Shown here: piece after piece, positions 1 to 64,000 of the stretch
How the letters are laid out: each line of letters opens with the position of its first letter
Position numbering within the stretch: the stretch's first letter is position 1
Source of the DNA: Marivirga arenosa
Lineage (GTDB): Bacteria; Bacteroidota; Bacteroidia; Cytophagales; Cyclobacteriaceae
DNA: 64,000 nt
Assembly: GCF_030503875.2 (NCBI RefSeq)
Contig: NZ_CP129968.2
Span: 3,374,001-3,438,000 of the forward strand
Reading direction: 5' to 3'
Translations under genes and position numbers: made by a program
Notes under the pieces: model-generated
What the model was told of the DNA's origin: nothing
Databases searched by the model: none
Seen by the model: the letters and a program-made list of their open reading frames with translations, nothing else

Positions 1-1534
1 CAGCAGCTTTAAAATCAGCTATTGCTCTATCACTTTGGGAATCCTTTAAATAGGCAATCCCTCTGTTTTTGTAAGTTTTAACCTCATTATTGCCTCCACT
101 AATTGCTTTACCGTAATTAATGATCGCTTCACTGTATTTCTCAGTATTAAATTGAGCTTCTGCTAATTGAAGAAATACTTCTTGATCATTAGTACCTTGC
201 TGAATTGCTTTTTTGTAATCTTCAATTGCTTTTGACCAATCCTCTGTTTTGAAATAAGCGGCTCCTCGGTTTTCTAGTGCAGTTTGATAATTAGCTTTTA
301 ATCCTAATGATGTAGTATAATCAGCAATTGCAGCCTCATATTTTTCAGTTAGAAATTTAGCTTTCCCTCTATTATTGAATAAGATCTCAGATTCATATCC
401 CAACTTCTCTGCCTGATCATAAGCATTTATTGCGTTGGCATATTTCTCATTTTTGAAGTATGCATTCCCTAAATAATAGCTCACTTTCGGATCTTTGAAT
501 TCTAATTCAACTGCCTTTTCCAAATCAGGAATGGCTTGACTGATTTGATCCAATTCGTAATGAGAAATCCCTTTATAGGCATACCATTTAGCCTCATTAA
601 CTTTTTCTTTTTGAGCTTGTGCAAAATCATTAATTGCTTCAGTATACTTATTAAGCTCAAAGTATGCGAAAGCCCTAATTGAATAAGCTCTAGGGCTAGA
701 TTTTATTTTAAAAGCATTGGTTAGATTTGAAATTGTCTTATTATAATCTTTAGCTTCAAATGCTGAGAAGCCTGCCATCTTCCATGCAAAATCATCTTTC
801 GGATTTTGGTTAGCAAACTTTTCAAATGTATTAATTGAATTAGCCCAATCTTCACTTGCATAAGCATTCAATGCAGATAATAAATGTGCGTTTTCACTAA
901 TCCTATTGGTAAAATTTGAAAACCCATTGGTGATTGGGTTGGCCTTTTCTAATCGAGATATATCAATAATTACGGCTCCATTTATGCCATCCGCCTTATT
1001 TAAAATAAAGCCTTGAATTTTATCATTTTCTACAACAGCGGCTCCAATAGCATCTTTATTCAGATTATCAGGTATTACGGCAAAAACACCATATCCTTCT
1101 ATTTCAGAAGCACTCGCTACACTAACATTCGATTTTTTCACATCCTGTATAGCATCAGCTCTTAGCATATTAAAACTGGCTCCTTTCTTAATAATTCCTT
1201 CCCCAAGATTAGCCTTTTGGAATTTAATAGTCAGATTATTATCTACTGCAAATTTCACTAAGCCACTAGCTGGATCATGAGCATTTATAGTAGAAATATT
1301 ATGAACGCTGCTATCCTGAGTAAATACTTTAGCGCTCGTGGCTTCTAAAAAAAGGTTCTGATGTGTGACCCCAGTTCCTTGGCCATCAATAATTATTGCA
1401 GTTCCTTTTTGAAGAGGTTGACCAGCACCATTATAGGTTTGAACAAAATATAAACTTTGCTCAGTTTGAGAAAAAGCAATTGCTGAACTAATAAAAAGAA
1501 TTAGGGTCAGTATATTTCTATATATTTTCACCAT
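1..1534 (-). CDS. Exported TPR protein with degenerate trypsin-like domain (3' end outside window)
   Basis: The gene is open at the window edge; about 511 N-terminal residues are visible from ATG at 1534. Residues 1-22 are a signal peptide ending FSQ, so the protein is exported. Residues about 43-190 resemble the fold order of trypsin-like S1/HtrA domains that precede TPRs in many Bacteroidota proteins. The catalytic His region reads GVTHQNLF where GxxVTNxHV is expected, and the catalytic Ser region reads DAIGAAVV with Ala instead of Ser, so it is probably not a protease. From about residue 215 onward there are tandem TPRs (for example YYLGNAYFKNEKYANAINAYDQ). TPRs mediate protein binding. 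The specific role is unknown. The TPR call is secure; the pseudo-protease reading is inference from motif order. Confidence 0.8.
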   Translation of the reverse strand, partial: MVKIYRNILTLILFISSAIAFSQTEQSLYFVQTYNGAGQPLQKGTAIIIDGQGTGVTHQNLFLEATSAKVFTQDSSVHNISTINAHDPASGLVKFAVDNNLTIKFQKANLGEGIIKKGASFNMLRADAIQDVKKSNVSVASASEIEGYGVFAVIPDNLNKDAIGAAVVENDKIQGFILNKADGINGAVIIDISRLEKANPITNGFSNFTNRISENAHLLSALNAYASEDWANSINTFEKFANQNPKDDFAWKMAGFSAFEAKDYNKTISNLTNAFKIKSSPRAYSIRAFAYFELNKYTEAINDFAQAQKEKVNEAKWYAYKGISHYELDQISQAIPDLEKAVELEFKDPKVSYYLGNAYFKNEKYANAINAYDQAEKLGYESEILFNNRGKAKFLTEKYEAAIADYTTSLGLKANYQTALENRGAAYFKTEDWSKAIEDYKKAIQQGTNDQEVFLQLAEAQFNTEKYSEAIINYGKAISGGNNEVKTYKNRGIAYLKDSQSDRAIADFKAA

Positions 1535-1665
1535 GAATTAATGATTTAAAAAGATTGACGAAAATTATTGAATTTTTGGCGCTTATGGAAGAAAATAACC
1601 GCTTTAGTTATACATCTTGGTTAAACTAATTCTGTTAATTAAATTGAAATCTAAATTTTATAACT

Positions 1666-2748
1666 ATGAAAAAGACATACCAAATCATTTTTCCCTTATT
1701 CATTATCTTAATTCTAGTGGCTTGTGATCCTACAACCAGGAAATCTCCCGAAGAAAAAGAAATAAGTACAGAACAAGTAGCCGGACCAAAAGAAGTAATG
1801 CAAGGCCCTATAAGCCTTGTGATTCATGGAGGAGCAGGTACTATTAAAAGGGAAAATATGACTGAAGAAAAAGATGCTGAATACAGAGCTAAGTTAGCAG
1901 AAGCATTGGAAGCAGGTTATGCTAAACTAGAAGATGGTGCTCCAGCAATGGAAGCGGTTATAGCAGCTATTCAGATTATGGAAGAATCACCACTTTTTAA
2001 TGCGGGGAAAGGAGCAGTTTTTACAAACGAAGGTAAAAATGAGCTTGACGCGGCTGTTATGGATGGAAAAACAAGGAATGCAGGAGCAGTTGCGGGTGTA
2101 TCCACTATCAAAAGCCCTATTGAAGCTGCTTTATCTGTTATGAAAGATAGTCCACATGTGATGATGGCTGGAAAGGGAGCTGAAAAATTCGCTGCTGAAC
2201 AAGGCTTAGAAATCGTTGACCCAGAATATTTCTTCACCCAAAGTAGATATGATGCACTTCAAAGGGTAAAAGCAAGAGAAGAAGAGAAAGGAAGAAGTGC
2301 GGCATTATTAGATTTTCCAGATAGTAAATTCGGTACAGTAGGCTGTGTAGCGTTAGATAAAGATGGAAATATTGCGGCTGGAACTTCAACAGGTGGAATG
2401 ACCAACAAAAGATATGGCAGAATTGGTGATGCACCTATTATTGCAGCAGGTACTTATGCCGATAATCTAACGTGTGGTGTTTCTGCTACGGGCCATGGAG
2501 AATATTTCATTCGATCGGTAGTAGCTTATGATATTGCCGCTAAAATGAAATATGCAGGAATGAGTTTAGAAGCTGCTGCTAACAAAGTAGTGTATGATGA
2601 GTTAGTTGAGTTTGGTGGTGGCGGTGGAATCATTGCCTTGGATAGAGCAGGAAACATCAGCATGCCTTTCAATACATCCGGAATGTACAGAGGCTATATG
2701 AATGAAAAAGGCACACCTAAAGTATATATATACGAAGACGAAAAATAG
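1666..2748 (+). CDS. Isoaspartyl peptidase / L-asparaginase, lipoprotein (Ntn hydrolase, family T2)
   Basis: Removes beta-aspartyl (isoaspartyl) residues from dipeptides and may hydrolyse asparagine. The preproenzyme autocleaves into alpha and beta subunits. The conserved cleavage site is visible as FGTVGCVALD, with Thr224 expected to become the N-terminal nucleophile, and GTSTGGMTNK follows as in the family. The N-terminal alpha part carries the family hallmark VIHGGAGT and FNAGKGAVFT. Residues 1-20 end in lipobox LVAC, so the enzyme should be lipid-anchored in the envelope, whereas plant and animal homologues are soluble. Length 360 fits the family plus a lipoprotein leader. It stands alone and is followed by an intrinsic terminator. 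Confidence 0.93.
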   Translation: MKKTYQIIFPLFIILILVACDPTTRKSPEEKEISTEQVAGPKEVMQGPISLVIHGGAGTIKRENMTEEKDAEYRAKLAEALEAGYAKLEDGAPAMEAVIAAIQIMEESPLFNAGKGAVFTNEGKNELDAAVMDGKTRNAGAVAGVSTIKSPIEAALSVMKDSPHVMMAGKGAEKFAAEQGLEIVDPEYFFTQSRYDALQRVKAREEEKGRSAALLDFPDSKFGTVGCVALDKDGNIAAGTSTGGMTNKRYGRIGDAPIIAAGTYADNLTCGVSATGHGEYFIRSVVAYDIAAKMKYAGMSLEAAANKVVYDELVEFGGGGGIIALDRAGNISMPFNTSGMYRGYMNEKGTPKVYIYEDEK

Positions 2749-2768
2749 AATATCTCAATACAGTAAAG

Positions 2769-2797
2769 AGCCATGTTTCATATGCATGGCTTTTTTT
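2769..2797 (+). terminator. Intrinsic terminator of the isoaspartyl peptidase gene
   Basis: Perfect 7-bp stem AGCCATG/CATGGCT (2769-2775 with 2785-2791) followed by a run of seven T, 20 bases after the stop codon. Confidence 0.85.
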
Positions 2798-3241
2798 ATT
2801 TTAATCTATCTAATTTAAATACTTTTGTAAATATCTTCCTCCCTTCTGATTTTGTATAGATTATGTAGAGGTCATTCTTCTAATGATTAAACAAAACTGT
2901 ATTTTTTTAATATATCTCAAATATTATTTGGCTGGGAATTTAATCTATCCTATGTTGAAGTTTTAAGAATACTTTACTTACTTATGTATAAGTAATTAGC
3001 TATAATACAATATAAAAGAGATATTTAAGAATCTACACATATTGAATAAGTAAAAGCTAAATAAAACTAATCCCCAGCTTTTCAAAAATTTCAATCTCTG
3101 TTAAAATCTTGAAAATGTATTTTTTTAATACACCAAAATCCCTTTGATATAAAATTGATGGAAAGTTGATTCGTCTAAAATATCTCCAAATATGGTATTA
3201 ATGCTTTATTTAAAGGTAACTTGTAAGATTAATAATTGCAT
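2798..3241. other. AT-rich intergenic stretch without a recognisable gene
   Basis: About 440 bases between the terminator and the desaturase gene. It is very AT-rich, has stops in all frames and shows no RNA structure that I recognise. An isolated TActTTTG at 2820-2827 matches the Bacteroidota -7 element but is about 400 bases from the next gene and has no -33 partner. The desaturase promoter must lie here but I cannot place it. Confidence 0.5.
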
Positions 3242-4369
3242 ATGAACAAGAACACAGTAAAATTTAACACAACAGACAATCGGGAATTTGTTAGCACTTT
3301 AAGATTAAGAGTAAATCAATATTTCAAAGATCAAAAAATTACAAAATACGCGAATAACCGAATGAAAATTAAAACAGCTTTTATGTTATTGCTGTATTTT
3401 ATTCCGCTAGTACTAATGCTTAGCGGTATTATCAATAGTGTTGGATTAGTGATTGCTATGTTTTTTGTAATGGGATTTGGAATGGCAGGAATAGGCCTAT
3501 GCGTTATGCATGATGCAAACCATGGCGTTTATTCGAAAAATAATTTAGTAAATAAAGCTTTGGGCTTTACAGCCAACTTTATTGGTGCTTATCATATTAA
3601 CTGGAAGATACAACACAACGTATTACACCATTCTTTCACCAATATTAATGAATACGATGAAGATATTGACAAAAAGGGCATCATAAGATTTTCACCACAT
3701 CAAGAAAGAAGAAGCTTTTTTAAATTTCAGGCATTTTATGCTCCAATATTATACGGTTTAATGACCTTTTATTGGTTGATTGCTAAAGATTTAGATCAAT
3801 TAATACGATACAATAAGCGAAATTTATTGAAAGCTCAAGGTTTAAGCTTCTCAAAAGGACTGGCCACAATGCTATTTCATAAAAGCTGGTATATTATGCT
3901 TACGTTGGTAGGTCCAATATTAATGACAAGTGTAATTTGGTGGCAAGTAGCCTTAGGCTTTTTATTAATGCAATTTATTAGCGGTTTGATCCTTGCTTTA
4001 ATTTTTCAACCCGCACATGTTATAAATGAAACTCAGTTCTATGAAGTAGATGAAAAAGGAAGTGTAGAAAATAATTGGGCAATTCATCAATTACATACTA
4101 CTTCAAATTTCGCTAACTCATCATCATGGTTTTCATGGATTGTTGGTGGCCTTAATCATCAAATTGAGCATCATTTATTCCCAAATATATGCCACATTCA
4201 TTATAGCAGTATAGCTCCTATAGTTAAGAAAACAGCAAAAGAATTTGGCATACCTTATCATCATCATAAGTCATTCTATGCAGCTTTAAAGAGTCATTTT
4301 TCTTTATTAAACCAATTAGGAAATGGGGAATATGATAAAAAATTAGCTTTAGCTACTGTTGCTAGTTAA
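3242..4369 (+). CDS. Membrane fatty-acid desaturase (acyl-lipid / linoleoyl-CoA type)
   Basis: Di-iron membrane desaturase that introduces double bonds in acyl chains, consistent with membrane-fluidity control. All three histidine boxes are present: H90-DAN-H94, H125-NVL-HH130 and H306-QIE-HH311, the last with Q in the H/QxxHH box typical of the front-end/DesA3-like family (COG3239). No cytochrome b5 domain is fused. Hydrophobic segments lie at about 35-85 and 165-250. The start was placed at ATG 3242; an in-frame TTG two codons upstream gives only a two-residue extension and is less likely. The gene is monocistronic: 490 bases of non-coding DNA lie before it and a terminator lies after it. 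The regiospecificity cannot be read from sequence. Confidence 0.92.
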   Translation: MNKNTVKFNTTDNREFVSTLRLRVNQYFKDQKITKYANNRMKIKTAFMLLLYFIPLVLMLSGIINSVGLVIAMFFVMGFGMAGIGLCVMHDANHGVYSKNNLVNKALGFTANFIGAYHINWKIQHNVLHHSFTNINEYDEDIDKKGIIRFSPHQERRSFFKFQAFYAPILYGLMTFYWLIAKDLDQLIRYNKRNLLKAQGLSFSKGLATMLFHKSWYIMLTLVGPILMTSVIWWQVALGFLLMQFISGLILALIFQPAHVINETQFYEVDEKGSVENNWAIHQLHTTSNFANSSSWFSWIVGGLNHQIEHHLFPNICHIHYSSIAPIVKKTAKEFGIPYHHHKSFYAALKSHFSLLNQLGNGEYDKKLALATVAS

Positions 4370-4390
4370 ATAGCCTTTACATCAAAAAAA

Positions 4391-4422
4391 AGCCCTGAAG
4401 TTGATGAATTTCAGGGCTTTTC
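4391..4422. terminator. Bidirectional intrinsic terminator
   Basis: Perfect 9-bp stem AGCCCTGAA/TTCAGGGCT (4391-4399 with 4410-4418). An A run precedes it (4384-4391) and Ts follow it, so it can end both the plus-strand desaturase transcript and the minus-strand sigma/ABC operon. Confidence 0.88.
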
Positions 4423-4460
4423 TATTTCAGGACGTCACAACGTCACAAATTATTTAAAAT

Positions 4461-5276
4461 CTAATTTACATCTCTTTTTGCAATCAATACATAATTTAAT
4501 GCAACACTGATGACCAACCATGCTAAGGCAATAATTGCACTACTTACTTTTACATAATCTTGAATTTCCATGAATACATACCGTTGAAATGGGATTTCAA
4601 TCAAATTATTTACCGCATGAATTGGGAAAAGTGTAATTAACCAATGATCATCAAATTTATAATTTAGAATCCCTACTATGGCTGGTTCCAAAAATATGGC
4701 GTAAAAACACAGTCCTATTATAGCAAAACCTGCTTTTTTCAATAAAATAGATATGAGCATAGCCAGATTAAGGAATGTAACCAGCTCTAGAAAATGAGCC
4801 AATAAAAACTCCATATCGTTTATATACATACTGAAAACGAAATTAGTCCCGTAAAACAGTCCCATTAAAGTACCTGCAAGCCAAATCACCAACATATTAA
4901 ACAAACTAAATCCAAAGATTAAAGTCTGTTTAGCAATTAAGAACTGAGAGGGCGACATTCCATCAATAATGTTCTGTCGGATCGTCCTATAACTATATTC
5001 ATTAGTTACTGAAATGATCACTATGAAAGCTAAAAAGAACTTTAAGTAGGATGCCAAATAAGTGAGATTTTGCCATACATCCGGAAAATCATAAAAAGGA
5101 ATAATATTTGGGCTAATCCCTTGAAATTCAACACCTGAATTGGTCATCCAGGAAAGTAAAATTTTAACGCTACTCATGATCAGCAATAGCAATAAAAAAT
5201 ACAGAGAAGCTAACCTTATGAAGGTTTTATAATTTTTCAGCTTTAGCCATTCGATTTGTAAATATTTCAATATCAT
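4461..5276 (-). CDS. ABC-2 type transporter permease
   Basis: Integral membrane subunit of an ABC exporter. Its 271 residues hold about six hydrophobic segments (first near 22-45, last near 245-265) and a short cytoplasmic start, as in ABC-2 permeases. Its first codons overlap the end of the upstream ATPase gene by 4 bases (ATGA), so the two are translationally coupled and form one transporter. It is the last gene of the unit that starts with the ECF sigma factor at 8505. The substrate is unknown; homologues of this type are often annotated as drug, bacteriocin or membrane-stress exporters. Confidence 0.88.
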   Translation of the reverse strand: MILKYLQIEWLKLKNYKTFIRLASLYFLLLLLIMSSVKILLSWMTNSGVEFQGISPNIIPFYDFPDVWQNLTYLASYLKFFLAFIVIISVTNEYSYRTIRQNIIDGMSPSQFLIAKQTLIFGFSLFNMLVIWLAGTLMGLFYGTNFVFSMYINDMEFLLAHFLELVTFLNLAMLISILLKKAGFAIIGLCFYAIFLEPAIVGILNYKFDDHWLITLFPIHAVNNLIEIPFQRYVFMEIQDYVKVSSAIIALAWLVISVALNYVLIAKRDVN

Positions 5277-6175
5277 TCGTTTCCGGATAAAAGTTGTAAA
5301 AATTGTTTCTCTAATGACTTATTGATATATGAAAGATGAGTTAAGATGATTCCATTTTTAATTAAATATTGATGGAATTCATGAATAGGGGTGTCATTAG
5401 ACAATTGCACCTCTAACCTACCTAAATTATTAAGTTTCATATCAACAAAAGCAGGGAATTTACTGGCTACTGATTTCAGATTATCTAAATCTTCTGCCAT
5501 TAGTTCAATCCCTTCATTTCCCATTAGGCTTTCGGCAACAGTTCCTTGGAATATCTTCTCACCTTGCTTTAATACAGCAAAATGAGTGCATACTTTTTGC
5601 ACTTCATCTAGCAAATGACTCGCCAAAATAATGGTCTTACCTTTTTCAGCAATATTGATAATCAGCTCTCTGATTTCAGCTATACCTTGAGGATCTAAAC
5701 CGTTAGTAGGTTCATCAAGTATTAACACTTCAGGGTCCGACAGCAAAGCAGAAGCAATGGCTAAACGCTGTTTCATACCCAAAGAATAACTTTTAAATGG
5801 CGATTCCGCTCTATTCCCTAAACCCACTTGGGTTAATACTTCTAAAATTCTTTTTTCTGGAACCTCCTTAATTTTACAAACAATCTTCAGATTTTGAATC
5901 CCTGATAAATAAGGATAGAAAGTAGGGCTTTCTAAAATAGCACCCAAATTTCTTCTTTGAGCTGCTGTGGGTTCCTTACCAAACCATTTATAAATACCAG
6001 AATCCTTTTGAACAACCCCTAATAAAATTCCTAAAGTAGTACTTTTACCACTACCATTTGGCCCTAACAAGCCAAAGACTGTTCCTTTTTCAACTTTTAA
6101 TTCAAGATTATTAACAGCCTGAATTTTGCCATAGCGTTTATTCAGTCCTGAAATCTCTAGTATATTTTCAGCCAT
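5273..6175 (-). CDS. ABC transporter ATP-binding protein
   Basis: Cytoplasmic ATPase partner of the permease encoded immediately downstream. Walker A is GLLGPNGSGKST (residues 36-47), the signature region is YSLGMKQRLAIA, and Walker B is LILDEPTNGLDP. Length 300 is typical of ABC-2 (drug/bacteriocin-type) ATPases, which have a C-terminal extension after the nucleotide-binding domain. The start lies 5 bases downstream of the DUF4252 lipoprotein stop, so the genes are co-transcribed. Confidence 0.93.
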   Translation of the reverse strand: MAENILEISGLNKRYGKIQAVNNLELKVEKGTVFGLLGPNGSGKSTTLGILLGVVQKDSGIYKWFGKEPTAAQRRNLGAILESPTFYPYLSGIQNLKIVCKIKEVPEKRILEVLTQVGLGNRAESPFKSYSLGMKQRLAIASALLSDPEVLILDEPTNGLDPQGIAEIRELIINIAEKGKTIILASHLLDEVQKVCTHFAVLKQGEKIFQGTVAESLMGNEGIELMAEDLDNLKSVASKFPAFVDMKLNNLGRLEVQLSNDTPIHEFHQYLIKNGIILTHLSYINKSLEKQFLQLLSGNE

Positions 6176-6180
6176 AAATT

Positions 6181-6771
6181 TTATTCTTCGGTTGTCGTAT
6201 TTTTTTCTACCTCTTCATCAATTTCATCCTTGTAAGCCTCTCTTATTTTGCGCGCTTTCTCTCTCTGCTTTTCTCTTTTATCCTTATCTTGGATGAAATC
6301 TCCGATAGGGCCAAAATTTAAATCTGACTTCATGAGTTGAGGAAGTTTAGATATATCAAAGGCACCTTCTAAAAAGCCTACAAAAATACCTTCTTTCGTT
6401 TCTGCAGTCGCAAACAAAATATCATCTCTGCCCTCAGGAGTTTTAACCTCTATATCTGATCCTTCAATTCTGGCGGTAAAAATAGATTCCCAACCCGTAA
6501 AGTCCTGATTGCTTTTCCATTCCTGAAATTTCATTTCATTTGAATCTGATTTCAATTGTATCTGAAGAATATGAAGCTTTTTGATTCCTTTTGTCGCCTC
6601 TGCAAATTCAGGATTATTATTAGCATTAATCATCTTTATATTACTAGGATAAAGATTGATATTTAAAGTATGAATACCTTCTTCTTGAAGGCTTTTTAAT
6701 GGGTCTTCTATCTTCTTGTTGCAAGAAAATAGTATTAAGGTTGATAGCAATGATAAGATTAGTAGTCGCAT
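6181..6771 (-). CDS. DUF4252-type lipoprotein
   Basis: Envelope lipoprotein of unknown function. The start is placed at ATG 6771 because it puts a clean leader (MRLLILSLLSTLILFSC) directly at the N-terminus; a longer frame to 6816 adds 15 hydrophobic residues before a second hydrophobic stretch and is unlikely. The body resembles the neighbouring DUF4252 protein in length and in the IKKLHILQIQ and FVGFLEG segments, but the match is weak. The C-terminus is highly charged (DKREKQREKARK). DUF4252 proteins in Bacteroidota are typically encoded beside ECF sigma/anti-sigma pairs, exactly as here. Confidence 0.7.
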   Translation of the reverse strand: MRLLILSLLSTLILFSCNKKIEDPLKSLQEEGIHTLNINLYPSNIKMINANNNPEFAEATKGIKKLHILQIQLKSDSNEMKFQEWKSNQDFTGWESIFTARIEGSDIEVKTPEGRDDILFATAETKEGIFVGFLEGAFDISKLPQLMKSDLNFGPIGDFIQDKDKREKQREKARKIREAYKDEIDEEVEKNTTTEE

Positions 6772-6843
6772 AGTTTTTAGTTTAAATAGAAATAGCAAGA
6801 TGAAGATATACTTCATCCTGCTAATATTTTAGTTTATTATTGA

Positions 6844-7374
6844 TTAGTTTTTCTCATCTTCCATATTCTCAAGCTGCTCTAAATTTTCCATTCCTGAAAT
6901 ATTTAAGCCATTAGCCATTTTCGACATTTGTTTCAAATCGATATCTCCAAATATACTAGCGGCTACGAAACTACTGTCACTACCCACTAACATTACTAAC
7001 TCACTTACCATACCTCCTTTTTCTTGAATTAGAAATCGAATATCAGAATCACCGTCTCTCACGGTCATCAATTCGTCATAACCTCTGGCAAAGGCTTTAT
7101 TTGCTTCAGAAAATAAAGATGCTCCATCACTTGTTTTACTGTTAGCAATCAACTTAATACCTTTTAAACCACTTACTGCCTTCTTCATGGCTTCACCATC
7201 TTCTCCTTCTACTTCAAAATTTGAGAATAATTCAATCATTCGCTGGTTCACTGAAACTATAGTAAATGATTCGTTCGAAGCATATTTATCATAAAATTTC
7301 ATGAACTCCGAGTTCTGTGCCTGTGCTGCCAAACTTACTAAAGCTAAAACAACTATTAATCCTATCTTTTTCAT
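6844..7374 (-). CDS. DUF4252 exported protein
   Basis: Secreted or periplasmic protein of 176 residues with signal peptide (MKKIGLIVVLALVSLAAQAQ). The start at 7374 gives a standard leader; a GTG nine codons upstream is also in frame but adds a polar extension. The central part (MKKAVSGLKGIKLIANSKTSDG, RDGDSDIRFLIQEKGGMVSELVMLVG) matches the DUF4252 pattern. No catalytic motif is visible. It lies between the anti-sigma-like gene and the DUF4252 lipoprotein on the same strand, so it is likely part of the same envelope-responsive regulon. Confidence 0.8.
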   Translation of the reverse strand: MKKIGLIVVLALVSLAAQAQNSEFMKFYDKYASNESFTIVSVNQRMIELFSNFEVEGEDGEAMKKAVSGLKGIKLIANSKTSDGASLFSEANKAFARGYDELMTVRDGDSDIRFLIQEKGGMVSELVMLVGSDSSFVAASIFGDIDLKQMSKMANGLNISGMENLEQLENMEDEKN

Positions 7375-7433
7375 TTTTATTCTATTTTTATTTGTATTCA
7401 CTTATAATTATTAATCACTAAGGTTTTAGATAT

Positions 7434-7478
7434 TTTAAGTACAGTGTTCGAATTTATGTCTAGACTCCAGTACTTAAA
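7434..7478. repeat. Inverted repeat inside the sigma-factor operon
   Basis: Arms TTTAAGTAC (7434-7442) and GTACTTAAA (7470-7478) are perfect complements around a 27-base loop, between the anti-sigma-like gene and the first DUF4252 gene. On the transcribed minus strand no T run follows, so it is not an obvious terminator. It could be an RNA processing or stability element. Confidence 0.5.
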
Positions 7479-7484
7479 TCTTTT

Positions 7485-8009
7485 TTAACTATCTCCTTTT
7501 TCTTTATTCTGTTTTCTTTCTGGTTGAAATGTATTTTTCACTTTCTCCTGTGCTGTATTGATCATTTCAAGCGAGCTTAAATGTTTTCTACTATGATTCA
7601 TCATAGAAGCCATCAGTTCCAAAGTAGCTTTAGCCTCTAAATATGCTTTTTCTTCTTGCTGAGCTAGTTCTCTTCTTTCTTGTTGCAACGGCATCCACCA
7701 GGCAAAGAAACCAAGGGCAAAGGCAACTAATACAGAAGCTGCTATTTTCATCCAATTCCATTGGTCTTTAGATTTTGATTTTGAATGAATTTTATTCATT
7801 ACTTGATCATCGAAATCTTCACCCAATGTTAGGTTTTGTTTCAGCTCTTCCTGGCTTTCAAACCACTCCGCCATCTGTAACAACTCTCCCTCTAATTTAT
7901 TTTTATTGGCTTTCAGTTCACTTTTGAACTGCATTTCTTCTACTTGGCTAAGCTCTCCTAACCAGTATTTTTCAAGCCAAATTTCTAAAGTTTTTAATGC
8001 CATGATCAT
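7485..8009 (-). CDS. Anti-sigma-like single-pass membrane protein
   Basis: Probable membrane regulator of the ECF sigma factor encoded just upstream. The N-terminal 80 residues are helical and charged (LEKYWLGELSQVEEMQFKSEL, a zinc-free anti-sigma-like start). One transmembrane segment lies at about 85-104 (KIAASVLVAFALGFFAWWM), followed by a roughly 70-residue charged, helical C-terminal part. No HCC zinc motif is present. The start at 8009 overlaps the sigma gene by 38 bases; an ATG two codons later (8003) is equally possible. Order and overlap are as expected for sigma/anti-sigma pairs; the function is inferred from context. Confidence 0.75.
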   Translation of the reverse strand: MIMALKTLEIWLEKYWLGELSQVEEMQFKSELKANKNKLEGELLQMAEWFESQEELKQNLTLGEDFDDQVMNKIHSKSKSKDQWNWMKIAASVLVAFALGFFAWWMPLQQERRELAQQEEKAYLEAKATLELMASMMNHSRKHLSSLEMINTAQEKVKNTFQPERKQNKEKGDS

Positions 8010-8505
8010 TTATTTTTTGCATGCTAGCTTTCAAATATTTTCTTGAGCGATATAAATCAGTTTTAACTTGTGACTCTGAAATTTCCAAAGTCTCTGCAAT
8101 TTCCTGATAACTATTCCCCTCTACTTCTCTTAATATGAAGACTGTTTTTTGCTTCTCGCTAAGTTGCTCTAAAACGTCTTGCAATATTTTCCATTGGTCT
8201 TGCCAAACAGAAATTGTGCCTGGATCTTGACCAAAAGTCTTTTCTAACTTGAGTGAATCTTGATGCTTTTGAACTGTCTTTTGCTTTCTAAGTCTATCAA
8301 GGCAAATGTTTTTTACAATTTGCATCCCCCAAGCTTCAGGGTTTTCCACCCTATCCCAATCCGATCTTTTATCCCAAATCTTAATTAAAGCCTCTTGAAC
8401 TGCATCTTTAGCCTCTTCTTCATCTTTCATGTAAAAGAAGCTGAAGCGATAAAGCTTATTCTTTTGACTCAGGTAAATATTTTTAAAATAGTTCTCTTCG
8501 TTCAT
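7972..8505 (-). CDS. ECF (sigma-70 family) RNA polymerase sigma factor
   Basis: Directs RNA polymerase to a specific regulon. Region 2 is visible as the segment from FSFFYMKDEEEAKDAVQE to IKIWDKR, then NICLDRLRKQK. Region 4 is LSEKQKTVFILREVEGNSY plus the helix-turn-helix QEIAETLEISESQVKTDLYR. At 177 residues with only sigma2 and sigma4 it belongs to the extracytoplasmic-function class. It is the first gene of a minus-strand run: sigma, anti-sigma-like, two DUF4252 proteins, ABC exporter. Autoregulation is usual for such operons but no promoter is readable here. Confidence 0.94.
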   Translation of the reverse strand: MNEENYFKNIYLSQKNKLYRFSFFYMKDEEEAKDAVQEALIKIWDKRSDWDRVENPEAWGMQIVKNICLDRLRKQKTVQKHQDSLKLEKTFGQDPGTISVWQDQWKILQDVLEQLSEKQKTVFILREVEGNSYQEIAETLEISESQVKTDLYRSRKYLKASMQKINDHGIKNFRNLA

Positions 8506-8787
8506 TTCATGTGTTTAAAAATGTTATTCATCGGCCACATGGAACTTGACAAAATAAAAGAGTGAAATTCTTAATTCTTTTTAAACTCTCGTTTTGTTTC
8601 GTTTCATAAAGTAGATGCACAAGTGAATTAAAAGTTACAGCAAGTTGAAGTATTTTTTTAAATCTTATCCTACAACGATATAATTTATTGATTTTCAGTT
8701 AATTAATTTTATTAAAAATATTAAAATTAATTTAGATAGTGTCAGGAATAGTAGAATCCGCTATATTCAGATATATTTATCTGTATT

Positions 8788-9354
8788 ATGAGATCGATTT
8801 TTTGTCTATTAGCGATTAGCCTATTTACTAATTTTATGATATATTCTCAGGAAAGAGAAAATCATCTAATCTTCTGGGAGAAATTAGAAGCACATTGTGG
8901 AAAAGCATATGCCGGAGAAGTAGTAACCGCTCCAGTTCCTGAAGATTTTCAAAAGAAAGATCTAATCATTCATTTTAAGTCATGTGGGGAAGGGCAAATA
9001 AGAATCCCCTTTGTAGTAGGTGAGAACAGGTCAAGAACCTGGGTTTTTACATTAAGCGATCGCAATATTGAATTAAAACACGATCACAGAAATAAAGATG
9101 GAAGTCCTGCGGAAATAACTATGTACGGAGGTACCAGCCCTAATACAGGTTTTGAACAAATGCAGTATTTCCCAGCAGATCAACAAACAGTAGATATGAT
9201 TCCATATGCTGCTGGCAATGTATGGTGGGTTAGTATTTCAGATTCAGTATTTACTTATAACCTTAGAAGAGTTAGCAGTGATGCCCCAATCCGATTAGAA
9301 TTTGATTTAACTCAAGAAGTAGAAGCACCTGCATCACCCTGGGGTTGGGAATAA
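8788..9354 (+). CDS. Secreted conserved protein of unknown function
   Basis: 188 residues with a signal peptide (residues 1-20, ending MIYSQ). I do not recognise a named domain. The mature protein has one Cys pair spaced about 30 residues apart (EAHCGKAYAGE and FKSCGEGQ), an HDHRNKDGSP motif, many beta-type segments and a proline/tryptophan-rich end (PASPWGWE). It therefore looks like a small periplasmic beta-sheet protein. It stands alone, divergent from the sigma operon and 106 bases ahead of the Old Yellow Enzyme gene. Confidence 0.7.
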   Translation: MRSIFCLLAISLFTNFMIYSQERENHLIFWEKLEAHCGKAYAGEVVTAPVPEDFQKKDLIIHFKSCGEGQIRIPFVVGENRSRTWVFTLSDRNIELKHDHRNKDGSPAEITMYGGTSPNTGFEQMQYFPADQQTVDMIPYAAGNVWWVSISDSVFTYNLRRVSSDAPIRLEFDLTQEVEAPASPWGWE

Positions 9355-9460
9355 TCCGAAATTGTCAGCTGGCTTACAAAGAATAGTCCTTCTTACTGTA
9401 ACCTAAACTTCAATTAGGGAGTGTACTAGTTTTATCAATAAATAAAAGATAAAACTTAAT

Positions 9461-10570
9461 ATGGATTATAATCAAGCACTCTTAAAACCTTTCAAACTAG
9501 GAGACTTAGAATTAAAGAATAGAGTTGTAATGGCTCCAATGACCAGAAGCAGAGCAGATAACGAGCAAAAAGCTGCGAATGCTGAATTACAGGGACTGTA
9601 TTACAAACAACGTGCTTCTGCAGGATTAATCATTACAGAGGGCTCTCAGATATCAGAAAAAGCGGTTGGATATATTAACACTCCAGGAATTCATACTAAA
9701 GCTCAAACTGAGGGATGGAAAGAAGTTACCAAAATGGTGCATGATGAAGGAGGTAAAATATTTCTTCAATTATGGCACGTAGGTAGAATGTCTCATCCAG
9801 ATTTTCATAATGGTGAACTTCCACATGCACCCTCTGCGATAAATCCAAATTCAAAATCTTATACTCCAGAAGGATTTAAAGAAACTGAAACTCCGAAGGA
9901 AATGACATTGGAGGATATCAAACAAACCATTCAGGATTTTAAAAATGCTGCAGCAAATGCTTGGGAAGCTGGATTTGATGGTGTTGAAATACATTCTTCT
10001 AACGGATACCTGTTACATCAATTCTTTAGTTCTACTTCTAATAAAAGAACTGATGAATATGGCGGTTCAAAAGAAAATAGATCAAAAATCCTATTCGAAA
10101 TTATAGATGCAATTAAAGAAGTAATGCCTGAAAACAGAATTGGCTTGAGGTTAAATCCTTCTTTACATGGCATTTTTGGAATGGAATTAAATGAAGAAAC
10201 AATTCCAACCTTTGATTATATAATAGAAAAATTAAATGATTACGATTTAGCTTATTTACATCTTTCTGAACCATTCAATGATGTATCAGATATAGAGTAT
10301 GCGGTAACTGAAATCGCCAAAAGATATAGACCTATTTATAAAGGTAATTTGATGATCAACGCTCATTTTGATAGAGAATCAGGCAATAAAGTGATTGAAG
10401 AAGGTGATGCTGATATGGTGGCATATGGAAAACCATATATTTCAAATCCTGATTTAGTGGAACGATTTGCTGCGAAAGCTGAGCTAGCAGAATATGATAC
10501 TGACACCTTCTACACCCCTGGTCATAAAGGCTATACGGACTATCCTAAATTGAAAGAAATAGAAGCATAA
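9461..10570 (+). CDS. NADH:flavin oxidoreductase / alkene reductase (Old Yellow Enzyme family)
   Basis: FMN-dependent ene-reductase acting on activated C=C bonds (enones, maleimides, nitro compounds), cytoplasmic. The N-terminus LLKPFKLGDLELKNRVVMAPMTRSRA is the family signature. The substrate-binding pair is seen in HSSNGYLLHQF, with His178 and Asn181, and catalytic-acid Tyr183. The following RTDEYGGS motif is diagnostic of the NemA/OYE group. Length 369 is normal. It has its own terminator just after the stop. The physiological substrate is unknown; detoxification of electrophiles is the usual inference. Confidence 0.95.
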   Translation: MDYNQALLKPFKLGDLELKNRVVMAPMTRSRADNEQKAANAELQGLYYKQRASAGLIITEGSQISEKAVGYINTPGIHTKAQTEGWKEVTKMVHDEGGKIFLQLWHVGRMSHPDFHNGELPHAPSAINPNSKSYTPEGFKETETPKEMTLEDIKQTIQDFKNAAANAWEAGFDGVEIHSSNGYLLHQFFSSTSNKRTDEYGGSKENRSKILFEIIDAIKEVMPENRIGLRLNPSLHGIFGMELNEETIPTFDYIIEKLNDYDLAYLHLSEPFNDVSDIEYAVTEIAKRYRPIYKGNLMINAHFDRESGNKVIEEGDADMVAYGKPYISNPDLVERFAAKAELAEYDTDTFYTPGHKGYTDYPKLKEIEA

Positions 10571-10584
10571 TGAATGATAAAAAA

Positions 10585-10611
10585 AACCACTCCAAACTGG
10601 AGTGGTTTTTT
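10585..10611 (+). terminator. Intrinsic terminator of the ene-reductase gene
   Basis: Perfect 10-bp stem AACCACTCCA/TGGAGTGGTT (10585-10594 with 10598-10607) with a 3-base loop and a T run through 10611. Confidence 0.9.
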
Positions 10612-10625
10612 AGTAATCGAATCAA

Positions 10626-10676
10626 AAAGTCCCGACTCAAGCGAATAACCATAAATAAAAATCACTTGAAGTCGGG
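10626..10676 (-). terminator. Long hairpin, likely terminator of the RND efflux operon
   Basis: On the minus strand CCCGACTTCAAGTGA pairs imperfectly with TCGCTTGAGTCGGG across an AT-rich loop, then ACTTTTTG follows. It lies 38 bases beyond the stop of the last efflux gene. Confidence 0.65.
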
Positions 10677-10713
10677 TATTAAATAGAACCACTATTTAAC
10701 TATGAAAAAGTAA

Positions 10714-12150
10714 TTAATTCCAACCACCACCAAGCGCTTGATAAATATTAACTTTAGCATTCATTTGTTCTCTTTTCGTTTCTACTAATTCAAACTTAGA
10801 TTCCAAGGCATCTCTTTGGGTTAATAGTACCTCCATATAATCTGCCCTGGCAGATTTGAATAGATTATTCGCTATCTCAATGGATTCATTCAGTGCCTGT
10901 ACTTCTTGCTGTTTTAAGTCATAGCTCTTATTCAAGTTATCAACTTTGGAAAGCTGATTTTTCACTTCCATGAAAGCATTCAATACCGTTCTATCATATT
11001 CATAAACTGCTTGAATTTGCTTAGCATTGGCTGTATAATAATTCGCTTTAATTGCCCTTCTATTAATTAAGGGAGAAACTAAGTCTCCTGCCAAATTAAA
11101 CAGCATCGACTCTGGAGTTTGAATTAAATAAGCAGGATTAAAAGCTTGCAATCCTATACCAGCAGAAATATCAAGAGTAGGATAAAAATTAGCTTTAGCT
11201 ACTTTAATATTTAGCTTTCTAGCTGCTAATTCCAATTCTGCTCTTCTTATATCCGGTCTGTTTTCCAATAGTTGAGACGGAATACCTGCTTGAATACTGT
11301 CCGATAATATTTCTATAATATCTTGAGTACTTCTTTCAATAGGCTGTGGATATCTACCAAGCAGATAATTGATTTTATTTTCAGTCTCAATTATTTGCTG
11401 CTTAATTCCATACTGCAAAGAGCGCGTATTTAATACTTCAGCTTGAAATTTACGAACTGCTAATTCCGTAACCCTCGATGCTTGTTTTTGAAGTTTTACA
11501 ATCTTTAAAGCATTAGATTGAATCTCGATATTCTGATTTAGAATTTGTAATTGATTATCTAAAGCCAGTAACTCATAATAGGAATTCGCAATTTCTGCTA
11601 CCAATTGAGTGATTAAGAAATTCTTACCTTCTTGAGTTGCTAAATACTCCTTTACTGCAGATTCTTTAGCATTTCGCAATTTACGCCAAATATCAACTTC
11701 CCATGATGCAATAGCACCTAATTGAAAATCTGGAACAGGTTCCGGCATTTCTCTACCGGGTTCAATATCGGTAGTAGCCTCACTGGCTCCTTCTGGAGTA
11801 TAGCGCGCTTTTTTTTCAACACCACTTCCTGCTTTAAGATCTAGGTAAGGAAGATACTCTCCCTTCCTAGCTCCTATTTCAAATTTTGCAATGGCGATTT
11901 CCTGAAACATAATATTCAATTCCTGATTTCTATTTAGCGCAGTATCAATTAAGGCCAGCAAATGTGGGTCAGAAAAGTATTCTTTCCAGTTCAGCTGAGC
12001 CATATTAGTACTGTCTTGCTTAGCACTAAATTTTTCAGGAATTGAATTATTAACCGATTTTTCTATTAATGATGGGGTTTTACAGCTTGTCATAAAAAAG
12101 ACTGTAAAAACAACCCCCAATCCTATATATAATAATCTTTTATTCCTCAT
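10714..12150 (-). CDS. TolC/NodT-family outer-membrane efflux lipoprotein
   Basis: Outer-membrane channel of the tripartite RND pump encoded upstream. Residues 1-23 end in lipobox FFMTSC, so it is a lipidated NodT/OprM-type channel. Two structural repeats typical of the OEP family are visible, each with long heptad-like helices (NQELNIMFQEIAIAKFEIGARKGEYLPYL near 95-125, and RPDIRRAELELAARKLNIKVAKANFYPTL near 295-325). Length 478 is normal. Its ATG overlaps the stop of the pump gene (ATGA, 12147-12150), so it is translationally coupled. Confidence 0.95.
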   Translation of the reverse strand: MRNKRLLYIGLGVVFTVFFMTSCKTPSLIEKSVNNSIPEKFSAKQDSTNMAQLNWKEYFSDPHLLALIDTALNRNQELNIMFQEIAIAKFEIGARKGEYLPYLDLKAGSGVEKKARYTPEGASEATTDIEPGREMPEPVPDFQLGAIASWEVDIWRKLRNAKESAVKEYLATQEGKNFLITQLVAEIANSYYELLALDNQLQILNQNIEIQSNALKIVKLQKQASRVTELAVRKFQAEVLNTRSLQYGIKQQIIETENKINYLLGRYPQPIERSTQDIIEILSDSIQAGIPSQLLENRPDIRRAELELAARKLNIKVAKANFYPTLDISAGIGLQAFNPAYLIQTPESMLFNLAGDLVSPLINRRAIKANYYTANAKQIQAVYEYDRTVLNAFMEVKNQLSKVDNLNKSYDLKQQEVQALNESIEIANNLFKSARADYMEVLLTQRDALESKFELVETKREQMNAKVNIYQALGGGWN

Positions 12151-15100
12151 TTTTTATCTTGATGTTCTGTTAAAGGATATTCTTCTTCATATTTGATGAG
12201 GTGTTTACCATCTGCTAGTTTCGCAAAAATGTAGTATAAGCCAGGTACTATAATTACACCGAATACAGTACCAAATAGCATTCCTCCTAAGGCTGATGCC
12301 CCAATCGTTCTGTTACCTATTGCTCCTGCACCAGAAGCTAACACCAATGGAATTAGACCTGCAATAAAAGCGAAAGATGTCATTAAGATTGGCCTAAACC
12401 TCACTTTGGCACCTTCAATTGCTGCATTGAAAATACTGGCTCCTGCTTGTCTTTTCTGAACAGCAAACTCAACTATCAATACAGCATTTTTACCTAATAG
12501 ACCAACCAACATTATCAAACCAATTTGAGCATAAATATCATTGTCCAATCCTAACATTTTAAGCAATAGGAATGAACCAAATACACCCACCGGTAGTGAA
12601 AAGAAAACAGTTAAAGGAATTATGAAACTTTCATATTGTGCTGCTAATACTAGGTAGACGAATATGAGTACGATTACGAAAATGTATAATGACTCATTTC
12701 CTCTTTGAGCCTCATCATAAGAAAGGCCTTCCCAGGCTATATCATAACCTTTTGGCAGTGTTGTACTGGCTACTTCTTTTATAGCCTCAATTGCATCTGC
12801 AGTAGTATAACCCTTTGCAGGCAAACCTCTGATTGCTGCAGAATTATACATATTATATCGAGTCACCTCATTGGGCCCTTGTTTTTTCTTAAGCGTCATA
12901 AAGGCCGAATAAGGAACCATCTCACCCTCTTCATTTTTAACATATAAGTTTAGTACGTCCTTAGGCAATCTTCTAAACTTCGGATCAGATTGAACATACA
13001 CTTTAAAGAATCGTCCAAATCGGATGAACCCTTGTTCGTATGTACTACCAATCAATATGTTCAGATTTTCCATTGCTTTTCCAATAGAAACCCCCTTCTG
13101 CATGGCTCTTTCATTGTCAATCACCAATTCATATTGAGGATAGTTGGCTGCAAAGAATGTGAATAGACCTGAAAGCTCTTTTCGTTCTCTTAGGTTATCC
13201 ATGAACTGATTATTTATCTTTTCAAATTCCTGATAGTCAGTATTCGTTGTTTGATCTAATAATCGCATGGAGAAACCACCAGAGGAACCGAAACCTGGAA
13301 TTGCAGGTGGCTCAAAGAACTCAACTATGGCACCTAAATTCTTCGACTTTTCTTCGAGTTCTTCCATAATTTCTTTTACAGAATGCTCACGTTCAGACCA
13401 GTTTTTTAAGTTAATCAAACAAGTACCAGCATTTGAACCTCTACCTTCTGTCATGATTTCATATCCAGCTAAAGAAGATACGGTTTCTACTCCTTCAATT
13501 TCTTCACAAATTTCCTGAAGACGTTGCGAAACTTCATTGGTTCTTTCAAGCGTTGAGCCTGGAGGAGTTTGAATGATCGCATAAATAGTACCTTGATCTT
13601 CACTTGGAATAAAGCCTGTTGGTAAAATTTCATTTTCTAAAAAGATACCAGCACCAAAGGCTAATAAAATACCAAAGGTCAATACTCTCCTATTTACTAT
13701 TCGCTTCAATAGCCCTGTGTATGATCCCGTTAATTTATCAAACCCTCTATTGAAACTATCTAAGCCTTTGGTAAGGAAGTTTTTCTTTTGCTCTTTACCA
13801 TGATTATTTTTTAACAACATTGCACAAAGTACTGGTGTAAGCGTTAAGGCTATAATTGCTGAAATCACAATCGCACTGGCCATTGTAATAGAGAACTGTC
13901 TGTAGAAAGTACCTACAGGACCGACCATAAAGGATATTGGTAAGAACACCGACACCATAACCGCTGTAATAGCGATAATTGCACCACTAATTTCACCTAA
14001 TACCTTTTGTACAGCCTTGTAAGGTGTGATTTTAGGGTTTTCAGCAAATTTAGCATGTACGGCCTCCACTACTACTATGGCATCATCCACCACAATACCA
14101 ATGGCTAAAACTAGAGCGAAAAGCGTAACTAAGTTGATGGAGAGTCCAAAAAATTGTATGACAAAAAATGCTCCTATCAGAGATACTGGTACCGCTAAAA
14201 TTGGGATCAAAGTAGAACGCCAATCGCCTAGAAATATAAATACTACTAAAGCCACTAAAATAAAGGCATCTCGCAAAGTATGGGTAACTTGTTCAATGGA
14301 GGCATCTAAGAATTTAGATACATCATAACTGATTTTATAATCGACCCCTGGAGGGAAATCAGCTTTCATTTCCTTCAAGGTTTCTTTTACTTCCGCTATA
14401 ACCTCACTGGCATTACTACCATAGTTTTGTTTTAATACAATTGCTGCTGAAGGTTTACCATCTAAATTAGAATAGATATCAAAAAACTCACTTCCTAATT
14501 CTACCTTAGCTATATCACGTAAATGGATGCTCTCCCCTTCAGCATTTGCCCTCACAATTATATTTTCATATTCTTCCGGTTGATTACGCCTCCCTTTATA
14601 GGTTAAAACGTACTCTAAAGATTGAGCTTCAATTCCAGAACTTCTACCTATTCTACCTGGTCTACCTACAATACTTTGTTCCTCTAAAGCTTTCATCACT
14701 TCTTCGGTAGAAATATCGTAAGCTCGCATACGATCAGGATTAAGCCAAATTCTCATAGCATATTTCCTACTCCCTAAAATTTGAGCTCTGGCTACACCTT
14801 TAATCCTTTGTATTTCCGGAATCATTTTAACATTAGCATAATTGTACAGAAACTTCTCATCCATACTCTTATCCTTACCATATAAGTTGACATACATCAA
14901 CATACTTGGTTGTATTGGGGTGATTACCACACCTTCCCGTTGAACAAGTTCTGGAAGTAGTGGCATCACCTGATCCACCCGAGTCTTGACTCGTATTACG
15001 GCTTGATTGGGATCTGTACCCGGTTCAAAAATAACTCTTAAAGTTGCCTCACCGGCACTGGTTGCATCCGTTGCGATATAACGCATACCTTGCACACCAT

Positions 15101-15308
15101 TTATTGAATTTTCTAATGTAACTAGTGTAGATTTCACCAGTACGTCAGCACTAGCACCAGGATATGCAATAAATATATTGACAGTAGTGGGTGCAATCTT
15201 AGGGAATTGAGAAATAGGCAATTGTCTAATCGCTAGCATCCCAACAAATACGATAATAACCGATATCACAATAGCCAATACCGGTCTATGTATAAACCTT
15301 TTAAACAT
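12147..15308 (-). CDS. RND multidrug efflux permease (AcrB/MexB, HAE1 family)
   Basis: Proton-driven inner-membrane pump exporting hydrophobic compounds. Length 1053 and twelve expected membrane helices fit HAE1. Proton-relay Asp408-Asp409 are seen in LAIGIVVDDAIVVVE, and the TM10 Lys in LLGKNAVLIVEFA. The N-terminus MFKRFIHRPVLAIVISV is the standard cytoplasmic start. The gene sits between the membrane fusion protein (27 bases upstream) and the outer-membrane channel (4-base overlap downstream), giving a full pump. No local regulator gene is adjacent. Confidence 0.97.
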   Translation of the reverse strand: MFKRFIHRPVLAIVISVIIVFVGMLAIRQLPISQFPKIAPTTVNIFIAYPGASADVLVKSTLVTLENSINGVQGMRYIATDATSAGEATLRVIFEPGTDPNQAVIRVKTRVDQVMPLLPELVQREGVVITPIQPSMLMYVNLYGKDKSMDEKFLYNYANVKMIPEIQRIKGVARAQILGSRKYAMRIWLNPDRMRAYDISTEEVMKALEEQSIVGRPGRIGRSSGIEAQSLEYVLTYKGRRNQPEEYENIIVRANAEGESIHLRDIAKVELGSEFFDIYSNLDGKPSAAIVLKQNYGSNASEVIAEVKETLKEMKADFPPGVDYKISYDVSKFLDASIEQVTHTLRDAFILVALVVFIFLGDWRSTLIPILAVPVSLIGAFFVIQFFGLSINLVTLFALVLAIGIVVDDAIVVVEAVHAKFAENPKITPYKAVQKVLGEISGAIIAITAVMVSVFLPISFMVGPVGTFYRQFSITMASAIVISAIIALTLTPVLCAMLLKNNHGKEQKKNFLTKGLDSFNRGFDKLTGSYTGLLKRIVNRRVLTFGILLAFGAGIFLENEILPTGFIPSEDQGTIYAIIQTPPGSTLERTNEVSQRLQEICEEIEGVETVSSLAGYEIMTEGRGSNAGTCLINLKNWSEREHSVKEIMEELEEKSKNLGAIVEFFEPPAIPGFGSSGGFSMRLLDQTTNTDYQEFEKINNQFMDNLRERKELSGLFTFFAANYPQYELVIDNERAMQKGVSIGKAMENLNILIGSTYEQGFIRFGRFFKVYVQSDPKFRRLPKDVLNLYVKNEEGEMVPYSAFMTLKKKQGPNEVTRYNMYNSAAIRGLPAKGYTTADAIEAIKEVASTTLPKGYDIAWEGLSYDEAQRGNESLYIFVIVLIFVYLVLAAQYESFIIPLTVFFSLPVGVFGSFLLLKMLGLDNDIYAQIGLIMLVGLLGKNAVLIVEFAVQKRQAGASIFNAAIEGAKVRFRPILMTSFAFIAGLIPLVLASGAGAIGNRTIGASALGGMLFGTVFGVIIVPGLYYIFAKLADGKHLIKYEEEYPLTEHQDKK

Positions 15309-15334
15309 TAATTCTTAAGTTTTAGGATTATAAA

Positions 15335-16420
15335 TTATTCTGCGTAAAGCGCTAATTGTGAAATTGCTTTATGGGGCTCCTCGAAATCGTAATGGATTTC
15401 GTCATTATCTCTTACTAGTCTTAATCCTTCGAGTAAGATTTTATCGCCTTCATTTAAGCCTTCTGTTACGGCAAACAGATGTGGAATCTCTTCACCTATC
15501 TTAATTTCACGTTGATGAACACGGTTTTCCTCATCAATTACGAAAACATACTTCTTTTCTAAGTTTTCGAATGTTGCTTTTTGCGGAACTAACAATGCAT
15601 TCTTTAGAGGAATATTCATTAATATATTACCCGTTTCACCGTGTCTCAATAATCCTTTTGGATTTGGAAAAGTCGCTCTGAAAGGGATATTACCTGTTTC
15701 ATGATTAAAATCAGCTTCAATGGTCTCCACTATTCCAGTTTGATCAAAAACCTTATTATTAGCCATGAGCAAATTCACTCTCATTAAACTATCTCTATCC
15801 AAATTACTCATATAATCGAGATACTCCGCCTCAGGTACATTATAATATACCCACATCTTAGTATTATCTGACAAATGAGTAAGCAGTTCACCCTCTTCAA
15901 TTAAACTCCCCTGACGAACATGGAATCGATCAATTATACCATTGAATGGTGCACGGATTTCAGTGAAATCGAGATGTACTTTTGCCAAGGCTAACTCTGC
16001 CTTAGCTTTTTCATACTTTGCTTTGGCCATTGCTAATTCAGTTGGTGATACAATATCACTATCGGCCAAATTCTTGGTGTTTAAAAATTCAATTTCTGCA
16101 AAATTAACCTCTGCTTCAGCTTTTTGAAGTTCCGCTTCATATAGCCTGGGCATAATTTTGAATAGCAATTGGCCTTCTTTTACAAATTGACCTTCATCTA
16201 CATAAATCTTCTGTAAATATCCTCTTTCTTGAGCTCTTAGTTCAATATGTTGAATTGAATGGACCTGACTTACATATTCTTTGGTAAATGAAGTATCCAT
16301 TCTAACTGGTGAAGTAACTAGAAACGATCTTTCAGCCTCTTCTTCTTGATGTTTTTTTGATTCACAACTAGTAAATATTATTACACTAGTTAATGTGAAA
16401 AGCATGAGTAATTGCCTCAT
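15335..16420 (-). CDS. RND efflux membrane fusion (periplasmic adaptor) lipoprotein
   Basis: Periplasmic adaptor that links the AcrB-like pump to the TolC-like channel. Lipobox IIFTSC ends at Cys19. Domain order: barrel-sandwich hybrid half (ELRAQERGYLQKIYVDEGQFVKEG), helical hairpin rich in Lys/Glu/Ala (about 90-145), second lipoyl half (IRAPFNGIIDRFHVRQGSLIEEG), then beta-barrel and membrane-proximal domains. First gene of the three-gene operon on the minus strand. Length 361 is normal. Confidence 0.95.
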   Translation of the reverse strand: MRQLLMLFTLTSVIIFTSCESKKHQEEEAERSFLVTSPVRMDTSFTKEYVSQVHSIQHIELRAQERGYLQKIYVDEGQFVKEGQLLFKIMPRLYEAELQKAEAEVNFAEIEFLNTKNLADSDIVSPTELAMAKAKYEKAKAELALAKVHLDFTEIRAPFNGIIDRFHVRQGSLIEEGELLTHLSDNTKMWVYYNVPEAEYLDYMSNLDRDSLMRVNLLMANNKVFDQTGIVETIEADFNHETGNIPFRATFPNPKGLLRHGETGNILMNIPLKNALLVPQKATFENLEKKYVFVIDEENRVHQREIKIGEEIPHLFAVTEGLNEGDKILLEGLRLVRDNDEIHYDFEEPHKAISQLALYAE

Positions 16421-16542
16421 AATATGATAACTAATTTTAATTTTTTTAAAATGAAATTGGGTTGAGCAGTCTTCATAATGCCCATAATTTGCATTTTGTA
16501 GAAGTAAATTATCTACAGAGAATGCAGTGTTATTTTAAAAAA

Positions 16543-16953
16543 TTAAACTAGGTAGTCTTTCCAGCAATGGAAAAGTATGTAAAGAGGGATTTTGTAACTC
16601 TTAGCTACTACTCCATAAAAGGTAGCATCAAAAGAGTTTAAATAAGGATCAATTAAATCCTCTATTTGGTTATTAGAAAATTCTCCATCATAATCAGTAT
16701 CTGAATTTTCTTCGTTTTCTTCTTCACCATTTTTTTGTGAGGAAGATTCATCTTCTGGAAAATCTGATATTGGAGATTGATTATCTGATTCTTGATCAGT
16801 AAAAAAAGTGGAAAATTTTTGTGATTGAGCTTCAAAAATAGAAATGCTAGGATCATTCTGAACAGCTTCTGCGTTTGCAGACATAATAATTCCTAATGAC
16901 AGAATTATCTGCCAAAAGAATTTTTTCAATATGTCGCTGTTTGTTTTTAGCAT
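16543..16953 (-). CDS. Small exported protein with acidic low-complexity centre, unknown
   Basis: 136 residues. A hydrophobic N-terminal segment (residues 11-29, WQIILSLGIIMSANAEA) looks like a signal peptide after a charged start. The centre (about 50-100) is strongly acidic and Ser/Asn-rich (SSSQKNGEEENEENSDTD). The C-terminus is short and aromatic (KIPLYILFHCWKDYLV). No domain is recognised. A -7-type element TAtaTTTG lies 21 bases upstream, which supports expression. It may belong to the compositionally biased small secreted proteins common in Bacteroidota. Confidence 0.6.
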   Translation of the reverse strand: MLKTNSDILKKFFWQIILSLGIIMSANAEAVQNDPSISIFEAQSQKFSTFFTDQESDNQSPISDFPEDESSSQKNGEEENEENSDTDYDGEFSNNQIEDLIDPYLNSFDATFYGVVAKSYKIPLYILFHCWKDYLV

Positions 16954-16973
16954 TTACCTATTTGAATGAATCG

Positions 16974-16981
16974 CAAATATA
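16974..16981 (-). promoter_or_regulatory. Putative -7 promoter element (TAtaTTTG) of the acidic small protein gene
   Basis: Match to the Bacteroidota -7 consensus TAnnTTTG, 21 bases before the ATG at 16953. No convincing -33 element is seen. Confidence 0.5.
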
Positions 16982-17249
16982 GTTTTTAATCGTTGAAATA
17001 AAGAAAAAGTTTTTGAAATCTATATTTTAATGATTTTACATATGTTATAAATAGCTCATTAAAAGAAAATTATAAAACTATATGGATTACATGAAGCACA
17101 TTAAAAATCAAATAAAACGGGAATTATTGTGGACGAACCTTTAAGTGTAAAAGCTAAACCTGTCTCTATATCATTCACTTACAAAAGTAATATTTATTAT
17201 AAAAAACTTTATTTTAAGATAAACGTGTCAAAGAATTGAATAATACAGC
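16982..17249. other. AT-rich intergenic stretch upstream of ssrA
   Basis: About 270 bases without gene, RNA or repeat that I can recognise. It separates the divergent small acidic protein gene and the ssrA promoter. Confidence 0.5.
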
Positions 17250-17278
17250 TTGCAATTTTATGTAATGTTGTACATTTG
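17250..17278 (+). promoter_or_regulatory. ssrA promoter
   Basis: -33 element TTG at 17250-17252 and -7 element TAcaTTTG at 17271-17278, 18 bases apart, as in Bacteroidota primary-sigma promoters. Transcription would start near 17285, leaving a roughly 30-base 5' leader to be trimmed from pre-tmRNA. Confidence 0.75.
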
Positions 17279-17314
17279 TAGCCCTTCAAACGGAAGGAGC
17301 AAAAATTGACATAT

Positions 17315-17717
17315 GGGGTTGACCGGTATTGACGGTAAGTGTGAATTATGTATTAGCATGCAGGGTGGAGAATGTACATCCTTAAGTAATTCATTCCAAC
17401 TATAATTGGCGAATCTAATTACGCCATGGCTGCATAATCTTAAATTTTATTTAAGATAAAGCTTTAAGGGTTGAGTCCCCAAAGGGATTCCCCGGCCACA
17501 TTCCTCGTTCCTTCGTTTTTCCGGGAGCGATCAAGGAGTGTCGACTAGGAGAAACTAGCGTGGTGATGCTATTAAGCCATTGCGAAACTAAAGTAGCTAA
17601 GGCCTGCAACAGGACTGTTACTTTCCATAACAGGCTCGAAAATCTAATTAGTAACTAAGCATGTAGAAAATGCATCGTTTCCTTATCCGGACGAGGGTTC
17701 GAATCCCTCCAACTCCA
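17315..17717 (+). ncRNA. ssrA: Transfer-messenger RNA (tmRNA), tag (A)GESNYAMAA
   Basis: Rescues stalled ribosomes and tags the nascent chain for proteolysis. The tRNA-like ends are visible: 5' GGGGTTG (17315-17321) pairs with 3' CAACTCC (17710-17716) with one G-U pair, and the T-arm reads GGTTCGAATCC near the 3' end. The tag reading frame is GGC GAA TCT AAT TAC GCC ATG GCT GCA TAA (17408-17437), giving GESNYAMAA, the Bacteroidota type. The genome reads CAA rather than CCA after the discriminator A17717, so CCA must be added post-transcriptionally. Length about 403 nt. A GC-rich pseudoknot region with CCCCGGCC follows the tag. Confidence 0.96.
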
Positions 17718-17731
17718 CAATAAAAAGAAAG

Positions 17732-17766
17732 ACCATCTGTAAGTTGTTCATTTACAGATGGTTTCA
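17732..17766 (+). terminator. Hairpin after ssrA, probable terminator
   Basis: Perfect 11-bp stem ACCATCTGTAA/TTACAGATGGT (17732-17742 with 17752-17762). The T tail is weak (TTCATTCT). Confidence 0.7.
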
Positions 17767-17808
17767 TTCTCACTTTAAAATCTAGTGTCTATTCAGTGTC
17801 ATTAGTTC

Positions 17809-18612
17809 TTACTTTTTACTTTTAAATAAATCTTTTTTAAGAATGTAATTAAAAAGACCTTTACCCGCTTCTGTTACAGTGTAATTTCCTCGAAATTCAT
17901 CTAACTCACCATCAAACAACTTTTCTACTAAATCGAAGTTTTCTAATAAGTAAATTTTCTTTTTGGAGTTTCCATCTAATGAGGGAGCATAAGGAGAATG
18001 CTCTACTAAATTTTGTTCTGCTATTTCTAAAAATTGGTCAAATAATCCATTCTCTTTTAATCCTTTTATTTTTTGTTCGAAAGCACTATCTCCAGAATCT
18101 CCTCCAAATGAAAAGTCATCCCAGGTATTTTTTTCTGTCAAATCTGCTACCTGCTCTTTTAATTTAGTCAATTCAGCATTTAATGTTTTATTGGTATTCC
18201 TTAATTGTGACATTTCATTTGCACCTGAAATCTCTTCTTCAATTTTCCTTTGGGTGGCAGCAATACTTAACTTCCTTTTTAATTTTTCTTCTTTAATTTC
18301 CAGCTTAATTGCATTTCTCTTTATCTTATTAATCTTTAGCAGTTCATCTAACTTAAGGGAAATTACAGGTAGCAGTAATGTGTAAGTTAAAGCAGATATA
18401 AAAGGATAAATTAAGACATTCAAAATTTCTGATGACCATTTATCAATATACTGTTCTTTGTAAAGAAATGCAGCTCCGTCAAACATCAGGAAAAACCAGA
18501 TTTTATAATTGATAATGATCCATGATATAAAGAAAGAAGAAAAGAATGGGTTTTTTAATCTTTCAGAAAGGTTATCATTTATTGAATTAAAAATTTTTGA
18601 CAGGGTTTCCAT
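17809..18612 (-). CDS. Membrane-anchored coiled-coil protein of unknown function
   Basis: 267 residues. Two hydrophobic segments lie near 23-44 and 66-88; the first contains the striking motif NPFFSSFFISWIIINYKIW. A charged coiled coil follows at about 90-165 (Lys/Glu-rich), then a soluble C-terminal domain (about 175-262) ending in GNYTVTEAGKGLFNYILKK, which resembles the wing and last helix of a winged-helix fold. There is no signal peptide; the N-terminus should be cytoplasmic. I do not recognise a named family. It lies convergent with ssrA (91 bases from its end), a common landing site for mobile elements, but no integrase or repeat is seen. Codon use looks like its neighbours. Confidence 0.7.
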   Translation of the reverse strand: METLSKIFNSINDNLSERLKNPFFSSFFISWIIINYKIWFFLMFDGAAFLYKEQYIDKWSSEILNVLIYPFISALTYTLLLPVISLKLDELLKINKIKRNAIKLEIKEEKLKRKLSIAATQRKIEEEISGANEMSQLRNTNKTLNAELTKLKEQVADLTEKNTWDDFSFGGDSGDSAFEQKIKGLKENGLFDQFLEIAEQNLVEHSPYAPSLDGNSKKKIYLLENFDLVEKLFDGELDEFRGNYTVTEAGKGLFNYILKKDLFKSKK

Positions 18613-18782
18613 TTAATTTTGATTGAAATTTAAAACCGAAACATTAATGTAAACTAAAAATCTAAAAAAGTAAAATACTTAGTCTTAGGGTGTTTTGACC
18701 TAATCTTTTAATAAAATAATTAGGATTAATATTTATTTAATATTTTTCTGCATTCAATGTTTACATTTCCAAACCTTCTTCC

Positions 18783-18790
18783 TACCTTTG
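18783..18790 (+). promoter_or_regulatory. -7 promoter element of the SRP RNA gene (TAccTTTG)
   Basis: Exact match to TAnnTTTG, 4 bases before the predicted 5' end of the SRP RNA at 18795. No clear -33 element is seen. Confidence 0.7.
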
Positions 18791-18794
18791 CATC

Positions 18795-18885
18795 GGCAAA
18801 TCGGCACGACCAGCTCCTGCTGAATTCCCCCAGGACCGGAAGGTAGCAAGGGTAGGCGGTCGTAGCGGTGCGATGTTGATTTGCC
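18795..18885 (+). ncRNA. ffs: Signal recognition particle RNA (bacterial small type, 4.5S-like)
   Basis: Scaffold RNA of the signal recognition particle. The terminal helix GGCAAATC (18795-18802) pairs perfectly with GATTTGCC (18878-18885). The conserved apical domain with the GGAAG tetraloop and AGCA symmetric loop is visible in CCAGGACCGGAAGGTAGCA. Length is about 91 nt. A consensus -7 element lies immediately upstream. The open frame on the opposite strand (18726-18917) is only a by-product of this RNA. Confidence 0.93.
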
Positions 18886-18951
18886 ATTTTTATTTCCCCT
18901 CTTACATTAAAAAACACATTTTATCTTTACCAACTAAGCTGAAGCAGACTT

Positions 18952-19033
18952 AAACCTTTCAGGTTTTCACTTGGTACCCATTAATAAAACACTTCTTTAA
19001 TACCATCATTAATTCTCTAAACCTGACAGGTTT
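18952..19033. repeat. Pair of short palindromic repeats AAACCTnnCAGGTTT
   Basis: AAACCTTTCAGGTTT at 18952-18966 and AAACCTGACAGGTTT at 19019-19033. Both have 6-bp arms AAACCT/AGGTTT (one base overlapping the central NNC), lie 52 bases apart between ffs and the aldolase gene, and can each form a small hairpin. They could be a dispersed intergenic repeat or an operator pair. Confidence 0.6.
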
Positions 19034-19061
19034 CTAATAAGACATTTTCAGATTAAAGCAT

Positions 19062-19069
19062 TACCTTTG
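19062..19069 (+). promoter_or_regulatory. -7 promoter element (TAccTTTG) of the aldolase gene
   Basis: Exact TAnnTTTG match, 38 bases before ATG 19107. No -33 element is obvious. Confidence 0.6.
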
Positions 19070-19106
19070 CGGTAGATTAATTGAATTCAAAATAACCAGT
19101 CTACTT

Positions 19107-19763
19107 ATGAAATTTTTTATCGATACTGCTAATTTAGACGAAATCAGAGAAGCCTATGACATGGGGGTTCTTGATGGCGTAACCACCAATCCTAGCCTAA
19201 TGGCCAAAGAAGGCATTACGGGTGAAGATAACATTAAAGCACATTACAAAGCAATCTGTGATATAGTAGATAATAATGTGAGTGCTGAAGTAATCTCAAC
19301 TGATTACGAAGGCATGTTAAAAGAAGGAAGAGAACTCGCTAAAATCGATGATAAAATCGTGGTAAAAGTGCCCATGATCAAAGAGGGTGTAAAAGCAATC
19401 AAGCAATTCTCAGCTGAAGGCATCAGAACCAATTGCACTTTGGTTTTTTCTTCTGGTCAGGCTTTATTAGCTGCTAAAGCAGGTGCTTCTTATGTGTCTC
19501 CATTCATTGGCAGATTAGACGATATCTCAACGGACGGCTTGACTTTAATTGAAGATATTATCCGCATCTATGATAATTATGGATATGAAACTGAAGTTTT
19601 AGCAGCTTCTGTTCGTCATACTATGCACTTAATTGAATGTGCAAATATGGGAGCTGATGTAGTAACATGTCCATTGAAAGTAATCACAGGATTATTAAAA
19701 CATCCATTAACTGATTCTGGTTTAGCTCAATTCCTAGCGGATCATAAAAAAGGAAATAAATAA
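19107..19763 (+). CDS. fsa: Fructose-6-phosphate aldolase / small transaldolase
   Basis: Class I aldolase of the short transaldolase group (MipB/TalC), acting on fructose 6-phosphate or in sedoheptulose interconversion, cytoplasmic. Family start [29 protein letters not shown] near 24-36, and the Schiff-base Lys87 in [18 protein letters not shown] near the C-terminus is typical. Length 218 matches the family (about 215-220), against more than 300 for classical transaldolase. Whether it acts as aldolase or transaldolase cannot be read from sequence. Confidence 0.94.
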
Positions 19764-19834
19764 AAGAAGAAATAAGAAAGATGAAATTTGGAAACATGCT
19801 TTCTTATTTCATCTTTCAACTTTCATATTTAAAT

Positions 19835-20038
19835 ATGTATATAATAAAAGTAAAAGGTAAAGCTAAAATCCCTGATTACATTCAGTTAAGGGATGACAAC
19901 TTCGTTCTCATTGCTTACTTCAGAGCCGACAGACCCCTAAAGAATTTAGATAAATATGGATTGGAAGGGAAAGAAGAAGCCTTGACAAAAGTTATAAATG
20001 AGTTACCTTTCGGAAAAATTCAAGCCCTAGATATATAA
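19835..20038 (+). CDS. Small conserved protein encoded directly before FtsE
   Basis: 67 residues from ATG 19835 (MYIIKVKGKAKIPDYIQLRDDN). A frame to 19781 exists, but its extension runs through an inverted-repeat-rich spacer and reads as low-quality protein. No signal peptide or membrane segment is present; it is predicted to be a small mixed alpha/beta cytoplasmic protein. The stop is 1 base before the FtsE-like ATG, so it is tightly coupled to it. Function unknown. Confidence 0.7.
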   Translation: MYIIKVKGKAKIPDYIQLRDDNFVLIAYFRADRPLKNLDKYGLEGKEEALTKVINELPFGKIQALDI

Positions 20039-20039
20039 T

Positions 20040-20750
20040 ATGTCTTTTTCTAACGAACCTGTAATCCGCATTGAAAACGCTACTATCTTTCAAGAAGATA
20101 GAGCCATTCTAAGTGACATCACCCTTAAAATTGAAAAAGGGGAATTCGTATACCTTATTGGGAGAACAGGAAGTGGAAAAAGTTCATTTATGAAAACCCT
20201 TTATGCTGACTTAGATTTAAGACTAGGTCAAATGGAGGTTGCAGGTTTTAAAATTAATGGCATTAGCTCCAAACAAATAGCGCAGCTTAGAAGAAAAATA
20301 AGCGTTATCTTCCAAGACTTTCAATTATTAGCTGATAGAACTGTAGCTGAAAATCTTTATTTCGTAATGAAAGCTACAGGCTGGAAGGATAAGTCGAAAA
20401 TGAAAAATCGAATGGCTGAAGTATTAATGCAGGTTGGATTAGGTTCTGTAGATAATAAAATGCCTCATCAACTATCAGGAGGCGAACAACAAAGAGTGGT
20501 TATTGCACGTGCCTTAATTAATGAACCCGTGCTACTAATTGCTGATGAGCCCACTGGTAACTTAGATCCAGAAGTTTCAGAAGGTATTTTTAAATTGTTT
20601 ACTGATATTAACAAAAGTGGGACTGCAATTCTTATGGGCACACACGATCACAGCTTTCTAGATACTCATCCTGCAAGAGTATTAAAATGCCAAAATGGTA
20701 AGTTGTTAGATTCTAAAAAAGAAGATTTTGATTTTAAAAGTAATTATTAA
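20040..20750 (+). CDS. ftsE: FtsE-like ABC ATP-binding protein
   Basis: ATPase of the FtsEX-type complex that in other bacteria activates peptidoglycan hydrolases at division. Walker A GRTGSGKSS (41-49), Q-loop FQDFQLL (91-97), signature LSGGEQQR (145-152), Walker B LLIADEPTGNLDP. Length 236 fits FtsE/LolD. The membrane partner FtsX is not adjacent, so assignment to FtsE rather than LolD or MacB-type rests on overall similarity and lack of a local permease. The preceding 67-residue gene is coupled to it. Confidence 0.85.
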   Translation: MSFSNEPVIRIENATIFQEDRAILSDITLKIEKGEFVYLIGRTGSGKSSFMKTLYADLDLRLGQMEVAGFKINGISSKQIAQLRRKISVIFQDFQLLADRTVAENLYFVMKATGWKDKSKMKNRMAEVLMQVGLGSVDNKMPHQLSGGEQQRVVIARALINEPVLLIADEPTGNLDPEVSEGIFKLFTDINKSGTAILMGTHDHSFLDTHPARVLKCQNGKLLDSKKEDFDFKSNY

Positions 20751-20793
20751 TCAATTCTGATAACTTTTAATTGCATTTCTTATTATTAAGAAC

Positions 20794-21183
20794 ATGCAAA
20801 CATCTAATCAAAGACCTGAAATTCCCTCCATTCAAAATGGAGCTGAGAGCAATCCAATTGAAATCTTTCAAAATCAATGTTTAAGACCCATCATTAAACA
20901 GCTACATCAACAAATCTTATTTCATTTCTCGATTTGTATTTCGTTAAAACATAAGGGGAAATACTTTGAAATTCCTGATGACCAAAAAGCAAATTATATT
21001 CTTAAAGTCTTAAATACTGATCAAAATTATAAGTTAGAGTTGAAAGGCATGATATTAGGACATTTTACAGAGCAAGAATTCCAGCTATACGCCAATAATT
21101 ATAAAAAAATTGACAAAAGAATTTTCTCAATTGTAACCGAAAGAATCCTATCAAATCAGTCAGACTTAAAGAAAATTCATTGA
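20794..21183 (+). CDS. Conserved hypothetical protein
   Basis: 129 residues, soluble and helical, no signal peptide. The segment IEIFQNQCLRPIIKQLHQQILFHF recalls a Bacteroidota family of about 110-130 residues starting with a FQNxxLRPIxK motif whose function is unknown to me. It is followed by a basic end (NQSDLKKIH). It lies 43 bases after the FtsE-like gene on the same strand and may be co-transcribed. Confidence 0.6.
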   Translation: MQTSNQRPEIPSIQNGAESNPIEIFQNQCLRPIIKQLHQQILFHFSICISLKHKGKYFEIPDDQKANYILKVLNTDQNYKLELKGMILGHFTEQEFQLYANNYKKIDKRIFSIVTERILSNQSDLKKIH

Positions 21184-21479
21184 ACTCATATTTTAAAAAA
21201 TAAAAATTATTTTCATACATAAAGTGTAATTATAACTGGCTTTAATTCAATTGTGAACATATCTAATTTGATAAAACCATAAATTAAATAAACATTTTTA
21301 CCGTTCAATCCTGCCTCAAATACTCATCCCATATAATGTAAGTTTTATCGAAAAATATAATATAAAGCATACTTACTTATAGGTATATTATTCTATATCA
21401 GTAGCATATATAAACTCCTTTTAGTATTTTAAATGATCTTTATAGTAAGAAACTGACTTTATTTAAATATAATTCTAAA
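21184..21479. other. AT-rich intergenic stretch
   Basis: About 300 bases with no gene, RNA or strong hairpin recognised. It must contain the promoter of the surface-protein pair downstream, but no TAnnTTTG match is found near the ATG at 21480. Confidence 0.4.
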
Positions 21480-23171
21480 ATGAAAAAATTATTTACTACA
21501 CTCGTTTTATTATTTTTCATAGCTACTTCCATGATAGCTCAAAAGCTTCCTTTTCAAGGATATTTGGAAGAATCCGGAGTACCAGTAGAAGGAACTCGTA
21601 ACTTCACCTTTAACTTGCCAGCTTACGGCTGGATAGAAACCTTTTCCGCAGTCCCAGTTACAAATGGGGTATATAATGTGGTTTTGGGTTCAAATACTCC
21701 TTTGCCGAAGAATATCTTTGGAGGAGTTAGTGAAATATCTATGAATGTTGGTGTAAATGGTACCCCAATTGGCAGTATAACCTTGTACAAGCCATTGGTT
21801 AGTGCAAATACACTATTAGATGCAGAACGTGACATGACTATAGTTGGCCCAAATGATAGTACTAACCTTAAAATGGGAAGTAATAATTTATATTACGGTA
21901 GTGTGAATTTTTATGATTCTTTAGGGGTTCAACAAGGTTTTTTATCAGCGGATCCTGCGGGTGGAAGGCTACAATTAAACCAAAGAGATGGTAGCGGTAA
22001 TTTTTCAAGTGCCGTTGTAATGAGAACTAATAACACTTCAAGTACCTCTCAGTTTTATGGACAAAATACTACAGGTGATGGAATCGAATTAATGATCACT
22101 GATTATATTACTGCAAATCAAATTGATTTTGGGCCTGTAATGTCTGGTAATTATCAAAGATCAGGAACTGACTGGAAAGATAATGCGGGAAATTTATTAG
22201 CTGCAATTGGTAATACAAGAGACGAAGGAGGATCTGATCCTACAGGTCATTCCGGTTATTTATCGTTATGGGGTACAAACTCTTTTAATATCGAACTAAC
22301 GGGCCAAAGATGGCAAAATAACGACCTGCCAATTTTCCAACTATTTGGTAGCAATGATGATGGTGCAGGCTGGTGGATGAGAAATATTGGAGCAGAAGTT
22401 GTTGCAGGAGCAGGTACTGATAATTATGGTAATATCTATCTTTCAAATTCTGATAATGGTGGAATTGGAAATGATGGCCTATTTTTAACTTCAAATTTAA
22501 ATGCAACCAGTGGGGGTGGAATTGAAGTGAAAGATAACACTAGTGCAAATAGAATTATTTTAGAAGGACAAACGGGTCTTATTTCATCTGAAAGAGCTTC
22601 AGGAGGCTCTGCTGTTAGGTTATCCCAAAATGCAGGAAGCGGTAGTATTGCGGTCGAAAATGCCGCACAAGACGTTAACTTCTTTTATGAAGCGGAAAGT
22701 AACATCCTAGATATATCAAATGCAGGAGCACCTACTATCCAACTAAATGGTGCTACTGGGGTTTTGACAGCAAATGCATATAACAATCCTTCTGATAGAA
22801 GACTTAAAAGAGAAATTTCTTCATTAGATAATGCTTTAGAGAACACTTTAAAACTGAGGGGTACTTCATATTTTTGGAAGGATGAAAAGAAATCTCAACA
22901 AAGACAAATCGGAGTAATTGCTCAGGAATTAGAAGAAGTTTATCCTGAATTTGTTCATACCAATAAAGATGGAATGAAGTCAGTTAATTATGCTCAAATG
23001 ACTGCAGTTTTAATTGAAGCCGTAAAAGAGCTGAATGCTAAGATTGAAAAATTAGAATCAGATAATAAAGAATTAACCACTGCACTAAATGAGCAGCAAA
23101 AATTAAACGATAGAATTACGAAGTTAGAAAAACTGCTTTTGGAAAATGCAAAGCTTGCCACTAACGAATAA
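21480..23171 (+). CDS. Exported protein with C-terminal S74 intramolecular-chaperone (tail-fibre) domain
   Basis: 563 residues. Signal peptide 1-20 (ends SMIAQ). The centre (about 100-430) is repetitive, Asn/Ser/Gly-rich beta-structure, as in trimeric fibres. The S74 endosialidase-type chaperone domain begins at SDRRLKREIS: the expected catalytic dyad is Ser438 and Lys443, with GVIAQELEEVYPEFV and VNYAQMTAVLIEAVKEL following. The domain trimerises and self-cleaves in phage fibres. A coiled coil ends the protein (about 515-560). No T9SS sorting domain is visible. The LRR/T9SS gene follows 36 bases later and is probably co-transcribed. Confidence 0.88.
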   Translation: MKKLFTTLVLLFFIATSMIAQKLPFQGYLEESGVPVEGTRNFTFNLPAYGWIETFSAVPVTNGVYNVVLGSNTPLPKNIFGGVSEISMNVGVNGTPIGSITLYKPLVSANTLLDAERDMTIVGPNDSTNLKMGSNNLYYGSVNFYDSLGVQQGFLSADPAGGRLQLNQRDGSGNFSSAVVMRTNNTSSTSQFYGQNTTGDGIELMITDYITANQIDFGPVMSGNYQRSGTDWKDNAGNLLAAIGNTRDEGGSDPTGHSGYLSLWGTNSFNIELTGQRWQNNDLPIFQLFGSNDDGAGWWMRNIGAEVVAGAGTDNYGNIYLSNSDNGGIGNDGLFLTSNLNATSGGGIEVKDNTSANRIILEGQTGLISSERASGGSAVRLSQNAGSGSIAVENAAQDVNFFYEAESNILDISNAGAPTIQLNGATGVLTANAYNNPSDRRLKREISSLDNALENTLKLRGTSYFWKDEKKSQQRQIGVIAQELEEVYPEFVHTNKDGMKSVNYAQMTAVLIEAVKELNAKIEKLESDNKELTTALNEQQKLNDRITKLEKLLLENAKLATNE

Positions 23172-23207
23172 TAATCAATAAATGGTTTCATCTTAAAACG
23201 AAACATT

Positions 23208-26200
23208 ATGAAAAAAATATTATCGTTAATCATATTAGCAACACTTAGCTTAAATGTGTTTTCTCAATCATTGCAGAATAACACCTATACAATAAGTGGC
23301 GAGAAGCTGGTGAATGGAACTACTAGCATGACTGTGAGCGGAAGTGCTTATAGCACCTCTCCTATTTCATCTGGAGGAACCATTTTGGCACCGGGTTTTC
23401 AAAGCTTGTTTAGATCGCAGAATAATCCTGTAACAGCGAGCATTATTGATTCATTGGCTTTGGTTGATTTATATAATGCGACCAATCCAGGAGATACAGC
23501 TTGGATTTCTGCAACAGGTTGGTTAACTGCCCCTCTTTCGGATTGGCAAGGTGTTTCTTTAGGGCCTACAGGAAGAGTAGAAGAAGTTTGGCTGGCTGAT
23601 AACAATTTAACGGGAACGATGCCCGAGTCAATCAAAAATTTAGATTCACTCAAGCGTTTCTATTTTTGGAACAACCCTAGCTTGGAAGGTAATCTTTTTG
23701 ATATCCTTGTGAATTTCTCAGCTTTAGAAAGAGCCTCAGCTCATGATTGTTCATTCACTGGACCTATTTTACCTGAGATATTTAGACCTGGCTTACTAGA
23801 ACTAAGATTATTTAACAATCAAATTACAGGACCTATCCCGACTGAAATTGGAAATGCTCCAGATCTACAGCAGTTTCATTTTGCCAACAATCAGCTTAGT
23901 GGGACTATTCCAAATACAATAGGCAACTTAGATCTACTAACAGAATTAAATTTAAGTCAAAATGATAGCATATCAGGATCAATACCTCCAGAGATAGGTC
24001 AAATGGAATTATTGACCTTTCTTTTCTTGGAAAATTGTAGCCTTTCAGGAGCAATACCGGCTGAAATCTTAAATGCCCCTTCATTAGTAGAATTATGGAT
24101 ATCTGGAAATGATTTTTCAGGAACTTTACCTGATGTTTTAAATATGCCTAATTTCAGAGCACTCCATGCAGGAGGAAATAGAAACCTTTTAGTTGATTTA
24201 CCAGATAATCTTGGAGAATTAACTCAATTGGAAGTGTTAATTATCTGGAATACAAGACCAAATGGTGGTCCTTTTCCTGAAGGTGTTTACAACCTAACAA
24301 ATCTCAGAGATTTAGATTTGTCTGAACAACGTTTCACAGGTTCAATTGATGATAGAATAGGAAATCTAACCAATTTATTTTCCCTATACTTGAGAAACAA
24401 TTTACTTTCAGGAGCTTTTCCTATTGAAATTACCAATGCAGCAGAATTACAAACTCTAGATTTAAGTGGAAATTCATTCGACTTTTTACCAGATATCAGC
24501 AGTCTATCAGGTTTGAATTTTGTTTTTCTGGATAGAAATAATTTTCAATTTGAATCACTTCTTCCTTATGTAGGAACTACAGTTGATTTCTCATATGCAC
24601 CTCAAAATCCAATTGGTGCTCAACAGGATATAGATGTTACAATAGGTGGTTCCACTACTATTGAAAGTGCAATTAATAATGAAGCAGATGCAGAATATAT
24701 CTGGATTCAGAATGGTGATAGCTTGACTAGTCAAATTGATATCAATTTAACTATTGATAATTACAATACAGCAAAATCGGGTAGATATGTATTAAGATCA
24801 ACCCATCCATCTTTACCTGATTTAGTTTTAAATAGCGCCCCTATCAATTTAAAAATCCAAGGTGGAAGAAGAAACTGGTATGTCGATAACAGAGCGGGGA
24901 CTATTGCTGATTTTAGATCCTTATTTCAAGCAGTTGCAGCAACTAAGGCTGGTGACACATTATATATAGCAGGTTCAAATGAAATATATGGAGGAGTTAT
25001 TATTGATGGAGCCAGAGTATTAATTGGGCCAGGCTATTTCTTGGCTGAAAACCCTAATACTCAATTCAATATTCAAGCTGCTAATATTGATTTCATTGAT
25101 TTATCTTTTGCAGCAGCAGGTACTGAAGTTTACGGCATATCTTCAAGATTATTGAGATTAAATAACCAGTCTTCTGCAGCACCGGATACCTTGAAGAATG
25201 TTAGAATAGTTGGAAATAGAATTCGACAATTGTCATTAGGTGATAAAAATGATGGGATTGATGTAGAGAGAAACTATATAGGTAGATTTGAATTCACTGC
25301 AACATCAGTACAAAATGTATTTAGATCTTACGATAACATTAATGCATCAAACAATATTATCGACACTGTAAAAACCTTCTTCGATGTAATTAACTCGAGT
25401 CGAAATGGCTTAAATAATGTTGTTTTCAATTATAATAATATAAGAGTAATAAATGACAGTATTAATGATGTTAGCTTTACCAATAACATCATTGGTAATC
25501 AAGGAAGCGGAAGTAATACTTTTAGCGGAAATATAGCTTACAATGCTGGTCTCTTTACAAATGGCTCAGGTTCATTTACTATTGATAATGATTTTGTACC
25601 AGTTGATGCGGCATTACCACAAGGTGCTTTTGCAGGAACAAATCCCTATCAATTAAGTGGCTTACCACCTGTTCCGTCTATTTATAATATTACAATTGGA
25701 ACCAGATTATCCGCTGCAGTTAGTGTGAAGAGTAATTCTTCAGAAAATATTCAGAGAATTCGGTATCTCTACAGAAGAAATAATGCATCCTCTACTCCAT
25801 TTAATGTGAGAGGTTTTACACCTGCTGATGATATTCAAATAGAATTCCTTCCAAATAGATCATCTATTGAACCTAATCAGACTTATAATTTAGTATTTCA
25901 GGCAGTAGACGAAAGTGGGAAAAGAAGTCATAGAACTTATATCCCTTATGAAACGATTGCAGGGAATGTTTCAGGTACAGTAGTAGATATTGAAAATATT
26001 AATGTAAATACAGGAAATGTTAGATTATTTGCCATAAATCCATTTGCTAATAAGTATGATACTGCAGCAGTTCAAGCTTTAGGAGGTGCTAACACCTTTA
26101 ATTTTGAAAATCTAATTTTGGGAGATTATATAATTTTAGCTGATCCTGATCCAGTTGATTATCCTGATTTGATTCCAACTTATTTGGGGAATACTTTGGA

Positions 26201-26933
26201 CTGGCAATTAGCTGATACTTTATTCTTAGAAACAAGTGTTTCAGATATTGTAATAGAGGTTGAAAAAGAACCCGCTCCTTTAACCGAGCCGGGCTCAGAA
26301 ATCGCTGGTTTCCTAGAGGAAGAGTTTGAAGAAGCAGATTCTACACTTAGAGCTTTGCCAAGAAGAAGAGTTTCGGGAGCTGGTGTAAGTGTAAGAAGGT
26401 TAACGGGTTCTTCGCGAAATACAAATGGTAGTCTAAGGCTTATAGAAAATAATTATGTTTTGGTAGCTTATTTAAAAACCAATGAAGATGGTGAGTTTGT
26501 TTTCCCTAATCTACCAAGTGGTGACTACAGAATACGAATAGAATATCCAGGGGTTGAAGTAGATGAAGCTACGGATATTGATTTTAATTTAAGTGGACAA
26601 CAAGGTGAAGTAGTCAGTGTAGAAGCAGTGGTGGAAGATGGTAAAATTACAGTTACTGAAACTGGAAGAGTAACTGCAAACGAACCTAATAAAAAGGTTT
26701 CATTTAGTTTTTATCCGAATCCTGCTCGAGATGAATTAACCTTAAAATTGAAAAACTCTGCAACATCAAATGAGATATTAATTTATGATGTTAAAGGTGT
26801 TTTACATAAAAGGATGAAGCTTATGGAAGGTGAAAATAAATTTAGTATTAGCGATTTAGCTGTAGGAACTTATATCATTCAAATAAAGGATGATGCAGGT
26901 AATTATATGATGTCAAAGATGATAAAACAATAA
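23208..26933 (+). CDS. Large leucine-rich-repeat surface protein with T9SS sorting domain
   Basis: 1241 residues. Signal peptide 1-20. Residues about 80-450 contain plant-type LRRs (NNLTGTMPESIKNL, GPIPTEIGNAP, SGSIPPEIGQM). An Ig-like segment near 470-550 and a right-handed-beta-helix-like part near 560-800 (IDGARVLIG, NNIIDTVK, YNNIRVIND) follow. Two carboxypeptidase-regulatory-like beta domains lie at about 920-1035 and 1040-1165; the second carries the Arg-rich core GAGVSVRRLTGSSR (1057-1070). A type A T9SS domain is at 1170-1241 (FSFYPNPARDELTLKL, GTYIIQIKDDAGNYMMSKMI). It is expected to be secreted and attached to the cell surface. The tail module recurs in the 1943-residue protein at 44278-50109. 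Confidence 0.9.
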   Translation: MKKILSLIILATLSLNVFSQSLQNNTYTISGEKLVNGTTSMTVSGSAYSTSPISSGGTILAPGFQSLFRSQNNPVTASIIDSLALVDLYNATNPGDTAWISATGWLTAPLSDWQGVSLGPTGRVEEVWLADNNLTGTMPESIKNLDSLKRFYFWNNPSLEGNLFDILVNFSALERASAHDCSFTGPILPEIFRPGLLELRLFNNQITGPIPTEIGNAPDLQQFHFANNQLSGTIPNTIGNLDLLTELNLSQNDSISGSIPPEIGQMELLTFLFLENCSLSGAIPAEILNAPSLVELWISGNDFSGTLPDVLNMPNFRALHAGGNRNLLVDLPDNLGELTQLEVLIIWNTRPNGGPFPEGVYNLTNLRDLDLSEQRFTGSIDDRIGNLTNLFSLYLRNNLLSGAFPIEITNAAELQTLDLSGNSFDFLPDISSLSGLNFVFLDRNNFQFESLLPYVGTTVDFSYAPQNPIGAQQDIDVTIGGSTTIESAINNEADAEYIWIQNGDSLTSQIDINLTIDNYNTAKSGRYVLRSTHPSLPDLVLNSAPINLKIQGGRRNWYVDNRAGTIADFRSLFQAVAATKAGDTLYIAGSNEIYGGVIIDGARVLIGPGYFLAENPNTQFNIQAANIDFIDLSFAAAGTEVYGISSRLLRLNNQSSAAPDTLKNVRIVGNRIRQLSLGDKNDGIDVERNYIGRFEFTATSVQNVFRSYDNINASNNIIDTVKTFFDVINSSRNGLNNVVFNYNNIRVINDSINDVSFTNNIIGNQGSGSNTFSGNIAYNAGLFTNGSGSFTIDNDFVPVDAALPQGAFAGTNPYQLSGLPPVPSIYNITIGTRLSAAVSVKSNSSENIQRIRYLYRRNNASSTPFNVRGFTPADDIQIEFLPNRSSIEPNQTYNLVFQAVDESGKRSHRTYIPYETIAGNVSGTVVDIENINVNTGNVRLFAINPFANKYDTAAVQALGGANTFNFENLILGDYIILADPDPVDYPDLIPTYLGNTLDWQLADTLFLETSVSDIVIEVEKEPAPLTEPGSEIAGFLEEEFEEADSTLRALPRRRVSGAGVSVRRLTGSSRNTNGSLRLIENNYVLVAYLKTNEDGEFVFPNLPSGDYRIRIEYPGVEVDEATDIDFNLSGQQGEVVSVEAVVEDGKITVTETGRVTANEPNKKVSFSFYPNPARDELTLKLKNSATSNEILIYDVKGVLHKRMKLMEGENKFSISDLAVGTYIIQIKDDAGNYMMSKMIKQ

Positions 26934-26959
26934 ATCGTTAAAGAGTCTAACCCACTAAA

Positions 26960-26995
26960 AATACTCACTCTATACTTTAGGGTGAGTATTTTTTT
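26960..26995. terminator. Intrinsic terminator between surface-protein gene and cdd
   Basis: Stem AATACTCAC/GTGAGTATT (26960-26968 with 26982-26990), loop 13 bases, then a T run to 26995. The minus-strand cdd frame ends within it. Confidence 0.85.
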
Positions 26996-27467
26996 AAAAG
27001 ACAAATGAGAATGGGAATAAATCGGTTGGCTTATCGATTAGGATAAAATTATCATCTGCATCCGTAAAAAGTATTTCAAATCCTTGTTGATGTCTTTTTT
27101 CAAATTCTAACATAACTTGTCTACATCCTCCACAGGGTGGCGCACTTGCTAACGCCTCCTCTCCTCTTCTAGTAGCTACAATTGCAATCCTTTTAAATTT
27201 CTTGTTTGGGGCTTGAATTCCAGCTCTATACATAGCCGTTCTTTCAGCACACAATCCGGCTGGGAAAGACGCATTTTCCTGATTGGTTCCAGTTATTATT
27301 TCATCATTTTCTAATTCAATTGCTGCCCCTACAGTAAAATTTGAATATGGAGAATGTGAATATTTCCGCGCTTCTAAGGCAGCTTTCCATAATTTTTGAT
27401 AATCCTCAGAGAGTTCAGTTATTGAACCGTATTTTTTATAATCAATTTGAATCGTATCCTTTTTCAA
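26994..27467 (-). CDS. cdd: Cytidine deaminase
   Basis: Zinc enzyme that deaminates cytidine and deoxycytidine in pyrimidine salvage, cytoplasmic. Catalytic motif C73-A-E75 (AGLCAERTAMY) and zinc ligands C112/C115 (PPCGGCRQ) are present; SHSPYSNFTVGAA is the family substrate loop. Length 157 is normal for the homodimeric or homotetrameric type. The only plausible start is TTG at 27467, since an in-frame stop lies two codons upstream and no ATG precedes the conserved region; an out-of-frame ATG lies just before it. Confidence 0.93.
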   Translation of the reverse strand: MKKDTIQIDYKKYGSITELSEDYQKLWKAALEARKYSHSPYSNFTVGAAIELENDEIITGTNQENASFPAGLCAERTAMYRAGIQAPNKKFKRIAIVATRRGEEALASAPPCGGCRQVMLEFEKRHQQGFEILFTDADDNFILIDKPTDLFPFSFVF

Positions 27468-27563
27468 CTGTCATTTTTGTTTAAATGGGTTACAATATAC
27501 TATTTACTTCAATTTATGTTTCCTAATGATCACAATATTTTTGGCACCTAACGTTTAGTAAAC

Positions 27564-27956
27564 ATGAATAAATTTTGTTTTGTACTTGTAATTATGGTGT
27601 TATTTATGGCGAGTTGTAAACAACAGCCCATTAGCCAATCAAAATCAGAATATCAAAGTCCTTCTAGTTTAAACCCGGGGGAACAAACTAATAGGTATAG
27701 CAGAAGAGCTCCAGTAGCTCAGCAAACCTGGTTCTTTGGTTTATTTAAAAAGAAACAAAAACTAGACTGGGGAGATCAATTAGTATTGGAATATTACGAA
27801 AGAATGGAAGAAAATGCCAAAGAAAAGCGTAAACAAGCCAAAGAAATGGAAAAACCTCAATATTCTGATTGGACCTACTTCGGTCATAAAAGAAAACCAA
27901 AAAAACGACCACCTGAAAAAATGAAGTTCTGTGAAGAATGTGGCATTAGGCATTAA
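27564..27956 (+). CDS. Small basic lipoprotein, unknown
   Basis: 130 residues. Lipobox FMASC ends the leader at Cys18. The mature part is Gln/Ser-rich, then strongly basic (KKKQKLDWGDQLVLEYYERMEE, KRKQAKEMEKPQYSDW, HKRKPKKRPPEK) and ends with a CEECGIRH motif. No domain is recognised. It is divergent from cdd; the next plus-strand gene starts 69 bases later. Confidence 0.7.
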   Translation: MNKFCFVLVIMVLFMASCKQQPISQSKSEYQSPSSLNPGEQTNRYSRRAPVAQQTWFFGLFKKKQKLDWGDQLVLEYYERMEENAKEKRKQAKEMEKPQYSDWTYFGHKRKPKKRPPEKMKFCEECGIRH

Positions 27957-28025
27957 ACTTTTATTTTAAAGTCAAAGCCTTCACATTTTATGGTTTTGGT
28001 TTTATATTTGGGAAAATAAATTTTA

Positions 28026-28529
28026 ATGAGGCGCAGATTTTTTCCTTTTGATAAAAATTATCTATTAGAAAATGCTCAAATGGAGCTTAAAGATTCCCTA
28101 CTAAATCATATAGTTGAGATAGTAAAGGATATTTATCTACTGAGATATAATCCTTTGGGTTTAAAAGATAAATCAATTAAAAAAATCATAAATACTACCG
28201 ATTACAATCTTCAGGAACTTTCCAGTTTCTATGATGAGTTAGCAGGATACTATAGATATAAGTATAGCTCTAACCAGTTAGAATTGCTATTCGATGGTAG
28301 AGACCATCAAGATAAATACCAAGAAGATTGGACTGAAGCCTTGAGGAACTGGATTATAGAATTTTCAAAATCAAAACACTTTTTAAAAGCTGTTTTGGAA
28401 ACTGCTATTTTTTACCCAAATGACAAACAGTCTCAATTAGCCTATTCTAGATTAAAAAATTACATTTCGGATCACTTTCAAATTAAAATCTATAAGCATA
28501 AAGGAATTGTTCCTTTAAAAATTGCCTAA
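28026..28529 (+). CDS. Hypothetical protein
   Basis: 167 residues, soluble, no signal peptide, rich in Lys, Tyr and Asp with predicted long helices (LLNHIVEIVKDIYLLRYNPLG, YNLQELSSFYDELAGYYRYKYSS). I recognise no family. Its stop codon abuts the stop codon of deoC on the opposite strand with no spacer. Confidence 0.6.
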   Translation: MRRRFFPFDKNYLLENAQMELKDSLLNHIVEIVKDIYLLRYNPLGLKDKSIKKIINTTDYNLQELSSFYDELAGYYRYKYSSNQLELLFDGRDHQDKYQEDWTEALRNWIIEFSKSKHFLKAVLETAIFYPNDKQSQLAYSRLKNYISDHFQIKIYKHKGIVPLKIA

Positions 28530-29177
28530 TTATTTTTTACAAATAGCTGGGCCAGATGAAGTTCCTATTCTTTCTGCTCCGGCATCAATTAATTCAATAG
28601 CTTGATCATAAGTTTTAATACCTCCACTAGCTTTAATCCCTACATGATCAGGTAAAACAGATCTCATTAGTTTCACATCTTCTACCTTAGCCCCTGATGA
28701 GGCAAAACCAGTTGAGGTTTTTACAAAATCAGCACCAGCATCAGCACATAATTTACAAGCTTCAACTATTTCCTCATTATTTAAATATGCTGTTTCAATA
28801 ATAACCTTTAATAATTTCCCATGCTCGTGCGCTAACTTCCCTATTTTTGCCACTTCTATTTTTGGCCACATCATTTCTGATTTAAAAGCAGAAATATTTA
28901 AAACTAAATCTAATTCATCAGCACCATCTTTTATAGCCTGTAAAGCCTCTGCTTCCTTTGTTTGACTCATTTGATACCCAAGTGGAAATCCTATTACAGT
29001 AACCAATTGAATATCTGATTTACCAATATCTCTTTTTGCTTTTTTAACCCAAAATGGTGGTACACATATTCCATAAATATTATAATCAATTGCCTCTTGA
29101 AGTAACATTTCAATATCAGATGATGTTATTGTGGTGCTTAAATTAGTATGCTCAATGTATTTTTGTATATTTCTCAT
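28530..29177 (-). CDS. deoC: Deoxyribose-phosphate aldolase
   Basis: Class I aldolase converting 2-deoxyribose 5-phosphate to acetaldehyde and glyceraldehyde 3-phosphate in deoxynucleoside catabolism. Schiff-base Lys153 in FVKTSTGFA, catalytic Asp90 in DELDLVLN and second Lys182 in GIKASGGIKT are all present. Length 215 is typical. Functionally it pairs with cdd nearby (nucleoside salvage), although they are not in one operon. Confidence 0.96.
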   Translation of the reverse strand: MRNIQKYIEHTNLSTTITSSDIEMLLQEAIDYNIYGICVPPFWVKKAKRDIGKSDIQLVTVIGFPLGYQMSQTKEAEALQAIKDGADELDLVLNISAFKSEMMWPKIEVAKIGKLAHEHGKLLKVIIETAYLNNEEIVEACKLCADAGADFVKTSTGFASSGAKVEDVKLMRSVLPDHVGIKASGGIKTYDQAIELIDAGAERIGTSSGPAICKK

Positions 29178-29199
29178 ATTGTTTACTTAATTGATTAAA

Positions 29200-30456
29200 A
29201 TGATTAAAAAGTGTATTCTTCATGCTTTTTTAACCTTACTATTAATAACATCTGAATATAAAAATGTTTCAGGTCAAAGTATAAGATTTGGCTTTGAAAT
29301 AAACGAAGGTAAAAATAGTACTATAATCCCTTTCAAGCTCAACAGTAATTTAATCATTGTAGACGTATTATTTGAAGGAGTTATTCCACTAAAATTTATA
29401 GTAGATACTGGTGTTACTAATACAGTTTTAATTGATAAAACATATAGCGATATTTTAAATATAGAGCCTGACAGAAAACTAACACTAGTTGGAGCTGCTG
29501 GCCTAAGAGAAGTTGAAGCATTTATAGTTAATAGAACCAGTATAAAAGTTGGAGAGGTAACTGGAAATAATATATCATTATTAATACTTAAAGAAGATTA
29601 CTTAGACCTAAAAGAAAGGATTGGAGTTAAAGTTCATGGCATTTTAGGATATGATTTTTTCAAAAACTTCATTGTGAAAATAGATTATCATAATGAAATA
29701 TTGAAGATTTTTAATCCATATAATTTTAATCGCCCTTTATTCTTTTATGAAAGAATTAATATGTCTGTTGAAAATAGTAAACCCTATATTTTTCAAAATA
29801 TTGCTGTGAATGATTCAACAGTGATAAAAACGAAGTTAATGATAGACACTGGCGCTTCACATCCTTTAATGCTGCATAAAAATAGTAATGAATATCTAAA
29901 CCTTCCTGAAAAAAATGTCCGAGATATATTAGGTGCCGGTATCGCTGGAAATATTGAAGGTCATGCAGCTAGAATTCCTAAACTTTATATTGATAAATAT
30001 GAACTTGAGCAAGTTGTAACGAATTATCCAGATTCAGGTGCTTATCATGATATCATTGTTAATACAGGTAGAAATGGAACTATAGGGGGTGGTGTTTTAA
30101 AAAGATTTAAAATGTATTTTGATTATGGCAATGAAACACTTTACATAAAACGAAATGGTTTTTTAAAGAAAGAATTTAAGCATGATATGAGTGGCTTATC
30201 AGTAATTGCCAAAGGTGAATATTTTTTAGAACCCTATTATGAAATTGAAAGGGTTCGTGAAAACACACCCGCCTGGGAGGCAGGAATAAAAGTTGAAGAT
30301 AAAATTATGAGCTTAAATGGAATAAGAGGTAAAGATCTAAGTCTAGAACTAATTAATAATACTTTAAGTAAAAAAGACGGTAAAAAGATAAATCTTACCG
30401 TCAAAAGAGGTGATCAAATTCTGGAATTCACTTTTTACCTAGAAGCTTTTATATAA
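29200..30456 (+). CDS. Exported protein with two retropepsin-like domains and a PDZ domain
   Basis: 418 residues from ATG 29200 (a TTG three codons upstream is in frame but less likely). The N-terminus is a signal peptide. Two aspartyl-protease-like halves each carry a DTG motif: D69-T-G (FIVDTGVTNTVLID) and D216-T-G (MIDTGASHPLML), with hydrophobic-Gly motifs GILGYDFF and GTIGGGVLKRF. A PDZ domain follows at about 335-410 (VRENTPAWEAGIKVEDKIMSLNG). Two active-site motifs in one chain suggest an intramolecular pepsin-like pair, acting in the periplasm or at the surface. Substrate unknown. Its 3' end overlaps the next gene, on the opposite strand, by 8 bases. Confidence 0.85.
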   Translation: MIKKCILHAFLTLLLITSEYKNVSGQSIRFGFEINEGKNSTIIPFKLNSNLIIVDVLFEGVIPLKFIVDTGVTNTVLIDKTYSDILNIEPDRKLTLVGAAGLREVEAFIVNRTSIKVGEVTGNNISLLILKEDYLDLKERIGVKVHGILGYDFFKNFIVKIDYHNEILKIFNPYNFNRPLFFYERINMSVENSKPYIFQNIAVNDSTVIKTKLMIDTGASHPLMLHKNSNEYLNLPEKNVRDILGAGIAGNIEGHAARIPKLYIDKYELEQVVTNYPDSGAYHDIIVNTGRNGTIGGGVLKRFKMYFDYGNETLYIKRNGFLKKEFKHDMSGLSVIAKGEYFLEPYYEIERVRENTPAWEAGIKVEDKIMSLNGIRGKDLSLELINNTLSKKDGKKINLTVKRGDQILEFTFYLEAFI

Positions 30457-30928
30457 ACATTCTTTTTAAGCTTCTTTTACCAGATCTATATTTAATTTTG
30501 AAATACTGTTGAGTCTTCTTGAATTTTAAAGCGTTCCTTAATGCATTATATATTCTAAGCTCACTAATTCCATCTTTCATCAAATACTCTTGTACCCCAG
30601 ATGTAATTTCTTCTCTATTATCTGATTTCAATAAGGTTATAGAAATCATGTCTTTACTTAAAGCATTAACATTTTTAATAATAGTTTTCAAAGGGGCAAT
30701 ACCTAAATTATCATCCAAAACTATGCAGTTAGGGTGCATTAAAGTAATTTTACTTAATACATCTTCCTGAGTAAAAGCCGTCTCAATCCTTTTAATTTTA
30801 CCCTTTAATTTCGACAGCTTGTCATAAATACTGCTCATTTCAATAGGGTTATTTCCCACTAATAACACACTGATATCGTGATTCAAATTTGCTTTCTTCC
30901 CAAGACTAAGTGTTTTTATCCCTTCCAT
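30449..30928 (-). CDS. Stand-alone receiver-like (REC) protein, degenerate acidic pocket
   Basis: 159 residues with CheY-like fold order: beta1 ISVLLVGNNP, putative phospho-acceptor Asp72 in CIVLDDNLG, Thr98 in ISITLLKSD and Lys118 in EYLMKDG. The acidic pair that normally coordinates Mg at the end of beta1 is replaced by Gly-Asn-Asn (25-27), so phosphorylation may be impaired. No output domain is present; a basic tail follows (KIKYRSGKRSLKRMF). It could act as a phosphorylation-independent adaptor. No histidine kinase is nearby. Confidence 0.7.
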   Translation of the reverse strand: MEGIKTLSLGKKANLNHDISVLLVGNNPIEMSSIYDKLSKLKGKIKRIETAFTQEDVLSKITLMHPNCIVLDDNLGIAPLKTIIKNVNALSKDMISITLLKSDNREEITSGVQEYLMKDGISELRIYNALRNALKFKKTQQYFKIKYRSGKRSLKRMFI

Positions 30929-31074
30929 AACCCTATGACTATATTACAATTTATTATTTATTTTATACAATATACAAAAGCAAACAGACAAATACTAGAC
31001 TATTTCTATAACTCACAATATTTTATCGACAAATATCAATTACAACTTTTATTGCTTGAGTTGGTTTTTAACTT

Positions 31075-32547
31075 ATGAAGATTTTATTAACTGGTGCGAA
31101 TGGATACATAGGTAGAAGACTATTGCCAATTTTATTCATGCAAGGGCATGACGTTATTTGTTTTGTAAGAGATAAAAGAAGGATTGAATTAGAGGACAGA
31201 TTAATTGATAAAATAGAGTTTTATGAGGCTGACCTTTTAAAGCCTGAAGAACTAGAAAATCTTCCAAAGGATATCGATGCAGCATATTATTTAGTTCATT
31301 CAATGGGTAGCTCTTCAAGAAAATTCCAGCAAATGGAACAAGAGACTGCGGAGAACTTTGTAAAAGCAATAGACACGACAAATTGTAAACATATTGTTTA
31401 TCTAAGTGGAATATCAAATGACGAATATCTCTCAAAACACCTAAGCTCAAGAAAAAAAACAGAGTCTATTCTTAACAATGCAAAATCCTCCCTTACAGTA
31501 TTAAGAGCAGCAATCATAATTGGCTCAGGTGGTGCATCCTTTGAAATAATTAGAGATATAGTAGAAAAACTACCTGTAATGGTGGCACCTAAATGGTTAA
31601 GAACAAAATGCCAGCCTATTGCGATCCGAAATGTAGTAAACTATCTCTCTGGTATTATTGGAAAGGAAGAGGCGTATGGCAAAACATTTGACATTGGAGG
31701 GCCAGATATACTTACTTATAAACAAATGCTTCTCATTTTTGCAGAGGTTCGTGGTTTAAATAGGTATATATTAACATTACCAGTATTAACCCCACGTTTA
31801 AGTTCTTACTGGCTTCATTTTGTTACCTCAACTTCCTACAAAATTGCAAGAAGCTTAGTTGATAGTATGAGAAACGAAGTAATTGTTCAAAACAAAGGAA
31901 TAGAAGAAATAGTACCTCAGCAGCTTATTACCTACAGTGATGCAGTACAAATGGCATTTGATAAAATTGCACAGAATGAGGTAGTGTCAAGTTGGAAAGA
32001 TGCATTAGCCAGCTCTAAAATCAATACAGAATTATTAGAATTCGTCAAGGTTCCTTTTCATGGTTGTTTTGTAGATAAAAGATCATCTTTCTTTGAAAGA
32101 GACCGATCTGAAGTTTTAACTAATATCTGGAAAATAGGTGGAGATAGAGGTTGGTATTATTGGAATTTTTTATGGAAGATTAGAGGATATATGGATAAAG
32201 CAGTTGGAGGCGTTGGACTAAGGCGTGGAAGAAGAAGTCCTGATCAATTAGTCGCAGGTGATTCATTAGACTTTTGGCGTGTATTAGTTGCAAATAAAGA
32301 AGAAGGTAGACTTTTATTATTTGCAGAAATGAAATTGCCTGGAGAAGCATGGTTGGAGTTCAAACTTTCAAAAGAAGATGGAAAGAATAAGATTACACAA
32401 ACCGCTACATTCAGACCCCACGGGCTATTAGGACGGCTTTATTGGTATAGTATCATAGTATTTCATGAATTTATTTTCAATGGAATGATGAAGAGTATTA
32501 TCAATCATCAAGAAAATGATAATCTAGAATTAGCTGATATCAATTGA
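31075..32547 (+). CDS. NAD(P)-binding SDR-family protein with C-terminal DUF2867
   Basis: 490 residues. The N-terminal extended/atypical short-chain dehydrogenase domain has the Rossmann motif TGANGYIGRR (6-15) and YYLVHSMG near 85. The C-terminal DUF2867 domain (about 330-480) contains GGDRGWYYWNFLWKIRG and a final MK-rich segment. This two-domain arrangement is conserved in bacteria as a putative nucleoside-diphosphate-sugar epimerase-like protein of unknown substrate (YbjT-like). Its last 40 bases overlap the next gene on the opposite strand. Confidence 0.87.
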   Translation: MKILLTGANGYIGRRLLPILFMQGHDVICFVRDKRRIELEDRLIDKIEFYEADLLKPEELENLPKDIDAAYYLVHSMGSSSRKFQQMEQETAENFVKAIDTTNCKHIVYLSGISNDEYLSKHLSSRKKTESILNNAKSSLTVLRAAIIIGSGGASFEIIRDIVEKLPVMVAPKWLRTKCQPIAIRNVVNYLSGIIGKEEAYGKTFDIGGPDILTYKQMLLIFAEVRGLNRYILTLPVLTPRLSSYWLHFVTSTSYKIARSLVDSMRNEVIVQNKGIEEIVPQQLITYSDAVQMAFDKIAQNEVVSSWKDALASSKINTELLEFVKVPFHGCFVDKRSSFFERDRSEVLTNIWKIGGDRGWYYWNFLWKIRGYMDKAVGGVGLRRGRRSPDQLVAGDSLDFWRVLVANKEEGRLLLFAEMKLPGEAWLEFKLSKEDGKNKITQTATFRPHGLLGRLYWYSIIVFHEFIFNGMMKSIINHQENDNLELADIN

Positions 32548-33536
32548 GGATTGTGAATATGCTGATGTAAAATACTAACCAATATATCTTCTGTTTCATT
32601 TTCATAATTTATACTAAAATAATCTTGCTGTAGTATAAAGTTTTCAATATCACTGATATATTTTAAACTTAATTTTTTTAATACAGAAACTCCCATTTCT
32701 TCCAATGCAGCGGCATTGCATTTTTGCTCATACTGTGACATCATTGGAATGACTAACAACTTTTTCTTTAAAAATAGAGCTTCAGCAGGACCTTCAAATC
32801 CTGCTCCGCAAATTAAGCCTAAACTGGATTCTAAACTTTTAAGATATGACGTATTATTAATTGGTGTAAATTCAATATTATCTCTATTATATTTCTTATT
32901 ACTATGTTTTGTAAAAACTTGAAATTTAGCTTCAACTCTCATCAATACTTTGGCTATTCTTTCATCACTATAAGCAGGTAAATAAACTGTATAATAATCC
33001 CCCTTTTTGGGTTTTAAATTTCTGATTTCTTTACGTATAACCGGGGTAAAAGTGTTTTCTGAATACCTTCTAAAGTGAAAACCATAGTTAATTTTTGATG
33101 GTGCGTAATATTTTAAAATTAGGTGAGATAAAAATTCAAACTTTTGGGGTCTTGGGGAAAAAGGATGAATAACTGAAGATTGATGACTCAAACCAATACA
33201 TTTCTTAAAACGAAAAACGCAAGCCCATGCAGATACTGGTTCAAAATCATTTATAATAAGATCATATTGAGAAAGTTGCAAACTCATAATTTCTCTTATT
33301 AATCGAATCGGCTTAAATTTTTTAATGGTCTGCCATATATCAATACCTCCATTTTTTCCAAAAATGAAACTTAAGCCATAAAACTGATATTGTATTGAAT
33401 ATTCTAATTCAACATCTGCTTGAATTCCACTGATCAAAACATCTACTGATGCATACTTATTCAGAATAGGAATTATTTCTCTTGCTCTACTCACATGCCC
33501 ATTTCCAGTACCTTGAATTGCATATAATACTTTCAT
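32508..33536 (-). CDS. Glycosyltransferase, MJ1255/VC2487-like family
   Basis: GT-B type glycosyltransferase related to MurG and UDP-glucuronosyltransferases. The N-terminus VLYAIQGTGNGHVSRAREIIPIL is the family hallmark (glycine-rich loop plus HxSRA). C-terminal acceptor/donor loop LGLICGAGFEGPAEALFLKKKLLVIPM near 235-262 is typical of nucleotide-sugar binding. Length 342 is usual. The donor and acceptor are unknown; a cell-envelope glycolipid is plausible. Convergent with the SDR gene, with 40 bases of coding overlap. Confidence 0.82.
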   Translation of the reverse strand: MKVLYAIQGTGNGHVSRAREIIPILNKYASVDVLISGIQADVELEYSIQYQFYGLSFIFGKNGGIDIWQTIKKFKPIRLIREIMSLQLSQYDLIINDFEPVSAWACVFRFKKCIGLSHQSSVIHPFSPRPQKFEFLSHLILKYYAPSKINYGFHFRRYSENTFTPVIRKEIRNLKPKKGDYYTVYLPAYSDERIAKVLMRVEAKFQVFTKHSNKKYNRDNIEFTPINNTSYLKSLESSLGLICGAGFEGPAEALFLKKKLLVIPMMSQYEQKCNAAALEEMGVSVLKKLSLKYISDIENFILQQDYFSINYENETEDILVSILHQHIHNPQLISANSRLSFS

Positions 33537-33653
33537 TACTTTTCATTTTTCAGAAAGGTACTTATGTAATATGACTTGAATATCAACTCAAAATCATGAA
33601 ATGATAATGGAATTATTAACTTACTTAATAGTATAGAAAATGGTAGGCATTAA

Positions 33654-34304
33654 TTATCTCCAGCCCTCTTCACCTTTTAGTGGCACAAAACTAAAATTGG
33701 AAAATACTTCTTTGGATATCTTTCTGTCAGAAACCTTTGTGAGCCTTAACATCTGTTGAGTAGTATTATCACCTACAGGGATAACAAGACACCCTCCTAT
33801 TCTTAATTGCTCAATTAACGAATTAGGGACTGTTGGAGCACCAGCAGTTACTATAATCTTATCGAATGGCGCATGAGCCTTCAATCCTTTTGAACCATCT
33901 CCTTGAAAAAAATGAATTTTGTAACCTAATTGAGGTAGGAAGTTCTTAGTCCTCTCATAGAGTGGCTTTTGATATTCAATCGTATATAGGTTGGCTCCTA
34001 AATCATGCAAAACCATTGCTTGGTAACCTGATCCAGTTCCAATTTCTAAAACTTTATCACCTGGTGAAATATTGAGTAATTGAGTTTGAAAGGCTACCGT
34101 GTAGGGCTGTGAAATTGTTTGCCCATGGCCAATCGGAAAAGCTTTATCCTGATAAGCATGTTCAAGAAATGCATTTTCAAAGAAAATATGTCTGGGTATA
34201 TTCCCCATAGCTTCTAATACTCTTTCGGAATTTATCCCTTTCTCTCGCAGCTTCTGAATGAGCCGCCTACGCATTCCCTTATGTTTATAGCTATCCTCAA
34301 CCAT
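33654..34304 (-). CDS. pcm: Protein-L-isoaspartate O-methyltransferase
   Basis: SAM-dependent repair enzyme that methylates isoaspartyl residues in aged proteins. The family segment PIGHGQTISQPYTVAFQTQLL (58-78) includes Ser65, and SAM motif I is VLEIGTGSGYQA (85-96). Length 216 is normal. It lies downstream of phhA on the same strand but is separated by a terminator, so it is probably transcribed on its own. Conceptually it complements the isoaspartyl peptidase at 1666-2748. Confidence 0.95.
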   Translation of the reverse strand: MVEDSYKHKGMRRRLIQKLREKGINSERVLEAMGNIPRHIFFENAFLEHAYQDKAFPIGHGQTISQPYTVAFQTQLLNISPGDKVLEIGTGSGYQAMVLHDLGANLYTIEYQKPLYERTKNFLPQLGYKIHFFQGDGSKGLKAHAPFDKIIVTAGAPTVPNSLIEQLRIGGCLVIPVGDNTTQQMLRLTKVSDRKISKEVFSNFSFVPLKGEEGWR

Positions 34305-34344
34305 TTTTCAAACTTATAAAATTTTGAGGATTAGAAGTGAACAA

Positions 34345-34389
34345 TCATAAAAATAAAAGGTAGAATCTCATTAAGAAATCCTACCTTTT
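34345..34389 (-). terminator. Intrinsic terminator of phhA
   Basis: On the minus strand AAAAGGTAG pairs with CTACCTTTT (34381-34389 with 34355-34363), followed by TTTTATTTTTA. It starts 8 bases after the phhA stop. Confidence 0.8.
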
Positions 34390-34396
34390 CTATTGT

Positions 34397-35134
34397 TTAA
34401 TCAATACTAATGGGTTCCTTTTTTAACCTATCCTCAATCACTTGCTCAATTTCAGGTAAAGAACTGTATAATTGTTCGTAGTCATCAATAATGAAGTACT
34501 TCGTTTGAAACTTATCCTTTCTGTAACTACTATCAATTATTTTTCCTACATCGTAATTAAAATGCTCTGGTTCATCAGAAATTGAAAATTTAGTTTCCCC
34601 TGGTGAAGAAATAATACCAGCACCATAAATTCTTAAATCCCCCTCTTCACGGATTAAGCCAAACTCAATTGTAAACCAATAAATACGACTGAGTAAATGA
34701 ATTGCCCACTCATTATCCAAATGTTTTAATCCAATTTTAGCTAATCCTTGTAAGAAGTCTACAAATGGCTGGTTCGTTAGTAATGGAATATGTCCAAAGA
34801 CATCATGAAACATGTCTGGTTCTTCTAAATAATCTAACTGTTCACGAGTTCTCAACCAAGTGGTAGCTGGAAATATTCTATTACTTAATAATTCAAAGAA
34901 TTTATCATCTTCGACAATACCAGGAACAGCCGCTACTTGCCAACCTGTTAGCTCTTTTAAATATTTATTAGTTTCCTTGAAGTTAGGAATAGCTTTTTCA
35001 GTAAAATGGATTTTATCAATTCCATCTACAAACTCCTTAGTAGCTACTTTTTTAATATTTTGAAATTGCCTTCCAAAAAGGATTCCCCAAACATCTTGGT
35101 CCTCGGCTGTGTAATTTTCATAAATCTGTTGCAT
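34397..35134 (-). CDS. phhA: Phenylalanine 4-monooxygenase (phenylalanine hydroxylase)
   Basis: Non-haem iron, pterin-dependent enzyme converting phenylalanine to tyrosine. Iron ligands His110 and His115 (MFHDVFGHIPLL) and Glu157 (IYWFTIEFGLI) are present; PGIVEDDKFFELLSNRIFP is the pterin-site region. Length 245 equals the bacterial catalytic-domain-only form. Translation starts at ATG 35134, 46 bases after the T run of an intrinsic terminator that ends a leader with a Tyr-rich ORF (35180-35358), which predicts control by tyrosine supply. It is followed by its own terminator. Confidence 0.96.
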   Translation of the reverse strand: MQQIYENYTAEDQDVWGILFGRQFQNIKKVATKEFVDGIDKIHFTEKAIPNFKETNKYLKELTGWQVAAVPGIVEDDKFFELLSNRIFPATTWLRTREQLDYLEEPDMFHDVFGHIPLLTNQPFVDFLQGLAKIGLKHLDNEWAIHLLSRIYWFTIEFGLIREEGDLRIYGAGIISSPGETKFSISDEPEHFNYDVGKIIDSSYRKDKFQTKYFIIDDYEQLYSSLPEIEQVIEDRLKKEPISID

Positions 35135-35179
35135 GTTGATAATAATTAAATTTTAATGTTAGTGTTTAAATTTGGACAT

Positions 35180-35211
35180 AAAAAAAGCCCGATTCCATTG
35201 GAACCGGGCTT
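35180..35211 (-). terminator. Attenuator (intrinsic terminator) in the phhA leader
   Basis: On the minus strand a 12-bp stem with one G-U pair: 5' arm AAGCCCGGTTCC (35211-35200), loop AAT, 3' arm GGAATCGGGCTT (35196-35185), then seven Ts (35186-35180). It lies between the leader ORF stop and the phhA ATG. The octamer GGAATCGG of the 3' arm is also present upstream at 35273-35266, where it can pair with the 5' arm CCGGTTCC as an antiterminator. It would also stop read-through from dnaN. Confidence 0.9.
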
Positions 35212-35237
35212 GGTATATTTTTTATTTAAAATATGTC

Positions 35238-35321
35238 TTACAAAATATGCATAACACTACCATTACCGATTCCTTTCGGGGACTGATAATAGTAATAATA
35301 TGTGTTGTGCGTGAAATTCAT
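35238..35321 (-). CDS. phhA leader peptide with five consecutive Tyr codons
   Basis: A 27-codon ORF on the minus strand, ATG at 35321 and TAA at 35240-35238. Residues 7-13 read TYYYYYQ; Tyr codons 8-12 occupy 35300-35286. Its ATG lies about 5 bases from a -7 element, so the transcript is nearly leaderless. It sits before an intrinsic terminator and the gene for a tyrosine-producing enzyme, the layout of an attenuation leader (as in the trp, his and pheA systems). Ribosome stalling at the Tyr run would leave GGAATCGG (35273-35266) free to form the antiterminator; unhindered translation would allow the terminator. Function is inferred; the ORF and repeats are direct observations. Confidence 0.85.
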   Translation of the reverse strand: MNFTHNTYYYYYQSPKGIGNGSVMHIL

Positions 35322-35326
35322 TGAAG

Positions 35327-35358
35327 CAAATATATGTTGTGATAATTATAAAACCAAA
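35327..35358 (-). promoter_or_regulatory. phhA promoter (-33 TTTG, -7 TAtaTTTG)
   Basis: -33 TTTG at 35358-35355 and -7 TATATTTG at 35334-35327 on the minus strand, spacer exactly 20 bases, a full match to the Bacteroidota promoter pattern. It begins 11 bases after the dnaN stop codon. The start site would be at or within a few bases of the leader-peptide ATG (35321). Confidence 0.85.
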
Positions 35359-35368
35359 TTAATTTCAA

Positions 35369-36493
35369 TTATACATAATTATTTAACATCACTGGCATAA
35401 CCAATAATAAGATATCTTCATTCTCATCCATATCAGAAGGGAATAATAAACCAGCTTTATTAGGTGCTGACATATCAATACTAATTTCTTTGCTATCAAG
35501 GTTATTCAGCATCTCGATTAAGAATTTAGCATTAAATCCGATTTCAATATCATCTCCATTATGTTCACAAGCCATTATCTCACTTGCTTCATTAGAGAAG
35601 TCTAAATCCTCTGCGAAGATTTGTAATTCACTCCCATTAATTTTTAATCGAACCTGATGTGTCGTCTTATTCGCATAAATGCTAATCCTTTTCAAAGAAG
35701 CCATAAACTCTTGACGGTTGATGGTCATCTTGATGTTGTTTTCCGCAGGAATTACATTTTCATAGTCTGGGAAACGCTCATCCACTAATCTACAGATTAG
35801 TTTAATGTTATTAAACTTGAAATAAGCATTAGACATATTAAATTCTACCGCTACGTTTACATTTTCAGCAGGCAGGCTATTTTTCAATAATGAAAGTGCT
35901 TTTCTAGGAATGATAATTCCAGTACCAGCATCAGAAGCCACATCCACTCTTCTGTAACGGATTAATCTGTTACCATCGGTTGCTACAAAAGTTGTATTGG
36001 TTTCATCAAACTTAACATAAACACCGCCCATAGCAGGACGAAGCTCATCGTTGCTTGTAGCATAAATGGTATGGTTGATAGCAGTTGCTAAAACATCTGC
36101 TGAAATATCTACTGTATCAGGGTTTTCAACTTCCTGTACTTTAGGGAAGTCTGTAGCATTTTCTCCTGCAAGCTTATAGCGTCCATTGTCAGAGCTAATT
36201 TCGATACTGTAGGTTTCCTCATCTATTGAGAAAGTTACAGGCTGCTCTGGTAAATTTTTAAGCGTATCCATCAAAATCCTAGCAGGTACCGCAATACTTC
36301 CATTTTCCGATGATTCTACATCAATTTCAGTAATCATGGAAGTTTGTAAATCTGAAGCTGTAATGGTTAATAATCCATCTTGAATTTCAAATAAGAAATT
36401 CTCTAAGATGGGAACCATTGGATTGGTTGAAATAACTCCATTAATGGATGAAATTTGCTTTAATAATGCAGATGAGGATACTAAAAATTTCAT
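35369..36493 (-). CDS. dnaN: DNA polymerase III beta subunit (sliding clamp)
   Basis: Ring-shaped processivity clamp of the replicative polymerase. N-terminus MKFLVSSSALLKQISSINGVI and the three-domain clamp pattern are clear (IPARILMDTLKNLP-like segment as AVPARILMDTLKNLP, GVYVKFDETNTTFVATDGNRLIRYR, and the C-terminal LLVMPVML before NNYV). Length 374 is normal. It is not next to dnaA or recF here. A consensus -7 element lies about 75 bases upstream. Confidence 0.97.
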   Translation of the reverse strand: MKFLVSSSALLKQISSINGVISTNPMVPILENFLFEIQDGLLTITASDLQTSMITEIDVESSENGSIAVPARILMDTLKNLPEQPVTFSIDEETYSIEISSDNGRYKLAGENATDFPKVQEVENPDTVDISADVLATAINHTIYATSNDELRPAMGGVYVKFDETNTTFVATDGNRLIRYRRVDVASDAGTGIIIPRKALSLLKNSLPAENVNVAVEFNMSNAYFKFNNIKLICRLVDERFPDYENVIPAENNIKMTINRQEFMASLKRISIYANKTTHQVRLKINGSELQIFAEDLDFSNEASEIMACEHNGDDIEIGFNAKFLIEMLNNLDSKEISIDMSAPNKAGLLFPSDMDENEDILLLVMPVMLNNYV

Positions 36494-36568
36494 AGTTTTT
36501 TATTTAGTGCTCGCTTTCAAAATAACTGTAAAAGCTCAGCTATAAACTTCTTGATTTTTTATTACCAA

Positions 36569-36576
36569 CAAAGTTA
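36569..36576 (-). promoter_or_regulatory. Putative dnaN -7 element (TAacTTTG)
   Basis: Exact TAnnTTTG on the minus strand, 75 bases before the dnaN ATG (36493). The nearest TTTG upstream (36592-36589) is only 12 bases away, too close for a standard -33. Confidence 0.5.
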
Positions 36577-36728
36577 AAAATTAATTTGCAAATCTATACT
36601 TTATAGCGCATTTCCCAACTAAAAATTAGTAAATGAAATCAATTTTTAATAAAAGACTGAAATGTGATATAAATTTAGTTAAGGAATTTAAGCTAAAAGC
36701 TTAATATGATAGAATAAATCTGGTGGAC

Positions 36729-37673
36729 TCAAAGCAATTTTTCTAATTCAATCCATATTTTCTCCATCCTTTCGTTTCGGATAGCTGCCCATTCATTATC
36801 ATTAATATGAACTAAATACGCATTAAATTCAGGATTTTTAAAGAGCTTTAAATCTAAGTTCTCATTATCATCTAATGCATTAATTATGATAGAACCTGCC
36901 TCTTGGAAGCTTTCTTTCTTTTCTAATGCAATATGATCAGAAGGTAAAAACTGATCCACAAAAAAATAATTGAATCGTTCCACAAAATTCATGACTTTGG
37001 CTGTATCTGCTTTTTCGTTCTGTAAGCGCAATAATTGATCTTCATACTTAAATACTAGTTCTTTTTGATTGGGCCTATCAATTGTAAGGCTTACCATATC
37101 TTGCCAAATCCCATCAAAAATAACTCTATCTCTCCAATCACTTTCAGACACTTCAAATATCCCTGCAACATAACTTTGGTAACCTGGCAGCTGTACTAAA
37201 TAAACTTCATCCCCTTTAATAAAATAAGATTTTAGAGCTTGAAAATCTCCTCCCACCGTATAGGAATTAATTAATTCATTTTGACCATAAATATTTACAC
37301 TCACTCCAGTATCCAATACTTGCTGCTTAATTTCTTCTGCAGTTTCATTTACCAAAGCTCTTTGAATACTAATTTCTTCTAATAATTTAAAAAACACTTG
37401 CTGCATAGAAGCATCTAATCGATATTCTTCATTTACTGTCCAATAGCTTGATTTCTTTTCTATTGTATTAGATATCCCCTCTCCATTAATCTCTATTCTT
37501 GAAATATTTTCAAAGGCATTTTGAATTGAAAACAGATCCTTTTCAAAAGTAGTAGTACGCCTTTCGTATGGGTTATAATTATATACAATTATGGTACATA
37601 AGACCATAACAATTAAGATCGACAGTAAAGATATATTCTTTTTAGATTGAGCTTTATTCATTGAATTTGGCAT
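36729..37673 (-). CDS. DUF4340-type protein, last gene of the gld operon
   Basis: 314 residues. One N-terminal membrane helix at about 13-31 (ISLLSILIVMVLCTIIVYNY), then an extracytoplasmic domain with the DUF4340 pattern (NISRIEINGEG...W, repeated later as MVSLTIDRPNQKELVFKYEDQLL). Its first 20 bases overlap the end of gldG, so it is coupled to it. DUF4340 proteins are commonly encoded after GldG-like ABC components; a role in the same complex is inferred. An ATG four codons later (37661) is an alternative start. Confidence 0.8.
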   Translation of the reverse strand: MPNSMNKAQSKKNISLLSILIVMVLCTIIVYNYNPYERRTTTFEKDLFSIQNAFENISRIEINGEGISNTIEKKSSYWTVNEEYRLDASMQQVFFKLLEEISIQRALVNETAEEIKQQVLDTGVSVNIYGQNELINSYTVGGDFQALKSYFIKGDEVYLVQLPGYQSYVAGIFEVSESDWRDRVIFDGIWQDMVSLTIDRPNQKELVFKYEDQLLRLQNEKADTAKVMNFVERFNYFFVDQFLPSDHIALEKKESFQEAGSIIINALDDNENLDLKLFKNPEFNAYLVHINDNEWAAIRNERMEKIWIELEKLL

Positions 37674-39345
37674 ATTTTCTTTTCCTCCAATAAAATCTTA
37701 TTAGTCCGAATAAAACAATCAAAAGGATTGGTAAGGCAACATTCAATAGTTGCATCAAAAGCTTATCTTCTTGAGCTTTCACCTTATCTAAGGGTCTAAT
37801 TTTTAAATCTTTACTCCTAGAGATTATTAATCCATCATCATCCAATAAGTAATTCAACATATTAAGAATTAACTGCTCATTAGCAAAGTTTGAGGGGCGA
37901 TTGGCATATGGATCAACACCTAATGGAAATGGTTGATTATTCTTTTTATTAATTTCACTTAAAAGCAAGTCACCATCAGAGGCCACAATAATTGAATTAC
38001 TTTCACTTTTATTTAATCTTTTACTCTCATCTTTACCTTTAGGCACCAGTCTGTTTTGATAGGCTGAATTAAATTCCCCCTCTAACAAATAAGTGACCGG
38101 AACATTCTTTTTATTAAAATTCTCAGGTTTAACATCTTCTTTTAAACTTTCAAAGCTGATATGGATAGGTCCATTTAAAACTCGAGTATAATCAGATGTA
38201 AAAATTAAGGGTGTTTTTGTTATGTCAGGAGCTAAAACAGTATCAATGGAACTAACAAATTTCCCATAAACTGCATCCATATTTCTAACTATGGGATGAT
38301 CAGCGTAATTATTTAAGATGATATAATAAGGCCATGGCAAAAGTTGTATTTGAGCATCTTTACCCAAATTACCTGTAACAATTGGGAAGTTCCCACTATT
38401 TACATCTTGAATGATATCCTTATTGACTCTTACGCCATATTTAAATAGTAAATCATCTAAACCTGTTTCTACAGGTAATGCCAGTGCTCCATAATCCTTT
38501 ATGGAATCCACATCCATCATTAAACCATCTAAAAAGAATAAACTTTTACCACCCTTCATGATATATTGATCAATATCGTATAATTCAGAATTCGAGAAAT
38601 CTTTAGTTGGTTTTATAAAGATTGCAGCATCAAAATTCTGAAGTCTTGCAGTATTCTGTACCGGAATTAAATCATATTTCTGAGATACGGCATCCTTCAA
38701 TCCTTTTAACACACTTCCTGATGCAGATTCTTTAGATTGATAGAGAGCAATACTTTTTCGATCTACATTTGCCAAGCTTTTAATAGCATTAGCGAGCTCA
38801 TATTCAATATTCTCAATAGATTGAGTGATAGCTTCGCTAGCCCCAGCTGCATTATTACCGTTTAATAAAATTACAGGTAAGCTTTTTCCACCGTATGATA
38901 TTTCTGCTCCGGGAAAAATCAGTTTCTGAGATTTCTTTCCATCCTTATTATCGAAAACGGTAGTAGGTTGAATTCCCTTATCAATAAGGTATCTATAAAA
39001 TTCATTTCTAGCGTTTGCTGAACTAGCTTGATCAGGATTCACAAAATTATATTGCAGATTTCCATATGCATAAGTTTTGAATTGCTCTAAGGTTTGCTTT
39101 ATGGCCGTCTGCAATCTTGTAAATTCAGAATTAATATCACCTTCTAAATAGACTTCAACATAAACGGGTTCTTCTAGATTTTTTAAGAGCGTGATCGTAG
39201 CATCATTCATAGAAAACCTATTCTCCTCTGTCATATCAATACGAAATATCTGATATCGAAAACCGAGATTAACTAAAACTACTAATGTGAATAGTATTAG
39301 AAATTTAAGTATGTATTCCGTTGATTTCCTTTTTAAGAATTCCAT
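37654..39345 (-). CDS. gldG: Gliding-motility ABC transporter auxiliary component GldG
   Basis: 563 residues. N-terminal helix (about 13-30, LKFLILFTLVVLVNLGF), large extracytoplasmic region with the GldG/ABC_transp_aux pattern (RFSMNDATITLLKNLEEPVYVEVYLEG; LFFLDGLMMDVDS) and a C-terminal membrane helix at about 535-553 ending in a basic tail (RFYWRKRKYAKF). In Flavobacterium, GldA, GldF and GldG are required for gliding. It overlaps gldF by 13 bases and the DUF4340 gene by 20. Confidence 0.93.
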   Translation of the reverse strand: MEFLKRKSTEYILKFLILFTLVVLVNLGFRYQIFRIDMTEENRFSMNDATITLLKNLEEPVYVEVYLEGDINSEFTRLQTAIKQTLEQFKTYAYGNLQYNFVNPDQASSANARNEFYRYLIDKGIQPTTVFDNKDGKKSQKLIFPGAEISYGGKSLPVILLNGNNAAGASEAITQSIENIEYELANAIKSLANVDRKSIALYQSKESASGSVLKGLKDAVSQKYDLIPVQNTARLQNFDAAIFIKPTKDFSNSELYDIDQYIMKGGKSLFFLDGLMMDVDSIKDYGALALPVETGLDDLLFKYGVRVNKDIIQDVNSGNFPIVTGNLGKDAQIQLLPWPYYIILNNYADHPIVRNMDAVYGKFVSSIDTVLAPDITKTPLIFTSDYTRVLNGPIHISFESLKEDVKPENFNKKNVPVTYLLEGEFNSAYQNRLVPKGKDESKRLNKSESNSIIVASDGDLLLSEINKKNNQPFPLGVDPYANRPSNFANEQLILNMLNYLLDDDGLIISRSKDLKIRPLDKVKAQEDKLLMQLLNVALPILLIVLFGLIRFYWRKRKYAKFNE

Positions 39346-40067
39346 TTTCTTAATTTTAATACCATATAGGTGGCTCCAAGAAACAAGCTACTGATAGAAA
39401 TGAAATATAATACATCTCTAAAATCAATCACTCCTTTACCCAATGCATCATAATGTGCCAACATGCCAATTTTATCAATTTGAATATCCAATTCAGAAAC
39501 AAAAGCTAAATCTGAAATAGAAGAAAATCCCATAAAAACTATGAAGCTTATGAAAACGGCAATGATGAAGGACACGATCTGATTTTCTGATAATGATGAT
39601 GAGAAAATACCAATTCCAGTATATGAAGAAGCTAGAAATAATAAGCCAATATAGGCTCCAATTATCCCTGCAGTATCAATATTCCCTACAGGATTACTCA
39701 AATAAGACAGTGAGAAATAGTATACTAATGTTGGAATAAGAGAAATAAAAACAAGAACTAATCCTGCAAAATATTTACCTAATAGAAGTTTTAATTCTGT
39801 AATAGGTTTTGTCATCAATAGCTCAAAAGTACCGCTTTTGGTTTCTTCAGCTAAGGCTTTCATGGTTATGGCAGGAATAAGAAACATCAAAACATAAGGA
39901 GCTAGATTGAAAAATATCCCCATATCTGCATAGCCATATTCAAAAATCGCAGTATCAGGAAAAACCCATACAAGCAGTCCCATACTGACTAAAAAAACAC
40001 CCATTACCAGATAGGCAATTAGTGAATTTAAAAAGCTATTTATTTCCTTTTTAAAAATACTCCACAT
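39333..40067 (-). CDS. gldF: Gliding-motility ABC transporter permease GldF
   Basis: 244 residues with six hydrophobic segments (first about 15-40, last about 220-240), start MWSIFKKEINSFLNSLIAYLVMGVFLV and motif FLIPAITMKALAEETKSGTFELLMTKPI typical of the ABC-2 permease/GldF group. It starts 4 bases after gldA ends and overlaps gldG, so the three subunits are co-translated. Confidence 0.93.
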   Translation of the reverse strand: MWSIFKKEINSFLNSLIAYLVMGVFLVSMGLLVWVFPDTAIFEYGYADMGIFFNLAPYVLMFLIPAITMKALAEETKSGTFELLMTKPITELKLLLGKYFAGLVLVFISLIPTLVYYFSLSYLSNPVGNIDTAGIIGAYIGLLFLASSYTGIGIFSSSLSENQIVSFIIAVFISFIVFMGFSSISDLAFVSELDIQIDKIGMLAHYDALGKGVIDFRDVLYFISISSLFLGATYMVLKLRKWNS

Positions 40068-40071
40068 GGGA

Positions 40072-40980
40072 TTAATTATTTTGAGTAAGTTTTCGAAACA
40101 CTTCTTCCATATTCCCTTTCTCTAGAGAGATACCAATCAATTCTACATCATTTTGACCTGCCCACTTAAATATTTCTTTCCTAATATCACTTGTTGTCTC
40201 AAACAAATACTCAACCTTATTAATCATTTTAAGATTATTAACCTCAGCGTGTTGCGACCAATATGATAAATCAGATTCAGATTCTAATTCTACCTTAATA
40301 GTGAACTTCTCCTTTTCATCCGTTAACTCATTTACAAGCTGATCCGCTACAATCGTCCCTTCTTTAATAATGATTGCCCTATTACACATAGCTTGCACTT
40401 CCTGCATAATGTGCGTGCTAAGGAGCACTGTTTTATCCTTACTGATCGACAAGATTAAATTCCTTATTTCAATAATTTGGTTTGGATCAAGACCTGTGGT
40501 TGGCTCATCTAAAATCAAAACAGAAGGATCATGGACCAAAGATTGAGCTAAGCCTACTCTTTGTCGGTAGCCTTTTGAAAGTGTTCCAATTTGCTTATTC
40601 TGCTCTTTGGTTAATCCGCAAAGCTCAACTAATTCTGCAACTCTGTTCTTTAATTCAGAACCTGATAATCCATAGATACCTCCACAAAACCTAAGAAATT
40701 CATGAACATACATATCTAGATATAAAGGATTATGCTCTGGCAAATAACCAATATGTTTTTTTACTTCAAGAGGATTTTGGGAAACATCAATTTCATCAAC
40801 CAATATTTGTCCAGAATCAGAAGGTAAAGTACCCGTTATCATTTTCATGCTAGTTGATTTACCAGCACCATTTGGCCCTAGGAAACCCACAATATTTCCT
40901 TTTTTTATTTCAAAGGAAATAGTATTCACTGCGATTTGCTCGCCAAAAGTTTTAGTAAGATCCTTAACGAAAATGGACAT
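40072..40980 (-). CDS. gldA: Gliding-motility ABC transporter ATP-binding protein GldA
   Basis: 302 residues. Walker A FLGPNGAGKST (33-43), signature LSKGYRQRVGLAQSL, Walker B LILDEPTTGLDP, then the C-terminal extension of GldA/YhaQ-type ATPases. First gene of gldA-gldF-gldG-DUF4340. The promoter is readable directly upstream (41011-41042). In some gliding bacteria gldA is unlinked from gldFG; here all are contiguous, which supports one complex. Confidence 0.93.
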   Translation of the reverse strand: MSIFVKDLTKTFGEQIAVNTISFEIKKGNIVGFLGPNGAGKSTSMKMITGTLPSDSGQILVDEIDVSQNPLEVKKHIGYLPEHNPLYLDMYVHEFLRFCGGIYGLSGSELKNRVAELVELCGLTKEQNKQIGTLSKGYRQRVGLAQSLVHDPSVLILDEPTTGLDPNQIIEIRNLILSISKDKTVLLSTHIMQEVQAMCNRAIIIKEGTIVADQLVNELTDEKEKFTIKVELESESDLSYWSQHAEVNNLKMINKVEYLFETTSDIRKEIFKWAGQNDVELIGISLEKGNMEEVFRKLTQNN

Positions 40981-41010
40981 TCAGAATTCTGTGATTTTGT
41001 TTGATGAACG

Positions 41011-41042
41011 CAAAAATAGCGTAATAATTATATATAATTCAA
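41011..41042 (-). promoter_or_regulatory. gldA operon promoter (-33 TTG, -7 TAttTTTG)
   Basis: Minus-strand -33 TTG at 41042-41040 and -7 TATTTTTG at 41018-41011 with a 21-base spacer, giving a start about 25 bases before the gldA ATG. It lies 9 bases beyond the stop of the site-2 protease gene. Confidence 0.75.
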
Positions 41043-41051
41043 GTTCCTGAA

Positions 41052-42179
41052 TTAATCTAATATTAAAGGTTCAAAACTAAAGCAGATGATAAATATTATA
41101 AGACATAACCATCCTAAAACTTTTCTTCCTGTACTCAATGATCTATCATCTGGAGCTATCGGATGTTTTACCCCAATAAATCTACCTAATAAAAACACAA
41201 ACAATAAATAACCAGAAAAACCTGTGATGGAAGGAAACAAATAGGTAGTTAAGTATTGGGCAGCAAACATACCAACCGCAATCATCCAAGTAGTACTCTT
41301 ATCAAAGCCTAATCCTCTGAATGACATAAATAAAAAACCGATGTAGGAAACACTATATAAAAGCATTGAACTTATTGGAATTCCAGCAGTAATTAGACCC
41401 AGTCCTGCCATGAATGTGAATATCATATATAATCCAAAAGCGATATAAAAGTGGTTTTTTGCTCCAAAAAGACCATATATAACATGCCCACCATCTAGTT
41501 GACCGATAGGAATTAAATTTAAAGCAGTAAAGAAAAGTGCAAGAAATCCAGCAAATAAATAAGGATAATGAATAATCTCTTTATGATTTGGTAATCGATC
41601 AGGATCTGCAACATACTTTTCAAACCATGAGAATAATAGATTATTTCCTAGACTTAAACTAACTATCTCTTCATCATCATATACATGATTAGCGTAATCT
41701 AAACCATATTGCTCATACTCTGGATGAATTTCAAATATATATTCAGGTTCCGGTAAATTTGTAAATCCATAAAATAATACACCTAATGCAGCAATGAACC
41801 CGGCTATCGGACCTGCTATTCCAATATCAAAAAATTGTTTTCTTGATCGTATTGGTCCAACAATTCGAATTAAAGCGCCAAATGTACCGAAAGAAACTGA
41901 GCTGATAAATCCTAGCCACATTGGAATGTAATTGGGTAAAGTGACTTCAACTTTATGGTATTTAGCTGTAAAAAAGTGACCAAATTCATGAACAGTTAAA
42001 ATAAATAGAAATGGGATTGAATACTCCATTCCTGCAACGAAATCTGACCAAGAATAATCAGGAGAATAAAATATAAATTTACTCGTAATCCATTCAGAAC
42101 CCGCAAGAGTAGTGGTAATAAAAGTAATTACAAATAGTAATATCTTTTTTAGGTAGTAGCGAGCATTTTTCTCAATCAT
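41052..42179 (-). CDS. Site-2 protease-family membrane zinc metalloprotease (M50)
   Basis: Intramembrane protease with about seven hydrophobic segments. Zinc motif H64-EFG-H68 (TVHEFGHFFTAKY) and third-ligand motif NLIPIGQLDGGH with Asp229 are both intact. A loop of about 65 residues (about 140-205) separates them. Length 375 fits. Members cleave membrane-bound regulators or lipoprotein leaders; the substrate is unknown and no sigma/anti-sigma gene is adjacent. Its ATG overlaps the HAD gene stop by 4 bases. Confidence 0.92.
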   Translation of the reverse strand: MIEKNARYYLKKILLFVITFITTTLAGSEWITSKFIFYSPDYSWSDFVAGMEYSIPFLFILTVHEFGHFFTAKYHKVEVTLPNYIPMWLGFISSVSFGTFGALIRIVGPIRSRKQFFDIGIAGPIAGFIAALGVLFYGFTNLPEPEYIFEIHPEYEQYGLDYANHVYDDEEIVSLSLGNNLLFSWFEKYVADPDRLPNHKEIIHYPYLFAGFLALFFTALNLIPIGQLDGGHVIYGLFGAKNHFYIAFGLYMIFTFMAGLGLITAGIPISSMLLYSVSYIGFLFMSFRGLGFDKSTTWMIAVGMFAAQYLTTYLFPSITGFSGYLLFVFLLGRFIGVKHPIAPDDRSLSTGRKVLGWLCLIIFIICFSFEPLILD

Positions 42180-42808
42180 ATTTCAGATAATTTACTGTTT
42201 AACAGCTCTGTAAAGCCTCCATTTCTCGGTATATGAAGTGTATGAATACCTAATTGAGCAGCTGATTCTAAATTTAGCTTTGAATCATCCATAAACAAAG
42301 CTTCCTCAGCAAGTGTTTGAGACTGCTTTAAAACATTTTCATATATTTCTTGATCAGGCTTTCTTTGATTTAGCTCATGAGAAAAATAAACTTCATTGAA
42401 TAAATCGTTTAAATGAGCATAAGGAAACGAATTTGATAAAATCTTATGAAATGCTTTTTCGTGTATTGCATTTGTATTACTTAACACAATACATTTATAA
42501 TCTTTAAGCAAACTCTTTACCTCCTCAATTCTATTGATTGGAATTTGACCCAGCATAGCATTCCATGCCTTTTTTATCTCACCTGCATGCGCCTCTATCT
42601 TAAATTCCATTTTAAGTTGAGATATAAATTGATCGTCTGAAATTAATCCTTTCTCATATTCTTTAAAAACTGAGGCTGATAAATAAGCGTCTTCTACTTT
42701 TTGATTTGACAACCCAGATAAGTCTGAAAATGCAATGATTGTTTTATCTACATGTAAATCAATAATAACACCCCCTAAATCAAAAATTATAGTTTTTATT
42801 TTCTGCAA
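42176..42808 (-). CDS. HAD-family hydrolase
   Basis: 210 residues, haloacid dehalogenase superfamily phosphatase-like. Motif I IIFDLGGVIIDL (nucleophile Asp10), motif II VLSNTNAIHEK, motif IV LFMDDSKLNLESA. The helical cap between residues 15 and 85 marks subfamily I. The start is TTG at 42808: an in-frame stop lies four codons upstream and no ATG precedes motif I. It is coupled to the site-2 protease gene by a 4-base overlap. Substrate unknown. Confidence 0.88.
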   Translation of the reverse strand: MQKIKTIIFDLGGVIIDLHVDKTIIAFSDLSGLSNQKVEDAYLSASVFKEYEKGLISDDQFISQLKMEFKIEAHAGEIKKAWNAMLGQIPINRIEEVKSLLKDYKCIVLSNTNAIHEKAFHKILSNSFPYAHLNDLFNEVYFSHELNQRKPDQEIYENVLKQSQTLAEEALFMDDSKLNLESAAQLGIHTLHIPRNGGFTELLNSKLSEI

Positions 42809-42886
42809 TTTTTCTCTTTATTTTAATGAATGCAAATATGGCTGTTCATCCCCCTAATTCAAAATAAGATATAAGCATTAGGTTTA

Positions 42887-44164
42887 TTATAGGATCATAA
42901 AACGTTGTAGTTCCTGCTGATGAGAATTAAAAACTATTTGTAGAAAATAAATTCCTGATGTTAAAGTATTAGGTAAAAGTACCTCAATCTTATTCTCCCT
43001 AAAATATAATTTCTCCCACTTAATATATTTACCTCTTTGGTCAAAGATCTGAAAATATAGAATATCATTTTGTCGATTTTCATCTAATTCCAGATTAAAT
43101 GAGAAGTTGTTACGAATAGGGTTCGGATATAAATTAGTACTTAGAAGTGTATCAAATTCTATTTCAATAACTGGTTTATCTTCACCTCGACAAGTCGATA
43201 CTTGAACATCTACATTTTGCCTAATCTCGTCAAGTTTTTCATAAACATTTATACCAGGGCATAATGTATTGCATCCGTCTTGATGACCTGCAATTACTCC
43301 AAGATTTGAATTTAACGGGTGGGAATTTGTAGCTAATGCATTTAAATCATCTTTAAAAGCTTTCCAACTCAAAAGATTCTCCAAACTATTGAGCATGTCT
43401 TGCTCTGGATCAACAGTCTCATAATTCCCTAATAAACAAACTCCCATAGTAGTAGAGTTTGATCCACAAAAATGAGCGCCTATAACTAAATCCTGTTCAC
43501 CACCTGCCGGATCCCTGCCGGCATATATAGCCCCATTGGGAGCTATCAGGTAATTGTAACCTATATCTGACCATCCATTTTCCTGAGTATGAAAAATGTA
43601 AATATTCCGAACTGCAAGCGTATAGTCTGTAATATTATTTGAACCCGCTGAGTGATGGATTATTAAATTTTCAGTATCTGTGAAGCTTCTACTATAGCTT
43701 GGTTCAGCTAATCCTGACCTCCATTCATCTTGCGTTATAACACCTTCGAGTTGGCAATTATTCGAATCCTGCTTCCTTCTCATTTTTAATGAACTAGCGT
43801 AATTACCTTCTCCATTGATTAAAATAGCTTCAATCTGAAGTTTTGATTGATTTTTCAGCATCAGCTTTAGCTCAGATGTAGATTCGTTAAAATGAATTAT
43901 TGTAGAGTAGAAATAATTTGAATTATCTAATTGGTGTGGACTGTTCTGAAAAACTATACTCTCATCTTTTAATAAAAAAGAAATTTCCTTAAAGTCTATC
44001 TCATTTTTAGATTTTAGAGCAATTGCAGTAAATTCAAAATTCGATCTCAAATTAAATCTTTGATTTGAGGAAATTTCTATTGGTATGGTGGTCAATCTTT
44101 TTTGTTGTGCCTTTAAGGAAGAAACAGATAAGACTAAACATGAAATAGCAATGATTCTAAACAT
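42887..44164 (-). CDS. T9SS-sorted N-acetylmuramoyl-L-alanine amidase (PGRP/Amidase_2)
   Basis: 425 residues. Signal peptide 1-20. A beta-rich N-terminal region spans 25-130. The peptidoglycan-recognition/Amidase_2 domain is at about 140-310 with zinc-site residues His170/171 (LIIHHSAGS), Tyr205 (GYNYLIAPNG), His294 (VIAGHQDGCN) and Cys302 (LCPG), so it should be catalytically competent. The C-terminal T9SS type A domain (345-425) reads NLYPNPIRNNFSFNLEL and SGIYFLQIVFN. It is therefore predicted to be released or surface-bound by T9SS rather than kept in the periplasm. Confidence 0.9.
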   Translation of the reverse strand: MFRIIAISCLVLSVSSLKAQQKRLTTIPIEISSNQRFNLRSNFEFTAIALKSKNEIDFKEISFLLKDESIVFQNSPHQLDNSNYFYSTIIHFNESTSELKLMLKNQSKLQIEAILINGEGNYASSLKMRRKQDSNNCQLEGVITQDEWRSGLAEPSYSRSFTDTENLIIHHSAGSNNITDYTLAVRNIYIFHTQENGWSDIGYNYLIAPNGAIYAGRDPAGGEQDLVIGAHFCGSNSTTMGVCLLGNYETVDPEQDMLNSLENLLSWKAFKDDLNALATNSHPLNSNLGVIAGHQDGCNTLCPGINVYEKLDEIRQNVDVQVSTCRGEDKPVIEIEFDTLLSTNLYPNPIRNNFSFNLELDENRQNDILYFQIFDQRGKYIKWEKLYFRENKIEVLLPNTLTSGIYFLQIVFNSHQQELQRFMIL

Positions 44165-44219
44165 AATTCAATAATCTAATTATTATAACTTTAGTTTTGT
44201 AAAATTATTGAATATAGAT

Positions 44220-44253
44220 CAAAAAAATAGGTCGATTCAAAAAATCGACCTAT
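44220..44253 (-). terminator. Intrinsic terminator of the 1943-residue T9SS protein gene
   Basis: Minus-strand perfect 11-bp stem ATAGGTCGATT/AATCGACCTAT (44253-44243 with 44237-44227) followed by a run of seven Ts. Confidence 0.88.
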
Positions 44254-44277
44254 CTAAATTAAGAATTGAATTTAAAT

Positions 44278-47200
44278 CTATTCTTTAATTACTTTATAAA
44301 TTCCATTAATACCATTTGTTGATATTATCTGAATGAAATAAATGCCTGGAGCTTGATTACTTAAATTAAACTCATACTTATTATTTACATTCTTTTCATT
44401 AATGGACTGGATCAACTTGCCTTCCGCTGATAATAAACTAATCTTGGATATATCGGCCAAACTTATTACCTCAATTTTATCTTTTGCTGGATTAGGAAAT
44501 AGCTTAACCTCCAAAAATTTATTAGGATTATTTGCCGTGTATCTAACTCTTTTTACAGAAATTTTCCCATTCTCAGAAGTTGCAGAAATTTCTAAAGCTT
44601 CTTGATCTTCGCCCGTTAATTCAAACACAATATCTGAATCTTCATCCATAGGAACACCTGGTCTGTCAAATTTTACCGTATATTTCCCAGCTGGGAGATT
44701 AGGAATAATAAACTCCCCATTTTCATCCGTTTCAAGATAAGCAACTAATTCTCCTTCCTCCATAACGGTTCTAAAGGAAATCTCTCTACTTGAACCTGTT
44801 AAACGCCTAACACTTACTCCCGCTCCCTTCACTCTCCTTCTAGGGAGCATTCTTTCTTCTTCACCAAATACCTCTTCAAAATATCCACTAAACCTAGAGG
44901 TACCATTAAGTTCCTGTGGCTCACCCTCCATGGTTACTGATAAACCATCTTGATCACTTCTATGCTGAATGACTTCAGCTAATTCCCAATCAATCGTATT
45001 TGGATAGTAAGTATTGATAAGATTAGGATAATCACTTTCATTATTATCAACATATAAAATGTAATCTCCCAAATCAAGATTTAGGATATCAAAAACACCT
45101 CCAGCTTTTAGATTAACAAAATATTCTCCGTTCGCCATTTGAACGCTGTCATACTGTTCTCCTTCTTGAAATTTGAATAGATGTACTTTTCCACTTTCCG
45201 TTGGAAACTCATTGGTATCAAACATTAATCCTGAAAGATTTGCGGTGGCTATGATGTTAACAGGATTTGATTTGATTCTAAAGTCTGGGCTAAGAATATT
45301 CAACATTTCATTCCCCACTTCTAATTGGTAACTACCCATCAATTCATAGGTAATTGAATCATATAAAATAGAGCTAGAATCTTTACCGTTCACTAAAGTA
45401 CCATCCTTATACCACTGATAAGTGTTTGCTGAACCTTGAACCAGATAGTCAATTAAGAAGCTTGATCCATGTGGGAATCTTTTATCTTCGGTTACACCGA
45501 AATTCGCTTGGTTTTCAAAATTGAAAGAAGGCACAACCACTTGTGGTTCTAAATCATCAAAACCTAAAGCATTTCCACTAACATTTAAGGTCTCTAGAAT
45601 TGGTAACGTACTCAAATCAGCCAAATTTTCAATAGCGTTATTGGAAACATCTAAAACTCTTAAACCCAGTATTTCTGCAATTTCCTCTGGAACAGAACCA
45701 GTTAAGTTATTTTCCGGTAAATTTATTTCTACTACTCGATTATCTTGAACAATTATATCATTAGGGTCATCCGACCAAGTTTCAGGATTATTTGCAGTTG
45801 TATCCCATACAATCGTGCTCCAATTTTCTCCACCCGTTGATTCGTATAATTTTTTTAATGCTGCAATATCGCGCTCTAAGGATGAAACCTTTAAGTTGGT
45901 AATATTAGAATTGAGAATAAGGCCTGGTAAAAGTGAGTTACTTACTTCTACATAATAATTACCCTCATCTGATCTTGCTACGCTACCAAAAGTAAGAATC
46001 GAATCCGTTGCACCAGCAATAGCTGTACTATCTTTAAACCATTGGAAAGTGTTAGAAGAAGCTGGCGCACTAACTTCTAAGCTAACTTCCGCAGCTAAGA
46101 AATCAATGTAAGATTCTGGAATAATATAGCTTGTGTCTTGATTGGAATAACTGAAGTTCGAAATTGAACTGTAGGCTTGTAGTTGCTCAAAGGCTAATCT
46201 ATTTGAAGATACATTAAATGAATTCAGTTGCGCTGAAATGGGTACTAATGAAAGAATACTTGTGATATTATTTGATGCTAAATTTATTTGATTCACAAAA
46301 TTTAGGCTCCCTAATTCAGCTGGTAAAGCTCCACTTAATTGTTTATTGCTCAGATTAATCGCAAATAAGCTATCATTCTTCATGCTTAAGCCTTCCCATG
46401 TGTTTAATTTACCTGTTAACCAATTTGTAGAGCTTGTCCAATTTGCGCCATCAAGACTATCATACAATGCAACCATTGCTAAAGAGTCTGATTCTAAATA
46501 AGTAGATACTGGCAGCTTAATACTGTTAACAGCACTGTAGTTTGATGAATCACCGCTATTTGTATAAGCTTTTACAGCATAAGAATATAATTCAGAATAT
46601 TCTGGTGCGACATAAGTCAAAGAATCACTAAATACGGTTATAGTGGAATCTCCTGCTGATAAAGTATTAGGGTTATTATCCTTTCCTATGTAAACTTTAT
46701 AATTAACGGCATCATTTACAGCCGACCAGTTAAGACTAAAACCATTTGAATTCAAATTACTTAGGCTGACAGATGGTGGATTAACTTCAGTTGATTGTGG
46801 TGAAAAATATGCTACCGCTAAATCACCGTTTTCACGAAGCATAATTATATCTTTAACTTCATCTGCATTCAAATCTGCAACGGCTAAACCAGAAATTTTT
46901 GATCCAGGGTAGTTATAGGTATTGGATTCAGCAAAAGATCCTGCACCATCATTCAATAAAATATGAATTGCAGGATTATTATAATCTGAAACCACTAAAT
47001 CTTGTAAGCCATCACCATCCATATCCTCAGCAACCATAACAGCTGGAGCAAAACTTAAAGCTACAAATGAATAACTAGTGCCGTCAAAAATTCGGATTTC
47101 ATTGTTTATAATATTAGAACTTACAATATTGTCTAATCCATCTCCATCGGGTGAGACTACAATTGATTGAAAAATCTCACCTACTGCAAAATTTGATCTG

Positions 47201-50109
47201 AAACTGGAGTTTGATTGACTGAAAAAATTTGTATTTGATAAATACCCACTATCTAGATCAATATAATTCAATTCCACATCATTTTGACTCTCTGTAAAAA
47301 ACACAGGATTCAAATCTGTTATTTCCTGGTTAAAGGCAGTACCAAAAGCAGGAGGTATGCTGGCATATGGAGAACAATTTTCTCCTGAAGAGATAATATT
47401 TGCTACTGCGATATTACTATTAATTCCCTCAGAAAAATCATAGATTGGGTAAATTATGTCCGTGAAGCCATCGTAATCTAAATCTCTTAAATCAAAGTCA
47501 TTATAATTTATATTTGGATCATTAGCCCCATCCCCTAAATTTGTAAAGTTACCATTTCCATCATTTTGAAAATAAATAATACTGTTTATTGAAGAAAATG
47601 AAAAAGAAAGAACAAAATCGAATACTGGATTACCAGAAATATTTGAAAGCTCCAAGTCAATATCTGTTGGATTCAGTTGATTTCCCTCCACTATTAAATT
47701 GAAGGGTTCATAGGTAGTTTGACCTTCTAAGTTCCTAAAATAGGCGACAGAGTCATAACTAGCAGTAGTAATGACCGCATCAATAGTATTGTCAGCATCT
47801 ATTGTCCCTAATTTAAGAGTAGATTGCCCCAATGGAGCAGAACCATTTACATTCCCAACTACTGTTAAAGTATCGAATGCTGCGTTTAAATTACTTATAA
47901 TTGTTGAATTCGAAACGGTGAAATTTCTCCTGCTATAATAAATTTTTCCATCATTAGCCACGGCCTTTAACTGACCTGATTGAGCACCAAACGGAACAGT
48001 AACTGTAACGCTATTTTCAGTTGATGATACAACATTTGATGACTTTGAACCAAAATAAACTGATTGTATAACCGGTCCAAAATTACCTGATAAATTTAAG
48101 GTTACACTCTCACCTGGCGCAGCAGAATTCTGCGAATAACTTACTATTTCTTTACGGTAATAGAATGGGTTTTGATTAACCGAAGTTGAAGCTAAACCAA
48201 GTCTTGCAGTATCAGCTAACGCAAATGAATATTGAACTCCACTAACAAATGAAGAATCTGTTGATGAAGAAATCCCAAGAACACTACCATTTTGAAAATT
48301 AACTAGAGCTAAAGAGTCCAAATTAGTAATACCCTCCTCTATTAAATCATATATGATTGGTTCAAAACTAGCATCAACATTTACATCGGTTAAACTACTC
48401 GTTATTTCCCAAGTATCCTTAAATCGATCCCTAGCTAATCCAGATGAAATAAAGAGTGTATCAAACTCACCACAGTAATTTGAAATGGGGTTTACCCGCA
48501 CTAAATCAGTTTGTTGAAAGTCTTCATTATTATTAATTCTAATTTGCTTTAAACCAGTCCCATTACCAACAGCAAAGGTAAAGGGAGTATTTCCAATTTT
48601 TCCAAGTGGGGCTTGGACATAACTATCTTTCTGAATACCCGAAACACTTCCATTAGATCCAATGATGACCTCTCTTTGAAATCCTTCATAGAGATCAAAA
48701 CCTCTAATTACACCATTTATAAAATTCAACTCATTTTTAATATATAGTTGAGAGATCGTTTCACCATAAGAAGCTGATATTTCTACACGGGTTCTACTAT
48801 CTGAATTGGGTTCATCAGCTAGATTAATAATAAGATCATTATAGATAATTGAATCCTGAGCTATACCAAATCCGCTTAATTGTTGATATCCATTTCCAAC
48901 CATATGAAGAATGGATTGATCTTGAAAATTAATTTTCCCTCCTGCTCCATTTCTTAAAAAATCGAAATACACAAACATCTCTGTATTTCCAGTGAAATTA
49001 ACTTGAAACTCTTCATTTGTTTGCTGAATTGCGTCCATTTGAAATGACCCCACAAACACTTTTGAATTAAATATATTCGACTTATAAAATTGAGCACTAT
49101 TAGTTCTATCATTAAAAAATGATAACCTCCCACTTACATCTAAGGTCACGTTTTGAAGATTGAGATAATTACCCATAAAAGGTGAAAGAGCGGAGCCCAA
49201 TTGTCGAATATCCATATTCCCTCCTACTTTTATTAATAAAGAATCCCCATTATTAAAGCCTTCTAATCTTAATGGAGTATCAGACAATATCTCATTTTTA
49301 TCTATTATGAAGTTATTTCCAACAACAAGGCTTGCCTGATTTAAAGGGTTAGCGGTAATAAATACACCAACTGAATCGCTAATCTGAGCCCCAAAAACAT
49401 CAGAAATTTTTAAATTATTATCAATGGTTAGATTCCCATCATTGATCCAAATTCCTGTATGGGGTGTCTCTTCAAAATTACCTACTATATTAACCTCATC
49501 AATTAAAATAATCTCTCCTGAATTAATAGTAACCTTATGATAAATATTTACTGCAGAATCAGCCGGTGGCACTACTCCTCCTGCCCAAATACTCGGATCT
49601 GACCAATCGCCATCTGCTATAGAGTTTATAAAAAATGGGTTGGTTTGAGTTTGAATAACTATTGTATCACTATTAGCTTGACTTATCCTTTCACCCCAAA
49701 TTCTTATATTATAATCTTGCCCAGGAGTTAATCCGCTTATACTAAATGAAGTATTTAGACTACTTACTATGGCTGGGTTGTAGGCAGGTAAAAATGTTAC
49801 AAAATCATCTACCGATACCTCAATATTAAAATCAAATTCTGTAGCCGTTGAATTATTGAGAAATAATAATATGGAATTCTGTGTGGTTGATGAAACTTGT
49901 ACATCTGGGCTTGGGATGGGATCTGCTACATCGAAGCTTTTGTCTGAAAGAAAACCTTTATCATGGGCTGTTCTTCCCTTTTCAATAATAACTGGCTCTG
50001 AGTAAGTCATTACACCAGGGCTACCGCTATTTAATTCAGAAGTATTGTTTCCAATAGCAATAAATTGAAAAAAGATGCTTGCCAATAAAAGTACAATAAA
50101 TGTTTTCAT
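44278..50109 (-). CDS. Giant multidomain T9SS surface protein (FnIII, FG-GAP, LRR, Ig)
   Basis: 1943 residues. Signal peptide 1-20 (ends FQFIAIG). Visible parts in order: FnIII-like domain (about 70-160), G8/beta-helix-like region beginning GDWSDPSIWAGG, IPT/TIG-like domain (VYFGSKSSNVVSS), FG-GAP/VCBS-type repeats with DxDxDG loops (PDGDGLDNIVSSN, EDMDGDGLQDLVVSDYN), another FnIII, two short LRR blocks (NNITSILSLVP; NNLTGSVPEEIAEILGL) with Ig-like domains, two carboxypeptidase-regulatory-like domains, and a T9SS type A domain (VKLFPNPAKDKIEVISL, GIYFIQIIST). The Arg-rich core GAGVSVRRLTGSSR is at residues 1762-1775. Probable adhesin or matrix protein on the cell surface. Confidence 0.9.
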   Translation of the reverse strand: MKTFIVLLLASIFFQFIAIGNNTSELNSGSPGVMTYSEPVIIEKGRTAHDKGFLSDKSFDVADPIPSPDVQVSSTTQNSILLFLNNSTATEFDFNIEVSVDDFVTFLPAYNPAIVSSLNTSFSISGLTPGQDYNIRIWGERISQANSDTIVIQTQTNPFFINSIADGDWSDPSIWAGGVVPPADSAVNIYHKVTINSGEIILIDEVNIVGNFEETPHTGIWINDGNLTIDNNLKISDVFGAQISDSVGVFITANPLNQASLVVGNNFIIDKNEILSDTPLRLEGFNNGDSLLIKVGGNMDIRQLGSALSPFMGNYLNLQNVTLDVSGRLSFFNDRTNSAQFYKSNIFNSKVFVGSFQMDAIQQTNEEFQVNFTGNTEMFVYFDFLRNGAGGKINFQDQSILHMVGNGYQQLSGFGIAQDSIIYNDLIINLADEPNSDSRTRVEISASYGETISQLYIKNELNFINGVIRGFDLYEGFQREVIIGSNGSVSGIQKDSYVQAPLGKIGNTPFTFAVGNGTGLKQIRINNNEDFQQTDLVRVNPISNYCGEFDTLFISSGLARDRFKDTWEITSSLTDVNVDASFEPIIYDLIEEGITNLDSLALVNFQNGSVLGISSSTDSSFVSGVQYSFALADTARLGLASTSVNQNPFYYRKEIVSYSQNSAAPGESVTLNLSGNFGPVIQSVYFGSKSSNVVSSTENSVTVTVPFGAQSGQLKAVANDGKIYYSRRNFTVSNSTIISNLNAAFDTLTVVGNVNGSAPLGQSTLKLGTIDADNTIDAVITTASYDSVAYFRNLEGQTTYEPFNLIVEGNQLNPTDIDLELSNISGNPVFDFVLSFSFSSINSIIYFQNDGNGNFTNLGDGANDPNINYNDFDLRDLDYDGFTDIIYPIYDFSEGINSNIAVANIISSGENCSPYASIPPAFGTAFNQEITDLNPVFFTESQNDVELNYIDLDSGYLSNTNFFSQSNSSFRSNFAVGEIFQSIVVSPDGDGLDNIVSSNIINNEIRIFDGTSYSFVALSFAPAVMVAEDMDGDGLQDLVVSDYNNPAIHILLNDGAGSFAESNTYNYPGSKISGLAVADLNADEVKDIIMLRENGDLAVAYFSPQSTEVNPPSVSLSNLNSNGFSLNWSAVNDAVNYKVYIGKDNNPNTLSAGDSTITVFSDSLTYVAPEYSELYSYAVKAYTNSGDSSNYSAVNSIKLPVSTYLESDSLAMVALYDSLDGANWTSSTNWLTGKLNTWEGLSMKNDSLFAINLSNKQLSGALPAELGSLNFVNQINLASNNITSILSLVPISAQLNSFNVSSNRLAFEQLQAYSSISNFSYSNQDTSYIIPESYIDFLAAEVSLEVSAPASSNTFQWFKDSTAIAGATDSILTFGSVARSDEGNYYVEVSNSLLPGLILNSNITNLKVSSLERDIAALKKLYESTGGENWSTIVWDTTANNPETWSDDPNDIIVQDNRVVEINLPENNLTGSVPEEIAEILGLRVLDVSNNAIENLADLSTLPILETLNVSGNALGFDDLEPQVVVPSFNFENQANFGVTEDKRFPHGSSFLIDYLVQGSANTYQWYKDGTLVNGKDSSSILYDSITYELMGSYQLEVGNEMLNILSPDFRIKSNPVNIIATANLSGLMFDTNEFPTESGKVHLFKFQEGEQYDSVQMANGEYFVNLKAGGVFDILNLDLGDYILYVDNNESDYPNLINTYYPNTIDWELAEVIQHRSDQDGLSVTMEGEPQELNGTSRFSGYFEEVFGEEERMLPRRRVKGAGVSVRRLTGSSREISFRTVMEEGELVAYLETDENGEFIIPNLPAGKYTVKFDRPGVPMDEDSDIVFELTGEDQEALEISATSENGKISVKRVRYTANNPNKFLEVKLFPNPAKDKIEVISLADISKISLLSAEGKLIQSINEKNVNNKYEFNLSNQAPGIYFIQIISTNGINGIYKVIKE

Positions 50110-50265
50110 GTAGTTATATAAAGTAATTCTTATTTTAAATCGAAATAAAAAACAAACAATAAAGTCTTTACAAAGTAAAAAAATATATAATATTAATCCT
50201 AATTATTATTTTTTTATTACTATTTTTTTGTAGTATCTTTAGCCTTACAATTGATTAGAATATTT

Positions 50266-53200
50266 ATGAAAAATATAATCTCAACCTCTATTTTGTTTCT
50301 GCTTTTGCTTACAAGCGTAAATATAATAGCTCAAAATTCAAATTCTTCAATTTTCATCGAAATACAAGAAGCTTTTAATTCAGAGGATTACGAGAAAATT
50401 ATTTCGAAAAAGTCAGAAATATACAAGCAGGTTAATTCCAAAGCTGATACTATTTCTGCCGAACTATTATATTATTTAGGAGACTCTTACTTAGCTTTTG
50501 ATAGTCTAAAACTCGCGCTTCAGATTATGGAAGAGGAATTAAAAGTAAGGAAAAACATTAAACATACTGACCCATTATTGATTGGTGATATCCATTTTAA
50601 CTTAGCCTATTACCAACAGTTGAATAGTGACTATCAAAAATCCATCGAAAATTTTGATGAAGCATCTGAGATTTATAAAAAACAATCTGGAGTAGCTGAT
50701 CCAGGATACGTAGAAAGTAAGATTGAATTAGCAAAATCATACGGAATTATTGGTGAACATAGAACTTCAATGAAAATATTGGAAGATTTACTAAAAATTG
50801 AGTTTGTTAAAGAACAGTACCAACATGTTGTAAACAAAGAATTAGGAATGGCTTATTTTGACATCGGCTATTATTCTAAATCTGAAGAAATACTAAAGCA
50901 AAATTTAGAATTTATTGAGAAAGTATTTGGTAAGGAAAGTATTGAATTTGCTGAAGGCTTAATAACTCTTGCTATACCTTATTATTACAGGTCGCAATAT
51001 TCTGAATCTGAATTATTATATACTCAAGCCTTAGAGATCATATCTAAATTAAGTGGAAATGAATATTTAACAGAGAATACAAAAAATAATCTTGCGTTAT
51101 TGTATTGGAAGATAGGTTTATATGAGGAAGCTATAGAAATTTATGAAGAAATCATTGAGAATGAGCCTAGTTTACAAAACGCTAGTACCTACAGTAATTA
51201 CGCTCAAAGTTTAATTGCCGTAAATCAAAAAGAAAAAGCAATTGAATATTTCGATAAGTCTTTATCAATAATTAAGGATATTTTGGGAGAAGGAAGTGAA
51301 TTATACATCAGAGTTTTAAAAGAAAAAGCCTTAGCCTTAAATGGTGTTCTGGATTTAGAGAACTATTACAAGCTTATGGGTGAAAGTTATAGTGTCTCTA
51401 AAAAAATATTAGCAAAAAGTAATCCAGAATACTCTAAATACGAATTACGATGGGGAATAGCCAATTTTAGATTAAACGATATTAAACAAGCAGAGAAACA
51501 CATTAAAGCTGCCCACAACCTAAGAGCAAAATATCTGAGTAAGAACCATCCTCTTTATGCTGAATCAAGTAAAGAGTTAGCTGAATTAAGTTGGTACAAA
51601 AAGGACCCTAAAAAAGCTAAGGAGTATTTCAATGAAACTTTTGATAATTATTTTGCTCAGATAGAAGCATATTTCCCTGCATTAAGTGAACAACAAAAGG
51701 CCAACTTTTATACCAATATTTTAAGATCAACTTTTGAGGAATTCAACTCCTTTGCAATATCCTATTACAAAGAAGATCCAGAATTACTGGAAGAGATGTA
51801 TGATTATCAATTAGCAACTAAAGGGTTAATCATGTATGCTACTGCTAAGGCTAGAAAAAATATTCTAAATAGTGAAAATCAAGAATTGATTGACAAATAC
51901 CAAAACTGGATCAGCACAAAAGAGCTAATATCGCAGCTTTATTCGATGTCGAATGAAGAAGTTGAACAACAAGAATTAAAGCTCGACTCACTATTAAGCG
52001 TTTCGTCAGATTTAGAAAAAGAACTTAGTAGAGCATCTTCCGAATTTGCAGATGCATACACTGCAAAAAAATATAGCTGGAAAGATGTTCAAAAAGAACT
52101 AAAACAGGGTGAAGCCGCTATTGAGATGATCAGATACAGAGAATTTGTTCCCGATAGCAGCGGAATATTTAAGAATAAAATAAACTATGCTGCATTATTA
52201 ATCGATAAAAATTCTAAAAATCCAGAATTGATTCTTCTTGAAAATGGACTTGAATTAGAAAATAAATACATTAAAAACTATAGAAATGCTATCCGATTCA
52301 AGGTAAGAGATAATTACAGTTATAAATTTTATTGGCAACCCATAGCTGAAAGAACTAAACAATATGAAAAATTATATTTTTCTCCTGATGGAATTTATAA
52401 TCAAATCAGTATAAATGTATTGTTTAATACAGCCAGTAAGAAGTATGTGTTAGAAGAACAAAACGTACAATTACTAACCAATACGAAGGATTTATTAGCC
52501 TACAATAAAACAAAATCGAATTCAAATTTAGCTGCTAACCCTACATTATTTGGATTCCCAAATTATAATAAAGGAATAACTGAAAGTATAACTGAAAATC
52601 AGCAAAGCGCTAGCGATATAGTTGAAAATGCAAGTTTAAATAGAGGTTTAAGAGGAAGTCTTCAGAGGTATATAAGAGGAAATGCATTAGTAACCGAACT
52701 TCCAGGCACAAAAGTAGAAGTAAACCAAATTGATAATATTTATAAAAGCAACTCTAATGAAAATCCGGAAACCTATTTGGAAAATGATGCAGATGAACTA
52801 CAATTAAAAGGTGTAAAAAGTCCAAAAGTTTTACACATAGCCACTCATGGCTTCTTTTTAGAAGACAATGAAACTGCTAATACTGAGGAAGAAGATAAAT
52901 ACAGTGAAAATCCATTATTGAAATCGGGATTGATTATGGCTGGTGCTAATTCATTTATTTCTAGCGGACTAAATGAAGGAGCAAGACAGGATGGAATATT
53001 AACAGCCTATGAGGCCATGAATCTAGATTTAAGTGATACAGAATTGGTTGTTTTATCTGCCTGCGAAACAGGATTAGGGGAATTGAAAAATGGTGAAGGC
53101 GTTTATGGTTTAAGAAGAGCCTTCCAAGTTGCAGGGGCTGATGCTATTATTATGAGTTTATGGTCGGTTGATGATGCTGCTACTCAAGAGCTTATGACTA

Positions 53201-53325
53201 GTTTTTACGAAAATTGGGTAAATGGAATTGACAAATTAACTGCTTTCAATCAAGCTCAGAAAACCATTAAGGAAAAATATAAGTCGCCTTTTTACTGGGG
53301 AGCTTTTGTAATGGTTGGTCAATAA
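50266..53325 (+). CDS. Exported TPR-CHAT (caspase-like) protein
   Basis: 1019 residues from ATG 50266 (a TTG at 50251 is in frame but would precede the signal peptide). Signal peptide 1-21 (SVNIIAQ). About ten TPRs occupy residues 60-480 (IGEHRTSMKILEDLL, LALLYWKIGLYEEAIEIYEEII). A helical linker and then the CHAT domain (about 700-1019) follow. The catalytic dyad is intact: His861 in LHIATHGFF and Cys933 in VVLSACETGLGELKNGEGVYGL, with MSLWSVDDAAT downstream. CHAT proteases cleave specific partners bound by their TPRs. The leader suggests action in the periplasm or outside. It is divergent from the giant T9SS gene (156-base gap) and followed by a terminator. Confidence 0.92.
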   Translation: MKNIISTSILFLLLLTSVNIIAQNSNSSIFIEIQEAFNSEDYEKIISKKSEIYKQVNSKADTISAELLYYLGDSYLAFDSLKLALQIMEEELKVRKNIKHTDPLLIGDIHFNLAYYQQLNSDYQKSIENFDEASEIYKKQSGVADPGYVESKIELAKSYGIIGEHRTSMKILEDLLKIEFVKEQYQHVVNKELGMAYFDIGYYSKSEEILKQNLEFIEKVFGKESIEFAEGLITLAIPYYYRSQYSESELLYTQALEIISKLSGNEYLTENTKNNLALLYWKIGLYEEAIEIYEEIIENEPSLQNASTYSNYAQSLIAVNQKEKAIEYFDKSLSIIKDILGEGSELYIRVLKEKALALNGVLDLENYYKLMGESYSVSKKILAKSNPEYSKYELRWGIANFRLNDIKQAEKHIKAAHNLRAKYLSKNHPLYAESSKELAELSWYKKDPKKAKEYFNETFDNYFAQIEAYFPALSEQQKANFYTNILRSTFEEFNSFAISYYKEDPELLEEMYDYQLATKGLIMYATAKARKNILNSENQELIDKYQNWISTKELISQLYSMSNEEVEQQELKLDSLLSVSSDLEKELSRASSEFADAYTAKKYSWKDVQKELKQGEAAIEMIRYREFVPDSSGIFKNKINYAALLIDKNSKNPELILLENGLELENKYIKNYRNAIRFKVRDNYSYKFYWQPIAERTKQYEKLYFSPDGIYNQISINVLFNTASKKYVLEEQNVQLLTNTKDLLAYNKTKSNSNLAANPTLFGFPNYNKGITESITENQQSASDIVENASLNRGLRGSLQRYIRGNALVTELPGTKVEVNQIDNIYKSNSNENPETYLENDADELQLKGVKSPKVLHIATHGFFLEDNETANTEEEDKYSENPLLKSGLIMAGANSFISSGLNEGARQDGILTAYEAMNLDLSDTELVVLSACETGLGELKNGEGVYGLRRAFQVAGADAIIMSLWSVDDAATQELMTSFYENWVNGIDKLTAFNQAQKTIKEKYKSPFYWGAFVMVGQ

Positions 53326-53346
53326 ATTAAAAATATAATTAGAGTA

Positions 53347-53376
53347 AAGGCTTCGTAAAATCACGAGGCCTTTTTT
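53347..53376 (+). terminator. Intrinsic terminator of the TPR-CHAT gene
   Basis: 10-bp stem with one G-U pair, AAGGCTTCGT/ACGAGGCCTT (53347-53356 with 53363-53372), followed by Ts through 53376. Confidence 0.85.
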
Positions 53377-53383
53377 ATTTTTG
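53376..53383 (+). promoter_or_regulatory. Possible recJ -7 element (TAttTTTG) on the terminator tail
   Basis: Exact TAnnTTTG ending 4 bases before the recJ ATG at 53388, overlapping the T tract of the preceding terminator. If used, the recJ mRNA would be leaderless. No -33 element is evident. Confidence 0.4.
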
Positions 53384-53387
53384 TGAT

Positions 53388-55097
53388 ATGTCAACTGAAA
53401 AAAAATGGATTTTAGCTCCTGAACCTGCCAAATCGCTGGTTTCACAACTAAATGAATCAATCAATATCAACCCGATTTTATCTAAAATTTTAATAAATAG
53501 AGGTGTAACTAATTTTGAGGAAGCTAAAACATTTTTCAGACCTTCTATAGAGGATTGCCACGATCCATTTCTTATGAAAGATATGGATATTGCTGTAAAT
53601 AGACTACAAAAAGCCATTCAAAACAATGAATCAATTTTAGTATTTGGAGACTACGATGTAGATGGCTCTACATCTGTTGCCATGATGTATAGTTTTTTAC
53701 AAAACCATTGTGAAAATTTATACTATTACATTCCTGATCGATATTTAGAAGGTTATGGAATATCTTATCAGGGAATTGATTATGCAGTTGAGAAAGAATG
53801 TAGTTTAATAATTGCATTAGATTGTGGTATAAAAGCCATTGATAAAATTCAATATGCAAATGAAAATAATGTTGACTTTATTATATGTGATCATCATAAC
53901 CCAGGCGCAGAACTTCCTGAAGCAAAAGCTATATTAGATCCTAAAAGAAAAGATTGCAAATATCCATTTAAAGAACTATCTGGTTGTGGCGTAGGATTTA
54001 AGTTAATTCAAGGGTTTTGTATTCAAAATAATATTCCAGAACATCATGCTTTTGAATTATTAGACCTAGTAGCGGTTAGCATAGCTTCAGACTTAGTATC
54101 TGTTACGGGTGAAAACAGAATTTTAGCTTTTTATGGATTAGAAAGAATTAACTTTAATCCAAGACCTGGCATCAAAGCACTATTAAAATCCTCAGGTCTT
54201 AATGAAAAAATCACAATTTCTAATCTAGTTTTTCAATTAGGACCAAGAATAAATGCAGCCGGAAGAATAGATCATGCACATTTAGCAGTTAAGTTGTTAA
54301 CTGCCATTCATGAAGATCAAGCCTTATTAATTGCCGAAAAAGTATCCAGTAAAAACAATACTCGCAAAGGCTTTGATCAAAGTATTACTTCGGAAGCCCT
54401 TAAACTTATTGAGGATGATCATAAAATCCTTCATGCAAAAAGCACTGTATTATTTAAAGAAACCTGGCATAAGGGTGTAATTGGAATTGTTGCCTCCAGA
54501 TGCATTGAACATTATTACAGACCAACCATTATTCTTACCGAATCAAATGGAAAAGCAACTGGTTCAGCACGTTCGGTTGATGGATTTGATTTATATAATG
54601 CTATTGAATCGTGTAAAGAACATCTTGATCAGTTTGGAGGACACAAGCATGCTGCTGGCTTAACCTTACCCATTGAAAATATCCCTCAATTTTCTAATGC
54701 ATTTGAATCTGTAGTACAACAGAATATTACCGAAGATCAGCTTATTCCTAAAGTGCACATAGACTCCTATGTTAAAATTGATCAAATTACGGATAAGTTC
54801 TATTCAATTTTAAGTCAAATGGATCCATTTGGTCCAGGAAATATGCAGCCTGTTTTTGCAGCAAAAGATCTAAAATTGATAAGTAAACCTATCCTTTTAA
54901 AAGAAAAACATTTAAAATTAGAAGTGATGGACAAAGAGGGTCATCATATAATCAAAGCAATAGGATTTGGTTTAGGTCATTTAAAATCAAAATTAGAGTC
55001 AAACAGTAATTTTGAATTAGCCTTTACCATACAAGAAAACCATTTCAATGGTACAAAATCTTTGCAGCTTTATCTAAAAGATATCCGCATTGAATAA
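53388..55097 (+). CDS. recJ: Single-stranded-DNA-specific exonuclease RecJ
   Basis: 5'-3' ssDNA exonuclease in recombination and mismatch repair. DHH-family motifs are intact: GDYDVDGSTS (87-96), LDCGIKA (144-150), DHH at 168-170 (ICDHHNPGAELPEA), and DHHA1-domain motif GGHKHAAGLTL. RecJ OB-fold segment follows at about 460-560. Length 569 is typical. The first gene of a tight plus-strand group with lptB and the GH3-like gene. Confidence 0.96.
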   Translation: MSTEKKWILAPEPAKSLVSQLNESININPILSKILINRGVTNFEEAKTFFRPSIEDCHDPFLMKDMDIAVNRLQKAIQNNESILVFGDYDVDGSTSVAMMYSFLQNHCENLYYYIPDRYLEGYGISYQGIDYAVEKECSLIIALDCGIKAIDKIQYANENNVDFIICDHHNPGAELPEAKAILDPKRKDCKYPFKELSGCGVGFKLIQGFCIQNNIPEHHAFELLDLVAVSIASDLVSVTGENRILAFYGLERINFNPRPGIKALLKSSGLNEKITISNLVFQLGPRINAAGRIDHAHLAVKLLTAIHEDQALLIAEKVSSKNNTRKGFDQSITSEALKLIEDDHKILHAKSTVLFKETWHKGVIGIVASRCIEHYYRPTIILTESNGKATGSARSVDGFDLYNAIESCKEHLDQFGGHKHAAGLTLPIENIPQFSNAFESVVQQNITEDQLIPKVHIDSYVKIDQITDKFYSILSQMDPFGPGNMQPVFAAKDLKLISKPILLKEKHLKLEVMDKEGHHIIKAIGFGLGHLKSKLESNSNFELAFTIQENHFNGTKSLQLYLKDIRIE

Positions 55098-55123
55098 TTA
55101 TTTTCGTTAATTTGCCTTTTGGG

Positions 55124-55131
55124 TATGTTTG
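55124..55131 (+). promoter_or_regulatory. Putative lptB -7 element (TAtgTTTG)
   Basis: Exact TAnnTTTG in the recJ-lptB gap, 33 bases before the lptB ATG at 55165. The -33 match (TTTC near 55101) is weak. Confidence 0.45.
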
Positions 55132-55164
55132 TTGCTTCTCATGCAAATAAACAAAATAGACAAA

Positions 55165-55896
55165 ATGATATTAAGAGCTGATAATCTTGTAAAAATATAT
55201 TCAAAAAGAACCGTAGTTGATCATGTTTCAGTTAGTGTGGAACAAGGAGAAATTGTAGGACTACTAGGGCCAAATGGAGCAGGTAAAACTACCTCATTTT
55301 ACATGATAGTAGGTCTAGTAAAACCGAATTCTGGAGAAATATTTTTAGATGATCAAAACATCACGGATTTACCAATGTATAAGCGAGCTAAAAAAGGGGT
55401 TGGCTATTTAGCTCAAGAAGCCTCTGTATTCAGATCCTTAACAGTTGAAGAAAACTTAATGGCTGTTTTGCAGATGAGAAAAATTAGCAAAGAAGCCAAG
55501 AATGAAAAAATGGAAAGCCTGCTTGAAGAGTTTAGCTTAAACCATGTGCGAAAAAATAAAGGGATGGTACTTTCTGGTGGCGAAAGAAGACGTACTGAAA
55601 TTGCCAGAGCTTTAGCAATGGATCCTAGCTTTATATTATTGGATGAGCCTTTTGCAGGGGTAGATCCAATAGCTGTTGAAGAAATTCAAACGATAGTAGG
55701 ACAGCTCAAAAATAAAAACATTGGTATTTTAATCACAGATCATAATGTAAACGAAACGCTATCCATTACTGATAGAGCCTATCTAATGTTCGAAGGTAAA
55801 TTATTAAAAGCTGGTACTGCTGAAGATCTTGCGAATGATGAACAAGTAAGAAGAGTTTATTTAGGGAAGCATTTCGAATTAAAAAGAAAACTATAA
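55165..55896 (+). CDS. lptB: LPS export ABC transporter ATP-binding protein
   Basis: ATPase of the LptBFG complex that extracts lipopolysaccharide from the inner membrane. Walker A GPNGAGKTT (36-44), signature LSGGERRRTEIARAL, Walker B FILLDEPFAGVDPIAVEE; the FAGVDP Walker B context is diagnostic for LptB. The start at 55165 gives 243 residues, the usual LptB length, and begins MILRADNLVKIY; an upstream ATG at 55141 and a frame from 55129 add non-conserved residues. The next gene begins 3 bases after the stop. Confidence 0.94.
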   Translation: MILRADNLVKIYSKRTVVDHVSVSVEQGEIVGLLGPNGAGKTTSFYMIVGLVKPNSGEIFLDDQNITDLPMYKRAKKGVGYLAQEASVFRSLTVEENLMAVLQMRKISKEAKNEKMESLLEEFSLNHVRKNKGMVLSGGERRRTEIARALAMDPSFILLDEPFAGVDPIAVEEIQTIVGQLKNKNIGILITDHNVNETLSITDRAYLMFEGKLLKAGTAEDLANDEQVRRVYLGKHFELKRKL

Positions 55897-55899
55897 ACT

Positions 55900-57423
55900 A
55901 TGGAATTCCTTCATTCTATTATGACATGGGTGATGAAGAAAAGAATCCACGAAGTGGAGCTTTTCATCAAATATCCTAATGAAGTTCAGATTGAAGTGCT
56001 TCATAAACTAATTTATAGAGCCAGGAATACAAAATTTGGCCAAGAGTATAAGTTTGATGAAATAAAAGACTTTGAAACTTTTCGAGAAAGAGTTCCTTTA
56101 CATACTTATGAAGAATTATTCCCCTATATAGATCAACTGCTAAAAGGTGACCAAAATATACTTTGGCCAACTGAAATTAGATGGTTTTCCAAATCTTCTG
56201 GAACTACTAACGATAGAAGTAAATTTATTCCTGTTTCAGATGAAGCCCTTGAGGATTGTCACTTTAAAGGGGGGAAAGATTTACTATCTATTTACCTTAA
56301 CAATAACCCAGAATCCAGACTATTTACAGGTAAAAACCTGAGCATAGGCGGTAGCCAACAAGTAAACCAATTCGACAATAATTCAAATTCATTTTATGGT
56401 GATGTCTCTGCCGTAATTATGAAAAACCTTCCGTTTTGGGTTCAGATTATTAGAACGCCAAGCCTTGAAATTGCTCTCATGGATGAATGGGAAGGTAAGA
56501 TTGAAGCCATGGCAAATGCAACCATGAAGGAGGATGTAACCAGTTTAACGGGCGTACCTACCTGGACTGTAGTTTTACTACAAAGAATATTAGAGCTTAC
56601 AGGAAAAAATGATATTTCAGAAGTATGGCCTAATTTAGAGTTATTTATACATGGTGCTGTTTCTTTTGTCCCTTACCAACCTCTATTCAAAGACCTGATC
56701 AAATCACCAAGAATGAGTTATTTGGAGACTTATAATGCTTCAGAAGGCTTTTTTGGAATACAAGACTTGAATGATTCTGATGAGATGCTTTTAATGTTAG
56801 ATTATGGGATTTTTTACGAATTTATACCATTAGAAAATGCTAATGAAAAGCAACCTAAAACTCTTCGTTTAGGAGAAGTTGAACTTCATAAAGTATATGA
56901 AATCGTAATCAGTACCAATGCTGGATTATGGCGCTATAGAATTGGTGACACCATTAGGTTTACTTCATTAGATCCTTACAGAATCAAGATCAGCGGTAGA
57001 ACCAAGCATTTCATTAATGCATTTGGAGAGGAGCTCATGATTGAAAATGCAGAAAAAGCAATTGCTGTGGCATGCAATAAAACTGGAGTAATCATAGATA
57101 ACTTTACGGCTGCTCCTAAACATTTAGCACAAGGAAAAAGAGGAGCGCATGAATGGGTAATTGAATTTTCTAAAGAACCCAACAACATAGAGGAATTTGC
57201 TCAAATTTTAGATGATGAAATAAGAAAGATAAACTCTGATTATGACGCTAAACGATATAAAGACATTGCCTTGCATTGCTTACTAATTCACAAAGTTCCT
57301 CAAGGAACGTTCTATGAATGGATGAGAAAAAGAGGGAAATTAGGAGGACAAAATAAAGTACCTCGCCTTTCAAATAGCAGAAAATATCTGGAAGACCTAT
57401 TAAGCATGGTTAAACAGAAATAA
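55900..57423 (+). CDS. GH3-family acyl-acid-amido synthetase-like protein
   Basis: 507 residues of the GH3 auxin-responsive promoter family, part of the ANL adenylating superfamily. ATP-binding motif FSKSSGTTNDRSKFIP (near 100-115), YNASEGFFGIQ (near 275-285) and ADP-loop-like GLWRYRIGDTIRF (near 343-355) are visible. Plant GH3s conjugate amino acids to acyl acids; bacterial substrates are unknown. It starts 3 bases after lptB, so it is co-transcribed, which hints at an envelope-related role. Confidence 0.92.
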   Translation: MEFLHSIMTWVMKKRIHEVELFIKYPNEVQIEVLHKLIYRARNTKFGQEYKFDEIKDFETFRERVPLHTYEELFPYIDQLLKGDQNILWPTEIRWFSKSSGTTNDRSKFIPVSDEALEDCHFKGGKDLLSIYLNNNPESRLFTGKNLSIGGSQQVNQFDNNSNSFYGDVSAVIMKNLPFWVQIIRTPSLEIALMDEWEGKIEAMANATMKEDVTSLTGVPTWTVVLLQRILELTGKNDISEVWPNLELFIHGAVSFVPYQPLFKDLIKSPRMSYLETYNASEGFFGIQDLNDSDEMLLMLDYGIFYEFIPLENANEKQPKTLRLGEVELHKVYEIVISTNAGLWRYRIGDTIRFTSLDPYRIKISGRTKHFINAFGEELMIENAEKAIAVACNKTGVIIDNFTAAPKHLAQGKRGAHEWVIEFSKEPNNIEEFAQILDDEIRKINSDYDAKRYKDIALHCLLIHKVPQGTFYEWMRKRGKLGGQNKVPRLSNSRKYLEDLLSMVKQK

Positions 57424-57452
57424 AAAAAGCTGATTATAATATCAGCTTTTAA
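57422..57452. terminator. Bidirectional intrinsic terminator
   Basis: Perfect 10-bp stem AAAAGCTGAT/ATCAGCTTTT (57425-57434 with 57441-57450) flanked by A and T runs, between the convergent GH3-like and thioredoxin-like genes. Confidence 0.85.
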
Positions 57453-57477
57453 ATAAATACCTTTCAAATGTAATTGA

Positions 57478-58074
57478 TTAAGATGCCCATTTAATAGTGC
57501 ATCCTATAGCTTTAGTTTTCTTTTCTGGTACTTCCTCGCCTTTCAAAACTGCATTAACTGCATCCTCTACATATTTTTTATCAGCCAAATCTGCTGATTT
57601 AGTATTATTATCAATTGCTCCAATATACTTTACTGTTTTATCAGCATCTAAAACATACACATGAGGTGTATTGGTAGCACCATAAGCTTTCGTAATTTCT
57701 TGAGTTTCATCATACACATAAGGAAATTCAAATCCCTTTTCTTTTGCTCTTACAATCATCTTATCAAATGAATCTTCAGGTGATCTTTCATCATCATTTG
57801 GATTGATTGCAATTACTGGAATTCCCTTGTTTGCATACTTTTCATGTAAGGCTATAATTCTATCTTCATAAGCAACAGAATACGGACAGGAGTTACAAGT
57901 AAAAATAACCATAAACCCTTTAGCATCTTTATAATAGTCTAAAGAAACCATTTTTCCATCTACATTTTTGAGGGCAAAATCTCTAGCGGTATCCCCTACT
58001 TTATATCCATTTTCCTTAATACTAAATGCAAAGAGAGCAGTTAAAATAATCGATAGTGCTAATAACTTTTTCAT
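57478..58074 (-). CDS. Exported thioredoxin-fold peroxiredoxin-like protein
   Basis: 198 residues with signal peptide (1-18) and a thioredoxin/AhpC-TSA fold. Redox motif C60-NSC63 in VIFTCNSCPYSVAYEDR, followed by GIPVIAINPNDDERSPEDSFDKM, the pattern of the redoxin family often called thioredoxin-family or resA-like in Bacteroidota. The conserved cis-Pro is in ATNTPHVYVLD. Periplasmic thiol reductase or peroxidase; partner unknown. Last gene of a minus-strand group of four envelope genes. Confidence 0.88.
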   Translation of the reverse strand: MKKLLALSIILTALFAFSIKENGYKVGDTARDFALKNVDGKMVSLDYYKDAKGFMVIFTCNSCPYSVAYEDRIIALHEKYANKGIPVIAINPNDDERSPEDSFDKMIVRAKEKGFEFPYVYDETQEITKAYGATNTPHVYVLDADKTVKYIGAIDNNTKSADLADKKYVEDAVNAVLKGEEVPEKKTKAIGCTIKWAS

Positions 58075-58081
58075 AGTTGTA

Positions 58082-58570
58082 TTAATTTAGTTTTTGTTTT
58101 ATTAATGATGTTAATTCTCCTTCATCAAATTCCTTTTCATAAAAAAATTTCTTGCCATCTACAATCAGTAAGGTTGCTGGAATTGCTCCGGACCACTCAG
58201 GACTAACTTTGTCTATCCATGAATTATAGTCAAGGTTATTAATTAGATAAAGTCCTTTAGGATTCAATCCTTTTTTTAAAGCAAACTTATCAGCTCTTGT
58301 AGCGTTTTCTTCAAAATCTAAACTCATATAGATGAAATCAACCTCCGGGAATTCAGCCTGAGCCTCTACAAAATAAGGTAACTCCTTAATACAAGGTTTG
58401 CACCATGTTGCCCAGAAATTAATCACAGTAATATTCTGAGAAGAAGTAGGTTTCATGAGCTCTTCTAATTGAGGGACATCAATAATTTTAATATTTTGAT
58501 TCTGAGAAAAAAGTTGATTTGTAAAAATGAATCCAGAAAGGAAAATTATGACAGTGATTATCTTTTTCAT
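58082..58570 (-). CDS. TlpA/ResA-like thioredoxin-family protein
   Basis: 162 residues from ATG 58570 (a TTG two codons upstream is also in frame). Signal peptide 1-22. The active site C57-KPC60 is in NFWATWCKPCIKELPYF, followed by VDFIYMSLDFEENATRADKFA. Periplasmic thiol-disulfide oxidoreductase. It is 7 bases upstream of the peroxiredoxin-like gene. A TATATTTG element (58581-58574, minus strand) lies almost at the start codon. Confidence 0.9.
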   Translation of the reverse strand: MKKIITVIIFLSGFIFTNQLFSQNQNIKIIDVPQLEELMKPTSSQNITVINFWATWCKPCIKELPYFVEAQAEFPEVDFIYMSLDFEENATRADKFALKKGLNPKGLYLINNLDYNSWIDKVSPEWSGAIPATLLIVDGKKFFYEKEFDEGELTSLIKQKLN

Positions 58571-58606
58571 AACCAAATATAAACGATAATTACTGCAAAA
58601 TGTTGA

Positions 58607-59767
58607 TCACAAAATCTCGAGTATCTCTTCTTTTGGGATTTTGAATATATTAATTCTTTCCTTGGTTCCAGCAAGAGTAATTTTAGAGAGTATAATCATA
58701 CCTTCATCTTGGGTCGGTGCAATCTTAACTACCGCTAATGGATCAATTCCTCCAATGTACTTTATAGCCACTAGATCTCCTGAATTTTGATCATAAAAGT
58801 TCAATTTAATTCTACCATCTAGAGTAGTATAAGCATTGACCAAATATTCAGAATTGCCAACTGGAATGACTGCTGAAGTCGCTTTTTGTATACTCAGTCT
58901 ATCCCTGACATTTCCTCCACCTAAAAATTCTATTTCAACAGTATCCTGAACAATAGGGCTATAACTATTTACAAAGTATGACTGATTATTATAAAAATAA
59001 TTAATAGCAAGTAGACCACTCCCAATCTCCGTAATTGAGTTGATTTTATCTTGAGCTTGACTTTCAATTAGTCCTGATTGAATACCCTGATCATTTGTAT
59101 AGGTTAAATTTAAACTATTACCACGCAATCCATTAAAATATAATACCGAACCAGAATTATATGCACCTACAAAAAATTCTTCCTTTTTGGTTCGTCTAAA
59201 GGTTAAAATATTTTGATCCGTTAATTTCACAGTATCAAATCTTCTGGCCCATTCCATTGCAAAACCATCTTGTATTTTACTTAATACCATTCCTGTGGTG
59301 TCATTATAAGTTAAGAGAAGATATGTATTGGGATTGATAGTATTAAAAGCAAGAGGATTAGGATAACTATCATACGTTCTTAAAGGCTCAATTTTTTGCT
59401 CTAGATCATTTATCTCAAACAAAGTGGAAGTAGCATTTGGGTTAGTAGCTGCAATAAAATAATATTTATCTCCTTGCTGAACCAATCCCGCAATAGGATC
59501 TACGTACTGAGGTTCTAATTGTCTGCTCCACTGAAAATCTCCTCTGTTAGATACTTTCAAAACAAAAATTGTATTATTCGCTAATTTGGAAAGCACTAGA
59601 TATCCTCCTTCATTAGTTTCTATAATATCTAATGGTGTGTAATTAATGTCCTCTGACAGATTATCAAAAATGCTATTAAATTTCTCAGTTGAATTATATT
59701 CAACAATATCCTCATCGCAGGCAGATATTAAAAAAAGAATTATAAATAAATAGATTGAACTTCTCAT
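58607..59767 (-). CDS. Lipoprotein of unknown function, beta-propeller-like
   Basis: 386 residues. Lipobox FLISAC ends at Cys17. The mature region has repeated beta segments of about 45-50 residues (EGGYLVLSKLANNTIFVLKVSNRGDFQWSR; DEGMIILSKITLAGTKERINIFKI), consistent with a propeller. No catalytic motif is visible. It overlaps the upstream beta-barrel gene by 4 bases, which suggests a lipoprotein/outer-membrane pair. Confidence 0.75.
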   Translation of the reverse strand: MRSSIYLFIILFLISACDEDIVEYNSTEKFNSIFDNLSEDINYTPLDIIETNEGGYLVLSKLANNTIFVLKVSNRGDFQWSRQLEPQYVDPIAGLVQQGDKYYFIAATNPNATSTLFEINDLEQKIEPLRTYDSYPNPLAFNTINPNTYLLLTYNDTTGMVLSKIQDGFAMEWARRFDTVKLTDQNILTFRRTKKEEFFVGAYNSGSVLYFNGLRGNSLNLTYTNDQGIQSGLIESQAQDKINSITEIGSGLLAINYFYNNQSYFVNSYSPIVQDTVEIEFLGGGNVRDRLSIQKATSAVIPVGNSEYLVNAYTTLDGRIKLNFYDQNSGDLVAIKYIGGIDPLAVVKIAPTQDEGMIILSKITLAGTKERINIFKIPKEEILEIL

Positions 59768-60645
59768 ATTTCTACTGGCATAAATTCCTTTTTACTTAAA
59801 TATTTTAGTGGGAAAATTATTCCAATTAGTGCCTCAACCGTCTGGAAATTTATGTCATCCATTACATCATAAGCTTCATTTTGTAAATTTTCATTAGCAT
59901 ATCTTGCATTTTGATTGTTTGCATTACTTAATCCATATCGAAAATTGGCTTCAGCCGTTATGTAAAAAGTATTGACTCTAAACCTAGCACCTACTCCAAC
60001 AAACGCATCGGCTTTAAAAGGTGCCATAATTGATTTAATATCTTCATTTTTATTAAACTCTTGGCTTTCAATACCATTTTGAATAGTGTATTTAGTGTAT
60101 TCCTTATTTGCATTTAACAAGAGTGAAAAATTTATGCCCGCTTGAGCAAAAGGAATTATAGCAGGCACACTTGGTTTTCTGCCTTTTCTATCCCAAAATC
60201 TACTGTTAACTTTTCTAAACATAAATCGAAAAAAAACAGGTAGATCCAGATAATTTAAACTATGATTATGAGTGAAATTAACGCTGTTGGATGTACCAGG
60301 CTGTTCTTGTAAATATTGAAATCTTACTCTACTAACTGAAGCATTTGTTCCTAATACCAATCTTTGTTCAAATTGATACATATAGGTTATACCGTATATC
60401 ACACCTAAATTATTAACCTCTTGATATTGCTTATTATACAAGCCTTCATTTAGATTATTAGTTGGCTTTATAAGAGAATAACGATTGATTACATTTATTG
60501 TATTGTAGTTCGCACCAGCTCTAAATCCAAAATACATTTGAGAATTTTTAAAGGGATCTTTATTTAATTTATCCCAAACTGATTGCGCATTACATGTAAT
60601 ACTTATAAGCAATATAAACACACTGCACAGATACTTAAACATCAT
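59764..60645 (-). CDS. Outer-membrane beta-barrel protein (PorT-like)
   Basis: 293 residues from ATG 60645 (an ATG codon later at 60642 is equally possible; the frame extends to 60666). Signal peptide ends SITCNAQ. The mature N-terminus MYFGFRAGANYNTI and alternating hydrophobic strands (TYMYQFEQRLVLGTNASVSRVRF, VGVGARFRVNTFYITAEANFRYG) fit the small outer-membrane barrel family, with an end of F/I type. First gene of the four-gene envelope group. Confidence 0.83.
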   Translation of the reverse strand: MMFKYLCSVFILLISITCNAQSVWDKLNKDPFKNSQMYFGFRAGANYNTINVINRYSLIKPTNNLNEGLYNKQYQEVNNLGVIYGITYMYQFEQRLVLGTNASVSRVRFQYLQEQPGTSNSVNFTHNHSLNYLDLPVFFRFMFRKVNSRFWDRKGRKPSVPAIIPFAQAGINFSLLLNANKEYTKYTIQNGIESQEFNKNEDIKSIMAPFKADAFVGVGARFRVNTFYITAEANFRYGLSNANNQNARYANENLQNEAYDVMDDINFQTVEALIGIIFPLKYLSKKEFMPVEI

Positions 60646-60756
60646 TTTTTTTATCAAACACCGCATTAAAGATCAAACTTTTTATACTTCAATCAAAATA
60701 AATAGAAGGGTTCATTCGCACTATCTTTTTACTAACTTTACGCTCAAGAAAAAATT

Positions 60757-61788
60757 ATGCAAGAAGATATATCAAACAATGAACAGGAAGATGATGGTTT
60801 ATTTGAACATCATCAAATAAAAGTTGATCCTAAACAAGAGTTACTACGGATAGATAAATTCTTAATGGATAGATTGCCTAATGTAACCCGAAATAAGGTT
60901 CAAAAGGCAATAAAAGATGGGTTTGTACAAGTAAATGGCGACACAATTAAGCCCAATTATAAAGTTCATCCTAATGACAATATCAGAATTGCGTTACCTG
61001 AACCTCCACGAGACACGGAGGTTGTAGCTGAAAACATTGAGCTTGATATTATTTATGAAGATGATGATCTTCTAATTGTTAATAAAGAGGCAGGAATGGT
61101 AGTTCATCCTGCTCATCAAAATTGGACTGGTACGCTCGTGAATGCATTAGCATATCATTTTCAACAATTACCAGAAATGGAAGGAAATGAAGGCAGACCG
61201 GGATTAGTTCATAGGATAGATAAAGATACTTCTGGTTTATTAGTGATTGCCAAAACTGAACAAGCCATGACTCATCTTGCAAAACAGTTCTTTGATCACA
61301 GCATTGAAAGAACCTATTATGCTTTAGTTTGGGGGGAATTGGAAAATGAAGAAGGCACTATTGATGTGAATTTAGGCCGAAGTTTTAAAGATAGAAGAAT
61401 AACGGATGCATTTCCTGAAGGGGATTTTGGAAGAACTGCGATCACCCATTATAAAGTAATTGAAAGACTCCGTTATGTAACACTAATCAAATGTAATCTG
61501 GAAACAGGAAGGACACACCAAATTAGGGCTCATATGAAATATATTGGTCATCCTTTATTTAATGACGCTACTTATGGTGGTGACAAAATTTTAAAAGGAA
61601 CTCAATTTTCTAAATACAAGGCTTTTGTTGAAAATTGTTTTAAAGTAATACCAAGGCAAGCTTTACATGCGAAATCACTGGGTTTCATTCACCCTACTCA
61701 AAACAAACACGTTCAGTATGAAACTGAATTACCAGAGGATTTTAAAATGGTACTTGAAAAATGGAGGCATTACATCCAGTTTAATTAA
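60757..61788 (+). CDS. RluD-family rRNA pseudouridine synthase
   Basis: 343 residues. S4 RNA-binding domain at about 28-78 (LRIDKFLMDRLPNVTRNKVQKAIKDG), then the RluA-type catalytic domain with catalytic Asp155 in GLVHRIDKDTSGLLVIAK and ETGRTHQIRAHMKYIGHPLFND. Isomerises uridines in large-subunit rRNA (E. coli RluD modifies 1911, 1915 and 1917). The acidic N-terminal 20 residues are unusual but common in Bacteroidota. Encoded alone, divergent from the outer-membrane barrel gene. Confidence 0.95.
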   Translation: MQEDISNNEQEDDGLFEHHQIKVDPKQELLRIDKFLMDRLPNVTRNKVQKAIKDGFVQVNGDTIKPNYKVHPNDNIRIALPEPPRDTEVVAENIELDIIYEDDDLLIVNKEAGMVVHPAHQNWTGTLVNALAYHFQQLPEMEGNEGRPGLVHRIDKDTSGLLVIAKTEQAMTHLAKQFFDHSIERTYYALVWGELENEEGTIDVNLGRSFKDRRITDAFPEGDFGRTAITHYKVIERLRYVTLIKCNLETGRTHQIRAHMKYIGHPLFNDATYGGDKILKGTQFSKYKAFVENCFKVIPRQALHAKSLGFIHPTQNKHVQYETELPEDFKMVLEKWRHYIQFN

Positions 61789-61932
61789 ACATCTGGATAT
61801 TCAGGTATTGCTACCATTAGTTTTAAATATTCAAAGATGGTTAAATTGATTGAACAGGCAGTAAATTAGGAAACTAAAGACTTAGATCTTACAATTCAGC
61901 ATATAATGACTTTTGAAGTAAAGGCGAAAGTT

Positions 61933-63090
61933 TTATAACTCACTTTCAGCCAATCCTTCAACTTTAAGTTTGTTCTTAACAGGATTTGCATACATGGCTA
62001 ATAATGGACCTTTCAATTCATCAAAGTCTGCAGAAAACATTTTAGCTTGATTTCTAAGATAATCTTCAAATTTCTCAGCTTCTTCTTTAGAATAGTAATC
62101 TGAAAAACGATTTTCAAACAACCAGTCATATGCGATGAAGTTATTAGGCCATAGCTTATAATTTTTATGAATTCGTTCATCAATCAAATCCGCTAATGCC
62201 TGCATTTGATCATTTTTATTCTTGATCTCTCTTATTTCTTGAAGTTTCTCATCCACTATTTTACCAATGGAAATATGAACTCTTCCTTTAACACCAGTTA
62301 TACCTGCAATCATGCTTTGTAAATCATCCTCAGGAGTTTTTTCTATGGGTTGTCCTGCCAATTTGGAAGCAATTTCTCTTGCCTTTAAAACATCACAAGG
62401 ATCATATTCATAAGAAATAGCCATTGGGGCAATTCTTAATGGAGCATAATTTTCATAAAAATCTTTCCCTCCACTTAAACCTATCATTTTCAATAAGCCC
62501 TGTTGAGTTTGATCATCTCCATCTTTTGTTCTACCCTCTCTTTGAGCAATCCAAATCGAGGTTTTTGCCTCTAAAATAGTATAGCGAATGTAGGAAGATA
62601 AAGTCTGTGAATAGGAATACATCTCCCTTGGAGCTACATTTCTATTCACAATAAAGTTTTTATTAAGTTTAGCTAAATCGGTCACCCATTGATTCACTAG
62701 TAAATTATTTCCAATGGCAACCTCTGTCGTATCTATGCCTAATTCAAATAGTAATACATTCAGAATGGTCGAGTCCAATACAATATCTCTGTGATTAGAT
62801 ATAAACAGGTAGGCATTTTCAGGGTTTATTCTATCGAATCCATCATTAGTAATTCCTTCTGAACTACTATCTAATACTCTTCTAGCAGTAGGATACATCA
62901 TTACCTTCTGGAAATCTTTAACTGAACTCACCTCAGATAAAGACTTTTTTAATTCATCAATTGATTTTTCAGGAAATAATCTATTGGTAACCTGATCAAA
63001 AAAAGGATGCTGAATGAAACGCTTAACCGCTTCATTAACTTCAGAATCTTTATAAGGTCTAATCGAATCAAATACTTCCAAATACTCCAT
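61933..63090 (-). CDS. Glycerolipid acyltransferase-like protein (PlsC superfamily)
   Basis: 385 residues, probable 1-acyl-glycerol-3-phosphate-type acyltransferase at the inner membrane. Catalytic motif appears as N99-H100-RDIVLD106, with His and Asp spaced by five residues, or HX2... if Asp102 is used, instead of canonical HX4D. Motif AQREGRTKDGDDQTQQG (near 185) corresponds to the FPEGTRS block. There is no obvious membrane helix, unlike PlsC, so it may be peripheral. Acceptor unknown. Confidence 0.8.
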   Translation of the reverse strand: MEYLEVFDSIRPYKDSEVNEAVKRFIQHPFFDQVTNRLFPEKSIDELKKSLSEVSSVKDFQKVMMYPTARRVLDSSSEGITNDGFDRINPENAYLFISNHRDIVLDSTILNVLLFELGIDTTEVAIGNNLLVNQWVTDLAKLNKNFIVNRNVAPREMYSYSQTLSSYIRYTILEAKTSIWIAQREGRTKDGDDQTQQGLLKMIGLSGGKDFYENYAPLRIAPMAISYEYDPCDVLKAREIASKLAGQPIEKTPEDDLQSMIAGITGVKGRVHISIGKIVDEKLQEIREIKNKNDQMQALADLIDERIHKNYKLWPNNFIAYDWLFENRFSDYYSKEEAEKFEDYLRNQAKMFSADFDELKGPLLAMYANPVKNKLKVEGLAESEL

Positions 63091-63240
63091 AAATCAAAAA
63101 ATAGAAACACGAAATAAATGATTTTTACGTTAAAATCCCGAAAATAGATAGGAAATTCCCTATTGACACTCAAATTATCACTCTGGGAAAACTTCATATT
63201 CATTTAACAAGCACTTAATAATAAGTCGGTTACAAAATTG

Positions 63241-63248
63241 TAGCTTTG
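63241..63248 (+). promoter_or_regulatory. -7 promoter element (TAgcTTTG) for the small-gene group
   Basis: Exact TAnnTTTG, 22 bases before the ATG at 63271. No clear -33 is present. Confidence 0.5.
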
Positions 63249-63270
63249 TATAAATTCAAAAGTATCAACC

Positions 63271-63498
63271 ATGCATAAAGTCACTCCAAATTTTTACGCG
63301 GGTGTTAATTTCATCCAGATTTCTTGTTTACCTCAAGAGCAACAAGAACTTTTTAGCAATTGGATTCATAAAAGTTCTGTTATGGAAATGGAAATTAATA
63401 ATATCAAATTAAATGATTGTGTAGATTATCAGGAATATACGTATTGGTTTGATTTTCAAAATCAGAATCAAAATTCATACTTAGATTCCAGTATTTAA
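63271..63498 (+). CDS. Small conserved-looking protein, unknown
   Basis: 75 residues, acidic, no signal peptide or membrane segment; two Cys and a DCVDYQEYTYWFDF motif. No family recognised. First of three short same-strand genes (spacings 34 and 3 bases) downstream of a -7 element, which supports that it is real. Confidence 0.6.
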   Translation: MHKVTPNFYAGVNFIQISCLPQEQQELFSNWIHKSSVMEMEINNIKLNDCVDYQEYTYWFDFQNQNQNSYLDSSI

Positions 63499-63532
63499 TA
63501 TATCTTATTAGATTTGTGGTAAACCTACATCT

Positions 63533-63835
63533 ATGGATTACCAAAAAGAATTAGTTGTTGTTTCACAAAAATTAATTCCTGATTTTGAATTTAATCAGCA
63601 GACCATCTCTGATAAAAATGGCTTTGTTAAGTCGATTAGTCCTTACCTTTCTCACCTATTAGATAATGACTTTCAGAAATTAGTACAGATAATGTACCGT
63701 ATAGATGTGTCAGAAAAAGAATTTGCCTTAACTTTGCAAGCTGGAAATGAGAATATAGCTGAAAAGCTGGCGGAATTGATTTATAACCGCCTTTGCTTAA
63801 AAGCTAAAATAAGAGCAAAATACAAAGCAAAGTAA
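63533..63835 (+). CDS. Small soluble helical protein, unknown
   Basis: 100 residues, predicted mostly helical (HLLDNDFQKLVQIMYRIDVSEKEFALTL, NIAEKLAELIYNRL) with a basic C-terminal tail (KAKIRAKYKAK). No signal peptide. It precedes the HAD gene by 3 bases and should be co-translated with it. Function unknown. Confidence 0.65.
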   Translation: MDYQKELVVVSQKLIPDFEFNQQTISDKNGFVKSISPYLSHLLDNDFQKLVQIMYRIDVSEKEFALTLQAGNENIAEKLAELIYNRLCLKAKIRAKYKAK

Positions 63836-63838
63836 TTT

Positions 63839-64000
63839 ATGCTAAAAATAGCAGTTGATTTTGATGGCACTATAGTTGAAGATCGATACCCAAATATTGG
63901 CAAACCTCAATTATTTGCTTTTGAAACTTTAAAAGCCCTTCAATCTCAGCAACACTTGTTAATATTATGGACGGTACGCGAGGGCAGAGCTTTAAAGGAA
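63839..64000 (+). CDS. HAD-like phosphatase, BT0820-type (5' part; 3' end outside window)
   Basis: Only 54 codons are inside the window from ATG 63839. Motif I reads KIAVDFDGTIVED, the HAD nucleophile and acid (Asp7, Asp9), followed by LLILWTVREGRALKE, as in the BT0820/YqfB-like predicted phosphatase group of about 140 residues. It is too short to assign a substrate. Confidence 0.75.
   Translation, partial: MLKIAVDFDGTIVEDRYPNIGKPQLFAFETLKALQSQQHLLILWTVREGRALKE

What the first reader, a model, noticed from the sequence alone, without database searches (positions are those of the whole stretch)
35180..35358. Tyrosine-codon leader peptide and antiterminator/terminator ahead of phenylalanine hydroxylase
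Seen directly on the minus strand: promoter; 27-codon ORF with TYYYYYQ (codons 8-12 Tyr); octamer GGAATCGG (35273-35266); then an intrinsic terminator whose 3' arm begins with the same octamer. The upstream copy can pair with the terminator 5' arm CCGGTTCC (35207-35200, 8 pairs with one U-G). A short CCGA/TCGG pairing just after the Tyr run could hide the octamer when the ribosome does not stall. Low charged tRNA-Tyr would stall the ribosome, free the octamer, block the terminator and turn on phhA, whose product makes tyrosine. Ribosome-mediated attenuation is established for trp, his and pheA; a tyrosine-sensing version on a phenylalanine hydroxylase in Bacteroidota is, to my knowledge, not a textbook system.
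Basis: partly seen in the sequence, partly recalled or inferred. Interest (0 to 1): 0.88.

Follow-up and report, generated by a model that had tools for sequence, protein, structure and literature searches.

The report
Tyrosine-sensing switch ahead of phenylalanine hydroxylase
A tiny gene rich in tyrosine codons appears to act as a tyrosine gauge that switches on the enzyme making tyrosine from phenylalanine, and related bacteria carry the same kind of gauge with codons matched to what each operon makes.

Summary
All elements lie where stated: a 27-codon ORF with five Tyr codons, the octamer GGAATCGG, and a terminator whose 5' arm can pair with it. Relatives repeat the device: of 166 distinct phhA upstream regions, 57 of 69 with a Tyr/His-dense short ORF have a terminator, against 5 of 97 without. 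In 41 non-redundant loci the antiterminator beats shuffles at p<=0.05 in 26 and starts 8-20 nt past the last Tyr codon in 39 (shuffles 25%), where a stalled ribosome should expose it. Codons match function: leaders of Phe-making operons carry two or more Phe codons in 23 of 23 cases, those of phhA or tyrA-phhA in 1 of 44. No tyrA was found in the genome; pheA is present, so PhhA is probably its Tyr route. Correction: the octamer is hidden mainly by the Tyr codons pairing downstream and by the moving ribosome, not by CCGA/TCGG. Not universal: 37 of 122 family phhA genes have it directly upstream. Many relatives mix His with Tyr, unexplained. No expression data.

The parts
35327..35357 (-). Bacteroidota-type promoter TTG-N20-TATATTTG; -7 box 35334-35327 ends 5 nt before the leader ATG (near-leaderless start inferred)
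   Evidence: in 41 related leaders TAnnTTTG is 6/6 in 15 and at least 5/6 in 32 (shuffles 3.8% and 42%); gap to ATG 4-9 nt in 22 of those 32
35238..35321 (-). leader peptide ORF, 27 codons, MNFTHNTYYYYYQSPKGIGNGSVMHIL
   Evidence: Tyr-dense short ORFs in relatives
35286..35300 (-). run of five Tyr codons (codons 8-12), the proposed sensing codons
   Evidence: codon composition tracks operon product
35285..35296 (-). 5' arm of the 1:2 hairpin (inside the Tyr codons)
   Evidence: minimum-free-energy structure; run-versus-downstream pairing p<=0.05 in 16 of 41 loci, p<=0.1 in 23 of 41
35256..35267 (-). 3' arm of the 1:2 hairpin; overlaps the last two G of the octamer and closes a loop over the rest
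35266..35273 (-). antiterminator strand (octamer GGAATCGG); begins 15 nt after the first base of the last Tyr codon
35200..35211 (-). terminator 5' arm; CCGGTTCC 35207-35200 pairs either with the octamer or with the 3' arm
35180..35196 (-). terminator 3' arm (second copy of the octamer, 35196-35189) and U tract
34397..35134 (-). phhA, phenylalanine 4-monooxygenase, 245 aa: the controlled gene
   Evidence: NF008877 and TIGR01267 over cut-off

Best explanation
This is a ribosome-mediated transcription attenuator that senses charged tRNA-Tyr and controls phhA, which here makes tyrosine from phenylalanine. Transcription starts next to the leader ATG. When tRNA-Tyr is charged, the ribosome runs through the five Tyr codons and over the octamer, so the terminator forms. 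When it is short, the ribosome waits on the Tyr codons; its front edge stops just before the octamer, which is then free to pair with the terminator's 5' arm, and RNA polymerase reads into phhA. Without translation the Tyr codons pair with 35267-35256 and close over the octamer, again favouring termination. Shown by sequence and comparison: the parts, their recurrence in relatives, covariation, spacing, codon specificity and the failure to find tyrA. Inferred: transcription start, stalling, read-through and the response to Tyr.
For: (1) Association: Tyr/His-dense ORF and sense terminator occur together, 57 of 69 against 5 of 97; an earlier cut gave 31 of 38 against 3 of 89, antisense 1 of 38 and 2 of 89, in-gene 1 of 38 and 1 of 89; a complete leader in 37 of 122 family phhA, 0 of 122 antisense, 0 of 122 inside the gene. 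(2) Antiterminator in 41 non-redundant loci: p<=0.05 in 26, p<=0.1 in 33; own arms -13.8, swapped arms -10.7 kcal/mol; both sides change together, e.g. GGAATCGG:CCGGTTCC, GGATTAGG:CCTAATCC, GGAGTAGG:CCTACTCC, GGATCAGG:CCTGATCC. (3) Spacing: 39 of 41 start 8-20 nt beyond the last Tyr codon, 25% in shuffles; a ribosome masked at that codon frees the pairing compared with six codons further in 40 of 41 and compared with no ribosome in 26 of 41. (4) Codon specificity: two or more Phe codons in 23 of 23 leaders of pheA- or DAHP-synthase-first operons, in 1 of 44 of phhA-first or aminotransferase-tyrA-phhA operons. The window's genome has both kinds: FYFYFYY ahead of a DAHP synthase-like gene and aroB, YYYYY ahead of phhA. 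(5) Physiology: no tyrA found in this genome, pheA present; in the same family PAH of Echinicola vietnamensis is important in some defined media and its authors propose a biosynthetic role (PMC7311316, section 7 part 1). (6) dnaN lies upstream in only 3 of 41, so the device goes with phhA.
Against: No RNA-seq, start-site or reporter data. 85 of 122 family phhA genes lack the leader directly upstream, 52 of them with no long ORF ending within 200 nt. Without a ribosome the antiterminator is still strong in about a third of the loci (only 26 of 41 gain more than 2 nt on stalling). The antiterminator is not significant (p>0.1) in 8 of 41. In the run windows of phhA leaders 84 of 328 codons are His, 165 Tyr, and in Algoriphagus-type leaders Tyr is the minority, which pure Tyr sensing does not explain. 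4 of 13 tyrA-less genomes with phhA have no leader. The loci are not phylogenetically independent.
Confidence: 0.9

Rival explanations
1. The hairpin is simply the terminator of dnaN (or an insulator), and the Tyr ORF is chance; phhA has its own promoter further down.
For: dnaN ends 47 nt upstream of the leader ATG on the same strand; an A/T-rich stretch precedes phhA.
Against: dnaN is found upstream in only 3 of 41 representative leaders; ORF and terminator co-occur far beyond chance; a promoter-like site lies between dnaN and the ORF; no TAnnTTTG between terminator and phhA.
Confidence: 0.03
2. Attenuation is real but the leader is an arrest peptide or a general translation-speed gauge, not a sensor of charged tRNA-Tyr.
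For: His codons are common in phhA leaders; tyrosine runs might slow ribosomes on their own.
Against: Codon identity follows the operon's product (23 of 23 against 1 of 44); peptides are otherwise unlike each other across genera and use both TAT and TAC (101 and 64).
Confidence: 0.05
3. Many phhA leaders sense two amino acids, Tyr and His, with His prominent in the Algoriphagus type.
For: 84 His against 165 Tyr codons in the run windows of 41 phhA leaders, 0 His in 21 pheA-first leaders; other NAY codons are not enriched (Asn 9, Asp 0).
Against: The window's five-codon run has no His; changing His to Tyr in silico slightly weakens run-to-downstream pairing (13.1 to 12.3 nt in 34 loci, p=0.009), so part of the His content may serve RNA structure.
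Confidence: 0.12
4. A tyrosine riboswitch or T-box controls phhA and the ORF is incidental.
For: Terminator and a long folded leader.
Against: No Rfam family reaches its gathering score in this region or in nine related loci.
Confidence: 0.01

Closest known systems
E. coli pheA, trp and his leader-peptide attenuators (recalled)
   Same: short ORF with a run of the regulated amino acid's codons, alternative antiterminator and terminator, ribosome position as the switch
   Different: Tyr as the sensed amino acid, a hydroxylase gene, a Bacteroidota promoter, and an ORF that begins almost at the presumed 5' end
uORFC-13-1 (Phe codon(s) ahead of aroF, Acholeplasma) and uORFC-8-2 (Cys codons ahead of cysS, Rhodobacterales), PMC8632094, passages seen
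   Same: predicted codon-sensing uORF tied to transcription termination
   Different: other phyla, genes and amino acids; the word stem 'bacteroid' does not occur in that main text
Biosynthetic phenylalanine hydroxylase of Echinicola vietnamensis, Dyella japonica and Legionella (PMC7311316, section 7 part 1 read)
   Same: PAH used to make tyrosine; two Echinicola species of the family sampled here carry leaders (L028, L029)
   Different: the part read says nothing about regulation
PhhR/TyrR control of phhA and of aromatic genes in gamma-Proteobacteria (PMC1173090, passages; section 36 read)
   Same: control of phhA or tyrA in aromatic metabolism; section 36 also lists putative attenuators ahead of tyrA operons in other phyla
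   Different: PhhR is a protein activator at a sigma-54 promoter for catabolism, not RNA attenuation for biosynthesis

Membership tests
ribosome-mediated leader-peptide transcription attenuator | short translated ORF with clustered codons of the regulated amino acid | tested here: met
   five Tyr codons, unique in the window; recurs in relatives. Translation itself not tested
ribosome-mediated leader-peptide transcription attenuator | intrinsic terminator between leader and gene | tested here: met
   57 of 69 against 5 of 97
ribosome-mediated leader-peptide transcription attenuator | antiterminator that excludes the terminator | tested here: met
   (by sequence and energy; not by experiment)
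ribosome-mediated leader-peptide transcription attenuator | spacing such that a ribosome on the sensing codons frees the antiterminator | tested here: met
   39 of 41; 40 of 41
ribosome-mediated leader-peptide transcription attenuator | 1:2 hairpin that hides the antiterminator when untranslated | tested here: inconclusive
   clear in the window; p<=0.05 in 16 of 41 loci, p<=0.1 in 23 of 41
ribosome-mediated leader-peptide transcription attenuator | read-through responds to charged tRNA level | not testable with these tools
   needs RNA or reporter data
T-box or other Rfam leader family | match at gathering score | tested here: not met
   best sub-threshold leader hit Trp_leader, 21.6 bits against 41 needed
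biosynthetic PhhA as sole tyrosine route | phhA and pheA present, tyrA absent | tested here: met
   an unknown type of dehydrogenase cannot be excluded

The most novel reading that the evidence does not exclude
Bacteroidota control aromatic amino acid synthesis with a family of near-leaderless leader peptides whose codons are a readable code: Tyr for phhA and tyrA-phhA operons, Phe plus Tyr for operons that also make Phe, and Tyr plus His in a phhA branch that reads a second signal. The code would let one predict from sequence what an operon makes and whether a hydroxylase is biosynthetic.
Probability: 0.4. Interest if true: 0.72.

Novelty: new member of a known kind. Interest (0 to 1): 0.62.

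Why it matters
It would be a tyrosine-sensing case of ribosome-mediated attenuation, in a phylum for which I saw no described amino-acid leader attenuator in the listings of ten library searches and the passages opened. It would also help decide what annotation cannot: a phenylalanine hydroxylase under Tyr-starvation control is there to make tyrosine, not to degrade phenylalanine. Because leader codons follow the operon's product, the leaders can help assign function across the phylum, and a relative with published mutant-fitness data (Echinicola vietnamensis) makes it testable.

Tried and rejected
Second Tyr5 run in the genome (L216): between two genes and antisense to both, heads no gene. 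Queuosine sensing (all NAY codons) as the reason for His: disfavoured because Asn and Asp are not enriched (9 and 0 against 84 His). RNA structure as the sole reason for His: only a small effect. Long fused aromatic hydroxylases of the phylum: in 20 that I picked from the list, 0 of 20 stretches of 700 nt upstream have an ORF with four or more Tyr in eight codons, which also serves as a negative control. Phage records: no match for the hydroxylase. Literature: ten searches; no listed title or abstract start reports a Tyr-codon leader or attenuation of phhA, but I opened only four papers (PMC1173090, PMC7311316, PMC7366714, PMC8632094), subscription journals are largely missing, and older comparative work on attenuators that I recall was not looked at, so priority is not proven. 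His, trp and ilv leaders of this genome were not surveyed.

Rows dropped: L128, L132, L133 (start not aligned) and 41 regions as duplicates, 44 of 210 in all; 16 of 57 leaders as near-duplicates; L306 and L313 as weak leaders, and the five aminotransferase-tyrA leaders without phhA (3 of 5 with two or more Phe) left out of the Fisher test. The 41 representatives were chosen for having a terminator and at least four Tyr/His in eight codons, so they are not evidence for either; the covariation list covers the 18 of them that have p<=0.1 and a GG-N4-GG type octamer.

Full report
What is there. On the minus strand, 11 nt after dnaN ends, a Bacteroidota-type promoter (35357-35327) is followed 5 nt after its -7 box by a 27-codon ORF with five Tyr codons (35300-35286), an octamer (35273-35266), a 12-bp terminator with U tract (35211-35180) and phhA (35134-34397). 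The run is the only one of its kind in the window; the genome has one more, which heads no gene. The tool labels G191 as the same species, and G191's contig length equals that of Marivirga arenosa ABR2-2.

Two RNA states. The whole leader folds with the Tyr codons (35296-35285) paired to 35267-35256, a 12-bp stem that ends inside the octamer, with the octamer's first three bases paired in the loop. With the ribosome masked up to the front edge it would have on any of the five Tyr codons, and the RNA cut before the terminator's 3' arm, 9.0 nt of the 5' arm and loop are paired upstream, against 5.5 without a ribosome and 2.5-2.7 with the ribosome three to eight codons further on. The footprint (13 nt past the A-site base) is my assumption from recalled E. 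coli values.

Relatives. Of 196 genomes drawn from the family, 130 have a match to PhhA. Upstream DNA of 122 short-type genes was scored (L006-L127; L128 dropped because its start was not aligned): 37 have a Tyr-containing ORF with four or more Tyr/His in eight codons and a terminator 25-110 nt after that window, 30 of them with at least four Tyr in eight codons; 0 of 122 antisense and 0 of 122 in-gene stretches do. With 80 named loci and the second copies added and duplicates removed, 166 regions give 57 of 69 against 5 of 97. The count is a floor: L034, L070 and L074 look like leaders by eye but failed the terminator rule. Of the 85 family genes without a leader, 15 follow a long ORF within 60 nt, 18 within 61-200 nt and 52 neither. 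Peptides are unlike one another across genera outside the run (MNFSAQNYYYYYYYREASCFG..., MKRSFNTYYYYYYREIISW..., MLFANAYYYHYYHATP...), and both Tyr codons are used (TAT 101, TAC 64).

Antiterminator. For 41 non-redundant loci the best pairing between the region after the run and the terminator 5' arm plus loop beats 300 dinucleotide shuffles at p<=0.05 in 26, p<=0.1 in 33 and p<=0.5 in all 41; swapping arms between loci costs 3.1 kcal/mol on average. With the arm alone, without the loop, 23 of 57 loci reached p<=0.05. Among 18 loci with a GG-N4-GG type octamer there are 12 distinct octamer/arm pairs; positions 4, 5 and 6 change on both sides (A-U, U-A, G-C, G-U; U-A, U-G, C-G; C-G, A-U, G-U), and two of the 12 leave position 6 unpaired. 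The pairing starts 8-20 nt after the first base of the last Tyr codon in 39 of 41; shuffles give 25%. The run also pairs with downstream RNA (the 1:2 hairpin) better than shuffles at p<=0.05 in 16 of 41 and p<=0.1 in 23 of 41. These loci are related, so the numbers overstate independence.

Codon specificity. I examined 60 regions, nearly all around tyrA or other aromatic genes, taken largely from the top's list and therefore not a random draw; a few are short contig ends. In 36 of 60 a short aromatic-rich ORF with terminator lies ahead of an identified gene (38 leaders; L306 and L313 weak and dropped), and 24 of 60 showed none, including the four other Marivirga tyrA regions (L257-L260). Gene identities come for 19 distinct proteins and from tblastn. 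Counting distinct peptides in the densest eight codons: pheA-first leaders (21) have Phe 77, Tyr 74, Trp 6, His 0; the two DAHP-synthase-first leaders Phe 7, Tyr 8; phhA-first (41) Tyr 168, His 81, Phe 14; aminotransferase-tyrA-phhA (3) Tyr 15, Phe 2. Two or more Phe codons: 23 of 23 against 1 of 44 (the exception is L113, YYFFYF), Fisher p = 4.5e-17. Five aminotransferase-tyrA leaders without phhA were left out; 3 of 5 have two or more Phe. The window's genome itself has a second leader, MRNLQGRFYFYFYYSPLQRVGPCHVM, at G000:C1 about 1556112 (-), with a promoter-like TACATTTG, an antiterminator about 13 nt past its last Tyr codon and a terminator, ahead of a DAHP synthase-like gene (best models below their curated cut-offs) and aroB.

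Beyond the family. Among 395 genomes of the phylum, 128 have a match. Of 24 loci read from outside the family (L229-L252), Tyr leaders were seen in L237, L240, L248 (ATG starts only) and L247 (GTG start, by eye); L240, L247 and L248 share GAATCGG and a CCCG(G/A)TTC terminator arm with the window or its congeners. 0 of 20 regions ahead of long fused hydroxylases have one.

Physiology. Prephenate dehydrogenase (PF02153) is found in 178 of 196 family genomes but not in this one (99.95% complete) nor in its conspecific. A full-length TyrA query agrees for both and for six of seven further genomes that lack it, with one weak partial hit in G011 (E = 3e-4) and clear hits in two Marivirga controls. 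Prephenate dehydratase is present. Of 13 tyrA-less genomes with phhA, 9 have the leader, against 28 of 110 others (Fisher 0.0025, kinship not corrected). [quoted passage not shown] Congeners E. arenosa (L028) and E. pacifica (L029), identified by matching contig lengths, carry Tyr/His leaders with 9-10 bp antiterminators; E. vietnamensis itself was not examined.

Start of the leader. The -7 box is 6/6 in 15 of 41 and at least 5/6 in 32 of 41 (shuffles 3.8% and 42%), with 4-9 nt to the ATG in 22 of those 32. If the start site lies a few bases after the box (recalled), the ORF is almost leaderless; in Bacteroides thetaiotaomicron only about 3.7% of 5' UTRs are under 10 nt (PMC7366714, passages). 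That paper also notes short ORFs in long 5' UTRs reminiscent of leader peptides.

Verdict. A Tyr-responsive ribosome-mediated attenuator of a biosynthetic phenylalanine hydroxylase: a new member of a known kind, with (to my knowledge) a new sensed amino acid and gene, embedded in a broader aromatic leader system. What the many His codons of other phhA leaders mean is open. On re-checking, several wordings and small counts were corrected; none moved the odds.

Noticed in passing
G000:C1 about 1556112-1555979 (-), L254: Second attenuator in the same genome: FYFYFYY leader ahead of a DAHP synthase-like gene and aroB.
   Followed up: yes
L040, L147, L148, L150, L152, L171 (Algoriphagus type), L023, L025, L056: phhA leaders rich in His codons (e.g. 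MNPTPRTFVHHSYYHLQ, MKKKIYLNISHHHHSVQG); the 21 pheA-first leaders have none. Not explained.
   Followed up: partly
L269 (G027): Two aromatic leaders, each with a terminator, in tandem ahead of aminotransferase-tyrA.
   Followed up: no
L241 upstream of phhA: By eye: a 10-nt antiterminator copy (GGAGTCGGGC) and a terminator behind a near-promoter ORF that has no Tyr run; what it senses is unknown.
   Followed up: no
L263, L271, L294: Aminotransferase-tyrA-phhA operons under a single Tyr leader.
   Followed up: yes
L002-L005: PhhA relatives (42-45% identity) on contigs classed as viral in IMG/VR; leaders not examined, contig origin not checked.
   Followed up: no
34389-34355: Terminator-like hairpin after phhA, so phhA is probably transcribed alone.
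   Followed up: no
17315-17720 and 18787-18890: tmRNA and Bacteroidales small SRP RNA; ordinary.
   Followed up: no
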